From Qipengyuania flava (lineage in GTDB: Bacteria > Pseudomonadota > Alphaproteobacteria > Sphingomonadales > Sphingomonadaceae): DNA of 64,000 nucleotides. Below, piece after piece: positions 1 through 64,000 of this stretch. Within the stretch, counting starts at the first letter, position 1. Each line of letters opens with the position of its first letter. The position numbers were made by a program, and so were the translations under genes. The notes under the pieces were generated by a model. It worked only from the letters and a program-made list of their open reading frames with translations, searched no databases and was not told the DNA's origin. The stretch is from NCBI RefSeq assembly GCF_019448255.1, contig NZ_CP080410.1:310001-374000 (forward strand). The letters are read 5' to 3'.

Positions 1-53
1 CCATCGGCGAGAACGCCTTCGGGAAGGTCTTCTTCGTGGAAATGCACTGCCAT
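1..53 (-). CDS. rnd: Ribonuclease D, N-terminal fragment
   Basis: A minus-strand reading frame begins with ATG at 53 and runs off the left edge. The 17 visible residues start [13 protein letters not shown], which matches my recollection of the N-terminus of sphingomonad ribonuclease D, a DEDD-type 3'-5' exoribonuclease for tRNA maturation. The DEDD catalytic residues lie outside the window, so the call rests on the N-terminal motif alone. It is divergent from ung, with about 80 bp between the two starts. Confidence 0.6.
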
Positions 54-133
54 GGGCGAGGGCCTTAGGCGCATCGGGGATTGTAGGAAAGGGGTGCTGG
101 CGAGCCGGCGCCTTGCGGCCTAGTCCTGCAGCT

Positions 134-820
134 ATGGCGCAAGAGGCAATCCCCGACAGCTGGAAGCTCGTTCTGGAACCCGTCCTGGCGACGGCCGAAG
201 CGCGCCAGCTCGGCGGGTTCCTGGTGGCCGAAGAGCAGGCGGGCAAGGCGATTTACCCGCCGCGCGGCTGCCGGTTGAAGGCGCTGGAGCTGACCCCTCT
301 CGAGGCCGTGAAGGTCGTGATTCTGGGGCAGGATCCCTACCACGGCCCCGGCCAGGCGATGGGGCTCTGCTTTGCCGTGCCCGAGGGCGTTGCCGTCCCG
401 CCGAGCCTCGTAAACATCTACAAGGAACTGGAGGCCGACCTTGGCGCGCCGCGGCCGCAGCATGGCGATCTCAGCCACTGGGCGCGGCAGGGCGTCCTGC
501 TGCTCAACAACACGCTGACAGTCGAGGCGGGGCAGGCGGGCAGCCACGCGGGGCGCGGCTGGGATGCGATCACCGACGCCTGCGTGGCGGCGGTGGCGGC
601 GCGCGCCGAGCCGAGCGTGTTCATCCTCTGGGGCAGCCACGCGCAGGCCAAGGCGAAGCGCATCGCCGGGCTGCGCGGCGGCCCTCACCGCGTCATCGAG
701 AGCCCGCATCCCAGCCCGCTTTCCGCCTACCGCGGGTTCTTCGGCTCGCAGCCGTTCAGCCGCACCAACGCCTTCCTGTCCGAGAAAGGGCGCGGCCCCA
801 TCGACTGGACGCTCGTATGA
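134..820 (+). CDS. ung: Uracil-DNA glycosylase (family 1)
   Basis: This 228-residue protein removes uracil from DNA as the first step of base-excision repair. The water-activating motif [10 protein letters not shown] is at residues 65-74 (catalytic Asp67), and the C-terminal HPSPLS motif carries His192. The NNTLTVE segment and length fit family 1. An in-frame TTG at 113 would add seven residues, but the ATG at 134 fits the family N-terminus better. Neither start has a convincing Shine-Dalgarno. The stop overlaps the next gene's start (ATGA), so the two are translationally coupled. Confidence 0.96.
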
Positions 821-1149
821 CGAGCGAGGAGGCGCGCACCCGCTTGCTCGCGCGCCGCGCCGAGCTCGACCGGGAAGACGCGGCCAATTCCGATTCGCGC
901 GACACGGTGGAGCTGCAGCAGGACAGCGTCGGTCGCCTCTCGCGCATGGACGCGATGCAGCAGCAGGCGATGGCGCAGGCGACCGAGCGCCGCCGGCAAG
1001 CCGAACGCCTGCGCATTACCGCCGCGCTTGCCCGGATCGAGGAAGGCGAATGGGGCTGGTGCACCGCTTGCGGTGAAGCCATCGCCGCCAAGCGGCTGGA
1101 GCACGACCCCAGCACCCCAACCTGCCTTTCCTGCGCGAGCGGCGGCTAG
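817..1149 (+). CDS. TraR/DksA-family C4 zinc-finger protein
   Basis: A 110-residue protein with a charged, Gln/Arg-rich, probably coiled-coil N-terminal two thirds and a C-terminal four-cysteine zinc finger (Cys82, Cys85, Cys103, Cys106). DksA-family proteins enter the RNA polymerase secondary channel; this one is shorter than true DksA (about 150 residues). Whether it keeps the acidic coiled-coil tip needed for DksA activity is unclear, although EDAANSD near residue 20 is acidic. It overlaps ung by 4 nt, so it is probably made from the same transcript. A stand-alone regulatory role is inferred only from the family. Confidence 0.85.
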
Positions 1150-1162
1150 CCACTGCTCGGCC

Positions 1163-1942
1163 TCAGAAGATCGAATAGCCCCCGTCGATGACGATCGAAT
1201 CGCCGGTGTGGAACTTGCTCGCGTCACTGGCGAAATAGACCGCGATACCGCTGAAATCTTCGCCCTCGCCCCAGCGGCGCATCGGCACGCGGCCGATCGC
1301 CTTCTCGTTGAACGCGTCCCAGCTTTGCAGCCGTTCGGTCATCTCGGTGGCAATCCATCCCGGCAGCACCGCGTTGGCGCGAATGCCGTGCTTGGCGAGC
1401 TCGACCGCGGTGCCGCGCACCATGGCGAGCACGCCCGCCTTGGTCGCCGCATAGGCCTGGTTCGCAGGCGCGCCGTGGATTGCGGAAACGCTGGAGGTGA
1501 CCAGCAGCGAGCCGCCCGGATCGCCGTTTTCCGAACGCTCGACCATGTGCTTGGCCGCCTCGCGAAAGGTCCAGAAGACCGCGTCGAGATTGACCGTGGT
1601 GACCTTGCGCCACAGCTCGGTGGTCTGCTGGGTCAGCGGCGCGCCGCCGCCCATGCCGGCGTTGGCAATGCAGGTGTCGATCCGCCCGAGGCGCGACAGG
1701 CTTTCGGCCATGGCATCGACCACCGCCTGCTCGTCCGAAACGTCGACCGCCAGCGCTTCGACCCGCGTACCGTGCGCTTTCAGCTGTTCGAGCGCCGCTG
1801 CGTTCTTGCTCTCGTTGCGGCCCCAGATCGCGATATCGGCGCCGGCCGCGGCGAGGCCCTCTGCCATGCCGAGGCCGATCCCGCCATTGCCGCCGGTAAC
1901 GACCGCGACCTTCCCGCTGAGGTCGAAGGGTGTGAATGCCAT
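1163..1942 (-). CDS. SDR-family NAD(P)-dependent oxidoreductase
   Basis: A 259-residue classical short-chain dehydrogenase. The cofactor motif TGGNGGIG is at residues 16-23, NAG at 94-96, and the catalytic Ser151-Tyr164-Lys168 set follows. The C-terminus carries PGWIATEM and the closing IDGGYS motif. The substrate cannot be read from sequence; a 3-oxoacyl or 2-deoxy-gluconate type secondary alcohol is possible. The ATG at 1942 is preceded by GAGAGGAGA, which favours it over an upstream in-frame start at 1999. It is divergent from an enoyl-CoA hydratase gene 80 bp away, and its Shine-Dalgarno lies inside a 13-bp inverted repeat. Confidence 0.92.
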   Translation of the reverse strand: MAFTPFDLSGKVAVVTGGNGGIGLGMAEGLAAAGADIAIWGRNESKNAAALEQLKAHGTRVEALAVDVSDEQAVVDAMAESLSRLGRIDTCIANAGMGGGAPLTQQTTELWRKVTTVNLDAVFWTFREAAKHMVERSENGDPGGSLLVTSSVSAIHGAPANQAYAATKAGVLAMVRGTAVELAKHGIRANAVLPGWIATEMTERLQSWDAFNEKAIGRVPMRRWGEGEDFSGIAVYFASDASKFHTGDSIVIDGGYSIF

Positions 1943-1944
1943 GT

Positions 1945-1984
1945 GTCTCTCCTCTCGCCCGCCACTCAACGCGAGAGGAGAGAC
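1945..1984. repeat. 13-bp perfect inverted repeat holding the SDR ribosome-binding site
   Basis: GTCTCTCCTCTCG at 1945-1957 and CGAGAGGAGAGAC at 1972-1984 are perfect inverted copies separated by 14 nt. The left arm, read on the minus strand, is the Shine-Dalgarno of the SDR gene (ATG at 1942). If transcription of that gene starts upstream of 1984, the leader could fold and hide the ribosome-binding site. It could also be a dyad operator for the divergent promoters. Confidence 0.55.
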
Positions 1985-2022
1985 GATTGCAAGATGCAAC
2001 CCATGCGTTAGTCTCCCGCGCC

Positions 2023-2808
2023 ATGACCGACCTCATCCTGACCGAGATCGCCGACGGCATCGCGACCGTCACCCTGAACCGCCCCGAGGCGATGAACGCG
2101 CTGTCGAAGGCGCTGCGCCACCGGCTCTACGAAGTGATGAAGGCGCTGGACGAGGACGAGGCGGTGCGCGCCGTCATCCTGACCGGCGCGGGCGAGCGGG
2201 CCTTCACCGCCGGCGTCGACTTGAAGGAGCTCGGCTCGGAAGAGGGCGCGCTGGGCGCGGCCAACGCCGAAGGGGCGGACGAGAACCCGGTCAAGGCAAT
2301 CGAGCAGTGCCGCAAGCCGGTGATCGGCGCGATCAACGGCGTCGCGATAACCGGCGGCTTCGAAGTGGCGCTCGCCTGCGATGTGCTGGTTGCCAGCACC
2401 AACGCGCGCTTTGCCGATACCCATGCGCGTGTGGGCATCGTGCCGGGCTGGGGTCTGTCGCAGAAGCTCAGCCGGATGATCGGCATCAGCCGCGCAAAGG
2501 AATTGAGCTTCACCGGCAATTTCCTCGATGCCGCAACGGCCGAGCGCTGGGGCCTCGTCAACCGCGTTGTGGCGCCGGACGAGCTGCTGTCCGAAGCGCG
2601 CCGGATCGCCGCCGACATCGCCAGCATCGATCCGGAATTCCTCGCGCGCTACAAGAGACTGATCGACGAGGGCTATGCGGCGAGCTTTGGCGATGGGCTG
2701 GCCATCGAGCACCGTCTTTCCTCTTCCGCCAACAGCGCTGTCAGCCCCGAGGAAGTGGAGGCCCGCCGCGCCGCGGTACAGGCACGCGGTCGCTCGCAAG
2801 GCGGCTAG
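2023..2808 (+). CDS. Enoyl-CoA hydratase/isomerase family protein
   Basis: A 261-residue crotonase-fold protein. The oxyanion-hole region GAGERAFTAGVDLKEL (residues 55-70) and the first catalytic acid in GGFEVALACD (Glu114) are present. The second position, normally Glu in the PEI(x)LG segment, aligns with His134 in ADTHARVGIVPGWG. The protein is therefore unlikely to be a standard two-glutamate hydratase and may be an isomerase, hydrolase or a hydratase with changed chemistry. The ATG at 2023 was chosen because the family begins just before the TEIADGIATVTLNRP strand. It is divergent from the SDR gene. Confidence 0.88.
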   Translation: MTDLILTEIADGIATVTLNRPEAMNALSKALRHRLYEVMKALDEDEAVRAVILTGAGERAFTAGVDLKELGSEEGALGAANAEGADENPVKAIEQCRKPVIGAINGVAITGGFEVALACDVLVASTNARFADTHARVGIVPGWGLSQKLSRMIGISRAKELSFTGNFLDAATAERWGLVNRVVAPDELLSEARRIAADIASIDPEFLARYKRLIDEGYAASFGDGLAIEHRLSSSANSAVSPEEVEARRAAVQARGRSQGG

Positions 2809-2875
2809 GGCGGACCGATACACGGCGCGACAAAGCCGGTCTTTTGCGGCCCGGGCTTCGTGGTACACTGCGTCC

Positions 2876-4426
2876 ATGTACCGGGTAGCCGAATTCACGA
2901 TCGATCCCCACCGCTTCGAACTGGCGCGGAACGGCGAGCGAGTCGAGATCCAGCCGCGCGCGTTCAAGCTGCTGCTGCGGCTGGTCGAAGCGCGCGGCGG
3001 GCTGGTCAACAAGGACGAGCTCTACGCCTCGGTCTGGGATGGGCGGATCGTGTCCGAAAGCGCGCTCTCCTCGCAGGTGAAGCTGCTGCGCAAGGTTCTG
3101 GGCGATACCGCGCGCCCCCACCGGATCGTTGAAACCGTCCACGGACAGGGCCTGCGCATTGCCGCGGAAATCCGACGGGAGGGGGCGAGCGTTGCCGCGG
3201 AAGATCCTGCACCCGATGCGCCTGCCGCTGCTGCCGATGGCAGGCCGACCATCGCAGTGCTGCCGCTTCTCGCGCTCAATCCGTCCAAAGCCTATGCGGC
3301 GCTGCCAGAGGCGGTGCCCGACGAGATCATCACCACCCTTTCGAAGCTGCGCTGGCTGCGCGTCAGCGCCCGCGGCTCCTCCTTCCGCTACCGCTCCTTC
3401 AACCAGGAGCCGAGTGCAATCGGTGCGGCGCTGGGGGTTGCCTACTGCCTCAGCGGCTCGGTGGAACACGCGGGCAAGCAGGTGCGCCTCGCCTTCGAGC
3501 TGGCCGATACCCGCACCGACAGCGTGGTCTGGCGCGAGGCCTATTCCGTCGCGCTGGAGGGCCTGTTCGAACTGCGCCAGGAGGTTGTCGAACAGCTGGC
3601 CGCGCGGATCGAAGAGGAGGTCACACGGCGCGAATTCGATCGGCTGCGCAGCGAAACGGAGACCGTGTTCCATCCCTGGCACGCCTTCCATCTGGGCATC
3701 GGGAAAATCATGACGCACGCGGCACCCGATTATTCGGGGGCGGAGCGTTTGTTCCAGAAGGCGCTTGCCGGTGACGGGCATTTCGCCCGGGCCCATGCGG
3801 GCATGGCGCAAGTCCACTACTGGGCGCTTTTCCAGAAGCAGGCTGCCGACGAGCGCGCGACGGCGATGGCGCTGCAACAGGCCGCAGCACGGGCGATGGA
3901 GCTCGACCGGCACGACCCTTTCTGCCAGCTGATGGCCGGGCGCTCGCACCTCATCCTCCACCAGATCGACGAGGGGCTGGAGCATCTCGAGCGGGCGAAG
4001 GCCCTCGCTCCGTCCTACGCGGTCGCCTATTCCGGGATCGGCAGCATACAGGCGCTTCTGGGCAAGGGCGACGAAGGCCTGGCCAATTTGCAGATGGCCA
4101 TGACACTCAGCCCGCAGGACCCGTGGAAACCGCAAATGCTCGGCGCGCTGATCGCCGCGCACATTGCGCGCGATGATCTCACCTCCGCCGCGGCCACGGC
4201 GCGCGAGCTGCGCCGCTATCCGGTCATCTCGCTGCAGACGACAGCCGGGCTCATGGCGACTTTCGCGCTGGCTGGCGAAATGGAGGAAGCGGAAGAGCGC
4301 AAGCGGGTTTTCCTCGAGCATTTCCCCAAGGTCGGGGTCGAAGAGTACCTGAAAAGTTATCCGATCCTTTCCGATGGGCTCCAAAGGCTGACGCGCGAAG
4401 GGTTCGCGAAGATGGAACTCGCCTAG
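2876..4426 (+). CDS. Winged-helix transcriptional regulator with TolB/cyclase-associated and TPR domains
   Basis: A 516-residue one-component regulator. Residues 1-100 form an OmpR/PhoB-type winged helix (CadC-like; RAFKLLLRLVEARGGLV and the downstream HRIVETVHGQGLRI wing). A linker rich in Ala/Pro leads to a domain starting PTIAVLPLLAL, of the kind found in adenylate-cyclase-associated TolB-like modules. The C-terminal half has several TPR-like helical repeats. I see no transmembrane helix between the DNA-binding and sensor parts, so unlike CadC this should be cytosolic. It converges on the sulfur-transporter gene with a 4-bp CTAG overlap of stops. The target genes and ligand are unknown. 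Confidence 0.85.
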   Translation: MYRVAEFTIDPHRFELARNGERVEIQPRAFKLLLRLVEARGGLVNKDELYASVWDGRIVSESALSSQVKLLRKVLGDTARPHRIVETVHGQGLRIAAEIRREGASVAAEDPAPDAPAAAADGRPTIAVLPLLALNPSKAYAALPEAVPDEIITTLSKLRWLRVSARGSSFRYRSFNQEPSAIGAALGVAYCLSGSVEHAGKQVRLAFELADTRTDSVVWREAYSVALEGLFELRQEVVEQLAARIEEEVTRREFDRLRSETETVFHPWHAFHLGIGKIMTHAAPDYSGAERLFQKALAGDGHFARAHAGMAQVHYWALFQKQAADERATAMALQQAAARAMELDRHDPFCQLMAGRSHLILHQIDEGLEHLERAKALAPSYAVAYSGIGSIQALLGKGDEGLANLQMAMTLSPQDPWKPQMLGALIAAHIARDDLTSAAATARELRRYPVISLQTTAGLMATFALAGEMEEAEERKRVFLEHFPKVGVEEYLKSYPILSDGLQRLTREGFAKMELA

Positions 4427-5412
4427 GCTTTTGTGCTGCGTGCCCTGCGGCGGCGCCTGTGGGGCCAGAATGTGAGCGCAATTGTTGCCGACATCGCTGC
4501 AAAGGCGATCCAGCCCGATGGCGAGGCCGATGGCATGGCGTAGAGCAGCAAGGTGCCGTTGCCGCCGGGTACGAGGGCCGCGCCTGCTCCCATCATCGCG
4601 CCGCCCGCACCGTTGCGGACGAGGCCCGCAAGGCTGGGTGCGCGCAGGCGGAATTTGCGCGTCCAGACGGCGGCAAAGACCGCTCCGGCGAGAAGGGCTA
4701 GCCCGCCTGCGATCACCTTGCTGTCGGCGCTGTTGGACGCTTCGCCGAGCAGCCAGGCGCCCTGCCGGTTCAATAGCGCGCCGATCGTCCAGCTTCCTGC
4801 AAGCGTGTAGAGCACGCCGCCGACCACGCCGACCACCAGCATCGCCGGGATCGGGCTGAGCTGAGCCTTGCGGCTGCGCATGGCGCGGCCGAGGTTGCGC
4901 AGATACCGCTGGCGCAGGGCCGGCGCGGCAAGCAGCGCGAAGATCGCCAACACGAGTATCCCGGTCACGCCAGTTGAGGCGAGCGGCGAGGACCCCGGCG
5001 CTTGCAGCGGCAGGCGCATGGCAAGAAGCGCGCCGGCCACCGCGCCGAGGCAGGTGAAGGCATAATTCGTCTCGCCGCCAGCAAGGCGCCCGAGCGTGCC
5101 GAACTGACAGCCGCCGTTGATCCTCGCGCCAAGCCCGAACAATACGCCGCCGGTTATCGCCAGCTCGCTCATGGGAAAGGCTGGGGCAAGCATCCCAAGC
5201 CCTGGCAGCACCCAGGCGAGCGGAAGGATGACGCAGCCAGCCGCGCCGGCCGCCACTATAAAGGCCCTGAGGCGAAGCGAGCGGCCCAGCACGACCGCCT
5301 GGCGCGTGCCTTCGACCATACACACGCTTCCCCGGCGAAGGGCGAAGCCGACGAGGAATGCAAGCGGGATCGCCATCAGCGACAGAACGTCGATGCCGAA
5401 AGCTGCGCTCAC
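4423..5412 (-). CDS. YeeE/YedE (TsuA-type) sulfur-compound transporter
   Basis: A 329-residue multi-pass inner-membrane protein. Two family hallmarks are visible: LRRGSVC near residues 25-31 and the mirrored GARINGGCQFGTLGRL near 95-110. These contain the conserved cysteines (Cys31, Cys102) thought to relay thiosulfate in TsuA. The length corresponds to a fused two-lobe transporter rather than the split YeeE/YedE form. The start is GTG at 5412, preceded by GGGGGAGAG. No sulfurtransferase (TusA or rhodanese) is adjacent, so the substrate (thiosulfate or another sulfur species) is inferred from the family. Confidence 0.86.
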   Translation of the reverse strand: MSAAFGIDVLSLMAIPLAFLVGFALRRGSVCMVEGTRQAVVLGRSLRLRAFIVAAGAAGCVILPLAWVLPGLGMLAPAFPMSELAITGGVLFGLGARINGGCQFGTLGRLAGGETNYAFTCLGAVAGALLAMRLPLQAPGSSPLASTGVTGILVLAIFALLAAPALRQRYLRNLGRAMRSRKAQLSPIPAMLVVGVVGGVLYTLAGSWTIGALLNRQGAWLLGEASNSADSKVIAGGLALLAGAVFAAVWTRKFRLRAPSLAGLVRNGAGGAMMGAGAALVPGGNGTLLLYAMPSASPSGWIAFAAMSATIALTFWPHRRRRRARSTKA

Positions 5413-5488
5413 AATCTCTCCCCCGTATGCGGGGAGAACCTACGCCAATCGCGCGATCAGGGCCAGCCAGCGGGCCTTAAAGCCCTGA

Positions 5489-6925
<1,437 letters not shown>

Positions 6926-6930
6926 GACCC

Positions 6931-11583
<4,653 letters not shown>

Positions 11584-11804
11584 GGGCGAAGCGTCCTCCT
11601 TCGGGCCCGCCGACCGGAACCGCCAGATGCGGTTGAAAGGTGACAGACACGGTAAAGCGGCGCCTTTGAAGCGCCTGCAAAATTGCGCGAAGGGTCGTAT
11701 TGCCGACAGGATTGGAATTTTGCAACTGCGAGAAGCGTAGCAAAATTTCATCCGCGCCAAGAATTACGCTTTGACGCGGGATTCCGTAGAGGAAATTCGT
11801 ATGC

Positions 11805-12878
11805 CTACTCAGGCTTTCCGACGCGGCTGAGCTTGTCGAGCGCGCTGCGCAGCTCGGCCTGCGGGTCGGACAGCGGATCGGAGGCGCGCGCTTCGGGCGC
11901 TTCGCGGTCGGCTTCACGGCGCAGGAACGCGATTACCGGGTCGGTTTCTTCGGCCGGAGCGGTCGGCGTGCCGCGCGCCGATTCGAGCGCAGCGGACAGG
12001 CGCTGCGTCAACGCGTCGAGCGGCAAGTCGCCAAGCGCCTCGGTCACCGGGGGCGGGGGCGCATCGGCTGTCTCCGCGGAGGCCGGCGGCGCTTCGGGTT
12101 GATTTTCGACGGGCGGGTAGCTGTCATCCCAATCGGCCGTGCTGTCTTCGGGCCATTCTTCGCCCACAGCCTCTGCCTCGCGTTCGACAGGTTCATCCTC
12201 GGCCACTTGGCCAACAGCAGCAAAGGGGTCGTAGAGCGCGTCATCGGTATCATCTTCAGAAGCGGGGATCGGGTCCTCGACCTCGTCCACCTCTTCGAAT
12301 ACCGCGTCTTCGGGCTCGCGCGGGGTGCTGTCGGCGGCAACAGGCGGTGCAGGAAGGGGAGCGTCGTCGCCCATCTCCTCGCGCCACAGCTCCATCAGGG
12401 CGCTGTCCTCGTCTTCGCTCAGACCAAGCGGTCCGGCTTCGGCTGGTTCAGGCTCACCTTCGGGCTCGGCACCAATGCCTTCTTCCTCCATGTCCTCGAG
12501 AGGGTTGAAGGGGCGGCGCGGGCCGGGATCGGGCGCAATGTCCTGTTCGGTGGAATCGTCGTCATCGAGCCAGACGCCGGCAAGGTCGTCCGCCTCTTCG
12601 TCTTCGTGGTTTTCGGCATCGGCGTCGTTGAGCGCGGCCACACGCATGGCAAGCACCAGGCCGATGGCGAGGCCGAGCGCGGCAGCCAGTGCCGACAGGA
12701 CCAGGCGCAGCGCGCTCGCGTCAAACATGTCCCCAAGGCCCAGCGCTCCGGCGATCGCCTGGTGGACGCCGGCGGGCATGACGAACAGGCCAAGGCCAAG
12801 GAGCAGCGCGAACCACGCGCCGACACCCCAGCGAAACGCCGGGTGGCTGCTGATTGAGGCTTTGCGCGTCTTGCTCAT
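11805..12878 (-). CDS. Acidic membrane-anchored protein of unknown function
   Basis: I do not recognise a family. The 357-residue product has a basic N-terminus, two hydrophobic helices (about residues 16-38 and 58-80) and then a long, very acidic, Pro/Glu/Asp-rich region (about 85-290). A short C-terminal segment (LPLDALTQRLSAALES, then ELRSALDKLSRVGKPE) looks helical. The architecture suggests an N-terminally anchored protein with a disordered cytoplasmic tail ending in an interaction helix. It sits between gltB and an XrtA-associated glycosyltransferase on the same strand, but nothing ties it functionally to either. Confidence 0.72.
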   Translation of the reverse strand: MSKTRKASISSHPAFRWGVGAWFALLLGLGLFVMPAGVHQAIAGALGLGDMFDASALRLVLSALAAALGLAIGLVLAMRVAALNDADAENHEDEEADDLAGVWLDDDDSTEQDIAPDPGPRRPFNPLEDMEEEGIGAEPEGEPEPAEAGPLGLSEDEDSALMELWREEMGDDAPLPAPPVAADSTPREPEDAVFEEVDEVEDPIPASEDDTDDALYDPFAAVGQVAEDEPVEREAEAVGEEWPEDSTADWDDSYPPVENQPEAPPASAETADAPPPPVTEALGDLPLDALTQRLSAALESARGTPTAPAEETDPVIAFLRREADREAPEARASDPLSDPQAELRSALDKLSRVGKPE

Positions 12879-12908
12879 GCGTCCATCATAACTGCGGGTG
12901 CGAACCGC

Positions 12909-14126
12909 CTAGGCGGCTGCGCTGGACGTTCCGTCTAGCAGCTTTTGGTAAACGGCCCGATAACGATCAATATTGCGTGCCCAGTCATGGCTTTGCGCGA
13001 CATGGGCACGGCCCGCCTCGCGCAAGGCGGGCCAGTTCTCGCGCGCGTCGATGAAGCCAGCAAGGGCAGAGGCGATGCACGCCGGGTCGTCAGGCGGGAA
13101 CAGCAGTCCGGTCTTGCCGTCTTCGATCAGCTCCCGGTGGCCGCCGACATCGCTAGCGGCGACGATCCGCTTCTGCGCCATCGCCTCGAGCGGCTTCAGC
13201 GGCGTGACGAGATCGGTGAGGCGCGATTTCTTGCGCGGATAGGCGAGCACATCGACGAGCGAATAGTACCGCTCGACCTCGCTATGCGGCACACGGCCGG
13301 TGAAGACGATGGCCTGAGCTGCCGAGGAATTCGCGGCCTGCGCGCGCAGCGCTTCGTCCATCGGGCCACCGCCCACCAGCAGCAATTGGGCGCCCGGATG
13401 CCGTGCACGCAGAGCGGGCATGGCGGCGATAAGGTCGTCGAGCCCCTCGTAATCGTAGAAGCTGCCGATGAAGCCAATAACCGGCCCTCCCCCGATGCCG
13501 ATCTCCGCGGCGAGAGCGTCGTCGCGCTCGGGCGGTTCGCCGAACAGGGTGAGGTCCACGCCGTTGGGCGACAGGCCGATCTTGCGCCCGTCATGGCCGC
13601 GCGCGACGAGGTCGCTGCGCAGGCCCTCGCAAATGGTGAACACGGCGTCCGCCCGCGCGACGACCCGGTCTTCCAGCGCGCGCGTGAGGCGGTATTTGAG
13701 CGAGCCTTCGCTGCCTGCCCCGTTGCCCACCGCGGCATCTTCCCAGAAGGCGCGAATCTCGTAGACGAAGGGCAGGCCAAGCCGTTTGGCCGCGCGGGCC
13801 CCCGCCATGCCGCACAGGGCGGGCGAGTGGGCGTGGAGGATATCGGGGCGCCATTCCTGTGCGAGCCGCTCGATACCGGCGCGCAGCGCTTCGATCTCGC
13901 GCCATTCGCGCAGGCCCACCGGGCCCGTCGGTTCGCCGGGGACGCGGTGGAAGGTCAGGCCCTCGACCGTTTCGGTCGGGGGGCCTTCTGCCAGGTGGCG
14001 CGCGCCGGTGATCCCGCGCACTTCGATCCCGGACGCCTGCAGGCTTTTCAGGATCGCGCGCGTGCGAAAGGTGTAGCCGCTGTGGAGCGGTAGCGAATGG
14101 TCGAGGATATGCAGGACACGGGTCAT
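12909..14126 (-). CDS. GT4-family glycosyltransferase, exosortase A (XrtA) system-associated
   Basis: A 405-residue GT-B glycosyltransferase. The N-terminus MTRVLHILDHSLPLHSGYTF, with TRAILKSLQ following, is characteristic of the TIGR04063-type transferases that accompany exosortase A/PEP-CTERM polysaccharide loci. The C-terminal Rossmann half has the nucleotide-sugar site (GPVIGFIGSFYDYEG, then KPLEAMAQKRIVAASDVGG). The ATG at 14126 was preferred to an upstream in-frame start at 14147 because the family begins at this methionine. It is divergent from the O-ligase-type gene pair, which supports the XrtA assignment. The sugar donor is not predictable. Confidence 0.9.
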   Translation of the reverse strand: MTRVLHILDHSLPLHSGYTFRTRAILKSLQASGIEVRGITGARHLAEGPPTETVEGLTFHRVPGEPTGPVGLREWREIEALRAGIERLAQEWRPDILHAHSPALCGMAGARAAKRLGLPFVYEIRAFWEDAAVGNGAGSEGSLKYRLTRALEDRVVARADAVFTICEGLRSDLVARGHDGRKIGLSPNGVDLTLFGEPPERDDALAAEIGIGGGPVIGFIGSFYDYEGLDDLIAAMPALRARHPGAQLLLVGGGPMDEALRAQAANSSAAQAIVFTGRVPHSEVERYYSLVDVLAYPRKKSRLTDLVTPLKPLEAMAQKRIVAASDVGGHRELIEDGKTGLLFPPDDPACIASALAGFIDARENWPALREAGRAHVAQSHDWARNIDRYRAVYQKLLDGTSSAAA

Positions 14127-14207
14127 GGCAGATGCGCTTTGACACATTACGCTTAACGGCGCGTCAACCGCGTTGCATTAGGAGGCCTGCGAAGGAAAGC
14201 ATCGCCC

Positions 14208-14393
14208 TTGATTGATTATCTCGCCCTTGGACTGACTCACGCGCTGATCCTGATCGCCTTGCTGCGGATCCTTCCGCGCGACGCGCTCGATCGCGAGGAT
14301 CCGCTGGCGGACACCGCGCCTGATGCCCCGGTCCCAACCAAGCGCGAGGCCCGCCGGGCCCGGCGGGCGCGCAAGGGAGACGGCGATGCTTGA
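14208..14393 (+). CDS. Small single-pass membrane protein upstream of the XrtA-associated ligase
   Basis: A 61-residue protein with one N-terminal hydrophobic helix (about residues 4-22), an acidic middle and a very basic C-terminal tail (KREARRARRARKG). The start is TTG at 14208 with GAAGGAAAG upstream. Its stop overlaps the following ATG by 8 nt, so translation is coupled to the ligase gene. I know no named family. Its position suggests it assists the polysaccharide ligase. Confidence 0.65.
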   Translation: MIDYLALGLTHALILIALLRILPRDALDREDPLADTAPDAPVPTKREARRARRARKGDGDA

Positions 14394-15768
14394 CCTCGCG
14401 CTGTTCCTCACAGTCATGGGCATGTTCCTGCTTGGGCTAAGGCGCCCGTTCATCTGGGTGCTCGCCTATCTCTACATCGACATCCTCGCCCCCCAGAAGA
14501 TCGGCTGGACGCTGACGCCGATGTTCCCGATCTCGCTGATCGCCTTCCTGCTGGCCTTTGCCGGCTGGGCGATTTCCGACCCCAAGGCGGAGACGAAATT
14601 CACGCTTCGCCAGGGCATCATGGGCGTGCTGCTCGTCTATTGCTTCATGACGCTGCAATGGGCGGATTTTCCTGAGAATGCGCAGGACAAGTGGGAATGG
14701 GTCTGGAAGGCGCTGGTCTTTGCGATTTTCCTGCCGTTCACGCTGATCACCCGCCTCAGGATCGAAGCCGCGGCGCTGATCCTCGTGCTGACTGCGGGGG
14801 CCATCATCATCGCAGCCGGTCTCAAGACCGCGCTCGGCGGGGGCGGCTACGGCAGCCTCTATTTCTTCGTGAACGACAATTCGAACATCTACGAAAGTTC
14901 GACGCTCGCCACGGTTGCGATCGCGCTTATCCCGATCATCCTGTGGTTCACCAAGCATGGGTCGATCTTCCCACCCGACTGGAGGGTGAAAACCTTTGCC
15001 GGCCTGCTCATCTTTGCCTGCCTGCTGATCCCGGTGGGGACCGAGGCGCGCACCGGCCTGCTGTGTATCGCTGTGCTTGGCGTGCTGATGCTGCGCGATG
15101 TGAAGAACCGCATCATGTATGTGATGGCCGCAGGGGCGCTGGGCGTGATGGCGCTGCCCTTCCTTCCGGCAAGCTATTACGAGCGCATGGCGACGCTCGG
15201 TTCGGTCCAGTCCGACCAATCCGCCTCCACTCGCATGCAGGTGTGGGAATGGACGCTCGACTACGCCGCGGAACGGCCGCTCGGTGGCGGCTTCGATGCC
15301 TACCGGTCGAACGAGTTTACCTATCGCATGCCCGTCACGCGCGAAGAAGGCGGGGCGCTCGTCACCGAGATCCAGGATGTGACCGACAAGTCGCGTGCCT
15401 ATCACTCCTCCTTCTTTGAAATGCTTGGCGAGCAGGGCTGGCCGGGCTTGATCCTGTGGGTGAGCCTGCACCTGATAGGCCTCATCCAGATGGAGCGTAT
15501 CCGGCGCGGCTGGCGGGGCCGGGAAAGTCCGGCCGAACAATGGCAGGGCCCGCTGGCGAGCGCCTTGCAGTTCTCGAACATCATCTATCTGGTCGGCGCG
15601 ACCTTCCAGGGGATCGCCTACCAGCCTGTCTTCCTGGTGCTGATCGGCCTGCAGATTGCGCTGTCGACCTATTGCTCGAAACGCGAATCGGCGAAGGCCG
15701 AAGCGGACCGCAAAGCAGCGCGTGAGGCCCGCCGCGCCGCGGCTGCAGGCAAGCCCGCCATGCCGTAA
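14386..15768 (+). CDS. Putative O-glycosylation ligase/Wzy-like polymerase, exosortase A system-associated
   Basis: A 460-residue integral membrane protein with about ten hydrophobic segments. It resembles the TIGR03097-type O-antigen ligase/polymerase found with exosortase A: the N-terminal LGLRRPFIWVLAYLYIDIL segment and a large loop ending AYHSSFFEMLGEQGWPG, which holds the conserved His and Glu-Gly of the O-ligase domain. The C-terminus is cytoplasmic, basic and Ala-rich. ATG at 14386 overlaps the upstream small gene. No exosortase, PEP-CTERM protein or PrsR/PrsK pair is in this window, so the main cluster must lie elsewhere. Confidence 0.88.
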   Translation: MLDLALFLTVMGMFLLGLRRPFIWVLAYLYIDILAPQKIGWTLTPMFPISLIAFLLAFAGWAISDPKAETKFTLRQGIMGVLLVYCFMTLQWADFPENAQDKWEWVWKALVFAIFLPFTLITRLRIEAAALILVLTAGAIIIAAGLKTALGGGGYGSLYFFVNDNSNIYESSTLATVAIALIPIILWFTKHGSIFPPDWRVKTFAGLLIFACLLIPVGTEARTGLLCIAVLGVLMLRDVKNRIMYVMAAGALGVMALPFLPASYYERMATLGSVQSDQSASTRMQVWEWTLDYAAERPLGGGFDAYRSNEFTYRMPVTREEGGALVTEIQDVTDKSRAYHSSFFEMLGEQGWPGLILWVSLHLIGLIQMERIRRGWRGRESPAEQWQGPLASALQFSNIIYLVGATFQGIAYQPVFLVLIGLQIALSTYCSKRESAKAEADRKAAREARRAAAAGKPAMP

Positions 15769-15877
15769 CGGCACGCTTCGCGCGGTTGCGAAGCCCCTCT
15801 CCATGCGCCATGAGTCGCCCCGCACCGCGCGGCCGGAGTCGCGCGAACCGTACGATTTTCGTGAGAGGAGAGGCAGT

Positions 15878-16327
15878 ATGAGCCCGCAGGAACTGGCCGA
15901 AAAGGTCGGCGAACACATCGGCACCAGCGAATGGGTCGAGATGAGCCAGGAACGCATTAACCAGTTCGCGGACGCCACCGGCGACCACCAGTTCATCCAC
16001 ATCAACGAAGAAGCCGCCAAGATGACGCCGTTCGGCGGCACGATCGCGCACGGCTTCCTCACGCTGTCGATGATCCCCTATCTCGGCGCCCAGTCGGACA
16101 TGCCCAAGATCGACGGCGTGAAAATGGGCGTGAACTACGGCGGCAACAAGACCCGCTTCATCTCGCCGGTTCGCAGCGGCAAGCGCATCCGCGGCCACTG
16201 GAAGCTGGTCGAAATGATCGAGAAGCGCCCCGGCCAGTGGCAGCAGACCAGCGAGATCACGATGGAGATCGAAGGCGAGGAAAAGCCCGCCCTCATCACC
16301 GAGTGGATCACCCAGCTTTTCGTCTGA
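15878..16327 (+). CDS. MaoC-family (R)-specific enoyl-CoA hydratase
   Basis: A 149-residue single hot-dog domain protein. The hydratase signature ADATGDHQFIHINEEAA contains the Asp/His dyad, and GGTIAHGFLTLSM is the substrate-tunnel helix. Family members hydrate trans-2-enoyl-CoA to (R)-3-hydroxyacyl-CoA, often supplying PHA monomers. That fits the thiolase 56 bp downstream and the PHA depolymerase at 21.7-22.9 kb, although the link is inferred. The start is ATG at 15878 with GAGAGGAGAGG. Confidence 0.92.
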   Translation: MSPQELAEKVGEHIGTSEWVEMSQERINQFADATGDHQFIHINEEAAKMTPFGGTIAHGFLTLSMIPYLGAQSDMPKIDGVKMGVNYGGNKTRFISPVRSGKRIRGHWKLVEMIEKRPGQWQQTSEITMEIEGEEKPALITEWITQLFV

Positions 16328-16383
16328 TTTCCCCCTCCTCCCCGGCGAGGATCAGGCACACTTAGCAATCCAAGGAATTACCC

Positions 16384-17562
16384 ATGCGTGACGCAGTCAT
16401 CGTCTCCACCGCCCGCACCGCCATCGGCCGTGCGTACAAGGGCGGCTTCAACGACACCAAGGGCCCGACGCTCGGCGCCTACTCGCTCAAGCCCGCCATC
16501 GAGCGCGCCGGCATCGACGCCGGCGAAATCGACGACGTGCTGTGGGGCGCTGCACTCCAGCAGGGCACCCAGGCCGGCAACCTCGGCCGCCAGGTCGCGC
16601 TGCGCGCCGGTTGCCCGATCGGCACCAGCGGCATGACGATCGACCGCCAGTGCTCCTCGGGCCTGATGACGATCGCGACCGCTGCCAAGCAGATCATCAC
16701 CGACCGCATGGATGTGGTCGCCGCCGGTGGCCAGGAAAGCATTTCGCTGGTCCAGACCAAGGAAATGCGCGTCATGCCCGACCCCGAGCTGGTCGCCATG
16801 CATGGCGCGATCTACATGCCGATGCTGCAGACTGCCGAAACGGTCGCCCAGCGTTACGGCATCAGCCGCGAAGCACAGGACGAATACGGCCTCCAGTCGC
16901 AGCAGCGCACCGCCGCCGCCCAGGAAGCCGGCAAGTTCGACGACGAAATCGTCCCCGTGACCACCACCCACAAGGTGCAGAACAAGGAAACGGGCGAGAT
17001 TTCGGACGTCGAAGTCACCATCGCCAAGGACGAGGGCAACCGCCCCTCGACCACGCTCGAAGGCCTTGCCGGCCTGCAGCCGGTCATGGGTCCGGGCACG
17101 ACGATCACCGCCGGTAACGCTTCGCAGCTGTCGGACGGTTCGTCGGCCAGCATCCTCATGGAAGCCAAGGTCGCCGAACAGAAAGGCCTCGAGCCGCTCG
17201 GCCGCTATGTCGGCATGGCGGTTGCAGGGACCGAGCCCGACGAAATGGGCATCGGCCCGGTGTTCGCCATTCCCAAGCTGCTCAAGCGTTTCGACCTCAA
17301 GGTCGAGGACATCGGCCTGTGGGAGCTGAACGAAGCTTTCGCCGTCCAGGTGCTTTACTGCCGTGACAAGCTCGGCATCGACAACGACATCCTCAACGTC
17401 AACGGCGGCTCGATCTCGATTGGCCACCCCTACGGCATGACCGGCGCGCGCTGCGTCGGCCACACGCTGATCGAAGGCAAGCGCCGCGGCGCCAAGTACG
17501 GCGTCGTCACCATGTGTGTCGGCGGCGGCATGGGCGCAGCGGGTCTCTTCGAGATCTTCTAA
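16384..17562 (+). CDS. Acetyl-CoA C-acyltransferase (thiolase)
   Basis: A 392-residue thiolase. The nucleophile Cys90 lies in IDRQCSSGL, the C-terminal active-site loops are GHPYGMTG (His) and [11 protein letters not shown] (second Cys), and NEAFAVQ is present. It could act in beta-oxidation or acetoacetyl-CoA formation. The [16 protein letters not shown] variant resembles acyltransferases annotated FadA-like rather than PhaA. It lies 56 bp after the MaoC hydratase on the same strand and is followed by a GC-rich hairpin that may end the transcript. Confidence 0.93.
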
Positions 17563-17638
17563 GCCTTACAACGCCGCTCCTCTGCTCCAGGTCCGGCGAC
17601 GCTGGCCTGCGGCGGTTGAGTGCAGCAGCTGATGTGGT

Positions 17639-17683
17639 ACCCCCGGAAGCACGGCGCATTTTCGCGTCGGTACTTCCGGGGGT
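17639..17683 (+). terminator. 11-bp GC-rich hairpin between thiolase and esterase genes
   Basis: ACCCCCGGAAG (17639-17649) pairs perfectly with CTTCCGGGGGT (17673-17683), with a 23-nt loop. It ends 5 nt before the ATG of the next gene and is followed by TTTC only. It may terminate the hydratase-thiolase transcript, or it may control initiation of the esterase gene, whose Shine-Dalgarno would fall in the GGGGG of the right arm. Confidence 0.55.
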
Positions 17684-17688
17684 TTCTC

Positions 17689-18651
17689 ATGCGTGCTGCC
17701 TTTCTTCGCCTGCTCGTCGCCGTCCTGGCACTGGGTATCCCCGGTGCGGCGAGCGCCAATCCGCAGCTTGCGCTGATCCCCGGCGCGCGCGCCAACATGG
17801 AGGTCCTGCCTACCGAGCGCGTGCGTGGCGAGGCCTTCGCATACGATCACGCCGTGACGATCGCCCTGCCGGCAAGCTATGCCGTCCAGCCCGAGGCCCG
17901 CTATCCTGTCATCTGGGTTCTGGACGATCCGCTCATGACGCGAACGGTCGTTGCGACGGTCGATCTCCTGGTCAGCGGCAACATGATGCCTGAGGCGATT
18001 GTCATCGGGGTGGGCAGTCCGTCCGAGGAGGGGCTGGCCGGTGTTGGGCGAAGGATTGTCGAGTTCTCCCCGCCGGGTGAAGGGTTCGCGGCTCCTGGCC
18101 TCAACGCCGAAGCCATGGCCACCGTTGCGCCCTTCCCGCCCTATCCGCATCGTGCGGATGAGTTCCTTGCGTTTCTGATCGATGAGCTGAGGCCCCAGTT
18201 GGCCGCCCGGTACCGCTTCGCCGACGACCACATCCTGCACGGCCATTCGCTTGGCGGATTGCTTGCCGGCTATGCGCTTTTCTCGCGGCCCGAGGCCTTC
18301 GACCGCATGATTATCGGCTCGCCTGCGATGGCTAACGTCGACGACGCGGTCTTCAAGGCAGAAGAGGCCTTCGCGAGCACCGGCCGCGACTTGCCGGTTG
18401 AGCTTTACGTCGGCGCAGGCGGAGAAGAGGGCAATGGATGGTTCCTGAATGTAGGCGGCATCCTCACTGGGACGACTCGTTTCATCGAGCGCCTGCAACT
18501 GCGCGGCTATGAGGGCCTGACCCTGCGAAGCCAATTCTACACAGGGGAAAACCACTACACCGTCGTGCCGCGCATCCTGAGTGATGCCCTGCGTCATTTC
18601 TATCGCGAGCAGGCGGCCGGCAGTTCGTCCACCTGGCCCCAGCGCCCCTGA
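17689..18651 (+). CDS. Secreted alpha/beta-hydrolase, esterase D/Fes-like
   Basis: A 320-residue protein with a signal peptide (hydrophobic core FLRLLVAVLALGIPGAASA, cleavage expected before NPQ). The nucleophile elbow is GHSLGG, the region YPVIWVLDDP holds the oxyanion-side strand, and a C-terminal GENHYTVV supplies the likely catalytic His. This architecture is that of the putative esterase family (PF00756) that includes ferric-enterobactin-type and IroE-type esterases. The substrate is not evident. The purine-rich end of an upstream hairpin overlaps its ribosome-binding site. Confidence 0.85.
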   Translation: MRAAFLRLLVAVLALGIPGAASANPQLALIPGARANMEVLPTERVRGEAFAYDHAVTIALPASYAVQPEARYPVIWVLDDPLMTRTVVATVDLLVSGNMMPEAIVIGVGSPSEEGLAGVGRRIVEFSPPGEGFAAPGLNAEAMATVAPFPPYPHRADEFLAFLIDELRPQLAARYRFADDHILHGHSLGGLLAGYALFSRPEAFDRMIIGSPAMANVDDAVFKAEEAFASTGRDLPVELYVGAGGEEGNGWFLNVGGILTGTTRFIERLQLRGYEGLTLRSQFYTGENHYTVVPRILSDALRHFYREQAAGSSSTWPQRP

Positions 18652-18721
18652 TGGGCAATCCGTCGCCGTTGCCTCCGGAGCGGGGGCGAAGGACATCCTT
18701 AAGTAGAGTAGAAATTCGGTT

Positions 18722-19675
18722 ATGACCCACAGATGGCCCGCACTCGATTTCGCCGCCAACCAGCCGGTCATCGAAAGCCTTCACGCTTACCTGCAAGTCG
18801 TCGGCAAGCTGCCCACCCGCGCGCTGCCCTGGTGCAACCATAGCTGGCACCTGGCGCTGCGCGTCGTGCCGCGCGGGTTCCGGAGCTATCCGGTGCTGTT
18901 TCCCGGCGGGGAAGCCGAAGTCATCGTTGACTGCCTCAGCTCGGCGGTGGCGGTCGAAACCTCCACCGGATTTGCCGACGGCTTCGAGATTACCGGGCAG
19001 ACGGTCCAGCGTTTCCACGAACAGCTCTCGGAATTGCTTGCGCTCGCCGGGGTGGAAACCTCCGTCTCCGGCGCGCCCAACGAGGTCGAGGAGGCGGTCC
19101 TCTTCGCCGAGGATACGCGCGAGCGCGCCTGGGACATCGCGACTCTTGCCCGCATCCATCGCGCGTTTTCGGATGTGAACCGAGTCTTCGAGCGCTTCCG
19201 GACCGGCTTCGTTGGCAAGTCGAGCCCGAGCCACCTGTTCTGGGGCAGCTTCGACCTCGCCGTAACGCGCTTCTCCGGAGATGAGGCTCCGCTGCATCCC
19301 GGCGGCTTTCCCAACCTGCCGGATGCGGTGACACGCGAAGCCTATAGCCACGCGGTCGCGAGCGCGGGTTTCTGGCTCGGCGGTGGCGGCGTCGAGGAAG
19401 CGGCCTTCTACGCCTATGGCTACCCGACGCCTGACGCCCTTAGCGAGGCAGAGGTCGCTCCTCCCGAGACCTATTGGCACACCGATCTGGGCGAATTCGT
19501 GCTGCCCTATGCAGCCGTGCGCGCATCGGAGGATCCCGAAGGCGCGCTGATGGACTTCCTCCAGAGCACCTATGCAGCTGTTGCAGACCGTGGGGGTTGG
19601 GACCGCGAGGCGCTCGAAATCCCGCTCGGCGGATTCGGTGAGCCTTACGATGTCGAGGCGCACCGCAGTCGCTGA
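18722..19675 (+). CDS. DUF5996 family protein
   Basis: A 317-residue soluble protein with the features of the DUF5996 family: N-terminal WPALDF, PWCNHSWH, and central SPSHLFWGSFDLAVTRFSG and HPGGFPNLPD, with a C-terminal YTWHT-like stretch (ETYWHTDLGEFVLPY). The function is unknown. Conserved His, Trp and Asp residues suggest an enzyme or ligand-binding fold. It has no signal peptide or membrane segment. The upstream gap of 70 bp shows no clear promoter. Confidence 0.85.
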   Translation: MTHRWPALDFAANQPVIESLHAYLQVVGKLPTRALPWCNHSWHLALRVVPRGFRSYPVLFPGGEAEVIVDCLSSAVAVETSTGFADGFEITGQTVQRFHEQLSELLALAGVETSVSGAPNEVEEAVLFAEDTRERAWDIATLARIHRAFSDVNRVFERFRTGFVGKSSPSHLFWGSFDLAVTRFSGDEAPLHPGGFPNLPDAVTREAYSHAVASAGFWLGGGGVEEAAFYAYGYPTPDALSEAEVAPPETYWHTDLGEFVLPYAAVRASEDPEGALMDFLQSTYAAVADRGGWDREALEIPLGGFGEPYDVEAHRSR

Positions 19676-19711
19676 CTTGCCTAAGTCGTTCCAAAGGCGC
19701 AGGTTCGCGCC

Positions 19712-20317
19712 ATGGGGATCATGGAAATCATCGGGATAGCGGGCAGCGTCAGCCTCCTGGCTGGCTGGCGGCTCTACCTGTGCATCTTCGCAACCGGGCT
19801 GGCGATGCGGCTCGATGCCATTCCCATTCCCGAACATCTCGCCAGCCTCGCGGTGCTCGAAAACCCGTGGGTCATGGGCATTGCCGCGATCGGCGCGCTG
19901 GCCGAATTCTTCGCCGACAAGGTCATGTGGCTCGATAGCGCCTGGGACACGGTGCACACCCTGATCCGGCCCATCGGCGGCGCGCTGCTGGCGCTGGCGA
20001 TTGTCGACCCGTCCGACCCGGCGACGCAGGTCGTGGCGTTCCTGCTGGGCGGCGGGGCAAGCTTCCTCGCCCATGGCGGCAAGGCCAGCGCGCGGGCGGT
20101 GGTGAACACCAGCCCCGAACCGGTGAGCAACGCGGTGGTCTCCACCGGCGAGGATATCGCGACGGTGGGCCTGCTCTGGCTGGCCTATGAATACCCGGTC
20201 GCGGCCGCCGGCGTCGCCCTCGTGCTGTTGGCGCTGGTGATCGGATTGCTGCTGGTGGCGCGCCGGATCATCAAACGCGTGTTCTTCCGCGCGCCCAAGA
20301 CGCCAACCCCGCAATAG
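19712..20317 (+). CDS. DUF4126 family membrane protein
   Basis: A 201-residue integral membrane protein with about five hydrophobic segments and a basic C-terminus (RRIIKRVFFRAPK). The internal SFLAHGGKASARAVVNTSPEP and the early SLLAGWRLYLCIF match the DUF4126 pattern as I remember it. The function is unknown. The ATG at 19712 lies 36 bp after the DUF5996 stop, so co-transcription is possible. Confidence 0.84.
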   Translation: MGIMEIIGIAGSVSLLAGWRLYLCIFATGLAMRLDAIPIPEHLASLAVLENPWVMGIAAIGALAEFFADKVMWLDSAWDTVHTLIRPIGGALLALAIVDPSDPATQVVAFLLGGGASFLAHGGKASARAVVNTSPEPVSNAVVSTGEDIATVGLLWLAYEYPVAAAGVALVLLALVIGLLLVARRIIKRVFFRAPKTPTPQ

Positions 20318-20330
20318 GCGTGACCCTTCC

Positions 20331-20373
20331 TTGAAACCCCTCGACAGGCGCAATTAGTTCGCATACGGACTAA
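20331..20373 (+). promoter_or_regulatory. Probable marR-type promoter with overlapping 20-bp operator
   Basis: TTGAAA (20331-20336) and TTAGTT (20354-20359) are spaced 17 bp like a sigma-70 promoter. The -10 overlaps an imperfect palindrome, TTAGTTCG-CATA-CGGACTAA (20354-20373; 7 of 8 arm positions pair). It ends 5 nt before the MarR start codon. MarR regulators usually repress their own operons through such 16-20 bp dyads. Confidence 0.6.
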
Positions 20374-20378
20374 ATGCG

Positions 20379-20867
20379 ATGTCCGCCCCCCGCATCCTCC
20401 ACCTGCTGCAAATGGCCCACAGCGCGCTGTTCCGCGCGAGCGACCTGGCGCTGCGCGAACACTACGCGATCGGCACCGCGCAGCAGGCCGTGCTGTTCAT
20501 GCTGAGGGGCGAGGACGGCGCCCCGATCTCGCGGCTCGCGAAGCAGCTTGGCATGGGCAAGTCGGGCCTCACCGGCATGATCGACCGGATGGAAAGCGCA
20601 GGGCTGGTGCGGCGCGAGCCCAATCCGGACGATGCCCGCAGTTTCCTTGTCTTCCTCGAACCGCGCGGCTGCCAGCTGTCGGAGGCCACCCTGCCGACCA
20701 CCCGCCGCGTCAACGCGGCTCTGCTCGAGCCTTTCGACGCGGCCGAACGCGCCACCATCGAACGCTTCCTGCGCCGCGTTGCGCACGAATCCCCCGCCCT
20801 CGTTGCCGAAGCTGCGGCGAGCGATGCCCCATCCCAAGACCCCAAACGGAGCCTACCCCAGTCATGA
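20379..20867 (+). CDS. MarR-family transcriptional regulator
   Basis: A 162-residue winged-helix regulator. The recognition-helix region reads GAPISRLAKQLGMGKSGLTG, followed by MIDRMESAGLVRREPNPDDAR, the conserved wing of MarR proteins. The C-terminal helices would form the dimer interface. A palindrome overlaps its own promoter. Its stop overlaps the start of an enoyl-CoA hydratase/isomerase gene (ATGA), so the likely inducer is a CoA thioester or the free acid handled by that enzyme (inference). Confidence 0.93.
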   Translation: MSAPRILHLLQMAHSALFRASDLALREHYAIGTAQQAVLFMLRGEDGAPISRLAKQLGMGKSGLTGMIDRMESAGLVRREPNPDDARSFLVFLEPRGCQLSEATLPTTRRVNAALLEPFDAAERATIERFLRRVAHESPALVAEAAASDAPSQDPKRSLPQS

Positions 20868-21622
20868 CCCAGCACGTCCGCATTGCGACCGAGGACCGCG
20901 TCACCACGGTTACCCTCACCCGCCCGGAAAAGAAGAACGCCATCACGCAGGCGATGTACGGCGAGATGGCCGAAGCCATCCGCGCCTATGGCGCGGGCGA
21001 CGAGGCGCGCGCCTTCGTGATTACGGGCGAGGGCGACTACTTCACCTCAGGCAACGACCTGCAGGATTTCGCGCGCGGTTCCTCCAGCGACAGCAAACCG
21101 CCCGTAGTCCAGTTCCTCGAGGCGGTTTCGACCTGCGAGAAACCCCTCATTGCCGCCGTCAATGGACCGGCCATCGGTGTCGGCCTCACCATGCTGCTCC
21201 ATTGCGACCTCGTCTTTGCCGCCGAAAGCGCAACGCTGAGCGCGCCCTTCGTGAAGCTCGGCCTCGTGCCGGAAGCCGCCTCTTCGCTGTTGCTGCCCGA
21301 AGCGGTCGGACAGGCCGTGGCGAACGACATTTTCCTCACTGGCCGCGCACTGACGGCAGACGAGGCGCTGAAGTTCGGGCTCGTGTCCCGTGTCTATACC
21401 GATGGCGAGCTGCAGGGGGCGGTGGACGAGGTCGCCCGCCTCGTGGCCGGGTCGGCTCCCAATGCGGTCAAACGCACCAAGTCGCTCGTACGCGACCGTC
21501 ACGAGGCGATCGCTGCGCAGATGCAGCGCGAAGGCGCGCTATTTGCGGACCAGCTCGCCTCGCCCGACTTTGCCGAATGCGTGGCGGCCATGATGCAAAA
21601 GCGCGCGCCGGTCTTCGCCTGA
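20864..21622 (+). CDS. Enoyl-CoA hydratase/isomerase, probably delta3-delta2-enoyl-CoA isomerase-like
   Basis: A 252-residue crotonase-fold protein. NGPAIGVGLTMLLHCD is the first oxyanion-hole helix and lacks the Glu of hydratases. The second acid is Glu in GLVPEAASS, the pattern of enoyl-CoA isomerases (PECI type) with one catalytic glutamate. It could therefore shift a double bond during oxidation of unsaturated acyl-CoA. It is coupled to the MarR gene by a 4-nt overlap. GNDLQDF is the acyl-CoA binding loop. Confidence 0.88.
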   Translation: MTQHVRIATEDRVTTVTLTRPEKKNAITQAMYGEMAEAIRAYGAGDEARAFVITGEGDYFTSGNDLQDFARGSSSDSKPPVVQFLEAVSTCEKPLIAAVNGPAIGVGLTMLLHCDLVFAAESATLSAPFVKLGLVPEAASSLLLPEAVGQAVANDIFLTGRALTADEALKFGLVSRVYTDGELQGAVDEVARLVAGSAPNAVKRTKSLVRDRHEAIAAQMQREGALFADQLASPDFAECVAAMMQKRAPVFA

Positions 21623-21665
21623 CCCGCGTCACGGGCGCGCAATTACAGCGCGCCCGGCTGGCGGC

Positions 21666-22904
21666 CTAGCCGTGAGCGGCGATGAAGTCCTCGACCACCG
21701 GGGCGATCTTCTCGCGCCAGCGGCTACCGTTGAAGATGCCGTAATGGCCGGCGCCTTCCGCCATGTAATAGCGCTTCTTCTCCTCCGCGAGGCGCGGAGT
21801 GAGGTCGAGTGCCGCCTTGGTCTGGCCGAGGCCGGAAATGTCGTCGCGCTCGCCTTCGATCGCGAGCAGGGCGGTTTCGGTGATGTCGCCCAGATCGATC
21901 CGCTTGCCGCGGTGCATGAAGGTGCCGTTGGGCAGGGCGTGGTCCTGAAACACCTCCTGCACGGTCTGGAGGTAGAATTCCGCGGTCATGTCGCAGACGC
22001 TGCGGTATTCGTCGTAGAAATCCTTGGTCGCCTGCGCGCTGTCCTGGTCGCCGATCGTGAGGTGTTTGAACATCTCGTAGTGGCTCATCATGTGGTTGCC
22101 GAGGTTCATGGTCATGAACCCAGCGAGCTGCATGAAGCCGGGGTACACCTGCCGTCCGCCGCCGCGATACTGCATCGGCACGGTCGCGATCACATTGTGG
22201 CGGAACCACTCGATCGGGCGTTCCATGGCAAGATCGTTCACGCTGGTGGGCGAGCAGCGCGTGTCGATCGGGCCGCCCATCATGGTCAGCGTCTTCGGCG
22301 TGCACGGATGCCCGTCGCGATTCATAATCGCGGTCGCAGCAAAGACCGGGACGGAAGGCTGGCACACAGCCATCACGTTAGCGCCCGGACCGATGTGTTC
22401 GAGGAAGGCGATCACGTAATCCATGTAATCGTCGAGATCGAAGGTGCCCTCGTGCAGCGGCACGGTCTTGGCATCGGCCCAGTCGGTTACGAACACGCGG
22501 TAGTTTTCGAGCATCCGTTCGACGGTGCCGCGCAGCAGCGTGGCGTAGTGGCCGCTCATCGGCGCAACGACCAGCAGGCGCGGCGCGTCTTCGGGCAGGC
22601 TCTCGCGGTAGAACTCCTTGAGGTCGCCGAACGGGCGGTTGACCACCGTCGATTCGACCACCGGATCGCTCTTTCCGCCGACTTCGACGCTTTCGATACC
22701 CCAGGCCGGCTTGCCGTAGCTGGCCGTTGCGTGCGCGAAGACTTCAAGGGCGCTTGCCGCCATCGGGCCGATATTCATGTAGCCCATCGGGCCGACGTAA
22801 TTCATCGGATTCGCCGGATTGCTGAGCATCTCCACCCCGATTGAGGCGAAGGCGCTGGCGGAATTCAGCCAGCTGCGCTGGAGCTCGTAGGCGTGGTAAA
22901 GCAA
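21666..22904 (-). CDS. phaZ: Intracellular polyhydroxyalkanoate depolymerase
   Basis: A 412-residue PhaZa-type depolymerase that degrades cytoplasmic PHB granules. The N-terminus MLYHAYELQRSWL is typical, the lipase-box-like nucleophile is Cys181 (MAVCQPSVP), and the C-terminal Asp (EGERDD) and His (GAGHYG) complete the triad. No ATG fits the family N-terminus; the start is TTG at 22904 with AGGGGA 7 nt upstream. It is divergent from an ABC exporter; the 163-bp intergenic region contains a TTGTGCA/TGCACAA palindrome. Confidence 0.94.
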   Translation of the reverse strand: MLYHAYELQRSWLNSASAFASIGVEMLSNPANPMNYVGPMGYMNIGPMAASALEVFAHATASYGKPAWGIESVEVGGKSDPVVESTVVNRPFGDLKEFYRESLPEDAPRLLVVAPMSGHYATLLRGTVERMLENYRVFVTDWADAKTVPLHEGTFDLDDYMDYVIAFLEHIGPGANVMAVCQPSVPVFAATAIMNRDGHPCTPKTLTMMGGPIDTRCSPTSVNDLAMERPIEWFRHNVIATVPMQYRGGGRQVYPGFMQLAGFMTMNLGNHMMSHYEMFKHLTIGDQDSAQATKDFYDEYRSVCDMTAEFYLQTVQEVFQDHALPNGTFMHRGKRIDLGDITETALLAIEGERDDISGLGQTKAALDLTPRLAEEKKRYYMAEGAGHYGIFNGSRWREKIAPVVEDFIAAHG

Positions 22905-22983
22905 TGCGTATCCCCTGCTGGTCCGGCCTGTTGTTGTTCTGTGGTCCGGACGAAAGACGGGTATCCTGACAAGCGAACGTGTC

Positions 22984-22998
22984 TTGTGCAATGCACAA
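22984..22998. promoter_or_regulatory. 15-bp palindrome, candidate PhaR-type operator
   Basis: TTGTGCA-A-TGCACAA is a perfect 7-bp dyad about 80 bp upstream of the phaZ start. A second small dyad, GTGC-A-GCAC, is at 23022-23030. TGCA-centred dyads occur in front of PHA genes controlled by PhaR in other Alphaproteobacteria; the assignment here is inference. It might equally control the divergent ABC gene. Confidence 0.4.
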
Positions 22999-23067
22999 AT
23001 GCGCTAATTGTGCCTTCGCGTGTGCAGCACTGTGGATTTTCCGCGCGCGCGCACCTAGTGGCAGAGT

Positions 23068-24897
23068 ATGGCAGACACGGACGGGACCGAGAACGAGGCG
23101 CGCGGCCGCTTCGGGCGCAAGCGAGGGGCAATGGACGCCCCGCGCGAACGCTCGCTGCGCCCGCTCAAAATGGTGTGGCAGGCGGGCAAGAACTATCCCG
23201 GCCATGTCGCCATGGCGATTCTCGCCCTGATCATCACCGCAGCCGCCACGCTGGCCATCCCGGCCGGCTTCAAGCTGGTCATCGACCGCGGCTTTGCCGA
23301 GGGTGCAGACCCGGAAAACATGGGCCGCTGGTTCCGCTACCTGCTGATGATCGTCGGGGTGCTGTCTGTCGGCACCGCGATGCGGTTCTATTTCGTGAGC
23401 TGGCTGGGTGAGCGCGTGGTCGCGGACATCCGCCTCAAGGTTCAGGAAAACCTGCTGCGCCTTGCGCCGGGCTTTTATGAAGAGAACAGCCCCAAGGAAA
23501 TCTCCAGCCGCATGACCAGCGACACCGCGCTGATCGAGCAGGTCGTCGGGACCACCGTCTCGGTCGCGCTGCGCAACACGCTGATGGCCATCGGCGGGAG
23601 CGCCTATCTCTTCTGGCTCGTCCCGGGGCTGACGCTTGGCCTGCTGCTGATCATCCCGGCTATCGTCATTCCGATCACCCTGTTCGGACGCCGGTTGCGC
23701 AAGGTCTCGCGCACCAGCCAGGACCGGGTTGCCGATATTGGCGCGATGGTCACCGAAGTGCTCTCCGCGATGAAGATCGTGCAGGGCTTCAACCAGGAAA
23801 GCCGCGAGCACGGAAGGTTCGAGGAAGCGGTCGAACGCACCTTCACTGTTGCGAAACGCCGCGTCATCATCCGTGCGGCCATGACTGCCGTCGTCATCCT
23901 GCTGGTTTTCGGCGGCATCACCCTGCTCGTCTGGCGCGGGGCGCAGGCGGTGAGCGAAGGCGTGATTTCGGGCGGTACGATTGCCGCCTTCGTGCTCACC
24001 TCCGGGCTCGTTGCCGGTGCGATCGGCGCGCTTACCGAGGTCTATGGCGACCTCCTGCGCGGAGCAGGCGCGGCCAGCCGCCTGTCCGAGCTGCTCGAGG
24101 AAAAGCCCGCGATCACCGCCCCCGAACGCCCGCAGGCCCTGCCCACACCGCCGCGCGGCAGCCTGTCGTTCCGCAACGTGACCTTCCGCTATCCCACGCG
24201 GCTCGAAGCCGCGGCGATCACCGATTTCAGCCTCGAAGTCGAACCGGGCGAGACGGTCGCCATCGTCGGCCCCTCGGGCGCGGGCAAATCGACCATCTTC
24301 CAGCTTGCCGAGCGGTTCTACGACCCGCAGGCCGGCTCGATCCGGCTCGACGGTATTCCGCTGACCAGCGCCGACCCTTCGCAGGTCCGCCAGCGCATGG
24401 CCTACGTCCCGCAGGAAGGCGTGCTGTTCAGCGCCAACGCGCGCGACAACCTACGTTACGGCAATTGGGACGCGAGCGACGAGGACATCTGGGCTGCCGC
24501 ACGCGCTGCCAACGCGGCCGAGTTCCTCGAAAAGCTGCCGCAGGGCCTCGATACCTATCTCGGCGAAAGCGGCACGCAGCTCTCTGGCGGCCAGCGCCAG
24601 CGTATTGCGATTGCCCGTGCGCTGCTGCGCGATGCGCCCATCCTGCTACTCGACGAGGCGACGAGCGCGCTCGATGCGGAAAGCGAACGCCTTGTGCAGG
24701 ACGCGCTCGAACAGCTGATGGAAAAGCGCACCACGCTGGTGATTGCGCACCGCTTGTCCACCGTCCGCGCGGCCGACCGGATTGTCGTGATGGACGACGG
24801 GCGCATCGCCGAACAGGGCACGCATGACGCGCTGACCGCCAACGGCGGGCTCTACGCGCGCCTTGCTTCGCTGCAGTTCGGGCTTGAAAGCGCCTGA
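23068..24897 (+). CDS. MsbA-like ABC exporter (fused permease and ATPase)
   Basis: A 609-residue half-transporter that should work as a homodimer. After a charged, probably disordered N-terminus (about 1-35) come six transmembrane helices (about 45-320), then an ATPase domain with Walker A GPSGAGKST, signature LSGGQRQR, Walker B ILLLDEAT and an H-loop IAHRLST. It belongs to the lipid A/multidrug exporter group; the substrate is not known. uppP follows after 43 bp on the same strand, which hints at an envelope-lipid role. An internal methionine at residue 22 is a possible alternative start. Confidence 0.92.
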   Translation: MADTDGTENEARGRFGRKRGAMDAPRERSLRPLKMVWQAGKNYPGHVAMAILALIITAAATLAIPAGFKLVIDRGFAEGADPENMGRWFRYLLMIVGVLSVGTAMRFYFVSWLGERVVADIRLKVQENLLRLAPGFYEENSPKEISSRMTSDTALIEQVVGTTVSVALRNTLMAIGGSAYLFWLVPGLTLGLLLIIPAIVIPITLFGRRLRKVSRTSQDRVADIGAMVTEVLSAMKIVQGFNQESREHGRFEEAVERTFTVAKRRVIIRAAMTAVVILLVFGGITLLVWRGAQAVSEGVISGGTIAAFVLTSGLVAGAIGALTEVYGDLLRGAGAASRLSELLEEKPAITAPERPQALPTPPRGSLSFRNVTFRYPTRLEAAAITDFSLEVEPGETVAIVGPSGAGKSTIFQLAERFYDPQAGSIRLDGIPLTSADPSQVRQRMAYVPQEGVLFSANARDNLRYGNWDASDEDIWAAARAANAAEFLEKLPQGLDTYLGESGTQLSGGQRQRIAIARALLRDAPILLLDEATSALDAESERLVQDALEQLMEKRTTLVIAHRLSTVRAADRIVVMDDGRIAEQGTHDALTANGGLYARLASLQFGLESA

Positions 24898-24940
24898 CCT
24901 CCCGGTACTCCTCTCTCAAATCTCCTGGGGCCCCACCGAA

Positions 24941-25756
24941 ATGAACGACTACCTGACTGCGATCTTCCTCGGCATCGTCGAAGGACTGACCGAGTTTATC
25001 CCGGTGTCTTCCACCGGGCACCTGATCCTCGCCACGGAACTGTCGGGGGCCGATCCCGACGAATGGGCGATGTTCAACGTGGTGATCCAGCTCGGGGCGA
25101 TCCTGGCAGTGGTGTACCAGTATTGGGGCACCTTCTGGTCGGCCGGCATGGGCGTGCTGAAGCGCGAACGCGAAGGCCTGATGTTCGCCCGCAACATCCT
25201 CCTCGGTTTCCTGCCCAGCGCCGTGATCGGCTTTGCGCTCTATGAGAATTTCGAAGCAATGCTCGGCAACCCGGGGATCGTGCCCTGGGCGCTGATCGCA
25301 GGCGGTATCGCGATCATCGTGATCGAACGCGTGGCGAAGCCCAATGACGAAGGGCGCGGCGTAGCCGACCTTCCGGCAGCGCAGGTGCTCGGCGTCGGGT
25401 TCGCCCAGTGCCTCGCCATGGTGCCCGGCGTTAGCCGTTCGGGCGCGACGATCATGGGCGCGCTGGCCATGGGCATCAACCGCAAGACGGCCGCCGAATT
25501 CAGCTTCTTCCTCGCTGTCCCTACCATGGTCGGGGCAAGCACGCTGGAGATCTTCACCAAGTACGACGAGATGATGGCCGGAGCAACACGCGTCGGCTGG
25601 GACGAGATCGCCATCGGCTTCGTCGTCAGCTTCATCGTCGCGCTGTTCGTCATTCGCGCCTTCGTGGCCTTCGTCAGCCGCAGCGGGTTCACGCCCTTTG
25701 CCTGGTACCGGATCGTGGCCGGCACCGCTGCGCTGCTGTGGCTGAGCTTCACCTGA
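24941..25756 (+). CDS. uppP: Undecaprenyl-diphosphatase
   Basis: This 271-residue membrane enzyme recycles undecaprenyl diphosphate to the monophosphate carrier for peptidoglycan and other envelope polymers. Visible motifs are EGLTEFIPVSSTGHL (glutamate-rich motif plus the P-loop-like PVSSTGH) and the second motif PGVSRSGATI. The length and hydrophobicity match BacA/UppP. The ATG at 24941 begins the conserved N-terminus. It is probably co-transcribed with the ABC exporter. Confidence 0.96.
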   Translation: MNDYLTAIFLGIVEGLTEFIPVSSTGHLILATELSGADPDEWAMFNVVIQLGAILAVVYQYWGTFWSAGMGVLKREREGLMFARNILLGFLPSAVIGFALYENFEAMLGNPGIVPWALIAGGIAIIVIERVAKPNDEGRGVADLPAAQVLGVGFAQCLAMVPGVSRSGATIMGALAMGINRKTAAEFSFFLAVPTMVGASTLEIFTKYDEMMAGATRVGWDEIAIGFVVSFIVALFVIRAFVAFVSRSGFTPFAWYRIVAGTAALLWLSFT

Positions 25757-25772
25757 TCTCTCTCCGATGAGC

Positions 25773-25828
25773 AAATCCGCTGGCAGACAAATGGCGCCCT
25801 TGCGGAACCTTTGGCTGCCTGCGGATTT
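25773..25828 (+). terminator. Inverted repeat/terminator-like hairpin after uppP
   Basis: AAATCCGC-T-GGCAG (25773-25786) pairs with CTGCC-T-GCGGATTT (25815-25828) around one T-T mismatch, with a 28-nt loop. A short TTTT run overlaps the end of the right arm (25826-25829). It lies between the uppP stop and the GlsB-like gene and may end the exporter-uppP transcript. Confidence 0.5.
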
Positions 25829-25864
25829 TCCCTGAGTGTACGAGAATACGTAAGGCACGAAACG

Positions 25865-26122
25865 ATGGGTCTATTGATACTGATTGTGGTGGGCGCCCTT
25901 CTGGGGTGGCTGGCTACGATCATCCTGCGGATAGAAGACGGGCGCAGCATCGCGTTCAACACGGGTGCCGGCATTGCCGGCACCGTCGTGACCGGGCTTG
26001 TCGTCGGCACGGGCGCCATCCTTGGTTCGATCAGCGGGGCCACGCTCCTGTGGTCCGTGGTCGGCGCGCTCGTCACGATTGCGCTTTTCAATCTTATCCG
26101 CCGGCACGCCTTTTCGGCCTGA
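25865..26122 (+). CDS. GlsB/YeaQ/YmgE-family membrane protein
   Basis: An 85-residue protein with three hydrophobic, glycine-rich helices (ILIVVGALLGWLATIIL, then AGIAGTVVTGLVVG, then WSVVGALVTIALFNLIRR), the pattern of transglycosylase-associated/GlsB stress proteins. These are small inner-membrane proteins induced in general stress; the biochemical role is unknown. The ATG at 25865 was chosen over an upstream in-frame start at 25811 because the family begins with MGLL(I). It is followed by two small acidic lipoproteins on the same strand. Confidence 0.85.
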   Translation: MGLLILIVVGALLGWLATIILRIEDGRSIAFNTGAGIAGTVVTGLVVGTGAILGSISGATLLWSVVGALVTIALFNLIRRHAFSA

Positions 26123-26189
26123 GGACGCTTACCAGACTTTGGGGAAGAGCGCAGGATTGGCCTGCGTCTCATATTCAAGGGGAATACAA

Positions 26190-26447
26190 ATGAAGTTCAA
26201 CAAGCTCACTCTCGTGGCTTCGGCCGCCGCCCTCAGCCTTGGCGTCGCCGCATGCGACAGCCCGGCCGAAGAAGCTGCTGAAGAGCAGGCAGAAGCCATG
26301 GAAGACACCGCTGACGCCATGGAAGACGCCGGCGAAATCACCGACGAACAGGCCGACGCCATGGAAGCCGAAGCCGACGACATCGAAGACGCAGCAGAAG
26401 GCGACACCGATGCGCTGACCGAAGGCGTGGAAGAAGCCGTCAACTAA
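26190..26447 (+). CDS. Small acidic lipoprotein, copy 1
   Basis: An 85-residue secreted protein. The signal MKFNKLTLVASAAALSLGV ends in a lipobox (VAAC; Cys23). The mature part is almost entirely Glu/Asp/Ala with repeated EAMED/DAMED/DAMEA units, probably helical and disordered. It is preceded by AAGGGGAATACAA. The following gene is a close paralogue with the same leader and signal peptide. The function is unknown; an acidic surface or periplasmic buffer/chaperone role would be a guess. A strong terminator follows. Confidence 0.82.
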   Translation: MKFNKLTLVASAAALSLGVAACDSPAEEAAEEQAEAMEDTADAMEDAGEITDEQADAMEAEADDIEDAAEGDTDALTEGVEEAVN

Positions 26448-26472
26448 GACGCTTTTCACAAGACAATCTAAG

Positions 26473-26508
26473 GCGGTCCGGAAGCAATTCCGGGCCGCTT
26501 TTGTTTTG
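26473..26508 (+). terminator. Rho-independent terminator after lipoprotein copy 1
   Basis: GCGG-T-CCGGAA (26473-26483) pairs with TTCCGG-G-CCGC (26488-26498) across a 4-nt GCAA loop, with one T-G wobble, followed by TTTTGTTTT. It separates the two lipoprotein genes, so the second needs its own promoter. Confidence 0.85.
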
Positions 26509-26537
26509 CGGATTAAAAGGTGGTCGGAAAAGCGTTT

Positions 26538-26562
26538 GGAACAGACTCGCCGCAGGCCCGTT
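26538..26562 (+). promoter_or_regulatory. EcfG-type (general stress response) promoter, candidate
   Basis: GGAAC (26538-26542) and CGTT (26559-26562) are separated by exactly 16 bp, the consensus of alphaproteobacterial EcfG sigma-factor promoters (GGAAC-N16/17-CGTT). It lies 58 bp upstream of lipoprotein copy 2 and just after the terminator of copy 1. A TTGACC follows at 26561-26566, but no matching -10 was seen for a sigma-70 promoter. Confidence 0.6.
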
Positions 26563-26620
26563 GACCACAATATTGCCGCAATTCGAAAACGCGGCATTCG
26601 AACACAAAAGGGGAATACAC

Positions 26621-26884
26621 ATGAAGTTCAACAAGCTCACCATCGTCGCTTCGGCCGCCGCTCTCAGCCTTGGCGTTGCCGCCTGCGACGGCCCGACCGA
26701 AGAAGCCATGGAAGACCAGGCCGAAGCCATGGAAACCGCCATGGAAAATGAAGCGGACGCGATGGAAGACGCCGGCATGGAAGCCGAAGCGGACGCCATG
26801 AACGAAGCGGCCGATGACGTCGAAGACCAGATGGAAGCCGCTGCCGATACGGTTGGCGAGGAAATGGACGGCAACGAGATGTAA
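26621..26884 (+). CDS. Small acidic lipoprotein, copy 2
   Basis: An 87-residue paralogue of the preceding gene. The signal sequence is identical except for one residue (MKFNKLTIVASAAALSLGV), with the same VAAC lipobox (Cys23), and the mature part repeats AMED/AMEN/AMNE units. The leader AAAGGGGAATACAC is nearly identical too, so the duplication included the ribosome-binding region. It appears to be expressed from the EcfG-type promoter at 26538-26562, which would make it a general-stress gene (inference). The biochemical function is unknown. Confidence 0.82.
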   Translation: MKFNKLTIVASAAALSLGVAACDGPTEEAMEDQAEAMETAMENEADAMEDAGMEAEADAMNEAADDVEDQMEAAADTVGEEMDGNEM

Positions 26885-26913
26885 TCTCAGGTCTGCCAGA
26901 CCACTTCCAATGC

Positions 26914-26948
26914 AAGGGCGGTGCCGGAGCGATCCGGCGCCGCCCTTT
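26914..26948. terminator. Bidirectional terminator between lipoprotein copy 2 and phhA
   Basis: AAGGGCGG-T-GCCGGA (26914-26928) pairs with TCCGGC-G-CCGCCCTT (26933-26947) over a GCGA loop; the plus-strand end is TTT. The convergent genes stop on either side, so it can serve both. Confidence 0.75.
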
Positions 26949-26955
26949 CGCATTC

Positions 26956-27894
26956 CTAGACGGGATCGGCGCCCGATCCGCGTCCGCCGCGCAGCGTGTA
27001 TTCGAGCGTGCCGCGGTTCACCACATAGTCGACGTCGATCACCGCTGTGTTGGCATAGGTGAAGCCAGCGCCGAGGTTCTTGTAGAGCCGGTCGAAATCG
27101 CGCTCGACCGTCTGGCGGTAGAGGTCCTCGAAGCTCTCGATCACGAAATAGGTCGGCTGCAGATCGCTGATTACGTAATCGGTGCGCATAACGCGGTCGA
27201 CGTTGAGCATGATGCGGTTGGGGCTCTCGGCCTCAGTCGCATAGACCACTTCGGTCGGGCCGGAGAGGATGCCCGCGCCATAGGCCTTGATGCCGTCCTC
27301 TTCCTCGATCAGTCCGAACTCGACCGTGTACCAGTAGAGCGATCCCAGCGCTTTTAAGCGGTTGTAGCGCATCGCCTTCCACCCGGCGCGGCCGTATTCC
27401 TGCATGTAATCGGCATAGACCGGGTCGGTCAGCATCGGCACGTGGCCGAAGACATCGTGGAAGACATCGGGCTCCTGGATGTAGTCGAAGGTCTCGCGCG
27501 TGCGGATGAAATTGCCCGCCGGAAAGCGCCGGTTGGCGAGGTGCCAGAAGAACACGTGATCGGGAATCAACATGGGCACGGGCACCACGCTCCAGCCCGT
27601 CAGAGCGTTCAGATCCTCCGAAAGCTTGCCGAATTCGGGCACGCCGCCGCGGTTGAGGTTGAGCTTTTGCAGGCCTGCCATGAAGGCACTCGCCGCGCGG
27701 CCGGGCAGTACGCCCATCTGCCGTTCGAAAAGATCGTTCCAGATCGCGTCGTCTTCGCTCGAATACTCGGTCTGCTTCGGCTCGAGCCAGTCGTCGCCGA
27801 CGTGGGGCGGCTTCTTCAGCGGCGCGGTGAAAACCTCTGCCGGAAGGTCGGGCAGGCGGGTAAAGTCCTGTTCGGGTTCTGCAATGGTAGCCAT
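26956..27894 (-). CDS. phhA: Phenylalanine 4-monooxygenase
   Basis: A 312-residue pterin-dependent aromatic amino-acid hydroxylase converting phenylalanine to tyrosine. The iron ligands are His146 and His151 (DVFHDVFGHVP) and Glu192 (YTVEFGL). The length fits the single-domain bacterial form without the regulatory ACT domain. The pterin-recycling carbinolamine dehydratase (phhB) is not adjacent. The gene is divergent from ppk2, with 58 bp between starts. Confidence 0.96.
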   Translation of the reverse strand: MATIAEPEQDFTRLPDLPAEVFTAPLKKPPHVGDDWLEPKQTEYSSEDDAIWNDLFERQMGVLPGRAASAFMAGLQKLNLNRGGVPEFGKLSEDLNALTGWSVVPVPMLIPDHVFFWHLANRRFPAGNFIRTRETFDYIQEPDVFHDVFGHVPMLTDPVYADYMQEYGRAGWKAMRYNRLKALGSLYWYTVEFGLIEEEDGIKAYGAGILSGPTEVVYATEAESPNRIMLNVDRVMRTDYVISDLQPTYFVIESFEDLYRQTVERDFDRLYKNLGAGFTYANTAVIDVDYVVNRGTLEYTLRGGRGSGADPV

Positions 27895-27952
27895 ATCGTG
27901 GGCGCTGATACTATGATCGGCGCAAAGCTACAAATGAGGGGACCACAAAGGC

Positions 27953-28723
27953 ATGAAGCGCAAGGAATACGAAGCGGCGATGGAGCCGCTGCGCGAGGAA
28001 CTGGTCGCCATGGCGCGGTGGGCGCGCACGAGCGGAGAGCGGATCGTCGTGCTGTTCGAAGGGCGCGACACGGCAGGCAAGGGCGGCGCGATCCGCGCGG
28101 TTTCGGAAAAGCTCAACCCGCGCCAGTGCCATATCGTCGCGCTCGCCAAGCCGACCGAGGCCGAGCAAAGCCAGTGGTACTTCCAGCGCTACGCCCAGCA
28201 CCTGCCGAGCGCCGGCGAGATCGTGCTGTTCGATCGCAGCTGGTACAACCGGGCCGGCGTCGAGAAGGTCATGGGCTATGCCGACGATGCACAGGTCGAG
28301 CTGTTCCTGAAGCAGGCGCCGACCTTCGAACGGATGCTGGTCGATGACGGGATCCACCTGTTCAAATACTGGCTGACGACCGACCAGGCGCAGCAGGAAG
28401 AACGCCTGCGCGAGAGGCTGGAAGACCCCCTGAAGCGCTGGAAGCTCTCGCCGATCGACCTCGCCGCGCGCGACAAGTACGACGCCTACACCGATGCGCG
28501 CGAAGCCATGCTGGCAGCGACCCATACGACCCACGCCCCGTGGACGCTGGTCGATTTCAACGACCAGAAACGCGGCCGGCTGACGCTGGTGCGCGACCTG
28601 CTCGACCGCCTGCCGGATACCCGTGTCGCGCCTCCCGAGATCGATTTTCCCGAGCTTGGCCGTGAACCGAAGGCGGAGCGCTATTCGGTGCTGGACCCGA
28701 TTGCGGATTACCCGCTGGATTAG
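27953..28723 (+). CDS. ppk2: Polyphosphate kinase 2
   Basis: A 256-residue PPK2-family enzyme that phosphorylates nucleoside diphosphates (or monophosphates) using polyphosphate. Walker A is EGRDTAGKGG (Gly37-Lys43 core), Walker B is FDRSWYNR (Asp94), and the lid region is RAGVEKVMGY. Single-domain length suggests class I or III; the sequence alone does not settle NDP versus NMP preference. Its stop overlaps the convergent hydratase gene stop by 4 bp (TTAG). Confidence 0.94.
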   Translation: MKRKEYEAAMEPLREELVAMARWARTSGERIVVLFEGRDTAGKGGAIRAVSEKLNPRQCHIVALAKPTEAEQSQWYFQRYAQHLPSAGEIVLFDRSWYNRAGVEKVMGYADDAQVELFLKQAPTFERMLVDDGIHLFKYWLTTDQAQQEERLRERLEDPLKRWKLSPIDLAARDKYDAYTDAREAMLAATHTTHAPWTLVDFNDQKRGRLTLVRDLLDRLPDTRVAPPEIDFPELGREPKAERYSVLDPIADYPLD

Positions 28724-29577
28724 GCGAGGCTGGCCGAGGCCTTCGTCACCTGGCGCCCGTCAGAGACAAAGGCACCGATCTCGATTCCCTCGCCCTCGCT
28801 GCGCAGCACGAGGTGGAGCGGCTCTCCGGCCACCGCCGGGCTGACCCCGCGGAAGGCGAAGCTCGCCAGGCGGTTCTCGCCAAAGCGCTCGGCTGCGAGC
28901 TGCAGCAGCAGGCTGGCGGTCAGCGGTCCGTGGACGACGAGCCCGCGGTAGCGTTCGGCATCGCGCGCATAGGGCGCATCGTAATGGATGCGGTGGGTGT
29001 TAAAGGTCAGCGCCGAATAGCGAAACAACAGCCGCTCGTCGGGACGGATCTCGCGGTGTGTGTCCCAATCTCCCGGATCGAAGCGGCCCTCGCCCAAGTC
29101 GGGCGGCGACAAGGGGGCGTCCGCGCCCATGGCTTCGAGATAGACCAGCGTCTGCCGCTCGCTTACCGCAGGCGTGCCGTCGGCGCTCGTCTTGTGGTCG
29201 ACCTCGACGAAGACCATATCGCCGCGGCTGCCGGACTTCGCCTCGACCGAGGCGACGCGGCTCACCCGCTCGATCTCCGCACCGATCGCGATGGGCGCAA
29301 GGAACTGCATGGCGCTTGATGCCCACATGCGGCGGGGGAGCGGCACGGGCGGCAGGAAGCTTGCCGGGCTGTCGTCGCGCGAAGGATGGCCGTCTTCGCC
29401 CAGCTGTCCGGTCCGCGCCTCGGGCGTGCAGAGGCACAGGTGGATACCTTGCGGCATGGCTTCACCGGCCGGAGCATCGCGGTCGAAGGTCGCGCACCAT
29501 CGCGCGGCGAGCGCGGGGTCGAGCCGGTCGGCACTGCGCTGCTCGCGCCCGATCCAGTCCGACCAGTCCTGCGCCAT
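28720..29577 (-). CDS. MaoC-type dehydratase, mesaconyl-C4-CoA (3-methylfumaryl-CoA) hydratase-like
   Basis: A 286-residue double hot-dog protein with an N-terminal FAS1-like dehydratase half and a C-terminal half containing FRYSALTFNTHRIHYDAPYA and GLVVHGPLTASLL. This two-domain arrangement matches the mesaconyl-C4-CoA hydratase (Meh)/itaconyl-CoA hydratase group. The pattern RYSALTFNxHRIHYD is shared with that group. It is the last gene of a packed minus-strand operon whose second enzyme gene encodes a Mct-like CoA-transferase, which supports the call. The start ATG overlaps the upstream stop (TGATG). Confidence 0.82.
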   Translation of the reverse strand: MAQDWSDWIGREQRSADRLDPALAARWCATFDRDAPAGEAMPQGIHLCLCTPEARTGQLGEDGHPSRDDSPASFLPPVPLPRRMWASSAMQFLAPIAIGAEIERVSRVASVEAKSGSRGDMVFVEVDHKTSADGTPAVSERQTLVYLEAMGADAPLSPPDLGEGRFDPGDWDTHREIRPDERLLFRYSALTFNTHRIHYDAPYARDAERYRGLVVHGPLTASLLLQLAAERFGENRLASFAFRGVSPAVAGEPLHLVLRSEGEGIEIGAFVSDGRQVTKASASLA

Positions 29578-30809
29578 CAGGCGGCGCGCTCGAACACGGC
29601 GGCCATGCCCTGGCCGCCGCCGATGCACATGGTCTCGAGGCCGTAGCGCACTTCGCGGCGCTGCATCTCATGTGCCATGTCGGCAAGGATGCGGATGCCG
29701 GTCGCGCCGATGGGATGGCCGAGCGAGATGCCCGAGCCGTTGACGTTGACCAGCTCGCGGCGGCTGTCGTCCCCGGCGAAGCCCCAGCCCTTGAGCACGG
29801 CGAGCGCCTGCGGGGCGAAGGCTTCGTTGAGTTCGATCAGGCCGATATCGTCCCAGCCCATGCCGTTGCGGGCGAACAGGCGCTCCACCGCCGGGACCGG
29901 GCCAATGCCCATGCGGCTGGGATCGCAGCCCGCCGCGCTCCAGGAATGGAACCACAGGATCGGTTCGAGACCCAGCTCCTCGACCTTCTCTTCGGCGACG
30001 ACGAGGCAGGCCGCGGCAGCGTCGTTCTGCTGGCTGGCATTGCCTGCCGTCACGATGGCGTCGGGATCGCGCTTCAAGTCGATCGCGCGAAGCTTGCCGA
30101 GCGTCTCCATGCTCGCATCGGCGCGGTAGCCTTCGTCCTTGTCGAACACGACCGGATCGCCGCGACGCTGCGGGATTTCGACCGGGACCAGCTGGTCGTC
30201 GAACTTGCCTTCCTCCCAGGCGCGCGCGGCGTTCTGGTGGCTGCGCACCGCGAAGGCGTCGGCCTCCTCGCGGGTGATATCATAATCCTTGGCGAGGTTC
30301 TCGGCCGTCTCGATCATGCCGGTGATGATGCCGTAGCGCTCGATCGGCTGGCTCATCAGCCGGCCGCGCGTCAGGCGGTCCCACAGCTGCATGTCGCCCA
30401 TGCGCGCGCCGTGGCGCGCAGCCGTAGTGTAGTGTTCGACGTTGGACATGCTTTCCACGCCCCCCGCCAGCACGCAGTCGGCAACGCCGGTCTGGACCAT
30501 CATCGCTGCCGTCGCGACCGCCTGCAGGCCCGATCCGCAGCGCCGGTCGAGCTGGAAGCCGGGCACTTCCTCGGGATATCCGGCGGCAAGCCAGCTCCAG
30601 TGGCCGATGGCGGGCGCTTCGCCGCTGCCGTAACCTTGCGAGAACACGACGTCGTCGACGCGCGCGGGGTCCACGCCGCTACGCTCGACCAGCGCCTTGA
30701 TAATGATGGCGCCAAGCTGTCCCGCCTCAAGCGGGGCAAGGGTGCCGAGGAAGCGCCCGACGGGGGTACGCAGGGGCTTGCAGATGGCTACGCGGCGGTG
30801 TGACGTCAT
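29577..30809 (-). CDS. Acetyl-CoA C-acyltransferase (thiolase)
   Basis: A 410-residue thiolase with the nucleophile in LDRRCGSGLQ, GHPIGATG (His loop) and CIGGGQGMA (second Cys). The FSQGYGSGEAP insertion region and length fit degradative thiolases acting on 3-oxoacyl-CoA. It is located between the CoA-transferase gene (4-bp gap) and the MaoC-type hydratase (1-nt overlap), so it is made with both. It is a different subfamily from the thiolase at 16.4 kb, judged by the active-site flanks. Confidence 0.93.
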   Translation of the reverse strand: MTSHRRVAICKPLRTPVGRFLGTLAPLEAGQLGAIIIKALVERSGVDPARVDDVVFSQGYGSGEAPAIGHWSWLAAGYPEEVPGFQLDRRCGSGLQAVATAAMMVQTGVADCVLAGGVESMSNVEHYTTAARHGARMGDMQLWDRLTRGRLMSQPIERYGIITGMIETAENLAKDYDITREEADAFAVRSHQNAARAWEEGKFDDQLVPVEIPQRRGDPVVFDKDEGYRADASMETLGKLRAIDLKRDPDAIVTAGNASQQNDAAAACLVVAEEKVEELGLEPILWFHSWSAAGCDPSRMGIGPVPAVERLFARNGMGWDDIGLIELNEAFAPQALAVLKGWGFAGDDSRRELVNVNGSGISLGHPIGATGIRILADMAHEMQRREVRYGLETMCIGGGQGMAAVFERAA

Positions 30810-30813
30810 GGGT

Positions 30814-32052
30814 CTAGTCCTTGTCGGAGAGGCGGGCGATGCCGCGATCGACGAGATCGCCGATGGCACCGGAAGCAAGTCCAAGGCGCTCCGCGAGCAC
30901 CTCTTCGGTGTGCTGGCCGAGATAGGGGGCCGGCGCGGGATCGCCCACTGCGCGGTCCGGAATGTTCGCGAAGCTGCGCGTCGCCGGGTATTCGAAGCCG
31001 CTGGGGTTCGCGGGCGAGGGGCCGAAGAGGGGATTGTCCATCACCAGTTCGGCGTCGTTCGCTGCTTCATGCATGGTGCGGTAGCGTTCGAAGGTGGTGC
31101 CCTTGGCCGCAAGGCGGGCGGACAGCTCGGCCCAGTCGAGCGCTTCGGCGCGGGCCTGGAACAGCTCGAACAGGCGATGCCGGTTCTCGAAGCGCGGGCG
31201 ATCCCCTTCGGCGAACTGCACGCCGAGCTCGCTTTCGAGCGCGGCGATGTCTTCGCCCAGATCAAAGGCGGCGACGAGCCCGTCCCACTGCTTTGGCGTC
31301 AGGGCGGCGACCATGAACCGCACCCCGTCGCGGCTGCGGAAATCGCGCCCGAAGGCGCCCCAGATCGCGTTGCCGAGCCGCTCCCGATCGGCGCCGCGGT
31401 AGCGCATTTCCGCCAGCGCGCCGCTGTTGGCCATGGTGCCGATGGCGACATCGCCCAGAGGCACGCGGATCTCTGCGCCCTGCCCCGTGGCGTCACGCTG
31501 CCGCAGCCCCGCAAGGAGGGCGAAGGCGCAATAGGCGCCGGTGATGAAATCCCATGCTGGCAGCACCTGGTTTACCGGCGGGGCGGTTTCGAGCGGCCAT
31601 TCCTCTGGCCCGCACATCAACGGGTAGCCTGAGGCCGCGTTGACGGTGAAATCCATCGCCTGACGCCCGTCGTGCCAGCCCATGATGCGCACGCTGACAA
31701 GGTCGGGTGCGCCTTCGGGTTGCCGCGATGCAATGGCGTCATGCGCGAGGAAGCTCTTCTCCGGCAGGTTGGTGATGAGATTGCCGGTCCTCGCCGCCAG
31801 TTCCACAAGCAGCTCGCGCCCTTCGCCGCTGCGCAGGTCGAGCGCGACCGATTTCTTGGCGCGGTTGAGGTTCTCCCAACTGAGCGAGCGCCCTCCCTTG
31901 GTGAGCATGTAGCGGTCGTAATCGAGGCCGCCCGCCTTGTGGTCGACGCGAATGACCTCGGCACCCATCTGCGCGCAGTAGAGGCCCGCCGTGGGCGAAG
32001 CGACGAAGCTCGAGGCTTCGATGATCGAGAGGTCGCCTAGGAGATTATACAA
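30814..32052 (-). CDS. Class III CoA-transferase (CaiB/BaiF family), mesaconyl-CoA C1-C4 transferase-like
   Basis: A 412-residue class III CoA-transferase. The N-terminus (VIEASSFVASPTAGLYCAQM, VIRVDHKAGGLDYDRY), VNQVLPAWDFITGAY and AFGRDF closely resemble what I remember of 2-methylfumaryl-CoA isomerase (Mct) of Chloroflexus, an intramolecular CoA-transferase. The catalytic Asp expected in the LVSVRIMGWHDG region was not confirmed by alignment. The start is TTG at 32052, three nt after the upstream stop, and no ATG matches the family N-terminus. Other formyl/succinyl-CoA-type transferase activities are possible. Confidence 0.8.
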   Translation of the reverse strand: MYNLLGDLSIIEASSFVASPTAGLYCAQMGAEVIRVDHKAGGLDYDRYMLTKGGRSLSWENLNRAKKSVALDLRSGEGRELLVELAARTGNLITNLPEKSFLAHDAIASRQPEGAPDLVSVRIMGWHDGRQAMDFTVNAASGYPLMCGPEEWPLETAPPVNQVLPAWDFITGAYCAFALLAGLRQRDATGQGAEIRVPLGDVAIGTMANSGALAEMRYRGADRERLGNAIWGAFGRDFRSRDGVRFMVAALTPKQWDGLVAAFDLGEDIAALESELGVQFAEGDRPRFENRHRLFELFQARAEALDWAELSARLAAKGTTFERYRTMHEAANDAELVMDNPLFGPSPANPSGFEYPATRSFANIPDRAVGDPAPAPYLGQHTEEVLAERLGLASGAIGDLVDRGIARLSDKD

Positions 32053-32055
32053 GGG

Positions 32056-33246
32056 TCAGACGCTCGCAGCGTATTCGCGGAGCATGTGCTTGGCGATCTG
32101 CAGTTGGAGGATCTGCGTCGTGCCCTCGTAGATGCGGTAGATGCGCGCATCGCGGAAGAAGCGTTCGGCGTCGTATTCGGCGAGGTAACCCGCGCCGCCG
32201 TAGACCTGCACCACGCGGTCGACCACGCGGCCGCACATTTCGGAAGCGAAGACCTTGAAGGCGGCGGCGTGCTTGACCGTGTTCTCGCCCCGGTCGACCC
32301 GCGCCGTCACGTCCGCCATCATCGCTTCGGCGGCGTAGATTTCGGTCCAGCTGTCGGCCAGCATCTGCTGGATCAGCTGGAAGTTCGCGATCGGTTCACC
32401 AAAGGCCTGCCGCTCGTTGGCATATTTGATCGCGCTGTCGAGCGCGCGGCGGGCATAGCCGGTGCTGGCCGCGCCAACCGAAATGCGCCCGTTGTCGAGG
32501 CTCATCATGGCGAAGCGGAAGCCCTTGCCAGTCTCGCCGCCGAGCAACGCTTCGCCCGGCACATGCACATCGTCGAGCATGACGTCGGAGATATGGCTAC
32601 CCGACTGGCCCATCTTGTGGTCGGGGCTGCCGGTTGACACGCCCGGCGTATCCATCGGCACGATGAAGGCGCTGACATGCGCGTTCTTGGGCAGCGCCTC
32701 TTTCTCCGTGCGCGCCATGATCAGGCCGACTTCGGCGTGCGGCGCGTTGGTGATGTAGCGCTTGGTCCCGTTGAGGATCCAGCCGTTGCCATCGGGATCG
32801 GGCTTGGCGGTGGTCGCCATGGCCGCGCTGTCGCTGCCCGAACCCGGCTCGGTGAGGCCGAAGCAGGCGATCGCCCCTTCGGCGATCCTGGGCCACCATT
32901 CGGCCTTCTGCGCGTCGGTGCCGCCGTTCTTGATGGCGGAGTTGAACATGCCGACATTGATCGAGAAGATCGAACGGTAGGCGGGTGCGGCATAGGCCAT
33001 GGTCTTCACGACCTGGGCGTACTGTGTGCAATTGAGACCCGCGCCGCCGAATTCCTCTGGCACGGTCAGGCCGAACAGGCCCATCTCCTTCATCTCCGAC
33101 ACGATCTCGTCGGGGATCTTGTCGTTGGCGATGACGTCCTTTTCCGCCGGGATCAGCCGCTCGCGCACATAGCGGTCGAGCTGCTCGATGAACTGGTCGA
33201 AGACCTCGGCGTCCATGCCGGGGTTGGCGGTGGCGGCTTCACTCAT
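32056..33246 (-). CDS. Acyl-CoA dehydrogenase
   Basis: A 396-residue FAD-dependent acyl-CoA dehydrogenase. Visible features are CFGLTEPGSGSD (FAD/substrate loop), IYGG-like VYGGAGYLAEY and the catalytic base region RIYEGTTQI (Glu, C-terminal position as in short/medium-chain enzymes). It could oxidise a short branched or dicarboxylic acyl-CoA; the substrate is inferred only from the operon. Its start overlaps the stop of a 71-residue lipoprotein gene (ATGA), and its stop is 3 nt from the CoA-transferase start. Confidence 0.94.
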   Translation of the reverse strand: MSEAATANPGMDAEVFDQFIEQLDRYVRERLIPAEKDVIANDKIPDEIVSEMKEMGLFGLTVPEEFGGAGLNCTQYAQVVKTMAYAAPAYRSIFSINVGMFNSAIKNGGTDAQKAEWWPRIAEGAIACFGLTEPGSGSDSAAMATTAKPDPDGNGWILNGTKRYITNAPHAEVGLIMARTEKEALPKNAHVSAFIVPMDTPGVSTGSPDHKMGQSGSHISDVMLDDVHVPGEALLGGETGKGFRFAMMSLDNGRISVGAASTGYARRALDSAIKYANERQAFGEPIANFQLIQQMLADSWTEIYAAEAMMADVTARVDRGENTVKHAAAFKVFASEMCGRVVDRVVQVYGGAGYLAEYDAERFFRDARIYRIYEGTTQILQLQIAKHMLREYAASV

Positions 33247-33458
33247 TCGGACGTCTCTCCCGTCGCGTTCTGTGTGTCTTGCTGTGTGTCTTCGCCGAAC
33301 ACGCCTTCGGGCATTTGCCGCTCGTCAATGATCGCGGCTGCGTCATCGAGCGCTTCCGCTTCGCTTTGCGTGATGCCGTCGATAGGTTGCGGCTCATCGC
33401 TGTCGGAGCAGGCCGGCAGCAGGGCGAAAGCCGCGCAAACGAGGGCGAGTCGGGTCAT
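33243..33458 (-). CDS. Small lipoprotein coupled to the acyl-CoA operon
   Basis: A 71-residue protein with a signal peptide (LALVCAAFALLPAC; lipobox Cys17) and an acidic, Asp/Glu/Gln-rich mature part. I recognise no family. Its stop overlaps the acyl-CoA dehydrogenase start by 4 nt, so it is the first gene of that operon. A role in uptake or sensing of the substrate acid is conceivable but unsupported beyond position. Confidence 0.68.
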   Translation of the reverse strand: MTRLALVCAAFALLPACSDSDEPQPIDGITQSEAEALDDAAAIIDERQMPEGVFGEDTQQDTQNATGETSE

Positions 33459-33518
33459 GGGACAAGGCTAGGCCGGACCGGCGCGCGCGCAAAGGACCTT
33501 ACGGCGAGGCCGGATTGC

Positions 33519-33544
33519 GGGGCGAGCGGACGTCCGCCCGCCCC
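33519..33544. terminator. 26-bp near-perfect palindrome after the acidic lipoprotein
   Basis: GGGGCG-A-GCGGAC (33519-33531) is followed directly by GTCCGC-C-CGCCCC (33532-33544): 12 of 13 positions pair with no loop. It lies just downstream of the 33551-33847 gene on the minus strand, between it and the next lipoprotein. There is no T-run, so termination would be weak; transcript attenuation or a cruciform is possible. Confidence 0.5.
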
Positions 33545-33550
33545 TGCCGG

Positions 33551-33847
33551 TCAGTTGCCCATGTCTTCAGCCATGGCGTCCATGGCAGCCGCCGCGGTGT
33601 CGGCAGCCGCGTCGCCGGCTTCCTGGATCTGTGCCTGCTCGCTGGGCGCCATGGTCTCTTCGTCGGCGGCGCCGTCATCGGCGTTCGCTTCGGCGTCTTC
33701 CACCGGCTCGGCCTCAACGCCTTCCAGTGCGTCTTCGGCGACGACTTCAACGCTTTCGGCTTCGGCTTCGGTCGAGGCGTCGTCGGCGCTGCCACAGGCG
33801 GCCAGAGCGGCGGTGGCGGCAACGGTCAGGGCAATACGGAATTTCAT
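33551..33847 (-). CDS. Small acidic lipoprotein
   Basis: A 98-residue protein: MKFRIALTVAATAALAAC is a lipoprotein signal (Cys18) followed by a low-complexity Ala/Glu/Asp tail and DAMAEDMGN at the C-terminus. It resembles the two tandem acidic lipoproteins at 26.2-26.9 kb in length, composition and MKF start, so it may be a distant member of the same family. It is divergent from recQ. The function is unknown. Confidence 0.75.
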   Translation of the reverse strand: MKFRIALTVAATAALAACGSADDASTEAEAESVEVVAEDALEGVEAEPVEDAEANADDGAADEETMAPSEQAQIQEAGDAAADTAAAAMDAMAEDMGN

Positions 33848-33967
33848 GGTCGGTCTCCCTCTTCAAATCTCCGGTGCGGGGGTAAAGCGCAAGCCGAGGG
33901 CGCTCGGCAAGGGGAAAATCGCGCGGCGGCGGTTGCGCGCGCGGGCAGCTCTGGCATCAGGCAGCGG

Positions 33968-35740
33968 ATGAGCGGTACCGTGGGCGCCCTGGAAGCACTC
34001 AAGAGCATATTCGGCTTCGACGCCTTTCGCGGGCGCCAGGCCGATGTGGTTGCGCGCGTGCTCGGCGGGCAATCGACCCTCGCGGTCATGCCAACAGGCG
34101 CCGGCAAGTCGCTCACCTACCAACTGCCTGCGGTGACCTTGCACGGCACCTGCGTCGTCATCAGCCCGCTGATCGCGCTAATGCACGACCAGCTGCGCAG
34201 CGCACGGGCAAACGGCATTCGCGCCGCCACGCTGACCAGCGCGGACGCCGATTGGCGCGAGACGCAGGACGCGTTTCGGGCAGGCGAACTCGATCTTCTT
34301 TATGTCGCGCCCGAACGCGCCAGCCAGCCAGCCTTTCGCGAGTTTCTCACTGCCGCGCCGCTGTGCCTCTTCGCCATCGACGAGGCGCATTGCGTGTCCG
34401 AATGGGGGCATGATTTCCGGCCCGATTACCGGATGCTGCGCGGGTTGCTCGACAGCTTTCCCGGCGTGCCGCGCCTGGCGCTTACCGCGACTGCCGACCG
34501 GCAAACGCGCGCCGATGTCCTGGCCCAGCTCGGCATACCTGAGGACGGGCTGGTGCTGGCCGGGTTCGACCGGCCGAACATCCGCTACGCGATCCGCCAC
34601 CGCGACAACCCGGTGCGCCAGCTCACCAGCCTGATGGCGAGCGAGCCGGGCCCGGGCATCGTCTACGCGCCGACCCGCCGCAAGGTGGAAGACCTCGCCG
34701 ACAAGCTTGCCGCAGCAACCGGTCGCCCCGTGCTGCCCTATCACGCCGGTCTCGATCCCAAGACGCGCGCGGCGAACCAGGCGGCCTTCGTCGCCAGCGA
34801 GGACATGGTGATCGTGGCGACGGTTGCCTTCGGCATGGGCATCGACAAGCCCGATGTGCGCTTTGTCGCCCATGTCGGCGTGCCCAAGTCGATCGAGGGC
34901 TATTACCAGGAAACGGGCCGCGCGGGCCGCGATGGCGACCCGGCGCAGGCGGTGATGTTCTGGGGCGCCGGCGATTTCGCCACCGCGCGCCAGCGGCTGG
35001 CCGAAGTGGACGAGGCCCGGCGCGGGGCCGAACGCGCGCGGCTCGATGCGCTGGCAGGCCTTGTCGAGACCGCCCAGTGCCGCCGCGCGATCCTGCTGCG
35101 CCATTTCGGCGAGGACCCGCCCGGCACCTGCGGCAATTGCGACACCTGTCTCGAGCCACCCGAGGTAACCGACGCCACCGAGCTTGCGCGCAAGCTGCTT
35201 TCGGCGGTTTACCGCACGGGCCAGAGCTTCGGCATGGGCCATTTGCAGAAAGTGCTAACCGGCAGCGAGGACGAACGCGTGCGCCAGCGCGGCCACGATC
35301 GGCTGAGCGTGTTCGGTATTGTCGAGGGCGAGGAGGCGCGCCTGCTCCAGCCCTTGTCGCGCGCGTTGCAGGCGCGCGGTGACCTGGTGGCGACCGAGCA
35401 TGGCGGGCTGGCACTGGGCGGGTCGGCGCGCGAAATCCTCAAGGGCGACAGCGCGGTGGCGATCGTCGTGCCGCCCAAGCGCCAGCGGCGCGGACGCCGC
35501 GGCGACGCGACGCCCAATCCGGTGGGGAATCCGCTGTTCGAGGCCCTGCGCGCGCTGCGCAAGGAGCTGGCCGAAGAAGCGCAGGTCCCGCCCTATGTCA
35601 TCTTCCACGATTCGACCCTGCGCGAGATGACCGAGGCGCGCCCCGCCAGCTTGCGCGAACTGGGCGGCCTGCCCGGTATCGGGGCCAAGAAGCTCGAAGC
35701 CTATGGAGAGCAGTTCCTGCGCGTCATCGGCCAATATTGA
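33968..35740 (+). CDS. recQ: ATP-dependent DNA helicase RecQ
   Basis: A 590-residue 3'-5' DNA helicase. Walker A is MPTGAGKS, the DEAH-box segment is IDEAHCVSEWGHDFRPDY, and motif VI is YYQETGRAGRDG. The zinc-binding cysteines are in CRRAI and CGNCDTC, followed by a winged helix, and the C-terminus has an HRDC-like domain. It functions in recombination and repair of stalled forks. The ATG at 33968 gives a standard RecQ start. Its stop lies within the -35 region of the next promoter. Confidence 0.96.
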   Translation: MSGTVGALEALKSIFGFDAFRGRQADVVARVLGGQSTLAVMPTGAGKSLTYQLPAVTLHGTCVVISPLIALMHDQLRSARANGIRAATLTSADADWRETQDAFRAGELDLLYVAPERASQPAFREFLTAAPLCLFAIDEAHCVSEWGHDFRPDYRMLRGLLDSFPGVPRLALTATADRQTRADVLAQLGIPEDGLVLAGFDRPNIRYAIRHRDNPVRQLTSLMASEPGPGIVYAPTRRKVEDLADKLAAATGRPVLPYHAGLDPKTRAANQAAFVASEDMVIVATVAFGMGIDKPDVRFVAHVGVPKSIEGYYQETGRAGRDGDPAQAVMFWGAGDFATARQRLAEVDEARRGAERARLDALAGLVETAQCRRAILLRHFGEDPPGTCGNCDTCLEPPEVTDATELARKLLSAVYRTGQSFGMGHLQKVLTGSEDERVRQRGHDRLSVFGIVEGEEARLLQPLSRALQARGDLVATEHGGLALGGSAREILKGDSAVAIVVPPKRQRRGRRGDATPNPVGNPLFEALRALRKELAEEAQVPPYVIFHDSTLREMTEARPASLRELGGLPGIGAKKLEAYGEQFLRVIGQY

Positions 35741-35783
35741 CTCTTTCACCCCTGCGATATAAAAGTGATATCACAATTATATC
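35737..35783 (+). promoter_or_regulatory. Promoter with a 28-bp nested palindrome upstream of the SPFH module
   Basis: TTGACT (35737-35742), overlapping the recQ stop, and TATAAA (35758-35763) are a plausible but short-spaced (15-bp) promoter. The palindrome runs 35756-35783: GATATAA-AA-GTGATATCAC-AA-TTATATC, symmetric except for the AA/AA positions, with a perfect 10-bp core GTGATATCAC. It covers the -10 and ends 16 bp before the ATG. The DNA-binding protein encoded two genes later is an obvious candidate for binding it. Confidence 0.65.
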
Positions 35784-35799
35784 GAAAGGAGCGGCGGTG

Positions 35800-36711
35800 A
35801 TGTCGGTCGAACTCAAGGGAATGAAGCGCAGCGAGGAGCGCGCGGGAAACAGCTTCAGCGGCTATCCCATGCTGCTGGCGATCCTGGTGCTGCTGGTTTT
35901 CGTCGTGTGGAACATGACCGGCAATCTGCCGCCCGACGGGGCGGAGAAGATCGTCAAGCTGGGCTTCGTCGGCGCGATCGTGCTGCCGATACTGGTGCTC
36001 GCTTTCCTGTCGGCGGGCTTCTTCATGATCCAGCCCAACCAGGCGGCGGTGATTACGCTGTTCGGCGAGTATCGCGGAACCGAGCGCCGCGAAGGCCTTC
36101 GCTGGGTGTGGCCGTGGATGGGCAAGAACAAGATCTCGGTGCGCGCGCACAACATCCATTCCGAGCGGGTGAAGATCAACGATCTGCGCGGCAACCCGAT
36201 CGAGATCGCCTGCAACGTCGTGTGGCGCGTCGCCGATACGGCGCAGGCGAGCTTCGATGTCGACGACTACAAGGAGTTCGTGAACATCCAGATCGAGGCG
36301 GGCCTGCGCACGGTCGGCTCGCGCCATCCCTATGACGATTTCGAGAACGAGGAGGTCACGCTGCGCGGCAGTGCCGACGTCATCAACCGCGAACTGCTCG
36401 AGGAGCTGAACGACCGCCTCAAGGTCGCTGGGATCCTGGTGGACGAGGCAGGGCTCACCCACCTCGCCTATGCCAGCGAGATCGCCAGCGCGATGCTCAA
36501 GCGCCAACAGGCCGATGCGATCATCGCCGCGCGCGCCAAGATCGTGCTCGGCGCGGTCGGCATGGTCGAGGATGCGCTGACCAAGCTGTCGCAGGACGGC
36601 ATTGTCGACATGGACGACGAACGGCGTGCGGCCATGGTCTCGAACCTGATGGTCGTGCTGTGCGGCGACAAGGAAGCGCATCCGGTCGTCAACACCGGTT
36701 CGCTCTACTGA
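35800..36711 (+). CDS. SPFH/Band-7 domain membrane protein
   Basis: A 303-residue prohibitin-like protein. Two hydrophobic segments (about 22-38 and 51-70) precede an SPFH domain with [38 protein letters not shown] and the helical [19 protein letters not shown]. Such proteins organise membrane microdomains and protease complexes. GAAAGGAGCGG precedes the ATG; a GTG one codon upstream is possible. It is the first gene of a three-gene operon. No NfeD partner or protease is adjacent. Confidence 0.92.
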
Positions 36712-36730
36712 CCGAAGCGCAAGCGCTGCC

Positions 36731-36925
36731 ATGAGCAAGAAGAAGGCCTTTGCCCTGCGACTCGATCCGGCGGTCCATGCCGCGGTCGAGCGGCTGGCCG
36801 CGGCCGAATTGCGCAGCGCCAACGCCCAGATCGAAATGCTGCTGCGCGAAGCGCTGGCCAGGCGCAGCATCGACCTGCCGGCCAGCGCGCCGCCCAAGCG
36901 CGGGCGGCCGAAGAAGGGAGACTGA
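36731..36925 (+). CDS. Arc-like ribbon-helix-helix DNA-binding protein
   Basis: A 64-residue protein: FALRLDPAVHAAVERLAAAELRS provides the antiparallel beta strand and first helix of an RHH fold, and NAQIEMLLREALARR the second helix. The basic tail PPKRGRPKKGD is AT-hook-like (RGRP). It is 19 bp downstream of the SPFH gene. As the only DNA-binding protein nearby, it may bind the palindrome in the promoter, although that is untested. No toxin gene accompanies it. Confidence 0.85.
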   Translation: MSKKKAFALRLDPAVHAAVERLAAAELRSANAQIEMLLREALARRSIDLPASAPPKRGRPKKGD

Positions 36926-36926
36926 C

Positions 36927-37193
36927 GTGACCCCTGAGACGCACGACACAGCCTGGTTCGCGCCAAAGCGTTATGGCTACGGATCGGGCCTGCCGATCGC
37001 CTGGCAGGGCTGGGCGCTCATGATCGGGTACGTCCTGGTGGTGATCGCCGCTGCGCAGTTCATCGCCTGGGATGAAGAGGTGGGCTGGATCGCCTTCATC
37101 GCCCTGTTCGTGCCCGCGACCGCCGCCTTTCTCTATATCACCGCGATGAAGACGCGCGGCGGCTGGCGCTGGCGGTGGGGGGAAGAGGACTAG
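36927..37193 (+). CDS. Small two-helix membrane protein
   Basis: An 88-residue protein starting with GTG at 36927, preceded by AAGGGAG. The N-terminal motif FAPKRYGYGSGLPIAWQGW precedes two transmembrane helices (MIGYVLVVIAAAQFI and IAFIALFVPATAAFLYI), and a W/R-rich C-terminus follows. I recall this motif in unnamed bacterial membrane proteins but no named function. The tight spacing (1 nt after the RHH stop) makes it part of the SPFH operon. Confidence 0.78.
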   Translation: MTPETHDTAWFAPKRYGYGSGLPIAWQGWALMIGYVLVVIAAAQFIAWDEEVGWIAFIALFVPATAAFLYITAMKTRGGWRWRWGEED

Positions 37194-37226
37194 CCGGGAC
37201 CTCCCTTGGCTGACCTTAGGCCGTTG

Positions 37227-37234
37227 TTAACCAT
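37227..37234 (+). promoter_or_regulatory. CtrA half-site-like element
   Basis: TTAACCAT matches the 8-bp half-site reported for the alphaproteobacterial cell-cycle regulator CtrA. It lies 22 bp before the beta-helix protein start, in a 62-bp gap. Chance occurrence cannot be excluded. Confidence 0.25.
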
Positions 37235-37255
37235 AAGCCCCTAGGGTTTCGGGCC

Positions 37256-38242
37256 ATGGTATCGCCTTTCGCCCTTCCTGCCTCGCGCCTGCCTCGCTGG
37301 CTGCTCGCCGGTGTGGCCGTGATGGCGGTAGGCGCGATTCCGGTCGCGGCCCTCCTCGCACAAGGCTCTGGCCCCGCCAGCTTCACCGTTGCCGAGACCG
37401 GCCGGGGTTACGCATCGTTGCAGGCGGCTGTCGATGCGATCGGCAACCGCGAAGGCACGGTCCTGATCGCTCCCGGCAACTGGAACGAATGCGCCGTCCA
37501 GCGCGAAGGTGTCGTCCACTTCCGTGCGGTCGAGGCCGGCACGGCACTGCTTGGGGGCAAGGCCTGCGAAGGCAAGGCCGCGCTCGTCCTGCGTGGCCGC
37601 GGCGCCAGCGTCGAAGGGATCGTTTTCGCCGATCTTGCGGTCGATGATGGCAATGGCGCGGGCATTCGGCTCGAAGAAGGCCCCTTGCGCGTCTCGCAAA
37701 GCTGGTTCCGCGACAGCCAGCAAGGCATCATGACCACCAACGGCGAGAACAGCGAACTTCTCGTCGACAAATCGACCTTCACCCGGCTCGGCACCTGCGA
37801 AAACTCGGCAGGCTGTGCGCATTCGATCTACGCAGGCGACTATGGCCGCGTCACGGTCACCCGCAGCCGTTTCGAACAGGGCAAGGGCGGGCACTATCTC
37901 AAGTCGCGCGCAGCGCATATCGTGGTTGAGGATTGCAGCTTCGACGACGCCAACGGGCGCGGCACGAACTATCTCATCGACCTGCCCAACGGCGGCACCG
38001 GGATCATCCGCGGCAACTGGTTCGTCCAGGGCCGGGACAAGGAAAACTGGTCGACCATGATCGCCATTGGCGCGGAAGGCGCGCGCTACACTTCCGACGG
38101 TCTCGTCATCGCGGAGAACGACGCGCGCATGGTGCCAGGATTGTCGCGCAGCCCGGCCTTTGTCGCCGACTGGACCGGCGATGCGCTGGTCTTCGGCGAG
38201 AACGCGCTGGGCGAAGGCGTCAGGCGTTTCGAGCGCCGCTGA
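37256..38242 (+). CDS. Secreted right-handed parallel beta-helix protein
   Basis: A 328-residue exported protein with an N-terminal hydrophobic helix (LLAGVAVMAVGAIPVAALLA) and repeated short strands such as GTVLIAPGNW, VEGIVFADL, RVSQSWFRD, VTVTRSRF and IVVEDCSF, typical of pectate-lyase-like right-handed beta-helices. No polysaccharide lyase active-site set was recognised, so it may bind or modify glycans. Its last 23 nt overlap the convergent GNAT gene. The start at 37256 is an ATG with a TTAACCAT element upstream. Confidence 0.82.
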   Translation: MVSPFALPASRLPRWLLAGVAVMAVGAIPVAALLAQGSGPASFTVAETGRGYASLQAAVDAIGNREGTVLIAPGNWNECAVQREGVVHFRAVEAGTALLGGKACEGKAALVLRGRGASVEGIVFADLAVDDGNGAGIRLEEGPLRVSQSWFRDSQQGIMTTNGENSELLVDKSTFTRLGTCENSAGCAHSIYAGDYGRVTVTRSRFEQGKGGHYLKSRAAHIVVEDCSFDDANGRGTNYLIDLPNGGTGIIRGNWFVQGRDKENWSTMIAIGAEGARYTSDGLVIAENDARMVPGLSRSPAFVADWTGDALVFGENALGEGVRRFERR

Positions 38243-38735
38243 AGGCAGGCGCATAGCTCACTTCGCCGCTCGGCGAGACCCCCTCCAGAACGAGCCGCTG
38301 GAAATACTCCGCCGGCGGTCCCGGATAGCGCAGCTGCGGATCGTGCTCGAAACCGAAGCGCGCGTAGTAGTTCGGATCGCCCAGCAGCACGACGCCTTTC
38401 GCGCCCAGCGCCCGCATATCGGCCAGCCCGCGCTTCATCAGCGCCGTCCCGATCCGCTCGCCCTGCCGTTCAGGACGCACGCTGATCGGGCCAAGGCCAT
38501 ACCAGCCCTTGGTCCCGTCGCTGATGGTAACAGGTGAGAAGGCGATATGGCCCACGAGGCCGGAGGTGTCTTCGGCCACCAAAGACAACGTCAGATCGCC
38601 ATCTGCGCGCAGGCGATCCACCAGCTCGGGCTCGTCCCCGTCGCTGAAGGGCATGTCGCGGAATGCCGCTTCGGTTAGCGCGAAGATAGGCGCTGTATCC
38701 TCTTCCCGCTCGGGTCGGAGGGCTACTGCGCTCAC
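38220..38735 (-). CDS. GNAT-family N-acetyltransferase
   Basis: A 171-residue acetyltransferase. The acetyl-CoA binding motif A is ISVRPERQGERIGTAL, followed by KGVVLLGDPNYYARFGF, characteristic of YhbS-like GNATs (GDPxYYxRFGF). The acceptor substrate is unknown. It is convergent with the beta-helix gene (23-nt overlap), and its ATG overlaps the stop of ribA (ATGA-type overlap of 4 nt), so it is translated with ribA. Confidence 0.92.
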   Translation of the reverse strand: MSAVALRPEREEDTAPIFALTEAAFRDMPFSDGDEPELVDRLRADGDLTLSLVAEDTSGLVGHIAFSPVTISDGTKGWYGLGPISVRPERQGERIGTALMKRGLADMRALGAKGVVLLGDPNYYARFGFEHDPQLRYPGPPAEYFQRLVLEGVSPSGEVSYAPAFSGARNA

Positions 38736-39751
38736 AAAATATGGCCCGAGCGGTCGCGCTTGGTGGCGAGGTAGCGGGCGTTGTGCGGGTTGTCGGGCAG
38801 CGCGTGCGGGACGCGCTCCGTCACGGTGACCCCGGTTTCTTCGAGCGCGGCGACCTTGGCCGGATTGTTGGTCATCAGCCGGATGGCGGGCACTCCCAGC
38901 AGTTCGAGCATCCGCGCAGCGGTCGGGAAATCGCGCGCTTCATCGGGCAAGCCGAGCCGCGTGTTGGCGTCGACCGTATCGAAGCCCTGGTCCTGCAAGC
39001 GGTAAGCGCGCAGCTTGTTGACGAGGCCAATCCCGCGACCTTCCTGGCGCATGTAGAGCAGCACGCCCCAGCCGCCCCTGTCGGCTTCTTCCGCCATGGC
39101 GTGGAGGGCGGCGTCCAATTGCGGTCCGCAATCGCATTTGAGGCTGCCAAGGATGTCGCCGGTGAGGCATTCGGAGTGCAGGCGCACCAGCGGCGCGCGG
39201 TCCGATCGCTGCTCGCCGATCACCAGCGCGACATGCTCGCGCGTGTCGTCGGGGCTGCGGAAGGCCACGATGCGCGCGCCCTCGGCAGCGGCCACCGGCA
39301 GTTTGGCACGGGTCGCGATCTGGAGGCGCGAGGCGTCGGCATAGGCGGCGACATCGTCCGCCGTCAGCGTCACCGCCTCGCCCGCGCCCTGCGGGTCGAC
39401 GAGGAAGGCGGGCAGCACCCCGGCCATGCGTGCGAGTTCGAGTGCGGCCTTGGCCTGTGCCTCCCATTCAAGCGCGAGCGCCTTGAACGGGCCCTTGAGC
39501 GGGTTGGCCATGTCGAGAGCGGGGTCGGCCACGGCCAGCGCGGCGGAGAGGTCGAACAGTTCCGCGCTGCGCATCAGCACCGGCTGGCGCGGGGCAGCGG
39601 CCTCGATCTGGTTGATGAGCTTCAGCGTCGCGGCGCGAGTGGCCGAGATCAGCATCGCCTCGCCCGTCAATTCGCCAAAGGCAGTCTCAACCGGCTGCAA
39701 CAGCGGCGCGCCTTCGATAGAGAGCGGCCAGCCGTGGCGCAGCGCGTCCAC
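38732..39751 (-). CDS. ribA: GTP cyclohydrolase II with a degenerate DHBP-synthase-like N-terminal domain
   Basis: This protein of about 340 residues converts GTP to the first pyrimidine of riboflavin synthesis. The catalytic half (from RIVAFRSPDD) has zinc ligands in HSECLTGDILGSLKCDCGPQ, the RQEGRGIG loop and the C-terminal TNNPAKV region. The N-terminal third resembles a decayed DHBP synthase, as in other sphingomonads. The start is uncertain: GTG at 39751 is used here. However, the conserved region appears to begin at a CTG at 39790-39788 that overlaps the xthA stop (CTGA), with GGAG 8 nt upstream. Confidence 0.92.
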   Translation of the reverse strand: MDALRHGWPLSIEGAPLLQPVETAFGELTGEAMLISATRAATLKLINQIEAAAPRQPVLMRSAELFDLSAALAVADPALDMANPLKGPFKALALEWEAQAKAALELARMAGVLPAFLVDPQGAGEAVTLTADDVAAYADASRLQIATRAKLPVAAAEGARIVAFRSPDDTREHVALVIGEQRSDRAPLVRLHSECLTGDILGSLKCDCGPQLDAALHAMAEEADRGGWGVLLYMRQEGRGIGLVNKLRAYRLQDQGFDTVDANTRLGLPDEARDFPTAARMLELLGVPAIRLMTNNPAKVAALEETGVTVTERVPHALPDNPHNARYLATKRDRSGHIL

Positions 39752-39786
39752 CGCCTGCGCCGCGCGGCGAGAGGCGCTCGGGCTGC

Positions 39787-40578
39787 TCAGAGCGTGAACT
39801 CCGTAACCAGCGGCACGTGGTCGGACGGCTTTTCCCAGTCGCGCGCGTATTCGTGGACCGAATGGCCGGTGGCCTGCTTGGCGAGTTCCGGGCTCGCCCA
39901 CATGTGGTCGAGGCGGCGTCCGCGGTCGTTCGCCTTCCAGTCCTTCGCGCGGTAGCTCCACCAGCTGTAATAGCGCTCCGGCGCCTTGATGTGTTCGCGC
40001 CCGATATCGCCCCAGCCATGCGCGTCCATGAAGCGCTGCAGGCTCTCGACCTCGATCGGCGTGTGGCTGACGACCTTCAGCAGCTGCTTGTGGTTCCAAA
40101 CGTCGCTTTCGAGCGGGGCGATGTTGAAATCGCCCACGATCAGCGTCGGGCGGTCGACCGCATCGGCCCAGCGAGTCATCCGCTCGAGGAAGTCGAGCTT
40201 CTGGCCGAATTTCGGGTTCTTCTCGCGGTCAGGCTCGTCACCGCCGGCCGGGACATAGACGTTCTCGACGATCATGCCCTGATGATCGGTCAGCTCCACT
40301 CCGACATGGCGCGCCTCGCCATTGTCCTGCCAGTCGTGGCGCGAGAATTCCTTGAGCGGCGTTTTCGCGACCGTGGCGACCCCGTGATAGCCCTTCTGGC
40401 CGTGCACCGCGAAATGCTCATAGCCGAGCTCGCGAAAGGCTTCGTAGGGGAACTGGTGCTCCTGGCACTTGATCTCCTGCAGGCACAGGACGTCGGGCGC
40501 GCTCTCCTTAAGGAAACGCTCGACAATCGGCATGCGCAGGCGGACGGAATTGATGTTCCAGGTAGCGATAGAGACCAT
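39787..40578 (-). CDS. xthA: Exodeoxyribonuclease III
   Basis: A 263-residue AP endonuclease/exonuclease III. The conserved segments are IATWNINSVR, LQEIKCQEHQFP (metal-binding Glu), YVPAGG, VGDFNIAPLESDVW, and C-terminal YYSWWSYR, RRLDHMW and SDHVPLV (catalytic His). It processes abasic sites in base-excision repair. The ATG at 40578 starts the conserved strand; an upstream in-frame start at 40614 is rejected. ribA follows without a gap. Confidence 0.96.
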   Translation of the reverse strand: MVSIATWNINSVRLRMPIVERFLKESAPDVLCLQEIKCQEHQFPYEAFRELGYEHFAVHGQKGYHGVATVAKTPLKEFSRHDWQDNGEARHVGVELTDHQGMIVENVYVPAGGDEPDREKNPKFGQKLDFLERMTRWADAVDRPTLIVGDFNIAPLESDVWNHKQLLKVVSHTPIEVESLQRFMDAHGWGDIGREHIKAPERYYSWWSYRAKDWKANDRGRRLDHMWASPELAKQATGHSVHEYARDWEKPSDHVPLVTEFTL

Positions 40579-40615
40579 GCCGAGCGAGGTAGGGGAGGCG
40601 AACCTGCGCCGCAAG

Positions 40616-40637
40616 CGTCATGCTTTCGTCTTTCGCA
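40616..40637 (+). promoter_or_regulatory. Candidate Pho box upstream of alkaline phosphatase
   Basis: CGTCATGCTTT and CGTCTTTCGCA form an 11-bp-period direct repeat (CGTC twice), the spacing of PhoB boxes, and GATATA (40643-40648) follows as a possible -10. The match to the CTGTCAT consensus is partial. It starts 64 bp before the phoA ATG. Confidence 0.35.
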
Positions 40638-40679
40638 GGCCTGATATAGGGGCGCGCGACATTCACTTGGAGATACTGC

Positions 40680-42077
40680 ATGACCTTCCGCTCCCTCTGC
40701 CTTGCCACCAGCGCTGCCGCTATGGCCCTTGGCGGGTGTTCGACCACCGCTGCGCAGGAAGCGCCGCAGGCGGCCGCTCCGGCTCCAGAGAAAAAGCGCG
40801 CGAAGAACGTCATTCTCTTCATCGGCGACGGCATGGGTATCTCCACCGTCACCGCCGCGCGGATCTATGCGGGCCAGAAGCTGGGGCAGACGGGTGAGGA
40901 GTATGTCCTGCCGTTCGAGAGGTTCGACAATGTGGCCCTCGTGAAAACCTACAACACCAACGCGCAGGTCCCCGACAGCGCAGGCACGGCCAGCGCGATG
41001 CACACCGGTGTGAAGACGCAGATCGGCGTGCTTGGCTATGGGCCCGGCATCACCCTGGCGGATTGCGCGTCGGGCGCGGGCGAGGAACTGGACCTGCTCG
41101 GTGACGAAGTGAAGGAGCGCGGCCTTGCCCTTGGCATCGTCAGCACCGCGCGCATGACCCACGCGACCCCAGCATCGGTCTATGCGCGCAGCGTCAGCCG
41201 GGACTGGGAATCGAACGCCGGTATCCCCGAAGACCAGCGCGGCCTTGGCTGCGCGGACATTGCCTCGCAACTGGTCGCGGCCCCCTTCGATGTGGCGCTG
41301 GGCGGCGGCAAGACCGCCTTTTTCGGGAGCGACGCGGACGGGTGGCGCCTGGAGGCTGACGCGAACCTGCCGGCCGACTGGGTCGCAAGGACGGGCGGGA
41401 CCTATGTCGACAGCGCGAGCGCGCTGGCTGCGGCTCCGATGGACAAGCCGGTCCTCGGCCTCTTCTCGAACAGCCACATGACGTACATGGTCGACCGCGC
41501 CGCGGACAGCAGCGAACCCACGCTGACCGACATGACCGCAAGCGCCATCGGCCGCCTCAGCACGGATCCCGATGGCTACTACCTGATGGTCGAAAGCGGG
41601 CGCATCGATCACGGCCATCACTGGGGCAAGGCGGGCTATGCGCTGGAGGAAGCGGTCGAGTTCGCCCGCGCGATCCAGTGGGCGATCGACAACACCGACC
41701 CCGAAGAAACGCTCATCCTGGTGACCGCCGATCACAGCCACGTCTTCACCATCGCGGGCTACCCCAAGCGCGGCAATCCGATCCTGGGCTATGTTTCCAA
41801 CCCGCTCGACGATGGCCCCTCGCTCGCCGCCGACGGCAAGCCCTACACGACGCTTGGCTACGCCAACGGCATGGGCGCTTTCGAAGGCGAACGGCCCATG
41901 CCGGAAACCGGGGTGAAGGCGAGCCAGCAGGCGGCGATCCCCCTCGATTCCGAAACCCACGCCGGAGAAGACGTTGCGCTCTACGCTAACGGACCGGGCG
42001 CCGAAAACGTGCGCGGGGTGATGGAGCAGAACCGGATCTACAATGTGATCCGCAAGGCGTTTGGCTGGGAAGAGTAG
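40680..42077 (+). CDS. phoA: Alkaline phosphatase, probable lipoprotein
   Basis: A 465-residue PhoA-family phosphomonoesterase. The N-terminal signal ends in LGGC (Cys20), a plausible lipobox, so it should be exported and possibly anchored. Metal and active-site motifs are FIGDGMG (Asp50), VPDSAGTASA (nucleophile Ser100), MVESGRIDHGHHWG and TADHSH. It releases phosphate from organic esters in the periplasm. A weak Pho-box-like repeat lies upstream. A 406-bp gene-free stretch with long inverted repeats follows. Confidence 0.94.
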   Translation: MTFRSLCLATSAAAMALGGCSTTAAQEAPQAAAPAPEKKRAKNVILFIGDGMGISTVTAARIYAGQKLGQTGEEYVLPFERFDNVALVKTYNTNAQVPDSAGTASAMHTGVKTQIGVLGYGPGITLADCASGAGEELDLLGDEVKERGLALGIVSTARMTHATPASVYARSVSRDWESNAGIPEDQRGLGCADIASQLVAAPFDVALGGGKTAFFGSDADGWRLEADANLPADWVARTGGTYVDSASALAAAPMDKPVLGLFSNSHMTYMVDRAADSSEPTLTDMTASAIGRLSTDPDGYYLMVESGRIDHGHHWGKAGYALEEAVEFARAIQWAIDNTDPEETLILVTADHSHVFTIAGYPKRGNPILGYVSNPLDDGPSLAADGKPYTTLGYANGMGAFEGERPMPETGVKASQQAAIPLDSETHAGEDVALYANGPGAENVRGVMEQNRIYNVIRKAFGWEE

Positions 42078-42149
42078 GGAAAGGGTCGAAGGGTTCTAAT
42101 CTTCAGAGTCCTTGTTGCGTGCGTGAAGCGCATCCGCGCTTCACTTCGA

Positions 42150-42230
42150 CTGTTCCGTCCCGCTCCCCCTCCCGACCACCCATGGCATTATTCTGATCGG
42201 GTGGTCGGGAGGGGGAGCGGGACGGAGCAG
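42150..42230. repeat. Long inverted repeat: 28-bp perfect stem, extendable to 32 bp
   Basis: Arms 42154-42181 and 42199-42226 are perfect inverted copies (TCCGTCCCGCTCCCCCTCCC, then GACCACCC in the left arm), with a 17-nt AT-rich loop. Four more pairs (one T-G) extend it to 42150-42230. The arms are C-rich on one strand and G-rich on the other. It begins 72 bp after the phoA stop. It looks like a REP-type or mobile palindromic unit that could also end transcription; no second copy was seen in this window. Confidence 0.8.
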
Positions 42231-42233
42231 CAA

Positions 42234-42255
42234 GCCTTCGACGGATGTCGAAGGC
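42234..42255. repeat. Perfect 9-bp hairpin after the long inverted repeat
   Basis: GCCTTCGAC (42234-42242), GGAT loop, GTCGAAGGC (42247-42255). It adjoins the long inverted repeat, with 3 nt between, and may be part of the same element. Confidence 0.65.
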
Positions 42256-42261
42256 GCACCC

Positions 42262-42310
42262 GACAAAAACACAAAAAACCCTCGCGCCGGGGGCATTGGC
42301 ACGAGGGTTT
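42262..42310 (-). terminator. Rho-independent terminator on the minus strand downstream of lolA
   Basis: Read on the minus strand, AAACCCTCG (42310-42302) pairs perfectly with CGAGGGTTT (42284-42276) across a 17-nt loop and is followed by TTTTGTGTTTTT (42278-42264 region). It is the only strong T-tract terminator in this gap. It could end lolA mRNA or a small RNA. Confidence 0.75.
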
Positions 42311-42396
42311 CCTGTGAGCGTTCGTCACGCTTGGAACGAGAAGAACCAGGTCAAGGCGGTCAACAGGGGGGAAACCGTCTTGTGTCGTCTCGTGAA
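42262..42396 (-). ncRNA. Candidate small RNA or long 3' UTR downstream of lolA
   Basis: Between lolA and the minus-strand terminator lies about 170 bp of AT-richer sequence without a convincing gene. TTGAAG (42429-42424) and AATAAT (42408-42403) could be a minus-strand promoter, although the spacing is only 15 bp. A transcript from about 42396 would be about 135 nt. It would contain a C-rich single-stranded run, the small stem AGCGT-GACGA-ACGCT and the terminal hairpin, as small regulatory RNAs do. It could equally be only the lolA 3' UTR. Confidence 0.25.
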
Positions 42397-42483
42397 GTGA
42401 AGATTATTCGGCTTGCGCTTGCTCTTCAATGAACGTCGTGAGGCGGGATATCGCATAGATACCACCGCTCGCCGCCGAAGCGT

Positions 42484-43146
42484 TTATCCCGGGCGACGGG
42501 ACGAGCGGCGCGGGTCGCGGAAGCTGAACGCGCTGTCCGCAACGGCCACGCCGTAGCGCTGGTTTGCAAGGCGCACCGTGGTCCGGTGATTCTGCGAATC
42601 GAGCGAAACCCAATGCGTCAGGCGCAGGCCGCCGGGTGCCGAGCCGTCGCGCGCGAAGATCAGCGTGATGACGCCGAACTCGGGCCGTTTGGGATCGCGC
42701 ACTTCGATGCTGACCACATCCGGATGGCTGGTCGGCACGACGCGGCCGTATTGCTTCACGTCGCGCGAGGGATCGAGCAGGGCGCCGAGCGGCGAATTCT
42801 TGATCGGCCAGCGCTGGACCTGGTTTACCTCGTAGTCGACCATGTAGAGCGAGCGGCCGTTCGAGACGACCAGCATCGGTACGCCCTTTTCGTACTGGAA
42901 CCGGATCTTGCCCGGGCGCTTCAGCGTCATCACGCCCCGCACGGTCTGGCCCGTGCGGTCGGTCTGCACGAAATCGGCGCGCATGGTGGAAATGCCGCGC
43001 AGCGCGGTCACCGCGCGGTCGAGATCGCCGGCGGCGGCCTCAACCGGGGCGGGCGCGAGGATCGCGGACGCAGGAAGCGCCGCAGCCAGCGAAAGGGCCA
43101 GCGCGGCGCGGATCGAGGTTTTCGATGTCGAAGACAAGTTGGTCAT
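42484..43146 (-). CDS. lolA: LolA-family outer-membrane lipoprotein carrier protein
   Basis: A 220-residue periplasmic chaperone that ferries lipoproteins from LolCDE to the outer membrane. A signal peptide (ALALSLAAALPASAILA, cleavage near VEAAA) precedes the LolA fold: MRADFVQTDRTGQTVRGVM, then PGKIRFQYEKG and YEVNQVQRWPI. The ATG at 43146 begins MTNLSS; an upstream start at 43182 would give an unusual basic extension. rpmG lies 75 bp upstream on the same strand. Confidence 0.92.
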   Translation of the reverse strand: MTNLSSTSKTSIRAALALSLAAALPASAILAPAPVEAAAGDLDRAVTALRGISTMRADFVQTDRTGQTVRGVMTLKRPGKIRFQYEKGVPMLVVSNGRSLYMVDYEVNQVQRWPIKNSPLGALLDPSRDVKQYGRVVPTSHPDVVSIEVRDPKRPEFGVITLIFARDGSAPGGLRLTHWVSLDSQNHRTTVRLANQRYGVAVADSAFSFRDPRRSSRRPG

Positions 43147-43221
43147 GCTCCTTCGTATCACGTCGGAGCGTTGAACCCTCACTGAACCCGGGAAGTTCCC
43201 ACTGTTCAGACAGGGCGGGCC

Positions 43222-43389
43222 TTACTTGATCTTGGCTTCCTTGAACTCGACGTGCTTGCGCGCGACGGGATCGTACTTGCGGAAGGAGAACTTTTCCGTG
43301 TGGTTACGGGGGTTCTTCTTGGTCACGTAGTAGAAGCCCGTTCCTTCGGTCGAGACGAGCTTGATCTTGACGGTTGCGGGCTTCGCCAT
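43222..43389 (-). CDS. rpmG: 50S ribosomal protein L33
   Basis: A 55-residue basic protein reading [18 protein letters not shown], then [12 protein letters not shown] and [16 protein letters not shown]. This is the L33 family, in the cysteine-free (zinc-independent) form. AGGA precedes the ATG at 43389 by 8 nt. It is not clustered with rpmB here, and lolA follows. Confidence 0.96.
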
Positions 43390-43561
43390 GGCGTGTTCCT
43401 AAGATCTTTCGAAAAGGGCCGCCCAAGCCAATGGACGGGCCGAAATAATAAGGGCGGCGCGAGCTGCACCGCCGTCCGGCGCGCCCTTTGGGTGATTCAC
43501 GGGGAAAAGTCAAGCCATCCGGAGCTTGCAGGCGGCACGCTGCTTTCCTATCGCGCAAGCC

Positions 43562-44308
43562 ATGCCTCAGTCTCGCTTTCCGCCAACCGGTCCTGTCGCG
43601 CGGGACGCCTATGACCGCCTCGCGCAGGGCTATTCTGACCGGTCCGAAACAAAGGCCGAGAACGGCTATAACGAGCATCCGGCAATCCGCGCCGCGATCG
43701 GCTCGTTCAAGGGGCTGGACGTGTTCGAGGCAGGATGCGGCCCCGGCTTCCTCATGCGCGATGCGCTGCTGGGCGGAGCGCGCCGGGTGGTTGGCGTCGA
43801 CGTTAGTCCGGCGATGGTAGCAATTGCGCGCCAGCGTCTCGAAACATGGACCGATGGCTGGCAGGTCGTCGAACACGATTTGGACGAACCGCTCGACGAC
43901 TGGGGCGATGCCAGTTTCGACCTTGTCGCATCGTCGCTCGCCCTCGATTACGTGCGCGACTGGTCGGTGCCACTGGCCGGGTTTCTTCGTCTCCTGCGGC
44001 CGGGCGGACGTCTGGTTGTTTCAGTACAGCACCCACTTGGAGCCTATCTCTGGTTCAAGCCCGAGAGCGCTTTCGGTATCCAGGAATGCGTGGCCGAATG
44101 GCGCGGATTCACCAGTGAGCCCGTTGCGGTCCCGGATCACTATCGCTCGGTCGAGGAAATCATCAATCCGCTGCTCGCGGCCGGCTTCGTGCTCGAGCGC
44201 CTGACCGAGACGCGGCCCGCTCCGGAGCTGGAAGCGATCGATCCGGAGAAATTCCGGCGCAACTCGACGATCCCGACATTCCTGGTGATCGAGGCAAGGC
44301 GCCCCTAG
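43562..44308 (+). CDS. Class I SAM-dependent methyltransferase
   Basis: A 248-residue Rossmann methyltransferase. Motif I is VFEAGCGPGFLM, the SAM-binding acidic residue follows in VVGVDVSPAMV, and motif IV is SFDLVASSLALDYV. The C-terminal region YRSVEEIINPLLAAGFVLERL resembles UbiE/COQ5-like small-molecule methyltransferases. The substrate is unknown. Its stop overlaps the convergent arfB stop by 4 bp (CTAG). ATG at 43562 was preferred to a start 36 nt upstream because the conserved region begins soon after it. Confidence 0.88.
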   Translation: MPQSRFPPTGPVARDAYDRLAQGYSDRSETKAENGYNEHPAIRAAIGSFKGLDVFEAGCGPGFLMRDALLGGARRVVGVDVSPAMVAIARQRLETWTDGWQVVEHDLDEPLDDWGDASFDLVASSLALDYVRDWSVPLAGFLRLLRPGGRLVVSVQHPLGAYLWFKPESAFGIQECVAEWRGFTSEPVAVPDHYRSVEEIINPLLAAGFVLERLTETRPAPELEAIDPEKFRRNSTIPTFLVIEARRP

Positions 44309-44709
44309 AAGCGCACCTTGCCGCGGTTGGCCTTGACCTCGCCGCGCACTTTCTTGGCCTTGAGGCGCTTTACCTTGCCGACGCGGTTGACGCGGCTCTT
44401 CTTGCGTTTTCTGGGCGGTGTCAGCGCTTCGTTGAGGAGGGCCACCAACCGCTCGCGCGCGGCCTCGCGGTTCTGTTCCTGCGTGCGGTATTCGTTCGCG
44501 GTCAGCACGATCTCGCCGCCCTTGGTGAGCTTGCTGCCCGCGACCTCCTTCAGCCGCTCGAAGGCATCGGGCGGCATGCCAAGCTGGAACACATCGACGC
44601 GCAGCTGAACGGCGGTGGCGACCTTGTTGACGTTCTGGCCGCCGGGGCCGGAGGAGGCGATGAACTTCTCCTCCGCGATTTCGAGAGCCTTGTCGGCTAT
44701 GCGTCCCAT
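44305..44709 (-). CDS. arfB: Alternative ribosome-rescue factor ArfB
   Basis: A 134-residue class I release-factor-like peptidyl-tRNA hydrolase. The GGQ motif is at residues 23-25 (SSGPGGQNVNK), and the basic C-terminal tail (RKRKKSRVNRVGKVKRLKAK, then KVRGEVK) enters the mRNA channel of stalled ribosomes. It lacks the stop-codon recognition domain, as expected for ArfB. It is the last gene of the pabBC-rluA-arfB operon, immediately adjacent to the rluA stop. Confidence 0.95.
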   Translation of the reverse strand: MGRIADKALEIAEEKFIASSGPGGQNVNKVATAVQLRVDVFQLGMPPDAFERLKEVAGSKLTKGGEIVLTANEYRTQEQNREAARERLVALLNEALTPPRKRKKSRVNRVGKVKRLKAKKVRGEVKANRGKVRF

Positions 44710-45372
44710 TCAGTCCTGGCCATCGGAGAAGCCGAGGGAGGCGAAGTCCTGCGGCAGGGGAGCACTGGCGGCAATCGGCGGCTTGCCCTCGCGCGGGATG
44801 GTGATGGCCGCGGCGTGGAGCATGGTGCGCGGCGCGCCTTTCCCGTTGCCGTAGACCGGGTCGCCCAAGAGCGACATGCCGAGCCCGGCCTCGCAATGGA
44901 CGCGGATTTGGTGCGTGCGGCCGGTCTCGGGGCGGAACTCGAGCAGCGCTTTGCCGTCCACTTCTGAAAGCACGCGCCAATGGGTAATCGAGGGCTTGCC
45001 CTTCTTCGCGGCGATCATCCGCCAGCCCTTCTCGGCGCTGCTGATCTTGGACAGCGAAAGCTCGATCGTCCCCTCAGCTTCGCTCGGCACGCCGGACAGC
45101 ACGCCAAGGTAGCGTTTCTCGACGAGGCGCTCTTCGAAGGCCTTGGCAAAGCGCTTCAGCGCCTTGGGATTGCGGGCAAGCAGCAGGCAGCCGCTGGTAT
45201 CGGTATCGATCCGGTGGACCGGCACGGGCGGACGCTGGAAGCCGAGTTTCAGCTCCTCGAAATGGTCGTCAAGGGACGGGCCGCCGCGGCGCGGGCGCTC
45301 GATCGGCAGGCCAGCAGGCTTGTCGATCACCAGCGCTTCGCCGTCTTCGAACAGGATCGGGATCTGCGTCAT
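44710..45372 (-). CDS. RluA-family pseudouridine synthase
   Basis: A 220-residue pseudouridine synthase. The catalytic Asp56 is in [27 protein letters not shown] is motif III and GDPVYG follows. The N-terminus begins with VIDKPAGL, the RluA/RluD-family motif. RNA substrate (23S rRNA or tRNA) cannot be assigned. It overlaps pabBC by 4 nt and abuts arfB. Confidence 0.93.
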
Positions 45373-47180
45373 GTCTTGAGCCTTGCGTCCATCATCAAAC
45401 GCAGCCCATTGCCGAGGAAGAAGCCGTTTTCCAAGTCCTCGATGCGCAAGTTCGCCTCGCGCGCCTTGCCTTCATCGAGCAGTGTCTGGCGGAAGACACC
45501 GGGCAGGAGGCCAAGCTTTGCCGGCGGGGTCAGCAGGACGCCGTCCTCCCCGCGTACGAAAATGCTGGTGACGCAGCCTTCGGTCAGCAGCCCGTCCTCG
45601 CGTACGAACAGCGCCTCCTGTGCGCCCTGCTCTCGCGCGACGCGCTGGCCCGCTTCGTAAAAACCGCGGTCGGTCGTCTTGTGCCTGAGGCGCCAGTCGC
45701 CCGGATCGACCGGCAAGGGCAGGACGATGCATTCGGCAGGCTCGGGCCAGGCTTCGGGCATTGCGTGCGCTTCGAGCGCAATGGCGCCCGAGCGCGCGGC
45801 GAGCAGGCGGACGCGGCTTGGCTTCTCGAGCACGAAGCACAGCGCATGGAGCTGGTTGCGCGCCTCGTGCCGGTCGAAGGAGAAGCCGAGCTCGGCGGCG
45901 CTGGTTTTCATGCGCAGGAGATGGGCCTCGAGGAAGGCGATGCCCTCGTCGGGGGCGAAACGCATGGTTTCGATCAGGTCGAACTGCGCGGCACGATTCT
46001 CGGGCGAGGACGCGCGCGCAAAGGCGCCCTTCAGCACCGCTTCGCGCCATTCGCTGCGCGCTTCGCTATCGGCCACGATCGCCCCGCCAACGCCGAGCAC
46101 GGCCTTGCCGCGCGCGTTCTCGATCTCTGTCAGGCGCAGCGTGCGGATGGCGACGTTGAAGGCTGCGTCCCCATCGGCGCCGATCCGGCCGAGGGCCCCG
46201 CAATAGGGGCCGCGCGGATCGCGTTCGACCTGGTCTATCAGCTCCATCGCGCGAATCTTCGGGGCGCCGGTGATCGAGCCGCAGGGAAACAGCGCGCGGA
46301 CCAGGTCGACCGCGCCAGCGCCGTCCTGGAGCCGTGCGCGAACCGCGCTCACCATGGTGTGGACGGTGGGATAGGTTTCGATCGCGAAGGGCTCGTCCAC
46401 CCGCACGCTGCCCGCCTCGGCCACCCGGCTGAGGTCGTTGCGCATGAGGTCGACGATCATCAGGTTCTCGGCCTTGTCCTTGACCGAGGCGGCGAGTTCT
46501 TCGGCCAGCGCGCGGTCGGAGGCTTCGTCGGCTCCGCGCGGCCGCGTGCCCTTCATCGGCTTGGCCTTCGCCTCGCTCCCCTTGAGCGATACGAACAATT
46601 CGGGGCTCAGGCTCAAAAGCCAGTGCGACCCGTCGTAGATCACCCCGCCATATCCCGCCTTGGCCGCGGGGCGCAGCGCAGCATACAGCCCGAGCGGGTC
46701 CCCGGTGAAATTGCCCGCCAGCGGGAAGGTCAGGTTTGCTTGGTAAATGTCGCCGGCGCGGATGGCGTCCTGCAGCGCCTCGAAAGCCTGCTCATAGCCG
46801 CCCTGCGAAATCTGCGGGTCGAGCGGGCCAACGCTGCCGGGCCCCTCAGCCCGCCCGGCAAGCCAACCGGGCATGTCGGCCGCGGCAATCCGTTCGGGCG
46901 CGTCGAACAGGCCGAACCACACCAGCGGACCGGACCCACCGGCACGGGCATCGGCGAGTGGCTTGAGCTTCTCTTCGAGCGCGAGGCCGGCTTCGTAGGC
47001 GATGTAGCCGGCGATCTCGCCGCCAGCGGCGCGGGCCGCTTCGGCCGCTGCGAGCGCCTCTTCGACTTGGTCGGGCTGGTGCGCGACGAACACCTCGCGC
47101 GGGTTTTCGAACAGCAACGCATCGGCTGCGCCGCTTTCGCGCGCATCGTCGAGCAGGACAAAGGGATGCCTCTCCGCCAT
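45369..47180 (-). CDS. pabB: Fused aminodeoxychorismate synthase component I and class IV aminotransferase (PabB-PabC)
   Basis: A 603-residue fusion for p-aminobenzoate (folate) synthesis. Residues 1-385 are PabB-like: [11 protein letters not shown], the PMKGTRPRG loop, [13 protein letters not shown] and the conserved [10 protein letters not shown]. The C-terminal part (about 395-603) is a branched-chain aminotransferase-like lyase domain with the PLP lysine near 499 ([12 protein letters not shown]) and [14 protein letters not shown]. The two enzymes are normally separate; the fusion is seen in some Proteobacteria. No pabA is adjacent. It is the first gene of the operon with rluA and arfB. 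Confidence 0.93.
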
Positions 47181-47291
47181 CGGTGCCAGCCTTTACCGCT
47201 TGGCGCGGCGCTGTCGAGGGATTGCTTGACCGCGCCCACAAGCCTGCGCCACACCGCCGTGCAAACAACGAGCACTCAGGAGCGGGCGCGG

Positions 47292-48818
47292 ATGAGCGAG
47301 ATTTTCCTTGGATTGGGCGGCAATGGCGAAAACCAGCACCTCAGGCTGGACCAGGCCAACAGGCACGGGCTGATCGCGGGCGCGACCGGCACCGGCAAGA
47401 CCGTGACGCTCCAGGGGCTTGCCGAAAGCTTCTCCGCTGCCGGGGTCCCGGTCTTCGTTGCCGATGTGAAGGGCGACCTCGCCGGCATTTCCATGGCCGG
47501 ATCGCCCCAGTTCAAGCACGCCGACAAGCTGGAAGGCCGCGCCAAGGAACTGGGCATGGAGGACTATGCCTATGCCGACAACGCGGCAGTCTTCTGGGAC
47601 CTCTACGGCGAACAGGGTTTCCCGATCCGAACAACGATCTCGGAAATGGGCCCGCTGCTGCTCGCGCGGCTGCTCGATCTGAATGAAACGCAGGAGGGCG
47701 TGCTCAATATCGTTTTCCGCTACGCCGACGAGAACAACCTCCTGCTGCTCGACCTCGGCGACCTGCAGGCGATGCTGACCTTCGCCTACGAGAACGCGAA
47801 GGACCTATCGGGCAAGTACGGCAATGTGTCGAAGCAGAGCGTCGGCGCGATCCAGCGCCAGCTCCTGAGCTTCGAAAGCCAGGGCGCGGACATGTTCTTC
47901 GGCGAACCGGCGCTCGAGATCGACGATTTCCTCTCCGTCGACGAACAGGGCCGCGGCGTGATCAACGTGCTCGCCGCCGACAAGCTGATGCGCGGGCCCA
48001 AGCTCTATGCGACCTTCCTGCTCTGGCTGCTTGCCGAACTGTTCGAAAGCCTGCCCGAGGTCGGCGACCCCGAAAAGCCGAAGCTCGTCTTCTTCTTCGA
48101 CGAGGCGCACCTCCTGTTCGACGACGCGCCGGAAGCGCTGGAGGACAAGGTGGAGCAGGTGGTTCGCCTGATCCGCTCGAAGGGAGTGGGGGTCTATTTC
48201 GTCACCCAGAATCCGATCGACATCCCGGAAAAGATCGCCGGCCAGCTGGGCAACCGGGTCCAGCACGCGCTGCGCGCCTTCACTCCGCGCGACAAGCGGG
48301 CGATCAAGGCGGCGGCGGAAACCTTCCGCATCAATCCCGAACTCGATGTTGAACAGGCGATCACCGAGCTCAAGGTGGGCGAAGCGCTGGTCTCCACCCT
48401 CGACGAGGACGGCGCGCCGTCCGTAGTGCAGCGCACGCTCATCAAGCCGCCGCATTCGCGCCTCGGCCCGGTGACCAAGAAGGAGCGTGCGATCGTCAAT
48501 TCGGTCAGCGATCTGGACGGCAAGTACGACGAGGCCGTCGACCGCGAAAGCGCGGAAGAAGTGCTGGCGCAGAAGGCCGCCGATGCAGCGGAAACCGCAA
48601 AAGAAGTCGAGGAGAAGGGCCGCGAGGAAGTCGGCAAGCGCGAGCGCAAGTCGACCTCGATGTGGACCAAGGCCGGCAGGGCCGCGGCAACCGCTGCGGC
48701 GGGGTCGCTGACCTCGATCGCAGTGGCTAAGGTGCTGGGCAAGAAATCGAGCGCCGATCCGGTGCGCACCGGGCTCAACGCCTTCGTGCGCAATATCGTC
48801 GGCGGGCTGATGCGCTAG
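47292..48818 (+). CDS. HerA/DUF853-family ATPase
   Basis: A 508-residue ATPase. Walker A is GATGTGKT (residues 30-37), Walker B is [12 protein letters not shown], and the region [12 protein letters not shown] is characteristic of helicase HerA-like DUF853 proteins. A C-terminal charged region ([20 protein letters not shown]) and an Ala-rich tail follow. Family members form hexamers and are linked to DNA translocation, but the cellular role of this branch is unknown. No NurA nuclease is adjacent. Its stop overlaps the GST stop by CTAG. Confidence 0.87.
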
Positions 48819-49903
48819 TGCTGGATTCGCAGGCGGTGGTCGGTGAAGGTCAGCCGCACTGGCAGGTCGAAATTGGCAAAGGCGTCGCCGCCGATCTCTG
48901 ACAGCAGCGCGTCGCACGCGGCCTGCCCCTCGGCGTCGAGGCTGCGGTAATAGTCGAGCGCGCGCTGGAGCATCCACAGGCTGAAGGGGAAGGCGAGGCG
49001 CTGGCCTTCGGTCCCTTGCATGGTGAAACCCGCCATGCCGAGCGCTCGGGGCGGTTCGTCGCCTTCGTTGGCGCTGGCCCATTCACCGAGCATGGCAGCG
49101 ACCTGCTGCAGGTGCGGGACCTGCTCGGCCATCTGGCGCGCGAGGATAGGCCGCAAGGTATCGGGCAACGTGTCGTCATCGAGGAAGTGCCCGCTTCCCG
49201 GCGTTCCGACTTCGACCATCCGCCGCACCCAGGCGGCGACCCGCGGGGCGAGGCGCTCCATGATCTCGCCCGAGGCCGGGTCGCGGTAGAGGTGAGCGTA
49301 GAGCGGGCCGATGAACCCGAGGTCGCCGATCGAGGGGCGCGAACCCAGCAGGAAATCGTGCTGTTCGAAATGCGCCGACAGGTCTGCCAGCAGCGCTTCG
49401 TAAGCGGACTCGATGGCGGGGATGGTCTCGGGCGTCACACCGAGCATCGGAAGCGAGCCGCGAAACGGCCCGGCGCGTTCCTTGCCGAGTGCGTACTGCT
49501 CTTCTGGCGTGCCGTCGGGAAGGGCGACCGTGCCGAATTCGGAGTAGGCCCACTCCTCGTTGTAGTTCCAGCGATAGTGCATCGCCGGGATAACCAGCCA
49601 CTCGTCGCCAAAGGCTTCGAGCAGCAGCGCGGCGAGGCGCTGGCGCGGGCCCTGCGGATAGACCGAAGGCTCGGGCGCAAGCGCCTCGTAGTGATCGATG
49701 ATGCAGGTGGTGTCCTGGATGATCCGGCCGTCCGCTGTCTGCATGACCGGGATGACGGGGCGCCCGACGGACGGGACGATAACCGTGCGGTAGACATCCG
49801 GCGTGGACAGGCGCTCTTCATAATCGATGCCCTTCCAGTCGAGATAGGCGCGCGCCTTTCCGGAATAGAGCGACAGCGGCGCTCCGTAGAGGATGTCGGT
49901 CAT
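48815..49903 (-). CDS. Glutathione S-transferase family protein
   Basis: A 362-residue protein, longer than the usual 200-230. An N-terminal thioredoxin-like domain ([26 protein letters not shown]-like [20 protein letters not shown] as the glutathione-binding Ser/Thr loop) leads to a large helical domain with the [16 protein letters not shown] helix and an extended C-terminus. It resembles the unusually long GST-like proteins seen in sphingomonads; catalytic activity is not assured. It overlaps the ATPase stop by 4 bp. Confidence 0.85.
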
Positions 49904-49953
49904 TGTGGCTCTCTCCCGTAACGGCGGTGTGTTCGCGGCCGCAAACGCCCTGG

Positions 49954-51372
49954 TTACACGGCGAGCGGTATGCGCAGCTCGGCAAGAAGCCCGCCTTCCG
50001 GCCGGTTGGCAAGGGTGAGCGTGCCGCCGTGCTGTTCGGCCACCGCGCGCGCCAGGGTCAGGCCCAGCCCCGCGCCGCCCGTTTCGCGGTTGCGGCTGGC
50101 CTCGCCGCGGGTGAAGGGTTCGAGCATATCGGCGATCCGGTCTTCGGGAATGCCGGGGCCCCTGTCGGCGACGCTGAGAATGGCTGTATTGCCCTCGCGG
50201 CGCACGCGCACCTCGGCGGTGCCGGCGTAGCGCAGGGCGTTAGTGATGAGATTGCGCAAACCGCGTTTGAGCCAGGTGAGGTGTACGGGCGCAGCCACCC
50301 GGCCATCGGTCTCCAGCGTCACCGGCTGGTCCATATCCTCGAACTCCTCGACCACCGAGGCTGCGAGCGCGCCGAGTTCGGTGATCTCGGGCGGGGCGTC
50401 GGTGCGGCCGATGCGGGCGAGCGAGAGGATCTCATCCAGCGTGCGGGTGATGTCTTCGATCGTGGCGGCCATCTTGCCGCGCGCGGTGTCGTCTTGGACG
50501 CTTTCGATCCGCACCCGCAGGGCGGCGAGCGGGGTCTTGAGGTCGTGCCCGATGGCGCCCAGCATCACGTCCTTTTCATCGAGCATGCTGCCGATGCGGG
50601 CCTGCATCGCGTTGTGGGCCTCGATCAGCTTGCGCACGTCGTCCGGCCCGCTCGGTTCAAGCGGCTCTTCCGGAGCGCCCGCGCCGGCAAAGCGCCGCGT
50701 GCGGTCCGCGAGCGCGCCCAGCGGCCGGGTAATCCGGCGCAGCACGAAATAGAGCAGGCCGACAAGGACCAGGAACAGCAGCAGCGTCTGGAGAATGAGC
50801 GAGCGCAGGATGCCCTGGTCGATTGCGGGCACGGGTACGCGCACGACCTGCCAGACAGCGCTGCCCTGCTGCTTCAGCGCAACGGTCATGATCTTGTGGT
50901 CGCGTTCGCGCACGTTCTCCGCGAAACGGGGATAGGCGCGCATGGCGCGGCGCACTTCGGGATCCTCGCGAAATGGCCTCAGGGTGATCGCGACCTCTTC
51001 CACGGCGAGACCGCGCGCCTCCAGCAGCTCGGCGAATCCAGCTTCGCGCTCCCGGTCGCGCGGGGCGCCCCGGTCGAGCGGAAAGCTTTCGGTCTCGCTA
51101 TAGCGCAGGGCGCGCGGCAAGCGAACGCGTGGGCCAGGCTCGGGGCCGGGAGCAAAGCCGGGGCGCGGACCACGGATGAAGCGTGTCCCCCGCACCTCGC
51201 CCTCGCGCGCGCCGCGCAGCAGCTGGAAGGCGGCTGCGTTCATGAAGGCGAGTTCACGCCGCTCGGTCATTGCGCGGTAGAGCATGGTGGCCGAAATCGC
51301 CTGCGCGATCAGCAGCGCGGCGGCCAGCGCCAGCATGACCTGGCCAAGCAGGCTGCGAGGCAGCACCCGCAT
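49954..51372 (-). CDS. Sensor histidine kinase
   Basis: A 472-residue membrane kinase. TM1 (VMLALAAALLIAQAISATML) and TM2 (near ILQTLLLFLVLVGLLYFVL) flank an Arg/Pro-rich periplasmic region; a HAMP segment (RRITRPLGALADRTRRF) follows. The H-box is AIGHDLKTPLAAL, the N-box NLITNALRYA, and the G boxes DRGPGIP and GGAGLGLTLA. It partners the response regulator it overlaps (TGATG). The stimulus is unknown; the EF-hand protein gene upstream suggests a divalent-cation or envelope signal. Confidence 0.94.
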   Translation of the reverse strand: MRVLPRSLLGQVMLALAAALLIAQAISATMLYRAMTERRELAFMNAAAFQLLRGAREGEVRGTRFIRGPRPGFAPGPEPGPRVRLPRALRYSETESFPLDRGAPRDREREAGFAELLEARGLAVEEVAITLRPFREDPEVRRAMRAYPRFAENVRERDHKIMTVALKQQGSAVWQVVRVPVPAIDQGILRSLILQTLLLFLVLVGLLYFVLRRITRPLGALADRTRRFAGAGAPEEPLEPSGPDDVRKLIEAHNAMQARIGSMLDEKDVMLGAIGHDLKTPLAALRVRIESVQDDTARGKMAATIEDITRTLDEILSLARIGRTDAPPEITELGALAASVVEEFEDMDQPVTLETDGRVAAPVHLTWLKRGLRNLITNALRYAGTAEVRVRREGNTAILSVADRGPGIPEDRIADMLEPFTRGEASRNRETGGAGLGLTLARAVAEQHGGTLTLANRPEGGLLAELRIPLAV

Positions 51373-52109
51373 CACTCGGTCGCGGTGCGTTGTGTGCGCG
51401 CGACGTCGGTCGCAAAGCGGTAGCCGCCGCCGCGCACGGTCTGGATGAAATGCGGGTTGCGGCTGTCGGCTTCGATCTTGCGGCGCAACCGGCTGACCTG
51501 GTTGTCGACCGCGCGGTCGAACAGGTGCGCTTCGCGGCCCTGCACCATGTCGAGCAGGCGGTCGCGGTCGAGCACCTGGCGCGGATGGTCGCAAAAGGCG
51601 CGCAGCATGCGGAACTCGGCGGTCGAGAGCGGCACCAGCGCGCCTTCAGGATCGGTCAGGCGGCGCTTGAGCGGATCGAGTTCCCAGCCTTCGAAAGCGT
51701 AGATGAGCTCCTCTGCCGGAGCAGCGGCAGGCCGGTCGGCGCGGCGCAGGACAGAGCGGATGCGCGCGACAAGTTCGCGCGGCTCGAACGGCTTGGTTAC
51801 GTAATCGTCGGCGCCGATTTCGAGGCCGATGATCCGGTCCATGGCTTCGCCCCTGGCGGTGAGCAGGATTGTCGGGAGCTGGCGCGCCTCGACCAGGTGG
51901 CGGCACAGCGACAAGCCGTCTTCACCCGGCATCATGATGTCGAGCAGCGCGATATCGGGGGTTTCCTGCGCGAGCAGCGTGCGGGCGGCGGCTGCGCTTT
52001 CGGCCTCGCGCACGGCAAACCCCTGGCCGGTGAGATACTCGGCCAGGGGCTCGCGCAAGGAGCGCTCGTCATCGACGAGGAGGATGGTGGTGGGCGCGGG
52101 ATCGGTCAT
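51372..52109 (-). CDS. OmpR-family response regulator
   Basis: A 245-residue regulator. The receiver has ILLVDDERSL (acid pair), the phosphoacceptor in IALLDIMMPGEDG and KPFEPREL (Lys), and the C-terminal winged helix has DRAVDNQVSRLRRKIEADSR with the VRGGGYRF wing. The start is ATG at 52109 with AAAGGA; the preceding TTG is not used. It lies 52 bp downstream of the EF-hand gene and overlaps the kinase gene, so it is most likely co-transcribed with both. Confidence 0.95.
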   Translation of the reverse strand: MTDPAPTTILLVDDERSLREPLAEYLTGQGFAVREAESAAAARTLLAQETPDIALLDIMMPGEDGLSLCRHLVEARQLPTILLTARGEAMDRIIGLEIGADDYVTKPFEPRELVARIRSVLRRADRPAAAPAEELIYAFEGWELDPLKRRLTDPEGALVPLSTAEFRMLRAFCDHPRQVLDRDRLLDMVQGREAHLFDRAVDNQVSRLRRKIEADSRNPHFIQTVRGGGYRFATDVARTQRTATE

Positions 52110-52161
52110 CAATCGGGTCCTTTCCCGCGCCTACCGGTGCAACGGGCAAGCAAGCAAGCGC

Positions 52162-52848
52162 TTACTGGCCGCGCCGCTCGGCGCGCTTCTCGCGGCGCTC
52201 TTCGCGCATCTGCTCACGGGCAGCCTTGCGCTCGGCTTCGGTGATCGAACCGTCGCCATCGGCGTCGGCCTTGGCGAAGCGGGCTGCGACCGCCGCGTCG
52301 AATTCGGCGCGGGTGACGGTCTTGTCGCCATTGGTGTCGGCCACGCGCATCATGTGACGCGCGCCGTGGCCACGCTTGCCGCCGCGCATGCCGCGACGTT
52401 CCCCGCCGCGTTCACCGCGCGCTTCGGCCATGGCCTGCATTTCGGCCTGCGAGACGCCGCCCGAATTGTCGGTGTCGAGCTTGGCGAAGCGGTCGCCCAT
52501 GCGTTCGGCACGGCGTTCGCTGCGGGCTTCGCGGCGCTCGGCACGGCGTTCTTCACGCGCTTCGCGGGCGGCGCGCATCTCGTCCTGCGACAGCTCGCCA
52601 TCGCCATTGGTGTCGGCCTTGGCGAACATTTCGGCGCGGCGTGCGGCGCGATCGTCGGCGTTCAGCACGCCGTCGCCATTGGCATCCATGCGAGCGAACT
52701 GTTCGGCGCTCTGGGCGCGCACTTCGGCGAGAGTGATCAGCCCGTCGCCATTGGCATCGGGATTGTGCTTGCCGTGATGGGCGGCGATGGCGGCGGTACC
52801 GGTCAGCGCGATCGCTGCCGCGGAAAGGGTGAGGATGGTCTTCTTCAT
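52162..52848 (-). CDS. EF-hand calcium-binding protein, periplasmic
   Basis: A 228-residue exported protein. A signal peptide (LSAAAIALTGTAAIAA) precedes six EF-hand-like loops: DANGDGLITLAE, DANGDGVLNADD, DTNGDGELSQDE, DTDNSGGVSQAE, DTNGDKTVTRAE and DADGDGSITEAE. Loops 1, 2, 3 and 6 have the full canonical set; loops 4 and 5 are degenerate. A highly charged Arg/Glu linker separates loops 3 and 4. It may sense or buffer calcium in the periplasm. It is the first gene before the two-component system on the same strand. Confidence 0.9.
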   Translation of the reverse strand: MKKTILTLSAAAIALTGTAAIAAHHGKHNPDANGDGLITLAEVRAQSAEQFARMDANGDGVLNADDRAARRAEMFAKADTNGDGELSQDEMRAAREAREERRAERREARSERRAERMGDRFAKLDTDNSGGVSQAEMQAMAEARGERGGERRGMRGGKRGHGARHMMRVADTNGDKTVTRAEFDAAVAARFAKADADGDGSITEAERKAAREQMREERREKRAERRGQ

Positions 52849-52980
52849 AGCCTAGTCTCCAAAAGGTGGAGAGCTGCGACGGACCAGGGGTCTGAGGGAG
52901 GGGGGAGGATTAGCCCGCCGCAGCTCGTGTCCTGAGTTCTAGGGGTGCAATGTCGCAGCACTATGCCGGCGCAGGGCCGA

Positions 52981-53000
52981 TTTGTAACGCTTTGTCGCAA
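52981..53000 (-). promoter_or_regulatory. Direct repeat, candidate response-regulator binding site
   Basis: TTTGTAACGC and TTTGTCGCAA (plus-strand orientation) are two 10-bp tandem half-sites, the arrangement bound by OmpR-family dimers. It is 133-152 bp upstream of the EF-hand start in the 243-bp gap that otherwise holds only an 8-bp leader hairpin (GAGCTGCG/CGCAGCTC, 52871 and 52919). Binding by the neighbouring regulator would be autoregulation; it is unproven. Confidence 0.35.
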
Positions 53001-53091
53001 GGAGGCGCGGACGTTCACCCGCGCGACAGGCTGGACTGCCCCGCCCGGCTGGATCCGCATCGCAGAGCCGCCGGGCAGGGGCAGCAAAGCC

Positions 53092-53487
53092 TTAGCCGAC
53101 CTTGTCCATCAGGAAGGCGTTCAGTTTGTTTCCGTCGGGATCGCGGAAATAGGCAGCGTAGAACACCATGCCGTTTTCATCCGGTTCGCCGCGCGGTCCG
53201 GGCTTGCCTTCGCAGGTCCCACCATTGGCGAGCGCGATATCATAGAGGCGCTTCACCTGGTCCCGGTCCTTGGCTTCGAGCGCGACCATCGTGCCGTTGC
53301 CGACGCTCGCTTCCTTGCCGTCGAACGGCTTGGTCGCTGCGATGCCGGGCGCACCGTTCATGTCACCCCAGGCGATGAAGGTGTCGAAATCCATCATCCG
53401 GCCGACGCCCATTTCGGCGGCGATGGGATCATAGAACCGGGCCGCCCGCTCGAGGTCGTTGGTGCCCACTGTAACGTATCCGATCAT
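53092..53487 (-). CDS. VOC (glyoxalase/bleomycin resistance) family protein
   Basis: A 131-residue vicinal-oxygen-chelate fold protein. It starts MIGYVTVGTNDLERAARFYD and ends AAYFRDPDGNKLNAFLMDK, the two beta-alpha-beta-beta-beta modules of the family; DPDGN(K/R)L is the usual C-terminal motif. The enzyme class (lyase, dioxygenase, resistance protein) is not determinable. A palindromic ATTACG/CGTAAT element lies just upstream of its start. Confidence 0.88.
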   Translation of the reverse strand: MIGYVTVGTNDLERAARFYDPIAAEMGVGRMMDFDTFIAWGDMNGAPGIAATKPFDGKEASVGNGTMVALEAKDRDQVKRLYDIALANGGTCEGKPGPRGEPDENGMVFYAAYFRDPDGNKLNAFLMDKVG

Positions 53488-53527
53488 GCGCCTGTCTCCT
53501 TCTCAAAACGACTCGCGATAGCGGAAC

Positions 53528-53547
53528 ATTACGGGAACATACGTAAT
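53528..53547 (-). promoter_or_regulatory. ATTACG-N8-CGTAAT dyad upstream of the VOC gene
   Basis: ATTACG (53528-53533) and CGTAAT (53542-53547) form a perfect 6-bp dyad with an 8-nt spacer, 41-60 bp upstream of the VOC start on the minus strand. Symmetry and placement suggest a repressor operator, but no regulator is encoded nearby. Confidence 0.3.
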
Positions 53548-53561
53548 CCTACAAGCGGTTC

Positions 53562-55367
53562 CTAGAGCGGCTGGCAGGCGCGTTCGAGCCAGGCGAGGTC
53601 CTCGCCTTCGAGCTGCGGCGCGAGGATCGCGCGGGTTTTCGCGTGGTAGTCGTTCCACCAGGCGATCTCGCGCTCGGTCAGCAGGTCCTTGTCGACGAGG
53701 GTGCGGTCGAGCGGCACGTGGGTGAGCGTTTCGAAGGTGAGGTAGGTGCCCTCGCTCCCCTCGATTTCCGCATCGACCACCAGCACGAGGTTCTCGATCC
53801 GGATGCCGAACTCGCCCGGCTTGTAATAGCCAGGCTCGTTGGAAAGGATCATGCCTGCGCGCAGCGGGGTTTCGGTGCCGGGGAAAGCGCCGCCGGGCTT
53901 GGAGATGCGCTGCGGTCCTTCGTGGACCGACAGGTAGCTGCCGACCCCGTGGCCCGTGCCGTGGCCGTAATCCACGCCTGCCTGCCACAGGTGCATTCGC
54001 GCCAGCGCGTCGAGCGCGCCGCCGGTGGTCTGGTCGGGGAAGCGCGCCAGGTCGAGCTCGATATGGCCCTTCAGCACGCGCGTGTTGCGGTCGATCATTT
54101 CCGCGGTCGGTTCGCCCGGGCCAACCCAGACCGTGCGGGTGATGTCGGTGGTGCCATCGAGATACTGACCGCCCGAATCGCACAGGTAGATGCTGGAGGG
54201 CGGGATCGGGATGTTGCTGTCTTCATCGACCTTGTAGTGCGGCAGCGCGGCGTGGCCGGCAGCGGCGCTGATGGTGTCGAAGCTGGTGTCCTTCATGTCG
54301 GGGCTGAGGCCGCGGAATTCGCGCAGCTTGGCCGCCGCGGTCAGCTCGTCGATTTCGCCCGAGGGCGCGTTTTCCTCGATCCAGCGAAGGTATTTGACGA
54401 CCGCTGCGCCATCGCGCGCCTGTGCGTCGCGGTGGCCCTGCTGTTCGGCCGGGTTCTTGATCGCCTTGGGCAGCACGGTCGGATCGGCATCGCGCACCAC
54501 CGTCGCGCCGCCGGCCTGAAGCGAGTGGAAAATGCCAGCGACCGCATGGTTCGGGTCGACCGCCACGGTCTTGCCGGCAAGCGTCTTGAGCGCGGGCATG
54601 AAGTCGTCCCGGTCGCGCACGGTTACCGCGTTGCCGAGATGCTGGACCAGTTCGGGCGTGACCTTGTCGGGCGCAATGAACAGCTCGGCCGTGCCATCCG
54701 CATGGGCCAGCACATAGGACAGCGCGACCGGCGTGTTGTCGACATCGGTCCCGCGCATATTGAGCAGCCAGGCCACCGAATCGAGCGCGCTGATGACGGT
54801 CGCGTCATAGCCTTCGTTCTTCAGCCAGTCGGCCACTTCGGCGCGCTTCTCCGCGCTCGATCGGCCGGCATGCGCCTCGCCATGCGGTACGGCGGCGGCG
54901 AGCGAGGCGGCGGGGCGGTCGTTCCAGATCGCATCGATCGGGTTGCCGTCCACCGGTACCAGCTCGATGCCCTTCTTGGCGAAGAGCTTCTCCGCATCTT
55001 CGGCCCAGCCGATGCCGTGCAGCCAGGCGTCATAGCCGATCTTAGCGCCGGCGGGGGCGTTGGCGGCGAGCCATTTGGCCGGCGAAGTCGCGGGCACGTC
55101 CTCGTAATCGTAGAGGTTGCCATCGACCTGCTCGCGCACCTGCACGGTGTAGCGCCCGTCGGTGAACATGGCGGCCTTGTCCTTCAGCACCGCAGCGCTG
55201 CCCGCGCTGCCACCGAAGCCGGTCAGCCAGGCGAGGCGCTGGGCGTAGGAGCCAACGTATTCGCTCATATGCTCGTCGGAAATCGGGATGACGAAGCCGT
55301 CGAGACCGCGCTTGCCAAGTTCGGTGCGCAGGGCGTCGAGGCGGGCTTCATGAGTCTGCATCAGCAT
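53562..55367 (-). CDS. pepP: Aminopeptidase P family (Xaa-Pro aminopeptidase)
   Basis: A 601-residue creatinase/aminopeptidase-fold metalloenzyme cleaving N-terminal residues before proline. Metal ligands are visible in LCDSGGQYLDGTTDITRTV (two Asp), GHGTGHGVGSYLSVHEG (His), LSNEPGYYK (Glu) and TYLTFETLTHVPLD (Glu). The length, with two N-terminal creatinase domains before the catalytic domain, matches the eukaryote-like long form. ATG at 55367 has GAGG 9 nt upstream; a second in-frame ATG at 55361 is too far from it. Confidence 0.93.
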   Translation of the reverse strand: MLMQTHEARLDALRTELGKRGLDGFVIPISDEHMSEYVGSYAQRLAWLTGFGGSAGSAAVLKDKAAMFTDGRYTVQVREQVDGNLYDYEDVPATSPAKWLAANAPAGAKIGYDAWLHGIGWAEDAEKLFAKKGIELVPVDGNPIDAIWNDRPAASLAAAVPHGEAHAGRSSAEKRAEVADWLKNEGYDATVISALDSVAWLLNMRGTDVDNTPVALSYVLAHADGTAELFIAPDKVTPELVQHLGNAVTVRDRDDFMPALKTLAGKTVAVDPNHAVAGIFHSLQAGGATVVRDADPTVLPKAIKNPAEQQGHRDAQARDGAAVVKYLRWIEENAPSGEIDELTAAAKLREFRGLSPDMKDTSFDTISAAAGHAALPHYKVDEDSNIPIPPSSIYLCDSGGQYLDGTTDITRTVWVGPGEPTAEMIDRNTRVLKGHIELDLARFPDQTTGGALDALARMHLWQAGVDYGHGTGHGVGSYLSVHEGPQRISKPGGAFPGTETPLRAGMILSNEPGYYKPGEFGIRIENLVLVVDAEIEGSEGTYLTFETLTHVPLDRTLVDKDLLTEREIAWWNDYHAKTRAILAPQLEGEDLAWLERACQPL

Positions 55368-55512
55368 GCGGATAATCCTCTTTGTCGGGGCCGGACCGGT
55401 CTTAGCCGACTCGGCGCTTGCAGGGGCGCTGCCGCCCGCATAGTCATGGCCGCCTATCTAGAGGTCCGCGGCCGCTCTTTCCACCTTTGTGCCGCGTCAG
55501 GAGGGATCGCCC

Positions 55513-57663
55513 GTGACTTTCAACCGACTGGCTGCATGCCTATCTGCCGCATCGCTGGCATTCGCCGCGCCGCTGACCGCCCAATCATCGCAAGGGGACA
55601 CCGTGTCCGAACCGACCTCGCCGCCCGTCGCCGAAAAGCGCGACCATTCCTACAGCTATCACGGGATCACCATTTCCGATCCCTATCATTGGCTGAAGGA
55701 CCAGAGCTATCCGACCGTCGATGACGAGGATGTGCTCACCTATGTGAAGGCGGAGAACGCCTGGTTCGAAACGCGGATGAAGGGCCAGCAGCCGCTGGTC
55801 GACGAGCTGTTCGAAGAGATGAAGGCGCGCATCAAGGAGGACGAATCGACCGTCCCGCAGAAAGATGGCGACTGGCTCTACTGGTCGGAATTCGAGGAAG
55901 GCGCCGAATACCGCAAATACTACCGTCGCCCGGTCTCAGGCGGCGATGCGCAGCTGATCCTCGACGAGAACGAGCTGGCCGAAGGGCACGAATACTTCCG
56001 CCTCGGCGCGTTCTCGGTGTCGAAGAACGGGCGCTACCTTGCCTATTCGAGCGATACCGACGGATCGGAACGCTTCACCGCCCGGATCAAGGATCTCGAA
56101 ACGGGCGAACTCCTGCCCGACACCATCCCCGGCACGCTGACCGGCCTCACCTGGGTGATGGACGACACGGCGATCGTCTACGGTCTCGCGAACGAGCAAT
56201 GGCGCGTGCACGATGCGACGCTGCATGTGCTCGGCACGCCGGTGTCCGAGGATGTCGAGCTGTACCGCGAAAGCGATAACGACGGCTTCCGCGTGAGCGC
56301 GGGCCTGACCGCGCAGGAAGACTGGCTGGTCATCGCTGTCGGCGACAACGAGACGAGCGAAGTGCGCCTCGTGCGCGCCGACGACCCGACGGGCGAGCAG
56401 ATCCTCGTGTCTCCGCGCCTCAAGGGCCGCGAGTACGATGTCGATGTGCGCGATGGCGTGCTCTACGTGCACACCAACGATGATCACGTGAACTTCCGCC
56501 TCGCCACGGCGAGCCTCGAAGCGCCGGGCGAATGGACCACGCTGATCGAAGGATCGGACGAATTCTACCTCGACGGATTCGAGCTGTTCAAGGACTTCTA
56601 CGTCACGCAGGGCCGCCTGCGCGGCCTCGACCAGGTGCAGCTGCGTTCCTACGAAGACGCCTCGGACATGACCCCCATCGCCTTCTCCGAAGCGAGCTAC
56701 ACCGCAGGCCTGTCGAACAATCCCGAATACGACATGCAGAAGCTGCGCCTTTCCTATGAAAGCATGGTCACGCCGGATTCGGTGTTCGACTATCACGTTG
56801 CAACGGGCGAGCTGGAGCTGCTCAAGCAGCAGGAAATCCCGAGCGGCTACGACGCCGATCTCTACCAGGTCGAACGGATCGAGGTCGCCGCGCGCGACGG
56901 GACCATGGTCCCCGTCTCGATCGTCAGCCGCAAGGACCGCGAACAGGGCGGGCCGCTGCATCTCTACGCCTATGGCGCGTACGGCTTTGCCTATCCGCCC
57001 AACTTCTCGACCACGCGCCTCAGCCTGGTCGACCGGGGTTTCGCCTACGCCATCGCGCATGTCCGCGGCGGCGACGACCTGGGCCGCAACTGGTACCTGC
57101 AGGGCAAATTGAACGAGCGCACCAACACCTTCAACGACTTCGTCGATGTCGCGAAGGGCCTGATCGACAAGGGCTACACCACCAAGGGCCGTATCACGGC
57201 CAGCGGCGGTTCGGCCGGCGGCGAGCTGATGGGCGTGGTGCTCAACACCGATCCTGACCTGTGGGGCGCAGTGGTGGCGCATGTGCCCTTCGTCGACGTG
57301 CTCAACACCATGCTCGACAAGGACCTGCCGCTTACTCCGGGCGAATGGCCGGAATGGGGCAACCCGATCGAGAGCAAGCAAGCCTTCGCCTACATCCTGT
57401 CCTATTCGCCCTACGACCAGGTCATCGCGCAGGACTATCCGCCGCTGCTGGTGACCGCCGGTCTCAACGATCCGCGCGTGACTTACTGGGAGCCCGCCAA
57501 GTGGGTTGCCAAGCTGCGCGAATACAAGACGGACGAGAACGAGCTGCTGCTGAAGACCAACATGGGCGCAGGCCACGGCGGCAAGTCGGGCCGCTTCGCC
57601 TCGATCTACGAGGTCGCGGAAGAATACGCCTTCATCCTGTGGCAGATGGGTTTGAGCGAGTGA
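55513..57663 (+). CDS. ptrB: Oligopeptidase B (S9 family prolyl oligopeptidase), secreted
   Basis: A 716-residue serine peptidase with an N-terminal beta-propeller and a C-terminal alpha/beta-hydrolase domain. The nucleophile is in GGSAGG, the Asp-containing region follows near GLNDPRV, and the catalytic His lies in GAGHGGKSG. Oligopeptidase B cleaves after Arg/Lys in small peptides. The GTG at 55513, with AGGAGGGA 8 nt upstream, gives a signal peptide (LAACLSAASLAFAAPLTAQ), so it should be periplasmic. The thioesterase gene overlaps its stop (GTGA). Confidence 0.93.
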   Translation: MTFNRLAACLSAASLAFAAPLTAQSSQGDTVSEPTSPPVAEKRDHSYSYHGITISDPYHWLKDQSYPTVDDEDVLTYVKAENAWFETRMKGQQPLVDELFEEMKARIKEDESTVPQKDGDWLYWSEFEEGAEYRKYYRRPVSGGDAQLILDENELAEGHEYFRLGAFSVSKNGRYLAYSSDTDGSERFTARIKDLETGELLPDTIPGTLTGLTWVMDDTAIVYGLANEQWRVHDATLHVLGTPVSEDVELYRESDNDGFRVSAGLTAQEDWLVIAVGDNETSEVRLVRADDPTGEQILVSPRLKGREYDVDVRDGVLYVHTNDDHVNFRLATASLEAPGEWTTLIEGSDEFYLDGFELFKDFYVTQGRLRGLDQVQLRSYEDASDMTPIAFSEASYTAGLSNNPEYDMQKLRLSYESMVTPDSVFDYHVATGELELLKQQEIPSGYDADLYQVERIEVAARDGTMVPVSIVSRKDREQGGPLHLYAYGAYGFAYPPNFSTTRLSLVDRGFAYAIAHVRGGDDLGRNWYLQGKLNERTNTFNDFVDVAKGLIDKGYTTKGRITASGGSAGGELMGVVLNTDPDLWGAVVAHVPFVDVLNTMLDKDLPLTPGEWPEWGNPIESKQAFAYILSYSPYDQVIAQDYPPLLVTAGLNDPRVTYWEPAKWVAKLREYKTDENELLLKTNMGAGHGGKSGRFASIYEVAEEYAFILWQMGLSE

Positions 57664-58058
57664 GCAACCGCTTCGAGCGGACCTTCACCGCGCGGGCCGA
57701 GCACATCGACGAGCTTGGCCATGTGAACAATGCCGTCTGGGTTCAGTGGATCCAGGACATGGCGACTGCGCATTGGGATGCGGTCGCCAGGCCTGAGGAC
57801 CGCGAGGCGTTCTTCTGGGTCGTGACCCGGCACGAGATCGATTACCGCGGCAATGTGACCGAGGGCGAGAGCGTGACCGGCACGACCTGGATCGAGGGCC
57901 CGGCGCGCGGTGCGACCTCGCTGCGCCGGGTCGAATTTCGCGACGCGGCGGGCAAGGTAATCGTCAACGCCGCGACGACCTGGGCAATGCTCGAGCGCGC
58001 CAGCAACCGGCTCGCACGGGTGCGGGCCGAGGTGCTGGCGCCCTTTGTGGGCGATTAG
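57660..58058 (+). CDS. Acyl-CoA thioesterase, hot-dog (4HBT) family
   Basis: A 132-residue YbgC/FadM-like thioesterase: FTARAEHIDELGHVNNAVWV carries the catalytic Asp/His-like residues, followed by HEIDYRGNVTEGESV. The start is GTG at 57660, overlapping the ptrB stop (GTGA), so translation is coupled. The acyl chain is unknown. The stop overlaps the ald stop by TTAG. Confidence 0.9.
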   Translation: MSNRFERTFTARAEHIDELGHVNNAVWVQWIQDMATAHWDAVARPEDREAFFWVVTRHEIDYRGNVTEGESVTGTTWIEGPARGATSLRRVEFRDAAGKVIVNAATTWAMLERASNRLARVRAEVLAPFVGD

Positions 58059-59170
58059 CCGATGAGGTCGGCGACCGGGCGGTAATTATAGCCCAGTTCG
58101 CTGGCAACCGCTTCGTAAGTCACCTCGCCCTTGTGGACGTTGAGACCCTCGGCAAGGTGCGGATCGCTCGCCAGCGCGTCCTTCCAGCCCATGCGCGCGA
58201 TGCGCAGCGCATGCGGCAGGGTGACGTTGTTGAGCGCATAGGTGCTGGTGCGCGCGACCGCGCCCGGCATGTTGGCGACGCAATAGTGCACGATGTCGTC
58301 GACCACATAGGTCGGATCGGCGTGAGTGGTCGGCTTCGAAGTTTCGAAGCAGCCGCCCTGGTCGATCGCGACATCGACGAGGACAGCGCCCTTCTGCATG
58401 TCCTTGAGCATTTCGCGCGTGACGAGCTTGGGCGCCGCTGCGCCCGGGATCAGCACCGCGCCGATGACGAGGTCGGCGTTGCACACGGCGTCATAGAGGT
58501 TCGCCGCGTTCGAGAAGCGCGTGCTGGCACGGCTTTCGAAATGGGTGCCGACCTTTTCCAGCACTTCCGGATCGCGGTCGAGAATGGTGACATCGGCACC
58601 GAGGCCCGCCGCCATCTGCGCCGCGTTGAAACCGACCACGCCGCCCCCGATCACCACGACCTTGCCCGGCATCACGCCCGGCACGCCGCCGAGCAGCACG
58701 CCGCGTCCGCCATGCGCCTTTTCAAGCGCCGTCGCGCCGGCCTGCACGCTCATGCGGCCCGCGACCTGGCTCATCGGCTTCAGCAGCGGCAGCTGGCCGC
58801 GCGGGCCGGTAACGGTCTCGTAGGCGATCGCGGTGACACCGCTGTCGACGAGGTCCTTGGTCTGCTCCGGATCGGGTGCGAGGTGCAGGTAGGTGTAGAG
58901 GATCTGGCCTTCGCGCAGCTTCTTGCGCTCGACTGCCTGCGGTTCCTTGACCTTCACCACCATCTCGCACTCGGCGAAAATCGCGTCCGGGCCGTCGACG
59001 ATCTTTGCGCCTGCGGCGACATACTGGTCGTCGCTGGCGTCGATGCCGGCGCCCGCCTGGGTCTCGATCCAGACCTCGTGGCCCTGGACTATGAGCTCCT
59101 TCGCGCTCTCCGGCGTCAGGCCGACGCGGTATTCGTGATTTTTGATTTCCTTGGGGCTGCCGATGAGCAT
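58055..59170 (-). CDS. ald: Alanine dehydrogenase
   Basis: A 371-residue NAD-dependent enzyme interconverting L-alanine and pyruvate plus ammonia. The N-terminus is [20 protein letters not shown], the NAD Rossmann motif is [14 protein letters not shown], and substrate-site Lys/His are in VKVKEPQ and [18 protein letters not shown] at 59170 is the canonical start; an upstream start at 59266 is rejected. Together with gltBD it can move ammonia and amino groups. It is divergent from the FAH-family gene (140 bp). Confidence 0.96.
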
Positions 59171-59310
59171 GGGGAGGACTCCTTGTGTGCGGCAGCCCGT
59201 TACAACTGCAACCATCTCGGGGCAAGCCCGTGCGGCGCGCAACGCGGGCGGCGGTTGGCAGGACACGGCGAATGGCGCATCATGTTCTGCGAAACGGCAG
59301 GGAGGATGGC

Positions 59311-60510
59311 ATGCGGCGGTTGGGCATTGCAGCGGGCACGCTGGTAGTGGCGGTGCTTCTCGTGGGGCTTATCCTGTGGTGGACGTCGCCCGATCCGCGA
59401 CTGAATCCGGCGAGCTTCGAGGATGAGGAACTTGTCCCTGGCCTTGCTCCGGCAGGCGAGGCGACGACGCTTGCACAGGTTCGCCGCGACGACGGCACGG
59501 TCGCGACGCTGCTGGTCACAGGGTTCGAAGGCGAAACGATCCGCGCCGTCGACCTGTCAGCAAGCAGCGGCACGGACAGCGAGGATCCGTTCGCGGTTCT
59601 CGCGCGGTTCGAGGGCGAGGAACTTGTCGCGCTCGCCAGCGAGGGGGAGAGCGAGGCTTACGCCATGGCGGACCTGCTTCGCGCCGCTCCTTCCGGTGAT
59701 CGCCACATCGGGACCGGGACCAATTTCCCCGAACATGCGGAGGAAGCCAGCAGCACGTCGGTTTTCCAGTTTCCCAAGTTCGGCACCGCATCGCCCGCGC
59801 GCACGACGGTCGAGGGGCGCGAGGACGTCCTGCTCGATTACGAGGTCGAGCTGTGCATGCGCTTCGACCGCACGATCGAGAAGCCGGAGGATTTCGAAGA
59901 AGCGGTGAAGGGCGTTTTCCTGTGCGGCGATTTTACCGACCGCAGCACGCTCATCCGCCTGATCGATCCGGACAATCTCGATTCCGGTCGCGGGTTCAGC
60001 GATGGCAAGAGCCGCGCCGATTTCTACCCCTCGGGCCCCTTCCTTGTGATCCCGCGCGACTGGCGCAGCTTCGTGGCGCAGGAGCGGATGACGACGCGCG
60101 TGAATGGCGAGCGCCGCCAGGATGCGCGCGGGGGCGAAATGACGCTCGATTTCGAAGCGCTGGTGGCAAAGGCGCTCGGCGATATGGACCGTGACCGCTT
60201 CCTCTACGCCGATGCCTATTACCGCCTCGCACCCACTCCCGCGATCACACCGGACATGACGCTCATGTCCGGCACGGCAGAAGGCGTCATCTTCACCCAG
60301 CCCTCGCGCGGCGACATCATCGAGGGGCTGGCCGATTATCTCCTCTCGGGCCGCTGGCTGCGCGGTGACGACCCGGTGCCGACGATCATCGAGGCGTTCG
60401 TCGAGAACGAATTCGAGACCGGCCACTTCCTCCAGCCGGGGGATGTTGTCGAGCACCGCTCCTCGCGGCTCGGCACGATTGCCGTCGGCGTTACTGGTTC
60501 CCGGCGCTAG
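59311..60510 (+). CDS. Membrane-anchored fumarylacetoacetate hydrolase (FAH) family protein
   Basis: A 399-residue protein. One transmembrane helix (AAGTLVVAVLLVGLILWW) is followed by about 110 residues of unrecognised acidic sequence and an FAH fold: LLDYEVELC supplies two metal-binding glutamates, GDFTDRSTLIRLID the Asp segment, and MSGTAEGVIF and PGDVVEHRSSRLG the C-terminal core. FAH enzymes are normally soluble and cytosolic, so an N-terminal anchor that places the domain in the periplasm is unusual. GGGAGGATGGC precedes the ATG. It overlaps the DUF389 gene by 20 nt. Confidence 0.84.
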   Translation: MRRLGIAAGTLVVAVLLVGLILWWTSPDPRLNPASFEDEELVPGLAPAGEATTLAQVRRDDGTVATLLVTGFEGETIRAVDLSASSGTDSEDPFAVLARFEGEELVALASEGESEAYAMADLLRAAPSGDRHIGTGTNFPEHAEEASSTSVFQFPKFGTASPARTTVEGREDVLLDYEVELCMRFDRTIEKPEDFEEAVKGVFLCGDFTDRSTLIRLIDPDNLDSGRGFSDGKSRADFYPSGPFLVIPRDWRSFVAQERMTTRVNGERRQDARGGEMTLDFEALVAKALGDMDRDRFLYADAYYRLAPTPAITPDMTLMSGTAEGVIFTQPSRGDIIEGLADYLLSGRWLRGDDPVPTIIEAFVENEFETGHFLQPGDVVEHRSSRLGTIAVGVTGSRR

Positions 60511-62092
60511 CCGCGGTCGACCAGGCGGTCGCCACCCGGCTGCCGCGCCCCGAAACCTGCGTATCGACATGCGCGGCATCGTCGCCCAGGGCCGCGACCA
60601 GCGTAGCGATGTTCGCCTCGCTGCCGGTCAGCGTGACGCGGACCCCGGTGCGGCGCGCCGCCCAGCCGACAAGGGCGAGCCGGATGGCGTTGTCGGCGTC
60701 GAGCCCTTCCTCGCCCACGGTGATGTCGGGAAGCGGCGCGAGCGGGGGTCGCAGTTCGACCGTCCAGCCGGGTGTGCTGCGTTCGAGCCGACGTTCCAGC
60801 TCGCGGTAGCCTGAAAGTGTCAGCCCTTCGAGCGGTTGCGCCACCGCCTGCGCGCGGCGGCTTTCGCGGTCGAGCATGACGTCGCTGCGCTCCACCCCGG
60901 CGAGCAGGGCGAGGTTCTGGGCAAGGTCGGCAATCTGGCGCTCGCTGGCCTCGGCCGCTTCGCGCGCTCGGGCCTGGGCAAGAGCCGCCTGTTCGGCAGC
61001 GCCCGGATCGGTGCCAACCTGGAACTGGTCGATGGTTACAAGGACTTCGCGACCCAGCCGGCGTTCCAGGCGGCGCGACACTTCCTGGTCCGCATCCGCC
61101 CGAAACTCAGGCGTAAAGACGCTGGCCGATACAGTGATCGGGTCTGCGTCCCAATTGACGATCGGCTGGTCGACCCGCGCCCTGTCGGTGAAGGCGTCAG
61201 AGACCTCCTGGTTGACGATGCGCTGGCCGTTCGCTTCCCACGCGATCGTGCGTAGCGAGAAGCCGAGCGGGACCGCCAGCGCGATAAACACGGCCACGAT
61301 CACTACCGATTGGAGGCGGCTCTGGCGGTGCGTGAGATCGGACTGGAAACCATAGAGGCGGGCCATGACGGCGGCGGTCAGGCCGATGGTCACGAGGTTG
61401 GTGATGAACAGGCCAAGCGCTCCGCCGAAAACGGTCCAGTTCATGGTCGCAAGGCCGAAGCCGACCACTGCAAGCGGTGGCATCAAGGCGGTTGCGATGG
61501 CGACCCCTACGATGGTGCCCTCGCGTCCCCGGATCACGGCGTAGGAACCGGCAAGGGCGGAGAACAGCGCGACCAGCAGGTCGAACAGGTTGGGCCGCGT
61601 GCGCGCCGCGATTTCGGTGGTGACGGTCTGCAGCGGCGAAAAGAACACGATCAACGCGCAGAAGAAGATCGCGAAGAGCGAGCCGGCGACCAGTGCCTTG
61701 CCGCAGCGGCGCAGCCAGTCCGCATCGCCGGTCGCCAGCGAGAAGCCGGTGCCGATGATCGGGTTCATCAGCGGCGACAAGAGCATGGCCCCGATGACCA
61801 CCGCCGGCGAGGACAGCAACAGGCCGAGGATAGCGATCCCCGCGCTCATCGCGGTCATGAAGATGTAGCGGCTGGTCAGCAGCGATTCGCCGCGCACGCG
61901 TTCGATCGTGGCGACATGGTCGAGATCGGCGATGACCCCGTCGCGCCACCAGGCACGGGTTTCGGCCAGCGCGCGCAGGACCGTGAACCGGCTGATAGGC
62001 CCGCGCTTCGCGTATCCCTTGCCCGACGCGTCGGCGTCAGGGGAGGGATCGTCCGACCAGTCGTCGGTCTTGCTATCGGATGAAGTGGCCAT
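60491..62092 (-). CDS. DUF389/TIGR00341-family membrane protein
   Basis: A 533-residue protein. An N-terminal soluble part (about 1-70) leads to six hydrophobic segments containing the family's SSPAVVIGAMLLSPLMNPII and GVAIATALMPPLAVVGFGLA. A long C-terminal region (about 300-533) is alpha/beta and repetitive in character. Family members are conserved but uncharacterised, sometimes in stress or ion-related operons. Its start is 67 bp after the ftsK stop, so it may be read through from ftsK. It overlaps the convergent FAH gene by 20 nt. Confidence 0.87.
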   Translation of the reverse strand: MATSSDSKTDDWSDDPSPDADASGKGYAKRGPISRFTVLRALAETRAWWRDGVIADLDHVATIERVRGESLLTSRYIFMTAMSAGIAILGLLLSSPAVVIGAMLLSPLMNPIIGTGFSLATGDADWLRRCGKALVAGSLFAIFFCALIVFFSPLQTVTTEIAARTRPNLFDLLVALFSALAGSYAVIRGREGTIVGVAIATALMPPLAVVGFGLATMNWTVFGGALGLFITNLVTIGLTAAVMARLYGFQSDLTHRQSRLQSVVIVAVFIALAVPLGFSLRTIAWEANGQRIVNQEVSDAFTDRARVDQPIVNWDADPITVSASVFTPEFRADADQEVSRRLERRLGREVLVTIDQFQVGTDPGAAEQAALAQARAREAAEASERQIADLAQNLALLAGVERSDVMLDRESRRAQAVAQPLEGLTLSGYRELERRLERSTPGWTVELRPPLAPLPDITVGEEGLDADNAIRLALVGWAARRTGVRVTLTGSEANIATLVAALGDDAAHVDTQVSGRGSRVATAWSTAASAGNQ

Positions 62093-62159
62093 TCGGGCGC
62101 GATCTAGCGGCTTGTCGAGCGTGAGTCCCGTCTAAAGTGCAAGAGCTTAGCGCCTCGCG

Positions 62160-64000
62160 CTAAATCGGGTTGCCGTCCTGGTCGCGGAAGATCTCGCGGC
62201 GGCCGACGTGGTTGGCGGGGCCGACGAGGCCTTCGCTCTCCATCCGCTCGATCCACTTGGCCGCCGTGTTGTAGCCCACGCCCATCTGGCGCTGGAGCCA
62301 CGATCCGGAAGCCTTCTGGTTCTCGATCACGATCTGGCAGGCCTGGCGGTACTTGCGCTCTTCCGGGTTGTCCGAAGCGGTGAACTCGTCTTCGAAGTTG
62401 AAGCCGCCGTCCTCCGGTTCTTCCGTGACGGCATCCACATAGTCGGGCTTGCCCTGGCCGCGCCAGTGGTCGGCCACGCGCTCGACCTCCTCGTCGGACA
62501 CGAACGGGCCGTGGACGCGGATCATCGCGCCGGTGTTCGGCTTGTAGAGCATGTCGCCGCGGCCGAGCAGCTGCTCGGCCCCCTGTTCGCCCAGGATCGT
62601 GCGGCTGTCGATGCGGCTCGTCACTTTAAAGCTGATGCGGGTCGGCAGGTTCGCCTTGATCACGCCGGTGATGACGTCGACCGAGGGGCGCTGCGTCGCC
62701 ATGATCAGGTGGATGCCCGCCGCGCGGCTCTTTTGCGAAAGGCGCTGGATCAGGACTTCGATTTCCTTGCCCACGGTGACCATGAGGTCGGCCAGCTCGT
62801 CGACGATCAGCACGATCAGCGGCAGCGGTTCGTAATCGAGCTGCTCTTCCTCGTAGAGCTCCTCGCCCGTTTCCGGGTCGAAGCCGGTCTGCACGCGGCG
62901 GCCGAGCGGTTTGCCCTTCTCGATCGCTTTCTTCACCTTGTCGTTGAAGCCCGCGATGTTGCGCGAATTCACGCTGCTCATCATGCGGTAGCGCTTCTCC
63001 ATCTCCTCGACGGCCCATTTGAGCGCGCGCACGCTCTTGTGCGGTTCGGTCACCACGGGGCTGAGGAGGTGGGGAATGTCGTCGTAGCTCTTCAGTTCGA
63101 GCACCTTGGGATCGATCAGGATCAGGCGGCATTCGTCGGGGGTGAAGCGGTAGAGCAGCGAGAGCAGGATAGCGTTGAGGCCGACCGACTTGCCCGAGCC
63201 GGTCGTGCCGGCCACCAGCAGGTGCGGCATGGCAGCAAGGTCGGCGACGATCGGCTCGCCGCCAATGTCCTTGCCCAGGATCATGGGCAGGCTGCCCTTG
63301 TGGTCGACAAAGGCTGCCGAATTGGCGAGCTGCTTGTAGCTGACCATCTGGCGGTCGGCGTTGGGCAGTTCGATCCCGATCACGGTCTTGCCCGGAATGG
63401 GTGAGACGCGCGCGCTGATCGCGCTCATGTTGCGGGCGATGTCTTCGGCAAGGCCAACCACGCGGCTAGCCTTGATGCCGGGCGCGGGCTCAAGTTCGTA
63501 CATGGTCACCACGGGACCGGCGCGCACGGCGGTTATCTCGCCCTTCACGTTGAAGTCGTCGAGCACGTTCTCGAGCAGGCGCGCGTTGCGCTCCAATGCC
63601 ATCTTGTCGAGCTTGGGCGCTGCGTTGTCGGGAATGTCGTCGAGAAGGTCGTGGCTCGGCAGCTGGAAGGTCGCGAACATGTCGCGCTGCTTGGCCTTGG
63701 CGGGCTTGGGCTGCGCGGGGCTTGGCGCGGGATCGGCGATTTCGGGCGGGCGGCGCGATTCCTTGACCGGCGGGGCATCCTCGCGCTCGTCGGCCACCTT
63801 CTCGCGCTTGCGGTTCTTTACCGGGAGCGGGAGTTCGAGATCGGGCAGCGCCGCCTTGCGCTTCACGAAATCGGGCAGGGTCAGGAATTGGGCCCAGTCG
63901 ATCGCAAAGACCCGTGTGACGAGCGCGGCCCCGCCGCCCAGCGCAACCAGCGCCAGCGCGAGGACGATCCAGCCGGATATCTCGCCGCCGAACCGGCCTG
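62160..64000 (-). CDS. ftsK: DNA translocase FtsK, C-terminal part (continues beyond the window)
   Basis: The frame stays open to the right edge, so the N-terminal membrane domain is only partly present. A GTG at 63866 is an internal codon, not the start. Visible are a transmembrane helix (WIVLALALVALGGGAALVTR), a Pro/Lys-rich linker, the RecA-like motor with Walker A AGTTGSGKS and Walker B LIVLIVDELAD, and the C-terminal gamma winged helix (YRQACQIVIENQKASGSWL). It moves the chromosome during division and activates XerCD recombination. Confidence 0.96.
   Translation of the reverse strand, partial: GRFGGEISGWIVLALALVALGGGAALVTRVFAIDWAQFLTLPDFVKRKAALPDLELPLPVKNRKREKVADEREDAPPVKESRRPPEIADPAPSPAQPKPAKAKQRDMFATFQLPSHDLLDDIPDNAAPKLDKMALERNARLLENVLDDFNVKGEITAVRAGPVVTMYELEPAPGIKASRVVGLAEDIARNMSAISARVSPIPGKTVIGIELPNADRQMVSYKQLANSAAFVDHKGSLPMILGKDIGGEPIVADLAAMPHLLVAGTTGSGKSVGLNAILLSLLYRFTPDECRLILIDPKVLELKSYDDIPHLLSPVVTEPHKSVRALKWAVEEMEKRYRMMSSVNSRNIAGFNDKVKKAIEKGKPLGRRVQTGFDPETGEELYEEEQLDYEPLPLIVLIVDELADLMVTVGKEIEVLIQRLSQKSRAAGIHLIMATQRPSVDVITGVIKANLPTRISFKVTSRIDSRTILGEQGAEQLLGRGDMLYKPNTGAMIRVHGPFVSDEEVERVADHWRGQGKPDYVDAVTEEPEDGGFNFEDEFTASDNPEERKYRQACQIVIENQKASGSWLQRQMGVGYNTAAKWIERMESEGLVGPANHVGRREIFRDQDGNPI

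Follow-up and report, generated by a model that had tools for sequence, protein, structure and literature searches.

The 28-bp element GATATAAAAGTGATATCACAATTATATC (positions 35756 to 35783) precedes a gene for an SPFH/Band 7 protein in the stretch of Qipengyuania flava DNA analyzed here, which is 64,000 nucleotides long and is referred to below as the window. Sequence comparison indicates that the element is very probably the operator of a dedicated Arc-like autorepressor of the SPFH operon, the ribbon-helix-helix (RHH) protein encoded by the operon's second gene. Autorepression by RHH proteins is already known, as is the role of SPFH proteins in organizing bacterial membranes; to our knowledge, little is known about the control of most bacterial SPFH genes. 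A private regulator would offer a route to the signal that induces SPFH scaffolds, and one 64-residue protein with one 28-bp site makes a ready assay.

A three-box element upstream of the SPFH gene

The location and sequence of the element, together with its perfect 10-bp core (GTGATATCAC, 35765 to 35774), were correctly given in the original prediction. Its symmetry had been put at 26 of 28 positions; a recount gave 24, both AA/AA spacer pairs being asymmetric. Two further 28-mers of the window, both GC-rich (26917 to 26944 and 33518 to 33545), also reach 24 of 28. Symmetry alone is therefore unconvincing and not beyond chance, and the proof of the element lies in its conservation. Its composition is more distinctive. 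The element is 21% GC, compared with 66% for the window, and only 6 of the 63,973 window 28-mers are equally AT-rich, every one of them overlapping it. The full 28-bp pattern was found in none of 100 shuffles with up to three mismatches allowed.

Alignment of 117 loci on the site gave the consensus GATATAAATATGATATCATAATTATATC and revealed that information is concentrated within the 28 bp. Outside them, there is a conserved pyrimidine at position -1, and a purine-rich stretch 3' of the site fits a ribosome-binding site. The architecture is GATATA-N5-GATATC-N5-TATATC, with neighboring boxes 11 bp apart (Table 1). Within the central box, positions 11, 12, 14, and 15 (G, A, A, and T, respectively) are invariant in the 117 loci; T at position 13 was found in 116 and C at position 16 in 114. 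The full three-box site, at one mismatch or fewer, was present in 98 of 170 loci from the family of Q. flava (the own family below) compared with 2 of 40 outside it. The right box is mostly gone in named Novosphingobium loci (e.g., GATATTAATATGATATCAG), and the left box is lost instead in some loci (L052, L057, and L058); of 169 own-family loci, 69 are changed only in the right box and 11 only in the left. Two perfect boxes, GATATC-N5-GATATC, are a common form outside the own family. Because either outer box can be lost and two-box forms are common, the conserved unit is one box per helical turn and not a long palindrome. The nested 28-bp palindrome originally described is thus a conserved element, but it is better read as a three-box array, of which two boxes are enough in most relatives. 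One variant array (GCGATCAAAGTGATATCATTTTGATCGC, at L245) has both outer boxes departing together from GATATC.

Table 1. Features of the SPFH-RHH locus (window coordinates)
Feature	Position	Strand	Basis or remark
-35-like TTGACT	35737..35742	+	Overlaps the end of recQ; TTG kept in 102/117 loci
Predicted 28-bp operator, three 6-bp boxes at 11-bp pitch	35756..35783	.	Sequence, conservation
Left box GATATA	35756..35761	+	First five positions G/A/T/A/T in 91-97% of the 117 loci
Candidate -10 TATAAA, within the left box	35758..35763	+	Sequence
Central box GATATC	35767..35772	.	Alignment of 117 loci
Right box TATATC	35778..35783	-	Least conserved of the three boxes
Shine-Dalgarno-like AAAGGAG	35785..35791	+	Sequence
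SPFH/Band 7 protein, 303 aa	35800..36711	+	PF01145, E = 1.7e-23
RHH (Arc-like) protein, 64 aa, C-terminal RGRP AT-hook-like tail; proposed autorepressor	36731..36925	+	Arc profile match
Small membrane-like protein, 88 aa, GTG start, third gene	36927..37193	+	No Pfam match

The palindrome had also been said to overlap a TATAAA -10. The hexamer does lie inside the left box, and its use as the -10 of the SPFH operon is plausible rather than shown, because a strict sigma-70 scan of 35600 to 37300 returned no promoter. TTGACT (35737 to 35742) ends 15 bp 5' of TATAAA and is separated from the element by 13 bp; the element in turn ends 16 bp 5' of the SPFH ATG (35800). In the 102 loci that keep TTG, it is found at -19 or -18 relative to the left box, and 72 of these have TTGACN.

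The core was found once in the 2.85-Mb genome, as was the full 28-bp site with up to three mismatches allowed. Exact two-box matches in this genome were only the two overlapping pairs of the site itself; single-mismatch two-box matches exist elsewhere. A genome-wide regulon is not supported, given that the exact matches are confined to the 28-bp site.

The first product of the operon scores 84 bits against PF01145 (cut-off, 23.6) and has a weak prohibitin match among solved structures. It falls far below the NCBIfam equivalog cut-offs for HflK and HflC (22.2 versus 159.4 and 19.7 versus 134.4, respectively). RecQ is encoded upstream of SPFH, and a beta-helix protein was also among the scanned neighbors. 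The 88-aa third gene was not detected beside the SPFH-RHH pair in many relatives. At five loci (L137, L138, L139, L147, and L164) it is displaced downstream by about 1 kb relative to its place in the window, suggesting that an insertion separates it from the RHH gene. At another locus (L035, genome G103), the SPFH match is split into two overlapping segments that lie in different reading frames, and one of them contains an in-frame TGA, indicating either a broken gene or a sequencing error; the site and the RHH gene are retained there.

Conservation of the site and its linkage to the RHH gene

Among 296 genomes of the order, 146 encode the RHH protein and 145 the SPFH protein; SPFH occurs without RHH in G234, and RHH occurs without SPFH in G236 and G237. 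The RHH profile returned 11 matches in 337 genomes of the class and 53 in 398 genomes of the phylum, and the SPFH search was positive in 44 of 396 phylum genomes. Loci were taken from 100 of the SPFH-bearing genomes of the order (145 in all), and further loci came from 20 additional RHH places and the best 80 of 128 named relatives. An RHH gene is present at 210 of 214 unique SPFH loci.

Two boxes were called at no more than one mismatch in 11 specified bases. Such a pair lies 5' of SPFH in 200 of the 210 RHH-linked unique loci, a count that overstates independence since the loci are related by descent, and it occurred in 10 of 1,070 shuffled upstream regions. Conservation upstream of orthologous SPFH genes, on which the original prediction had staked itself, was therefore observed. 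No mismatch was seen in 178 of the 210 loci, one in 22, two in 6, three in 1, and four or more in 3; the two-box site was found in 169 of 170 own-family loci and in 31 of 40 outside. Exact boxes occurred at a pitch of 11 bp in 178 of 210 loci, and at every other pitch from 6 to 23 bp in at most 1. The misses were L245, L251, L281, L282, L284, and L285, with two mismatches; L287, with three; and L106, L107, and L109, with at least four. Of these, L109 is degraded, related boxes occur at a 10-bp pitch at L107, and no boxes were found at L106. Upstream regions were set from the estimated SPFH start and widened where the match began late; some of the misses are start errors, and a few matches may sit further upstream than a promoter should. 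One locus that was initially missed (L108) had a perfect site once the start was moved.

Within the genus, 22 of 37 genomes carry the 28-bp site at up to three mismatches, once each, and all 22 sites precede SPFH and then RHH. Of the other 15 genomes, 7 have neither SPFH (at E = 1e-30) nor the 28-bp site at up to three mismatches. The other eight carry SPFH together with an exact two-box site in the stretch retrieved, the outer or right box being changed (L024, L030, L032, L033, L034, L266, L267, and L268). A three-mismatch match in a different family (L002, in G054) was taken as chance, with no SPFH or RHH match within its 3 kb.

The same box and 11-bp pitch, present in Sphingomonadales, recur in other classes of Pseudomonadota, in a clostridium, and in Bacteroidota; such persistence is unusual for an operator because operators normally drift fast. 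An RHH-linked locus of Acetoanaerobium (Clostridia) has GATATCATTATGATATC after TTGACA, about 240 bp 5' of the likely ATG. The three Bacteroidota records with the site, all RHH linked, are from Phocaeicola (GATATCAAAATAATATC), Prevotella (GATATTAAAATGATATT), and Parabacteroides (AATATCAAATTAATATC). Weaker versions were found in Deinococcus NW-56 and QL22 (two mismatches each) and in Nonomuraea, which has a 16-bp palindrome, AAAGTGATATCACTTT. Plasmid loci of alphaproteobacteria show one box (Bosea) or GATATC boxes that are not at pitch 11 (Rhizobium, L287).

Of the SPFH loci that lack an RHH gene, nine could be assessed (L083, L283, L289, L290, L291, L292, L294, L295, and L298, with 98% identity between L289 and L294), and the array was absent upstream in all of them. 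Searched with a profile, these nine loci yielded no RHH frame, whereas each of nine positive controls did. Within the own family, L083 provides the contrast, with SPFH and neither RHH nor site; within Deinococcus, L283 and L298 lack both, whereas L281 and L282 have RHH and a two-mismatch site. Fisher's test of 202 of 212 loci with the gene (L297 and L299 added) against 0 of 9 without it gave P = 3e-11 for loci that are non-independent. L194 has the array on a contig that ends inside SPFH and was left out of this judgment. Two of the SPFH-only carriers, L294 and L295, are unverified wastewater contigs labeled as phage of Enterococcus and Listeria, and they may represent host DNA; the stretch that L294 resembles (L289) belongs to a P. 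aeruginosa plasmid record.

None of 11 scored RHH-like genes without SPFH has the site. The exact array was not found in loci L131 to L134, and no array within two mismatches was found in the 200 bp upstream at L255, L256, or L259 to L262; L257 and L258 were unscored, the RHH-like gene not having been located. The own-family genome G237 encodes an RHH orthologue (L300, 2037 to 2240) that is 53% identical, has the RGRP tail, and is followed by the 88-aa gene, and there is no SPFH gene and no array at zero or one mismatch in the 2.9 kb around it. The site therefore follows the SPFH-RHH pair, and the regulator can persist without it, a case that slightly lowers confidence in the operator assignment. 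G237 has one exact two-box match elsewhere, overlapping the start of a lipoprotein-like gene; this is about chance level, because one exact match is likewise present in G001, a genome without SPFH, and the G237 match may be due to chance.

The RHH protein and its predicted mode of action

A profile of 33 RHH homologues matched structures of the Arc repressor (1u9p, E = 1.4e-6; 1arq, E = 0.0035), by which measure the RHH protein is related to Arc. The protein itself scores below the Pfam cut-off for Arc (PF03869; 14.3 versus 20.4 bits). An RSxN motif is present in 164 of 165 RHH sequences. The AlphaFold monomer (mean pLDDT, 81) has helices at residues 13 to 25 and 30 to 44 and no strand, and the proteins matched to it by Foldseek include FitA, Arc, and AmrZ, at weak E-values (0.6 or worse). 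The profile relationship to Arc, together with the way the site tracks the RHH gene (200 of 210 loci with it, 0 of 9 without), favors the protein as the binder, the candidacy originally put forward.

Further inspection of the primary structure revealed an AT-hook-like tail, KRGRPKK, at the C terminus. RGRP or KGRP, which we take to be the AT-hook core, was found in 115 of 121 order-level RHH sequences; the six without it are L069 and the loci of other families, L104 to L108. Outside the own family, the tail was seen in 1 of 44 sequences (Nonomuraea), a set that includes L104 to L108 and L230, the last being a second copy of L105. The tail may contact the AT-rich spacers. Its association with the three-box site counts as a single event because it is confined to one clade, and the tail alone was rejected as the cause of the third box, since many own-family loci keep the tail without that box. 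No paper pairing ribbon-helix-helix with AT-hook was found in the open-licence collection searched.

RHH dimers read a short box through a beta-ribbon. Here, one dimer would occupy each GATATC-like 6-bp box by this means, and the three boxes at 11 bp would place three dimers on one DNA face across the probable -10 region; autorepression is therefore predicted. Since the boxes probably cover the -10 region, the bound array would exclude RNA polymerase, and the operon would thus limit its own transcription. It is in this sense that we infer binding, cooperativity, and repression at the site. The occurrence of one site per same-genus genome makes the protein look like a private regulator.

The site might instead be bound by another regulator, global or encoded elsewhere, to which the RHH gene is a mere neighbor. 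Several regulator families can use palindromes of 17 to 28 bp, and the RHH orthologue of G237 persists without SPFH or site. This reading leaves unexplained, however, why the site is missing from all nine SPFH loci without an RHH gene and, for a separate global regulator, why there is one site per same-genus genome. The size and pitch of the boxes also suit RHH dimers, and we consider such a regulator unlikely. The palindrome could also act at the RNA level, with translation or termination controlled by a hairpin formed in the SPFH leader. Folding of this 50-nt leader gives -13.7 kcal/mol (z = -3.1), and the 28-mer alone has a z of -3.5, but the pattern of substitution in 169 own-family loci argues against a stem. 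Each of the seven outer-arm pairs shows one-sided changes in 21 to 69 loci, whereas six of the pairs have 0 compensated changes and the seventh has 8. Moreover, a -10 in the left box would leave the full element untranscribed. With one-sided changes dominating and no compensation at six of seven outer pairs, the hairpin was rejected as highly improbable.

A further reading takes the RHH protein for a HicB-like antitoxin and SPFH for its toxin, with type II-style autoregulation, and is compatible with autorepression. The two-gene order is fixed, and a Qipengyuania citrea plasmid record (L280, 2438 to 2629), in which the RHH gene lies beside SPFH and a hypothetical protein, names the product "toxin-antitoxin system HicB family antitoxin." However, the protein is below the cut-offs of HicB (20 versus 21 bits) and other antitoxin Pfam models, no HicA match was found among the scanned neighbors (SPFH, the 88-aa protein, the beta-helix protein, and RecQ), and nine loci retain SPFH without RHH. 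We know of no SPFH protein that acts as a toxin. The HicB identity was rejected on the missed cut-off and the lack of HicA among the scanned neighbors, and the reading as a whole is very unlikely. The name in the Q. citrea record is probably misleading, which suggests that HicB antitoxin annotations of the SPFH-linked regulator merit correction.

A broader scheme can be tentatively drawn, which we regard as possible but doubtful. SPFH-RHH would be an ancient two-gene membrane-homeostasis circuit, present in several phyla, with a dedicated Arc-like repressor acting on no operon but its own SPFH scaffold operon, at a nearly invariant GATATC array; the SPFH assembly itself would sense the state of the membrane and release or titrate the repressor. 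In the own family, an AT-hook tail would have been gained and the operator extended from two to three boxes.

Comparison with known systems

Conserved operon partners are described for three of twelve prokaryotic SPFH subfamilies in the main text of Hinderhofer 2009 (PMC2636767), from which the terms "ribbon-helix-helix," "CopG," and "arc" are absent. The SPFH/Band 7 domain is common to the present protein, the NfeD-linked SPFH subfamilies, and HflK/HflC; the partner here is an RHH regulator and not NfeD. A 2026 paper deals with SPFH in P. aeruginosa (PMC13086221, excerpt). Neither the SPFH-RHH pair nor its operator appeared among the literature matches listed, which comprised titles and the beginnings of abstracts from an open-licence collection with most subscription journals missing.

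The arrangement of the site recalls RelB at relO, where, according to the excerpted text of PMC2812701, 6-bp repeats are bound by two dimers on the same DNA face and spacing is essential for cooperativity. Autorepressing antitoxins of this type share with the present locus 6-bp repeats and a two-gene operon under autoregulation, which is proposed here. The same excerpt describes relO as four hexads with no spacer tolerated between half-sites, whereas the boxes here are N5 spaced. RelB-type systems differ further in that no toxin gene was recognized at the SPFH-RHH locus.

The best profile relative with a solved structure is P22 Arc, and an F-x-L-R strand and RSVN motif are common to both proteins. 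The binding proposed for the RHH protein is Arc-like, with dimers on adjacent half-sites on one DNA face, and the spacing in the Arc operator is about one helical turn. Arc half-sites are of the TAGA type, unlike the GATATC box found here. In Arc, Gln9 and Asn11 contact bases; in the profile alignment, the RHH protein has Ala and Ala/Pro at these positions. Unlike Arc, most own-family RHH proteins carry the AT-hook-like tail, and their partner gene encodes an SPFH protein, whereas the partners of Arc are phage genes.
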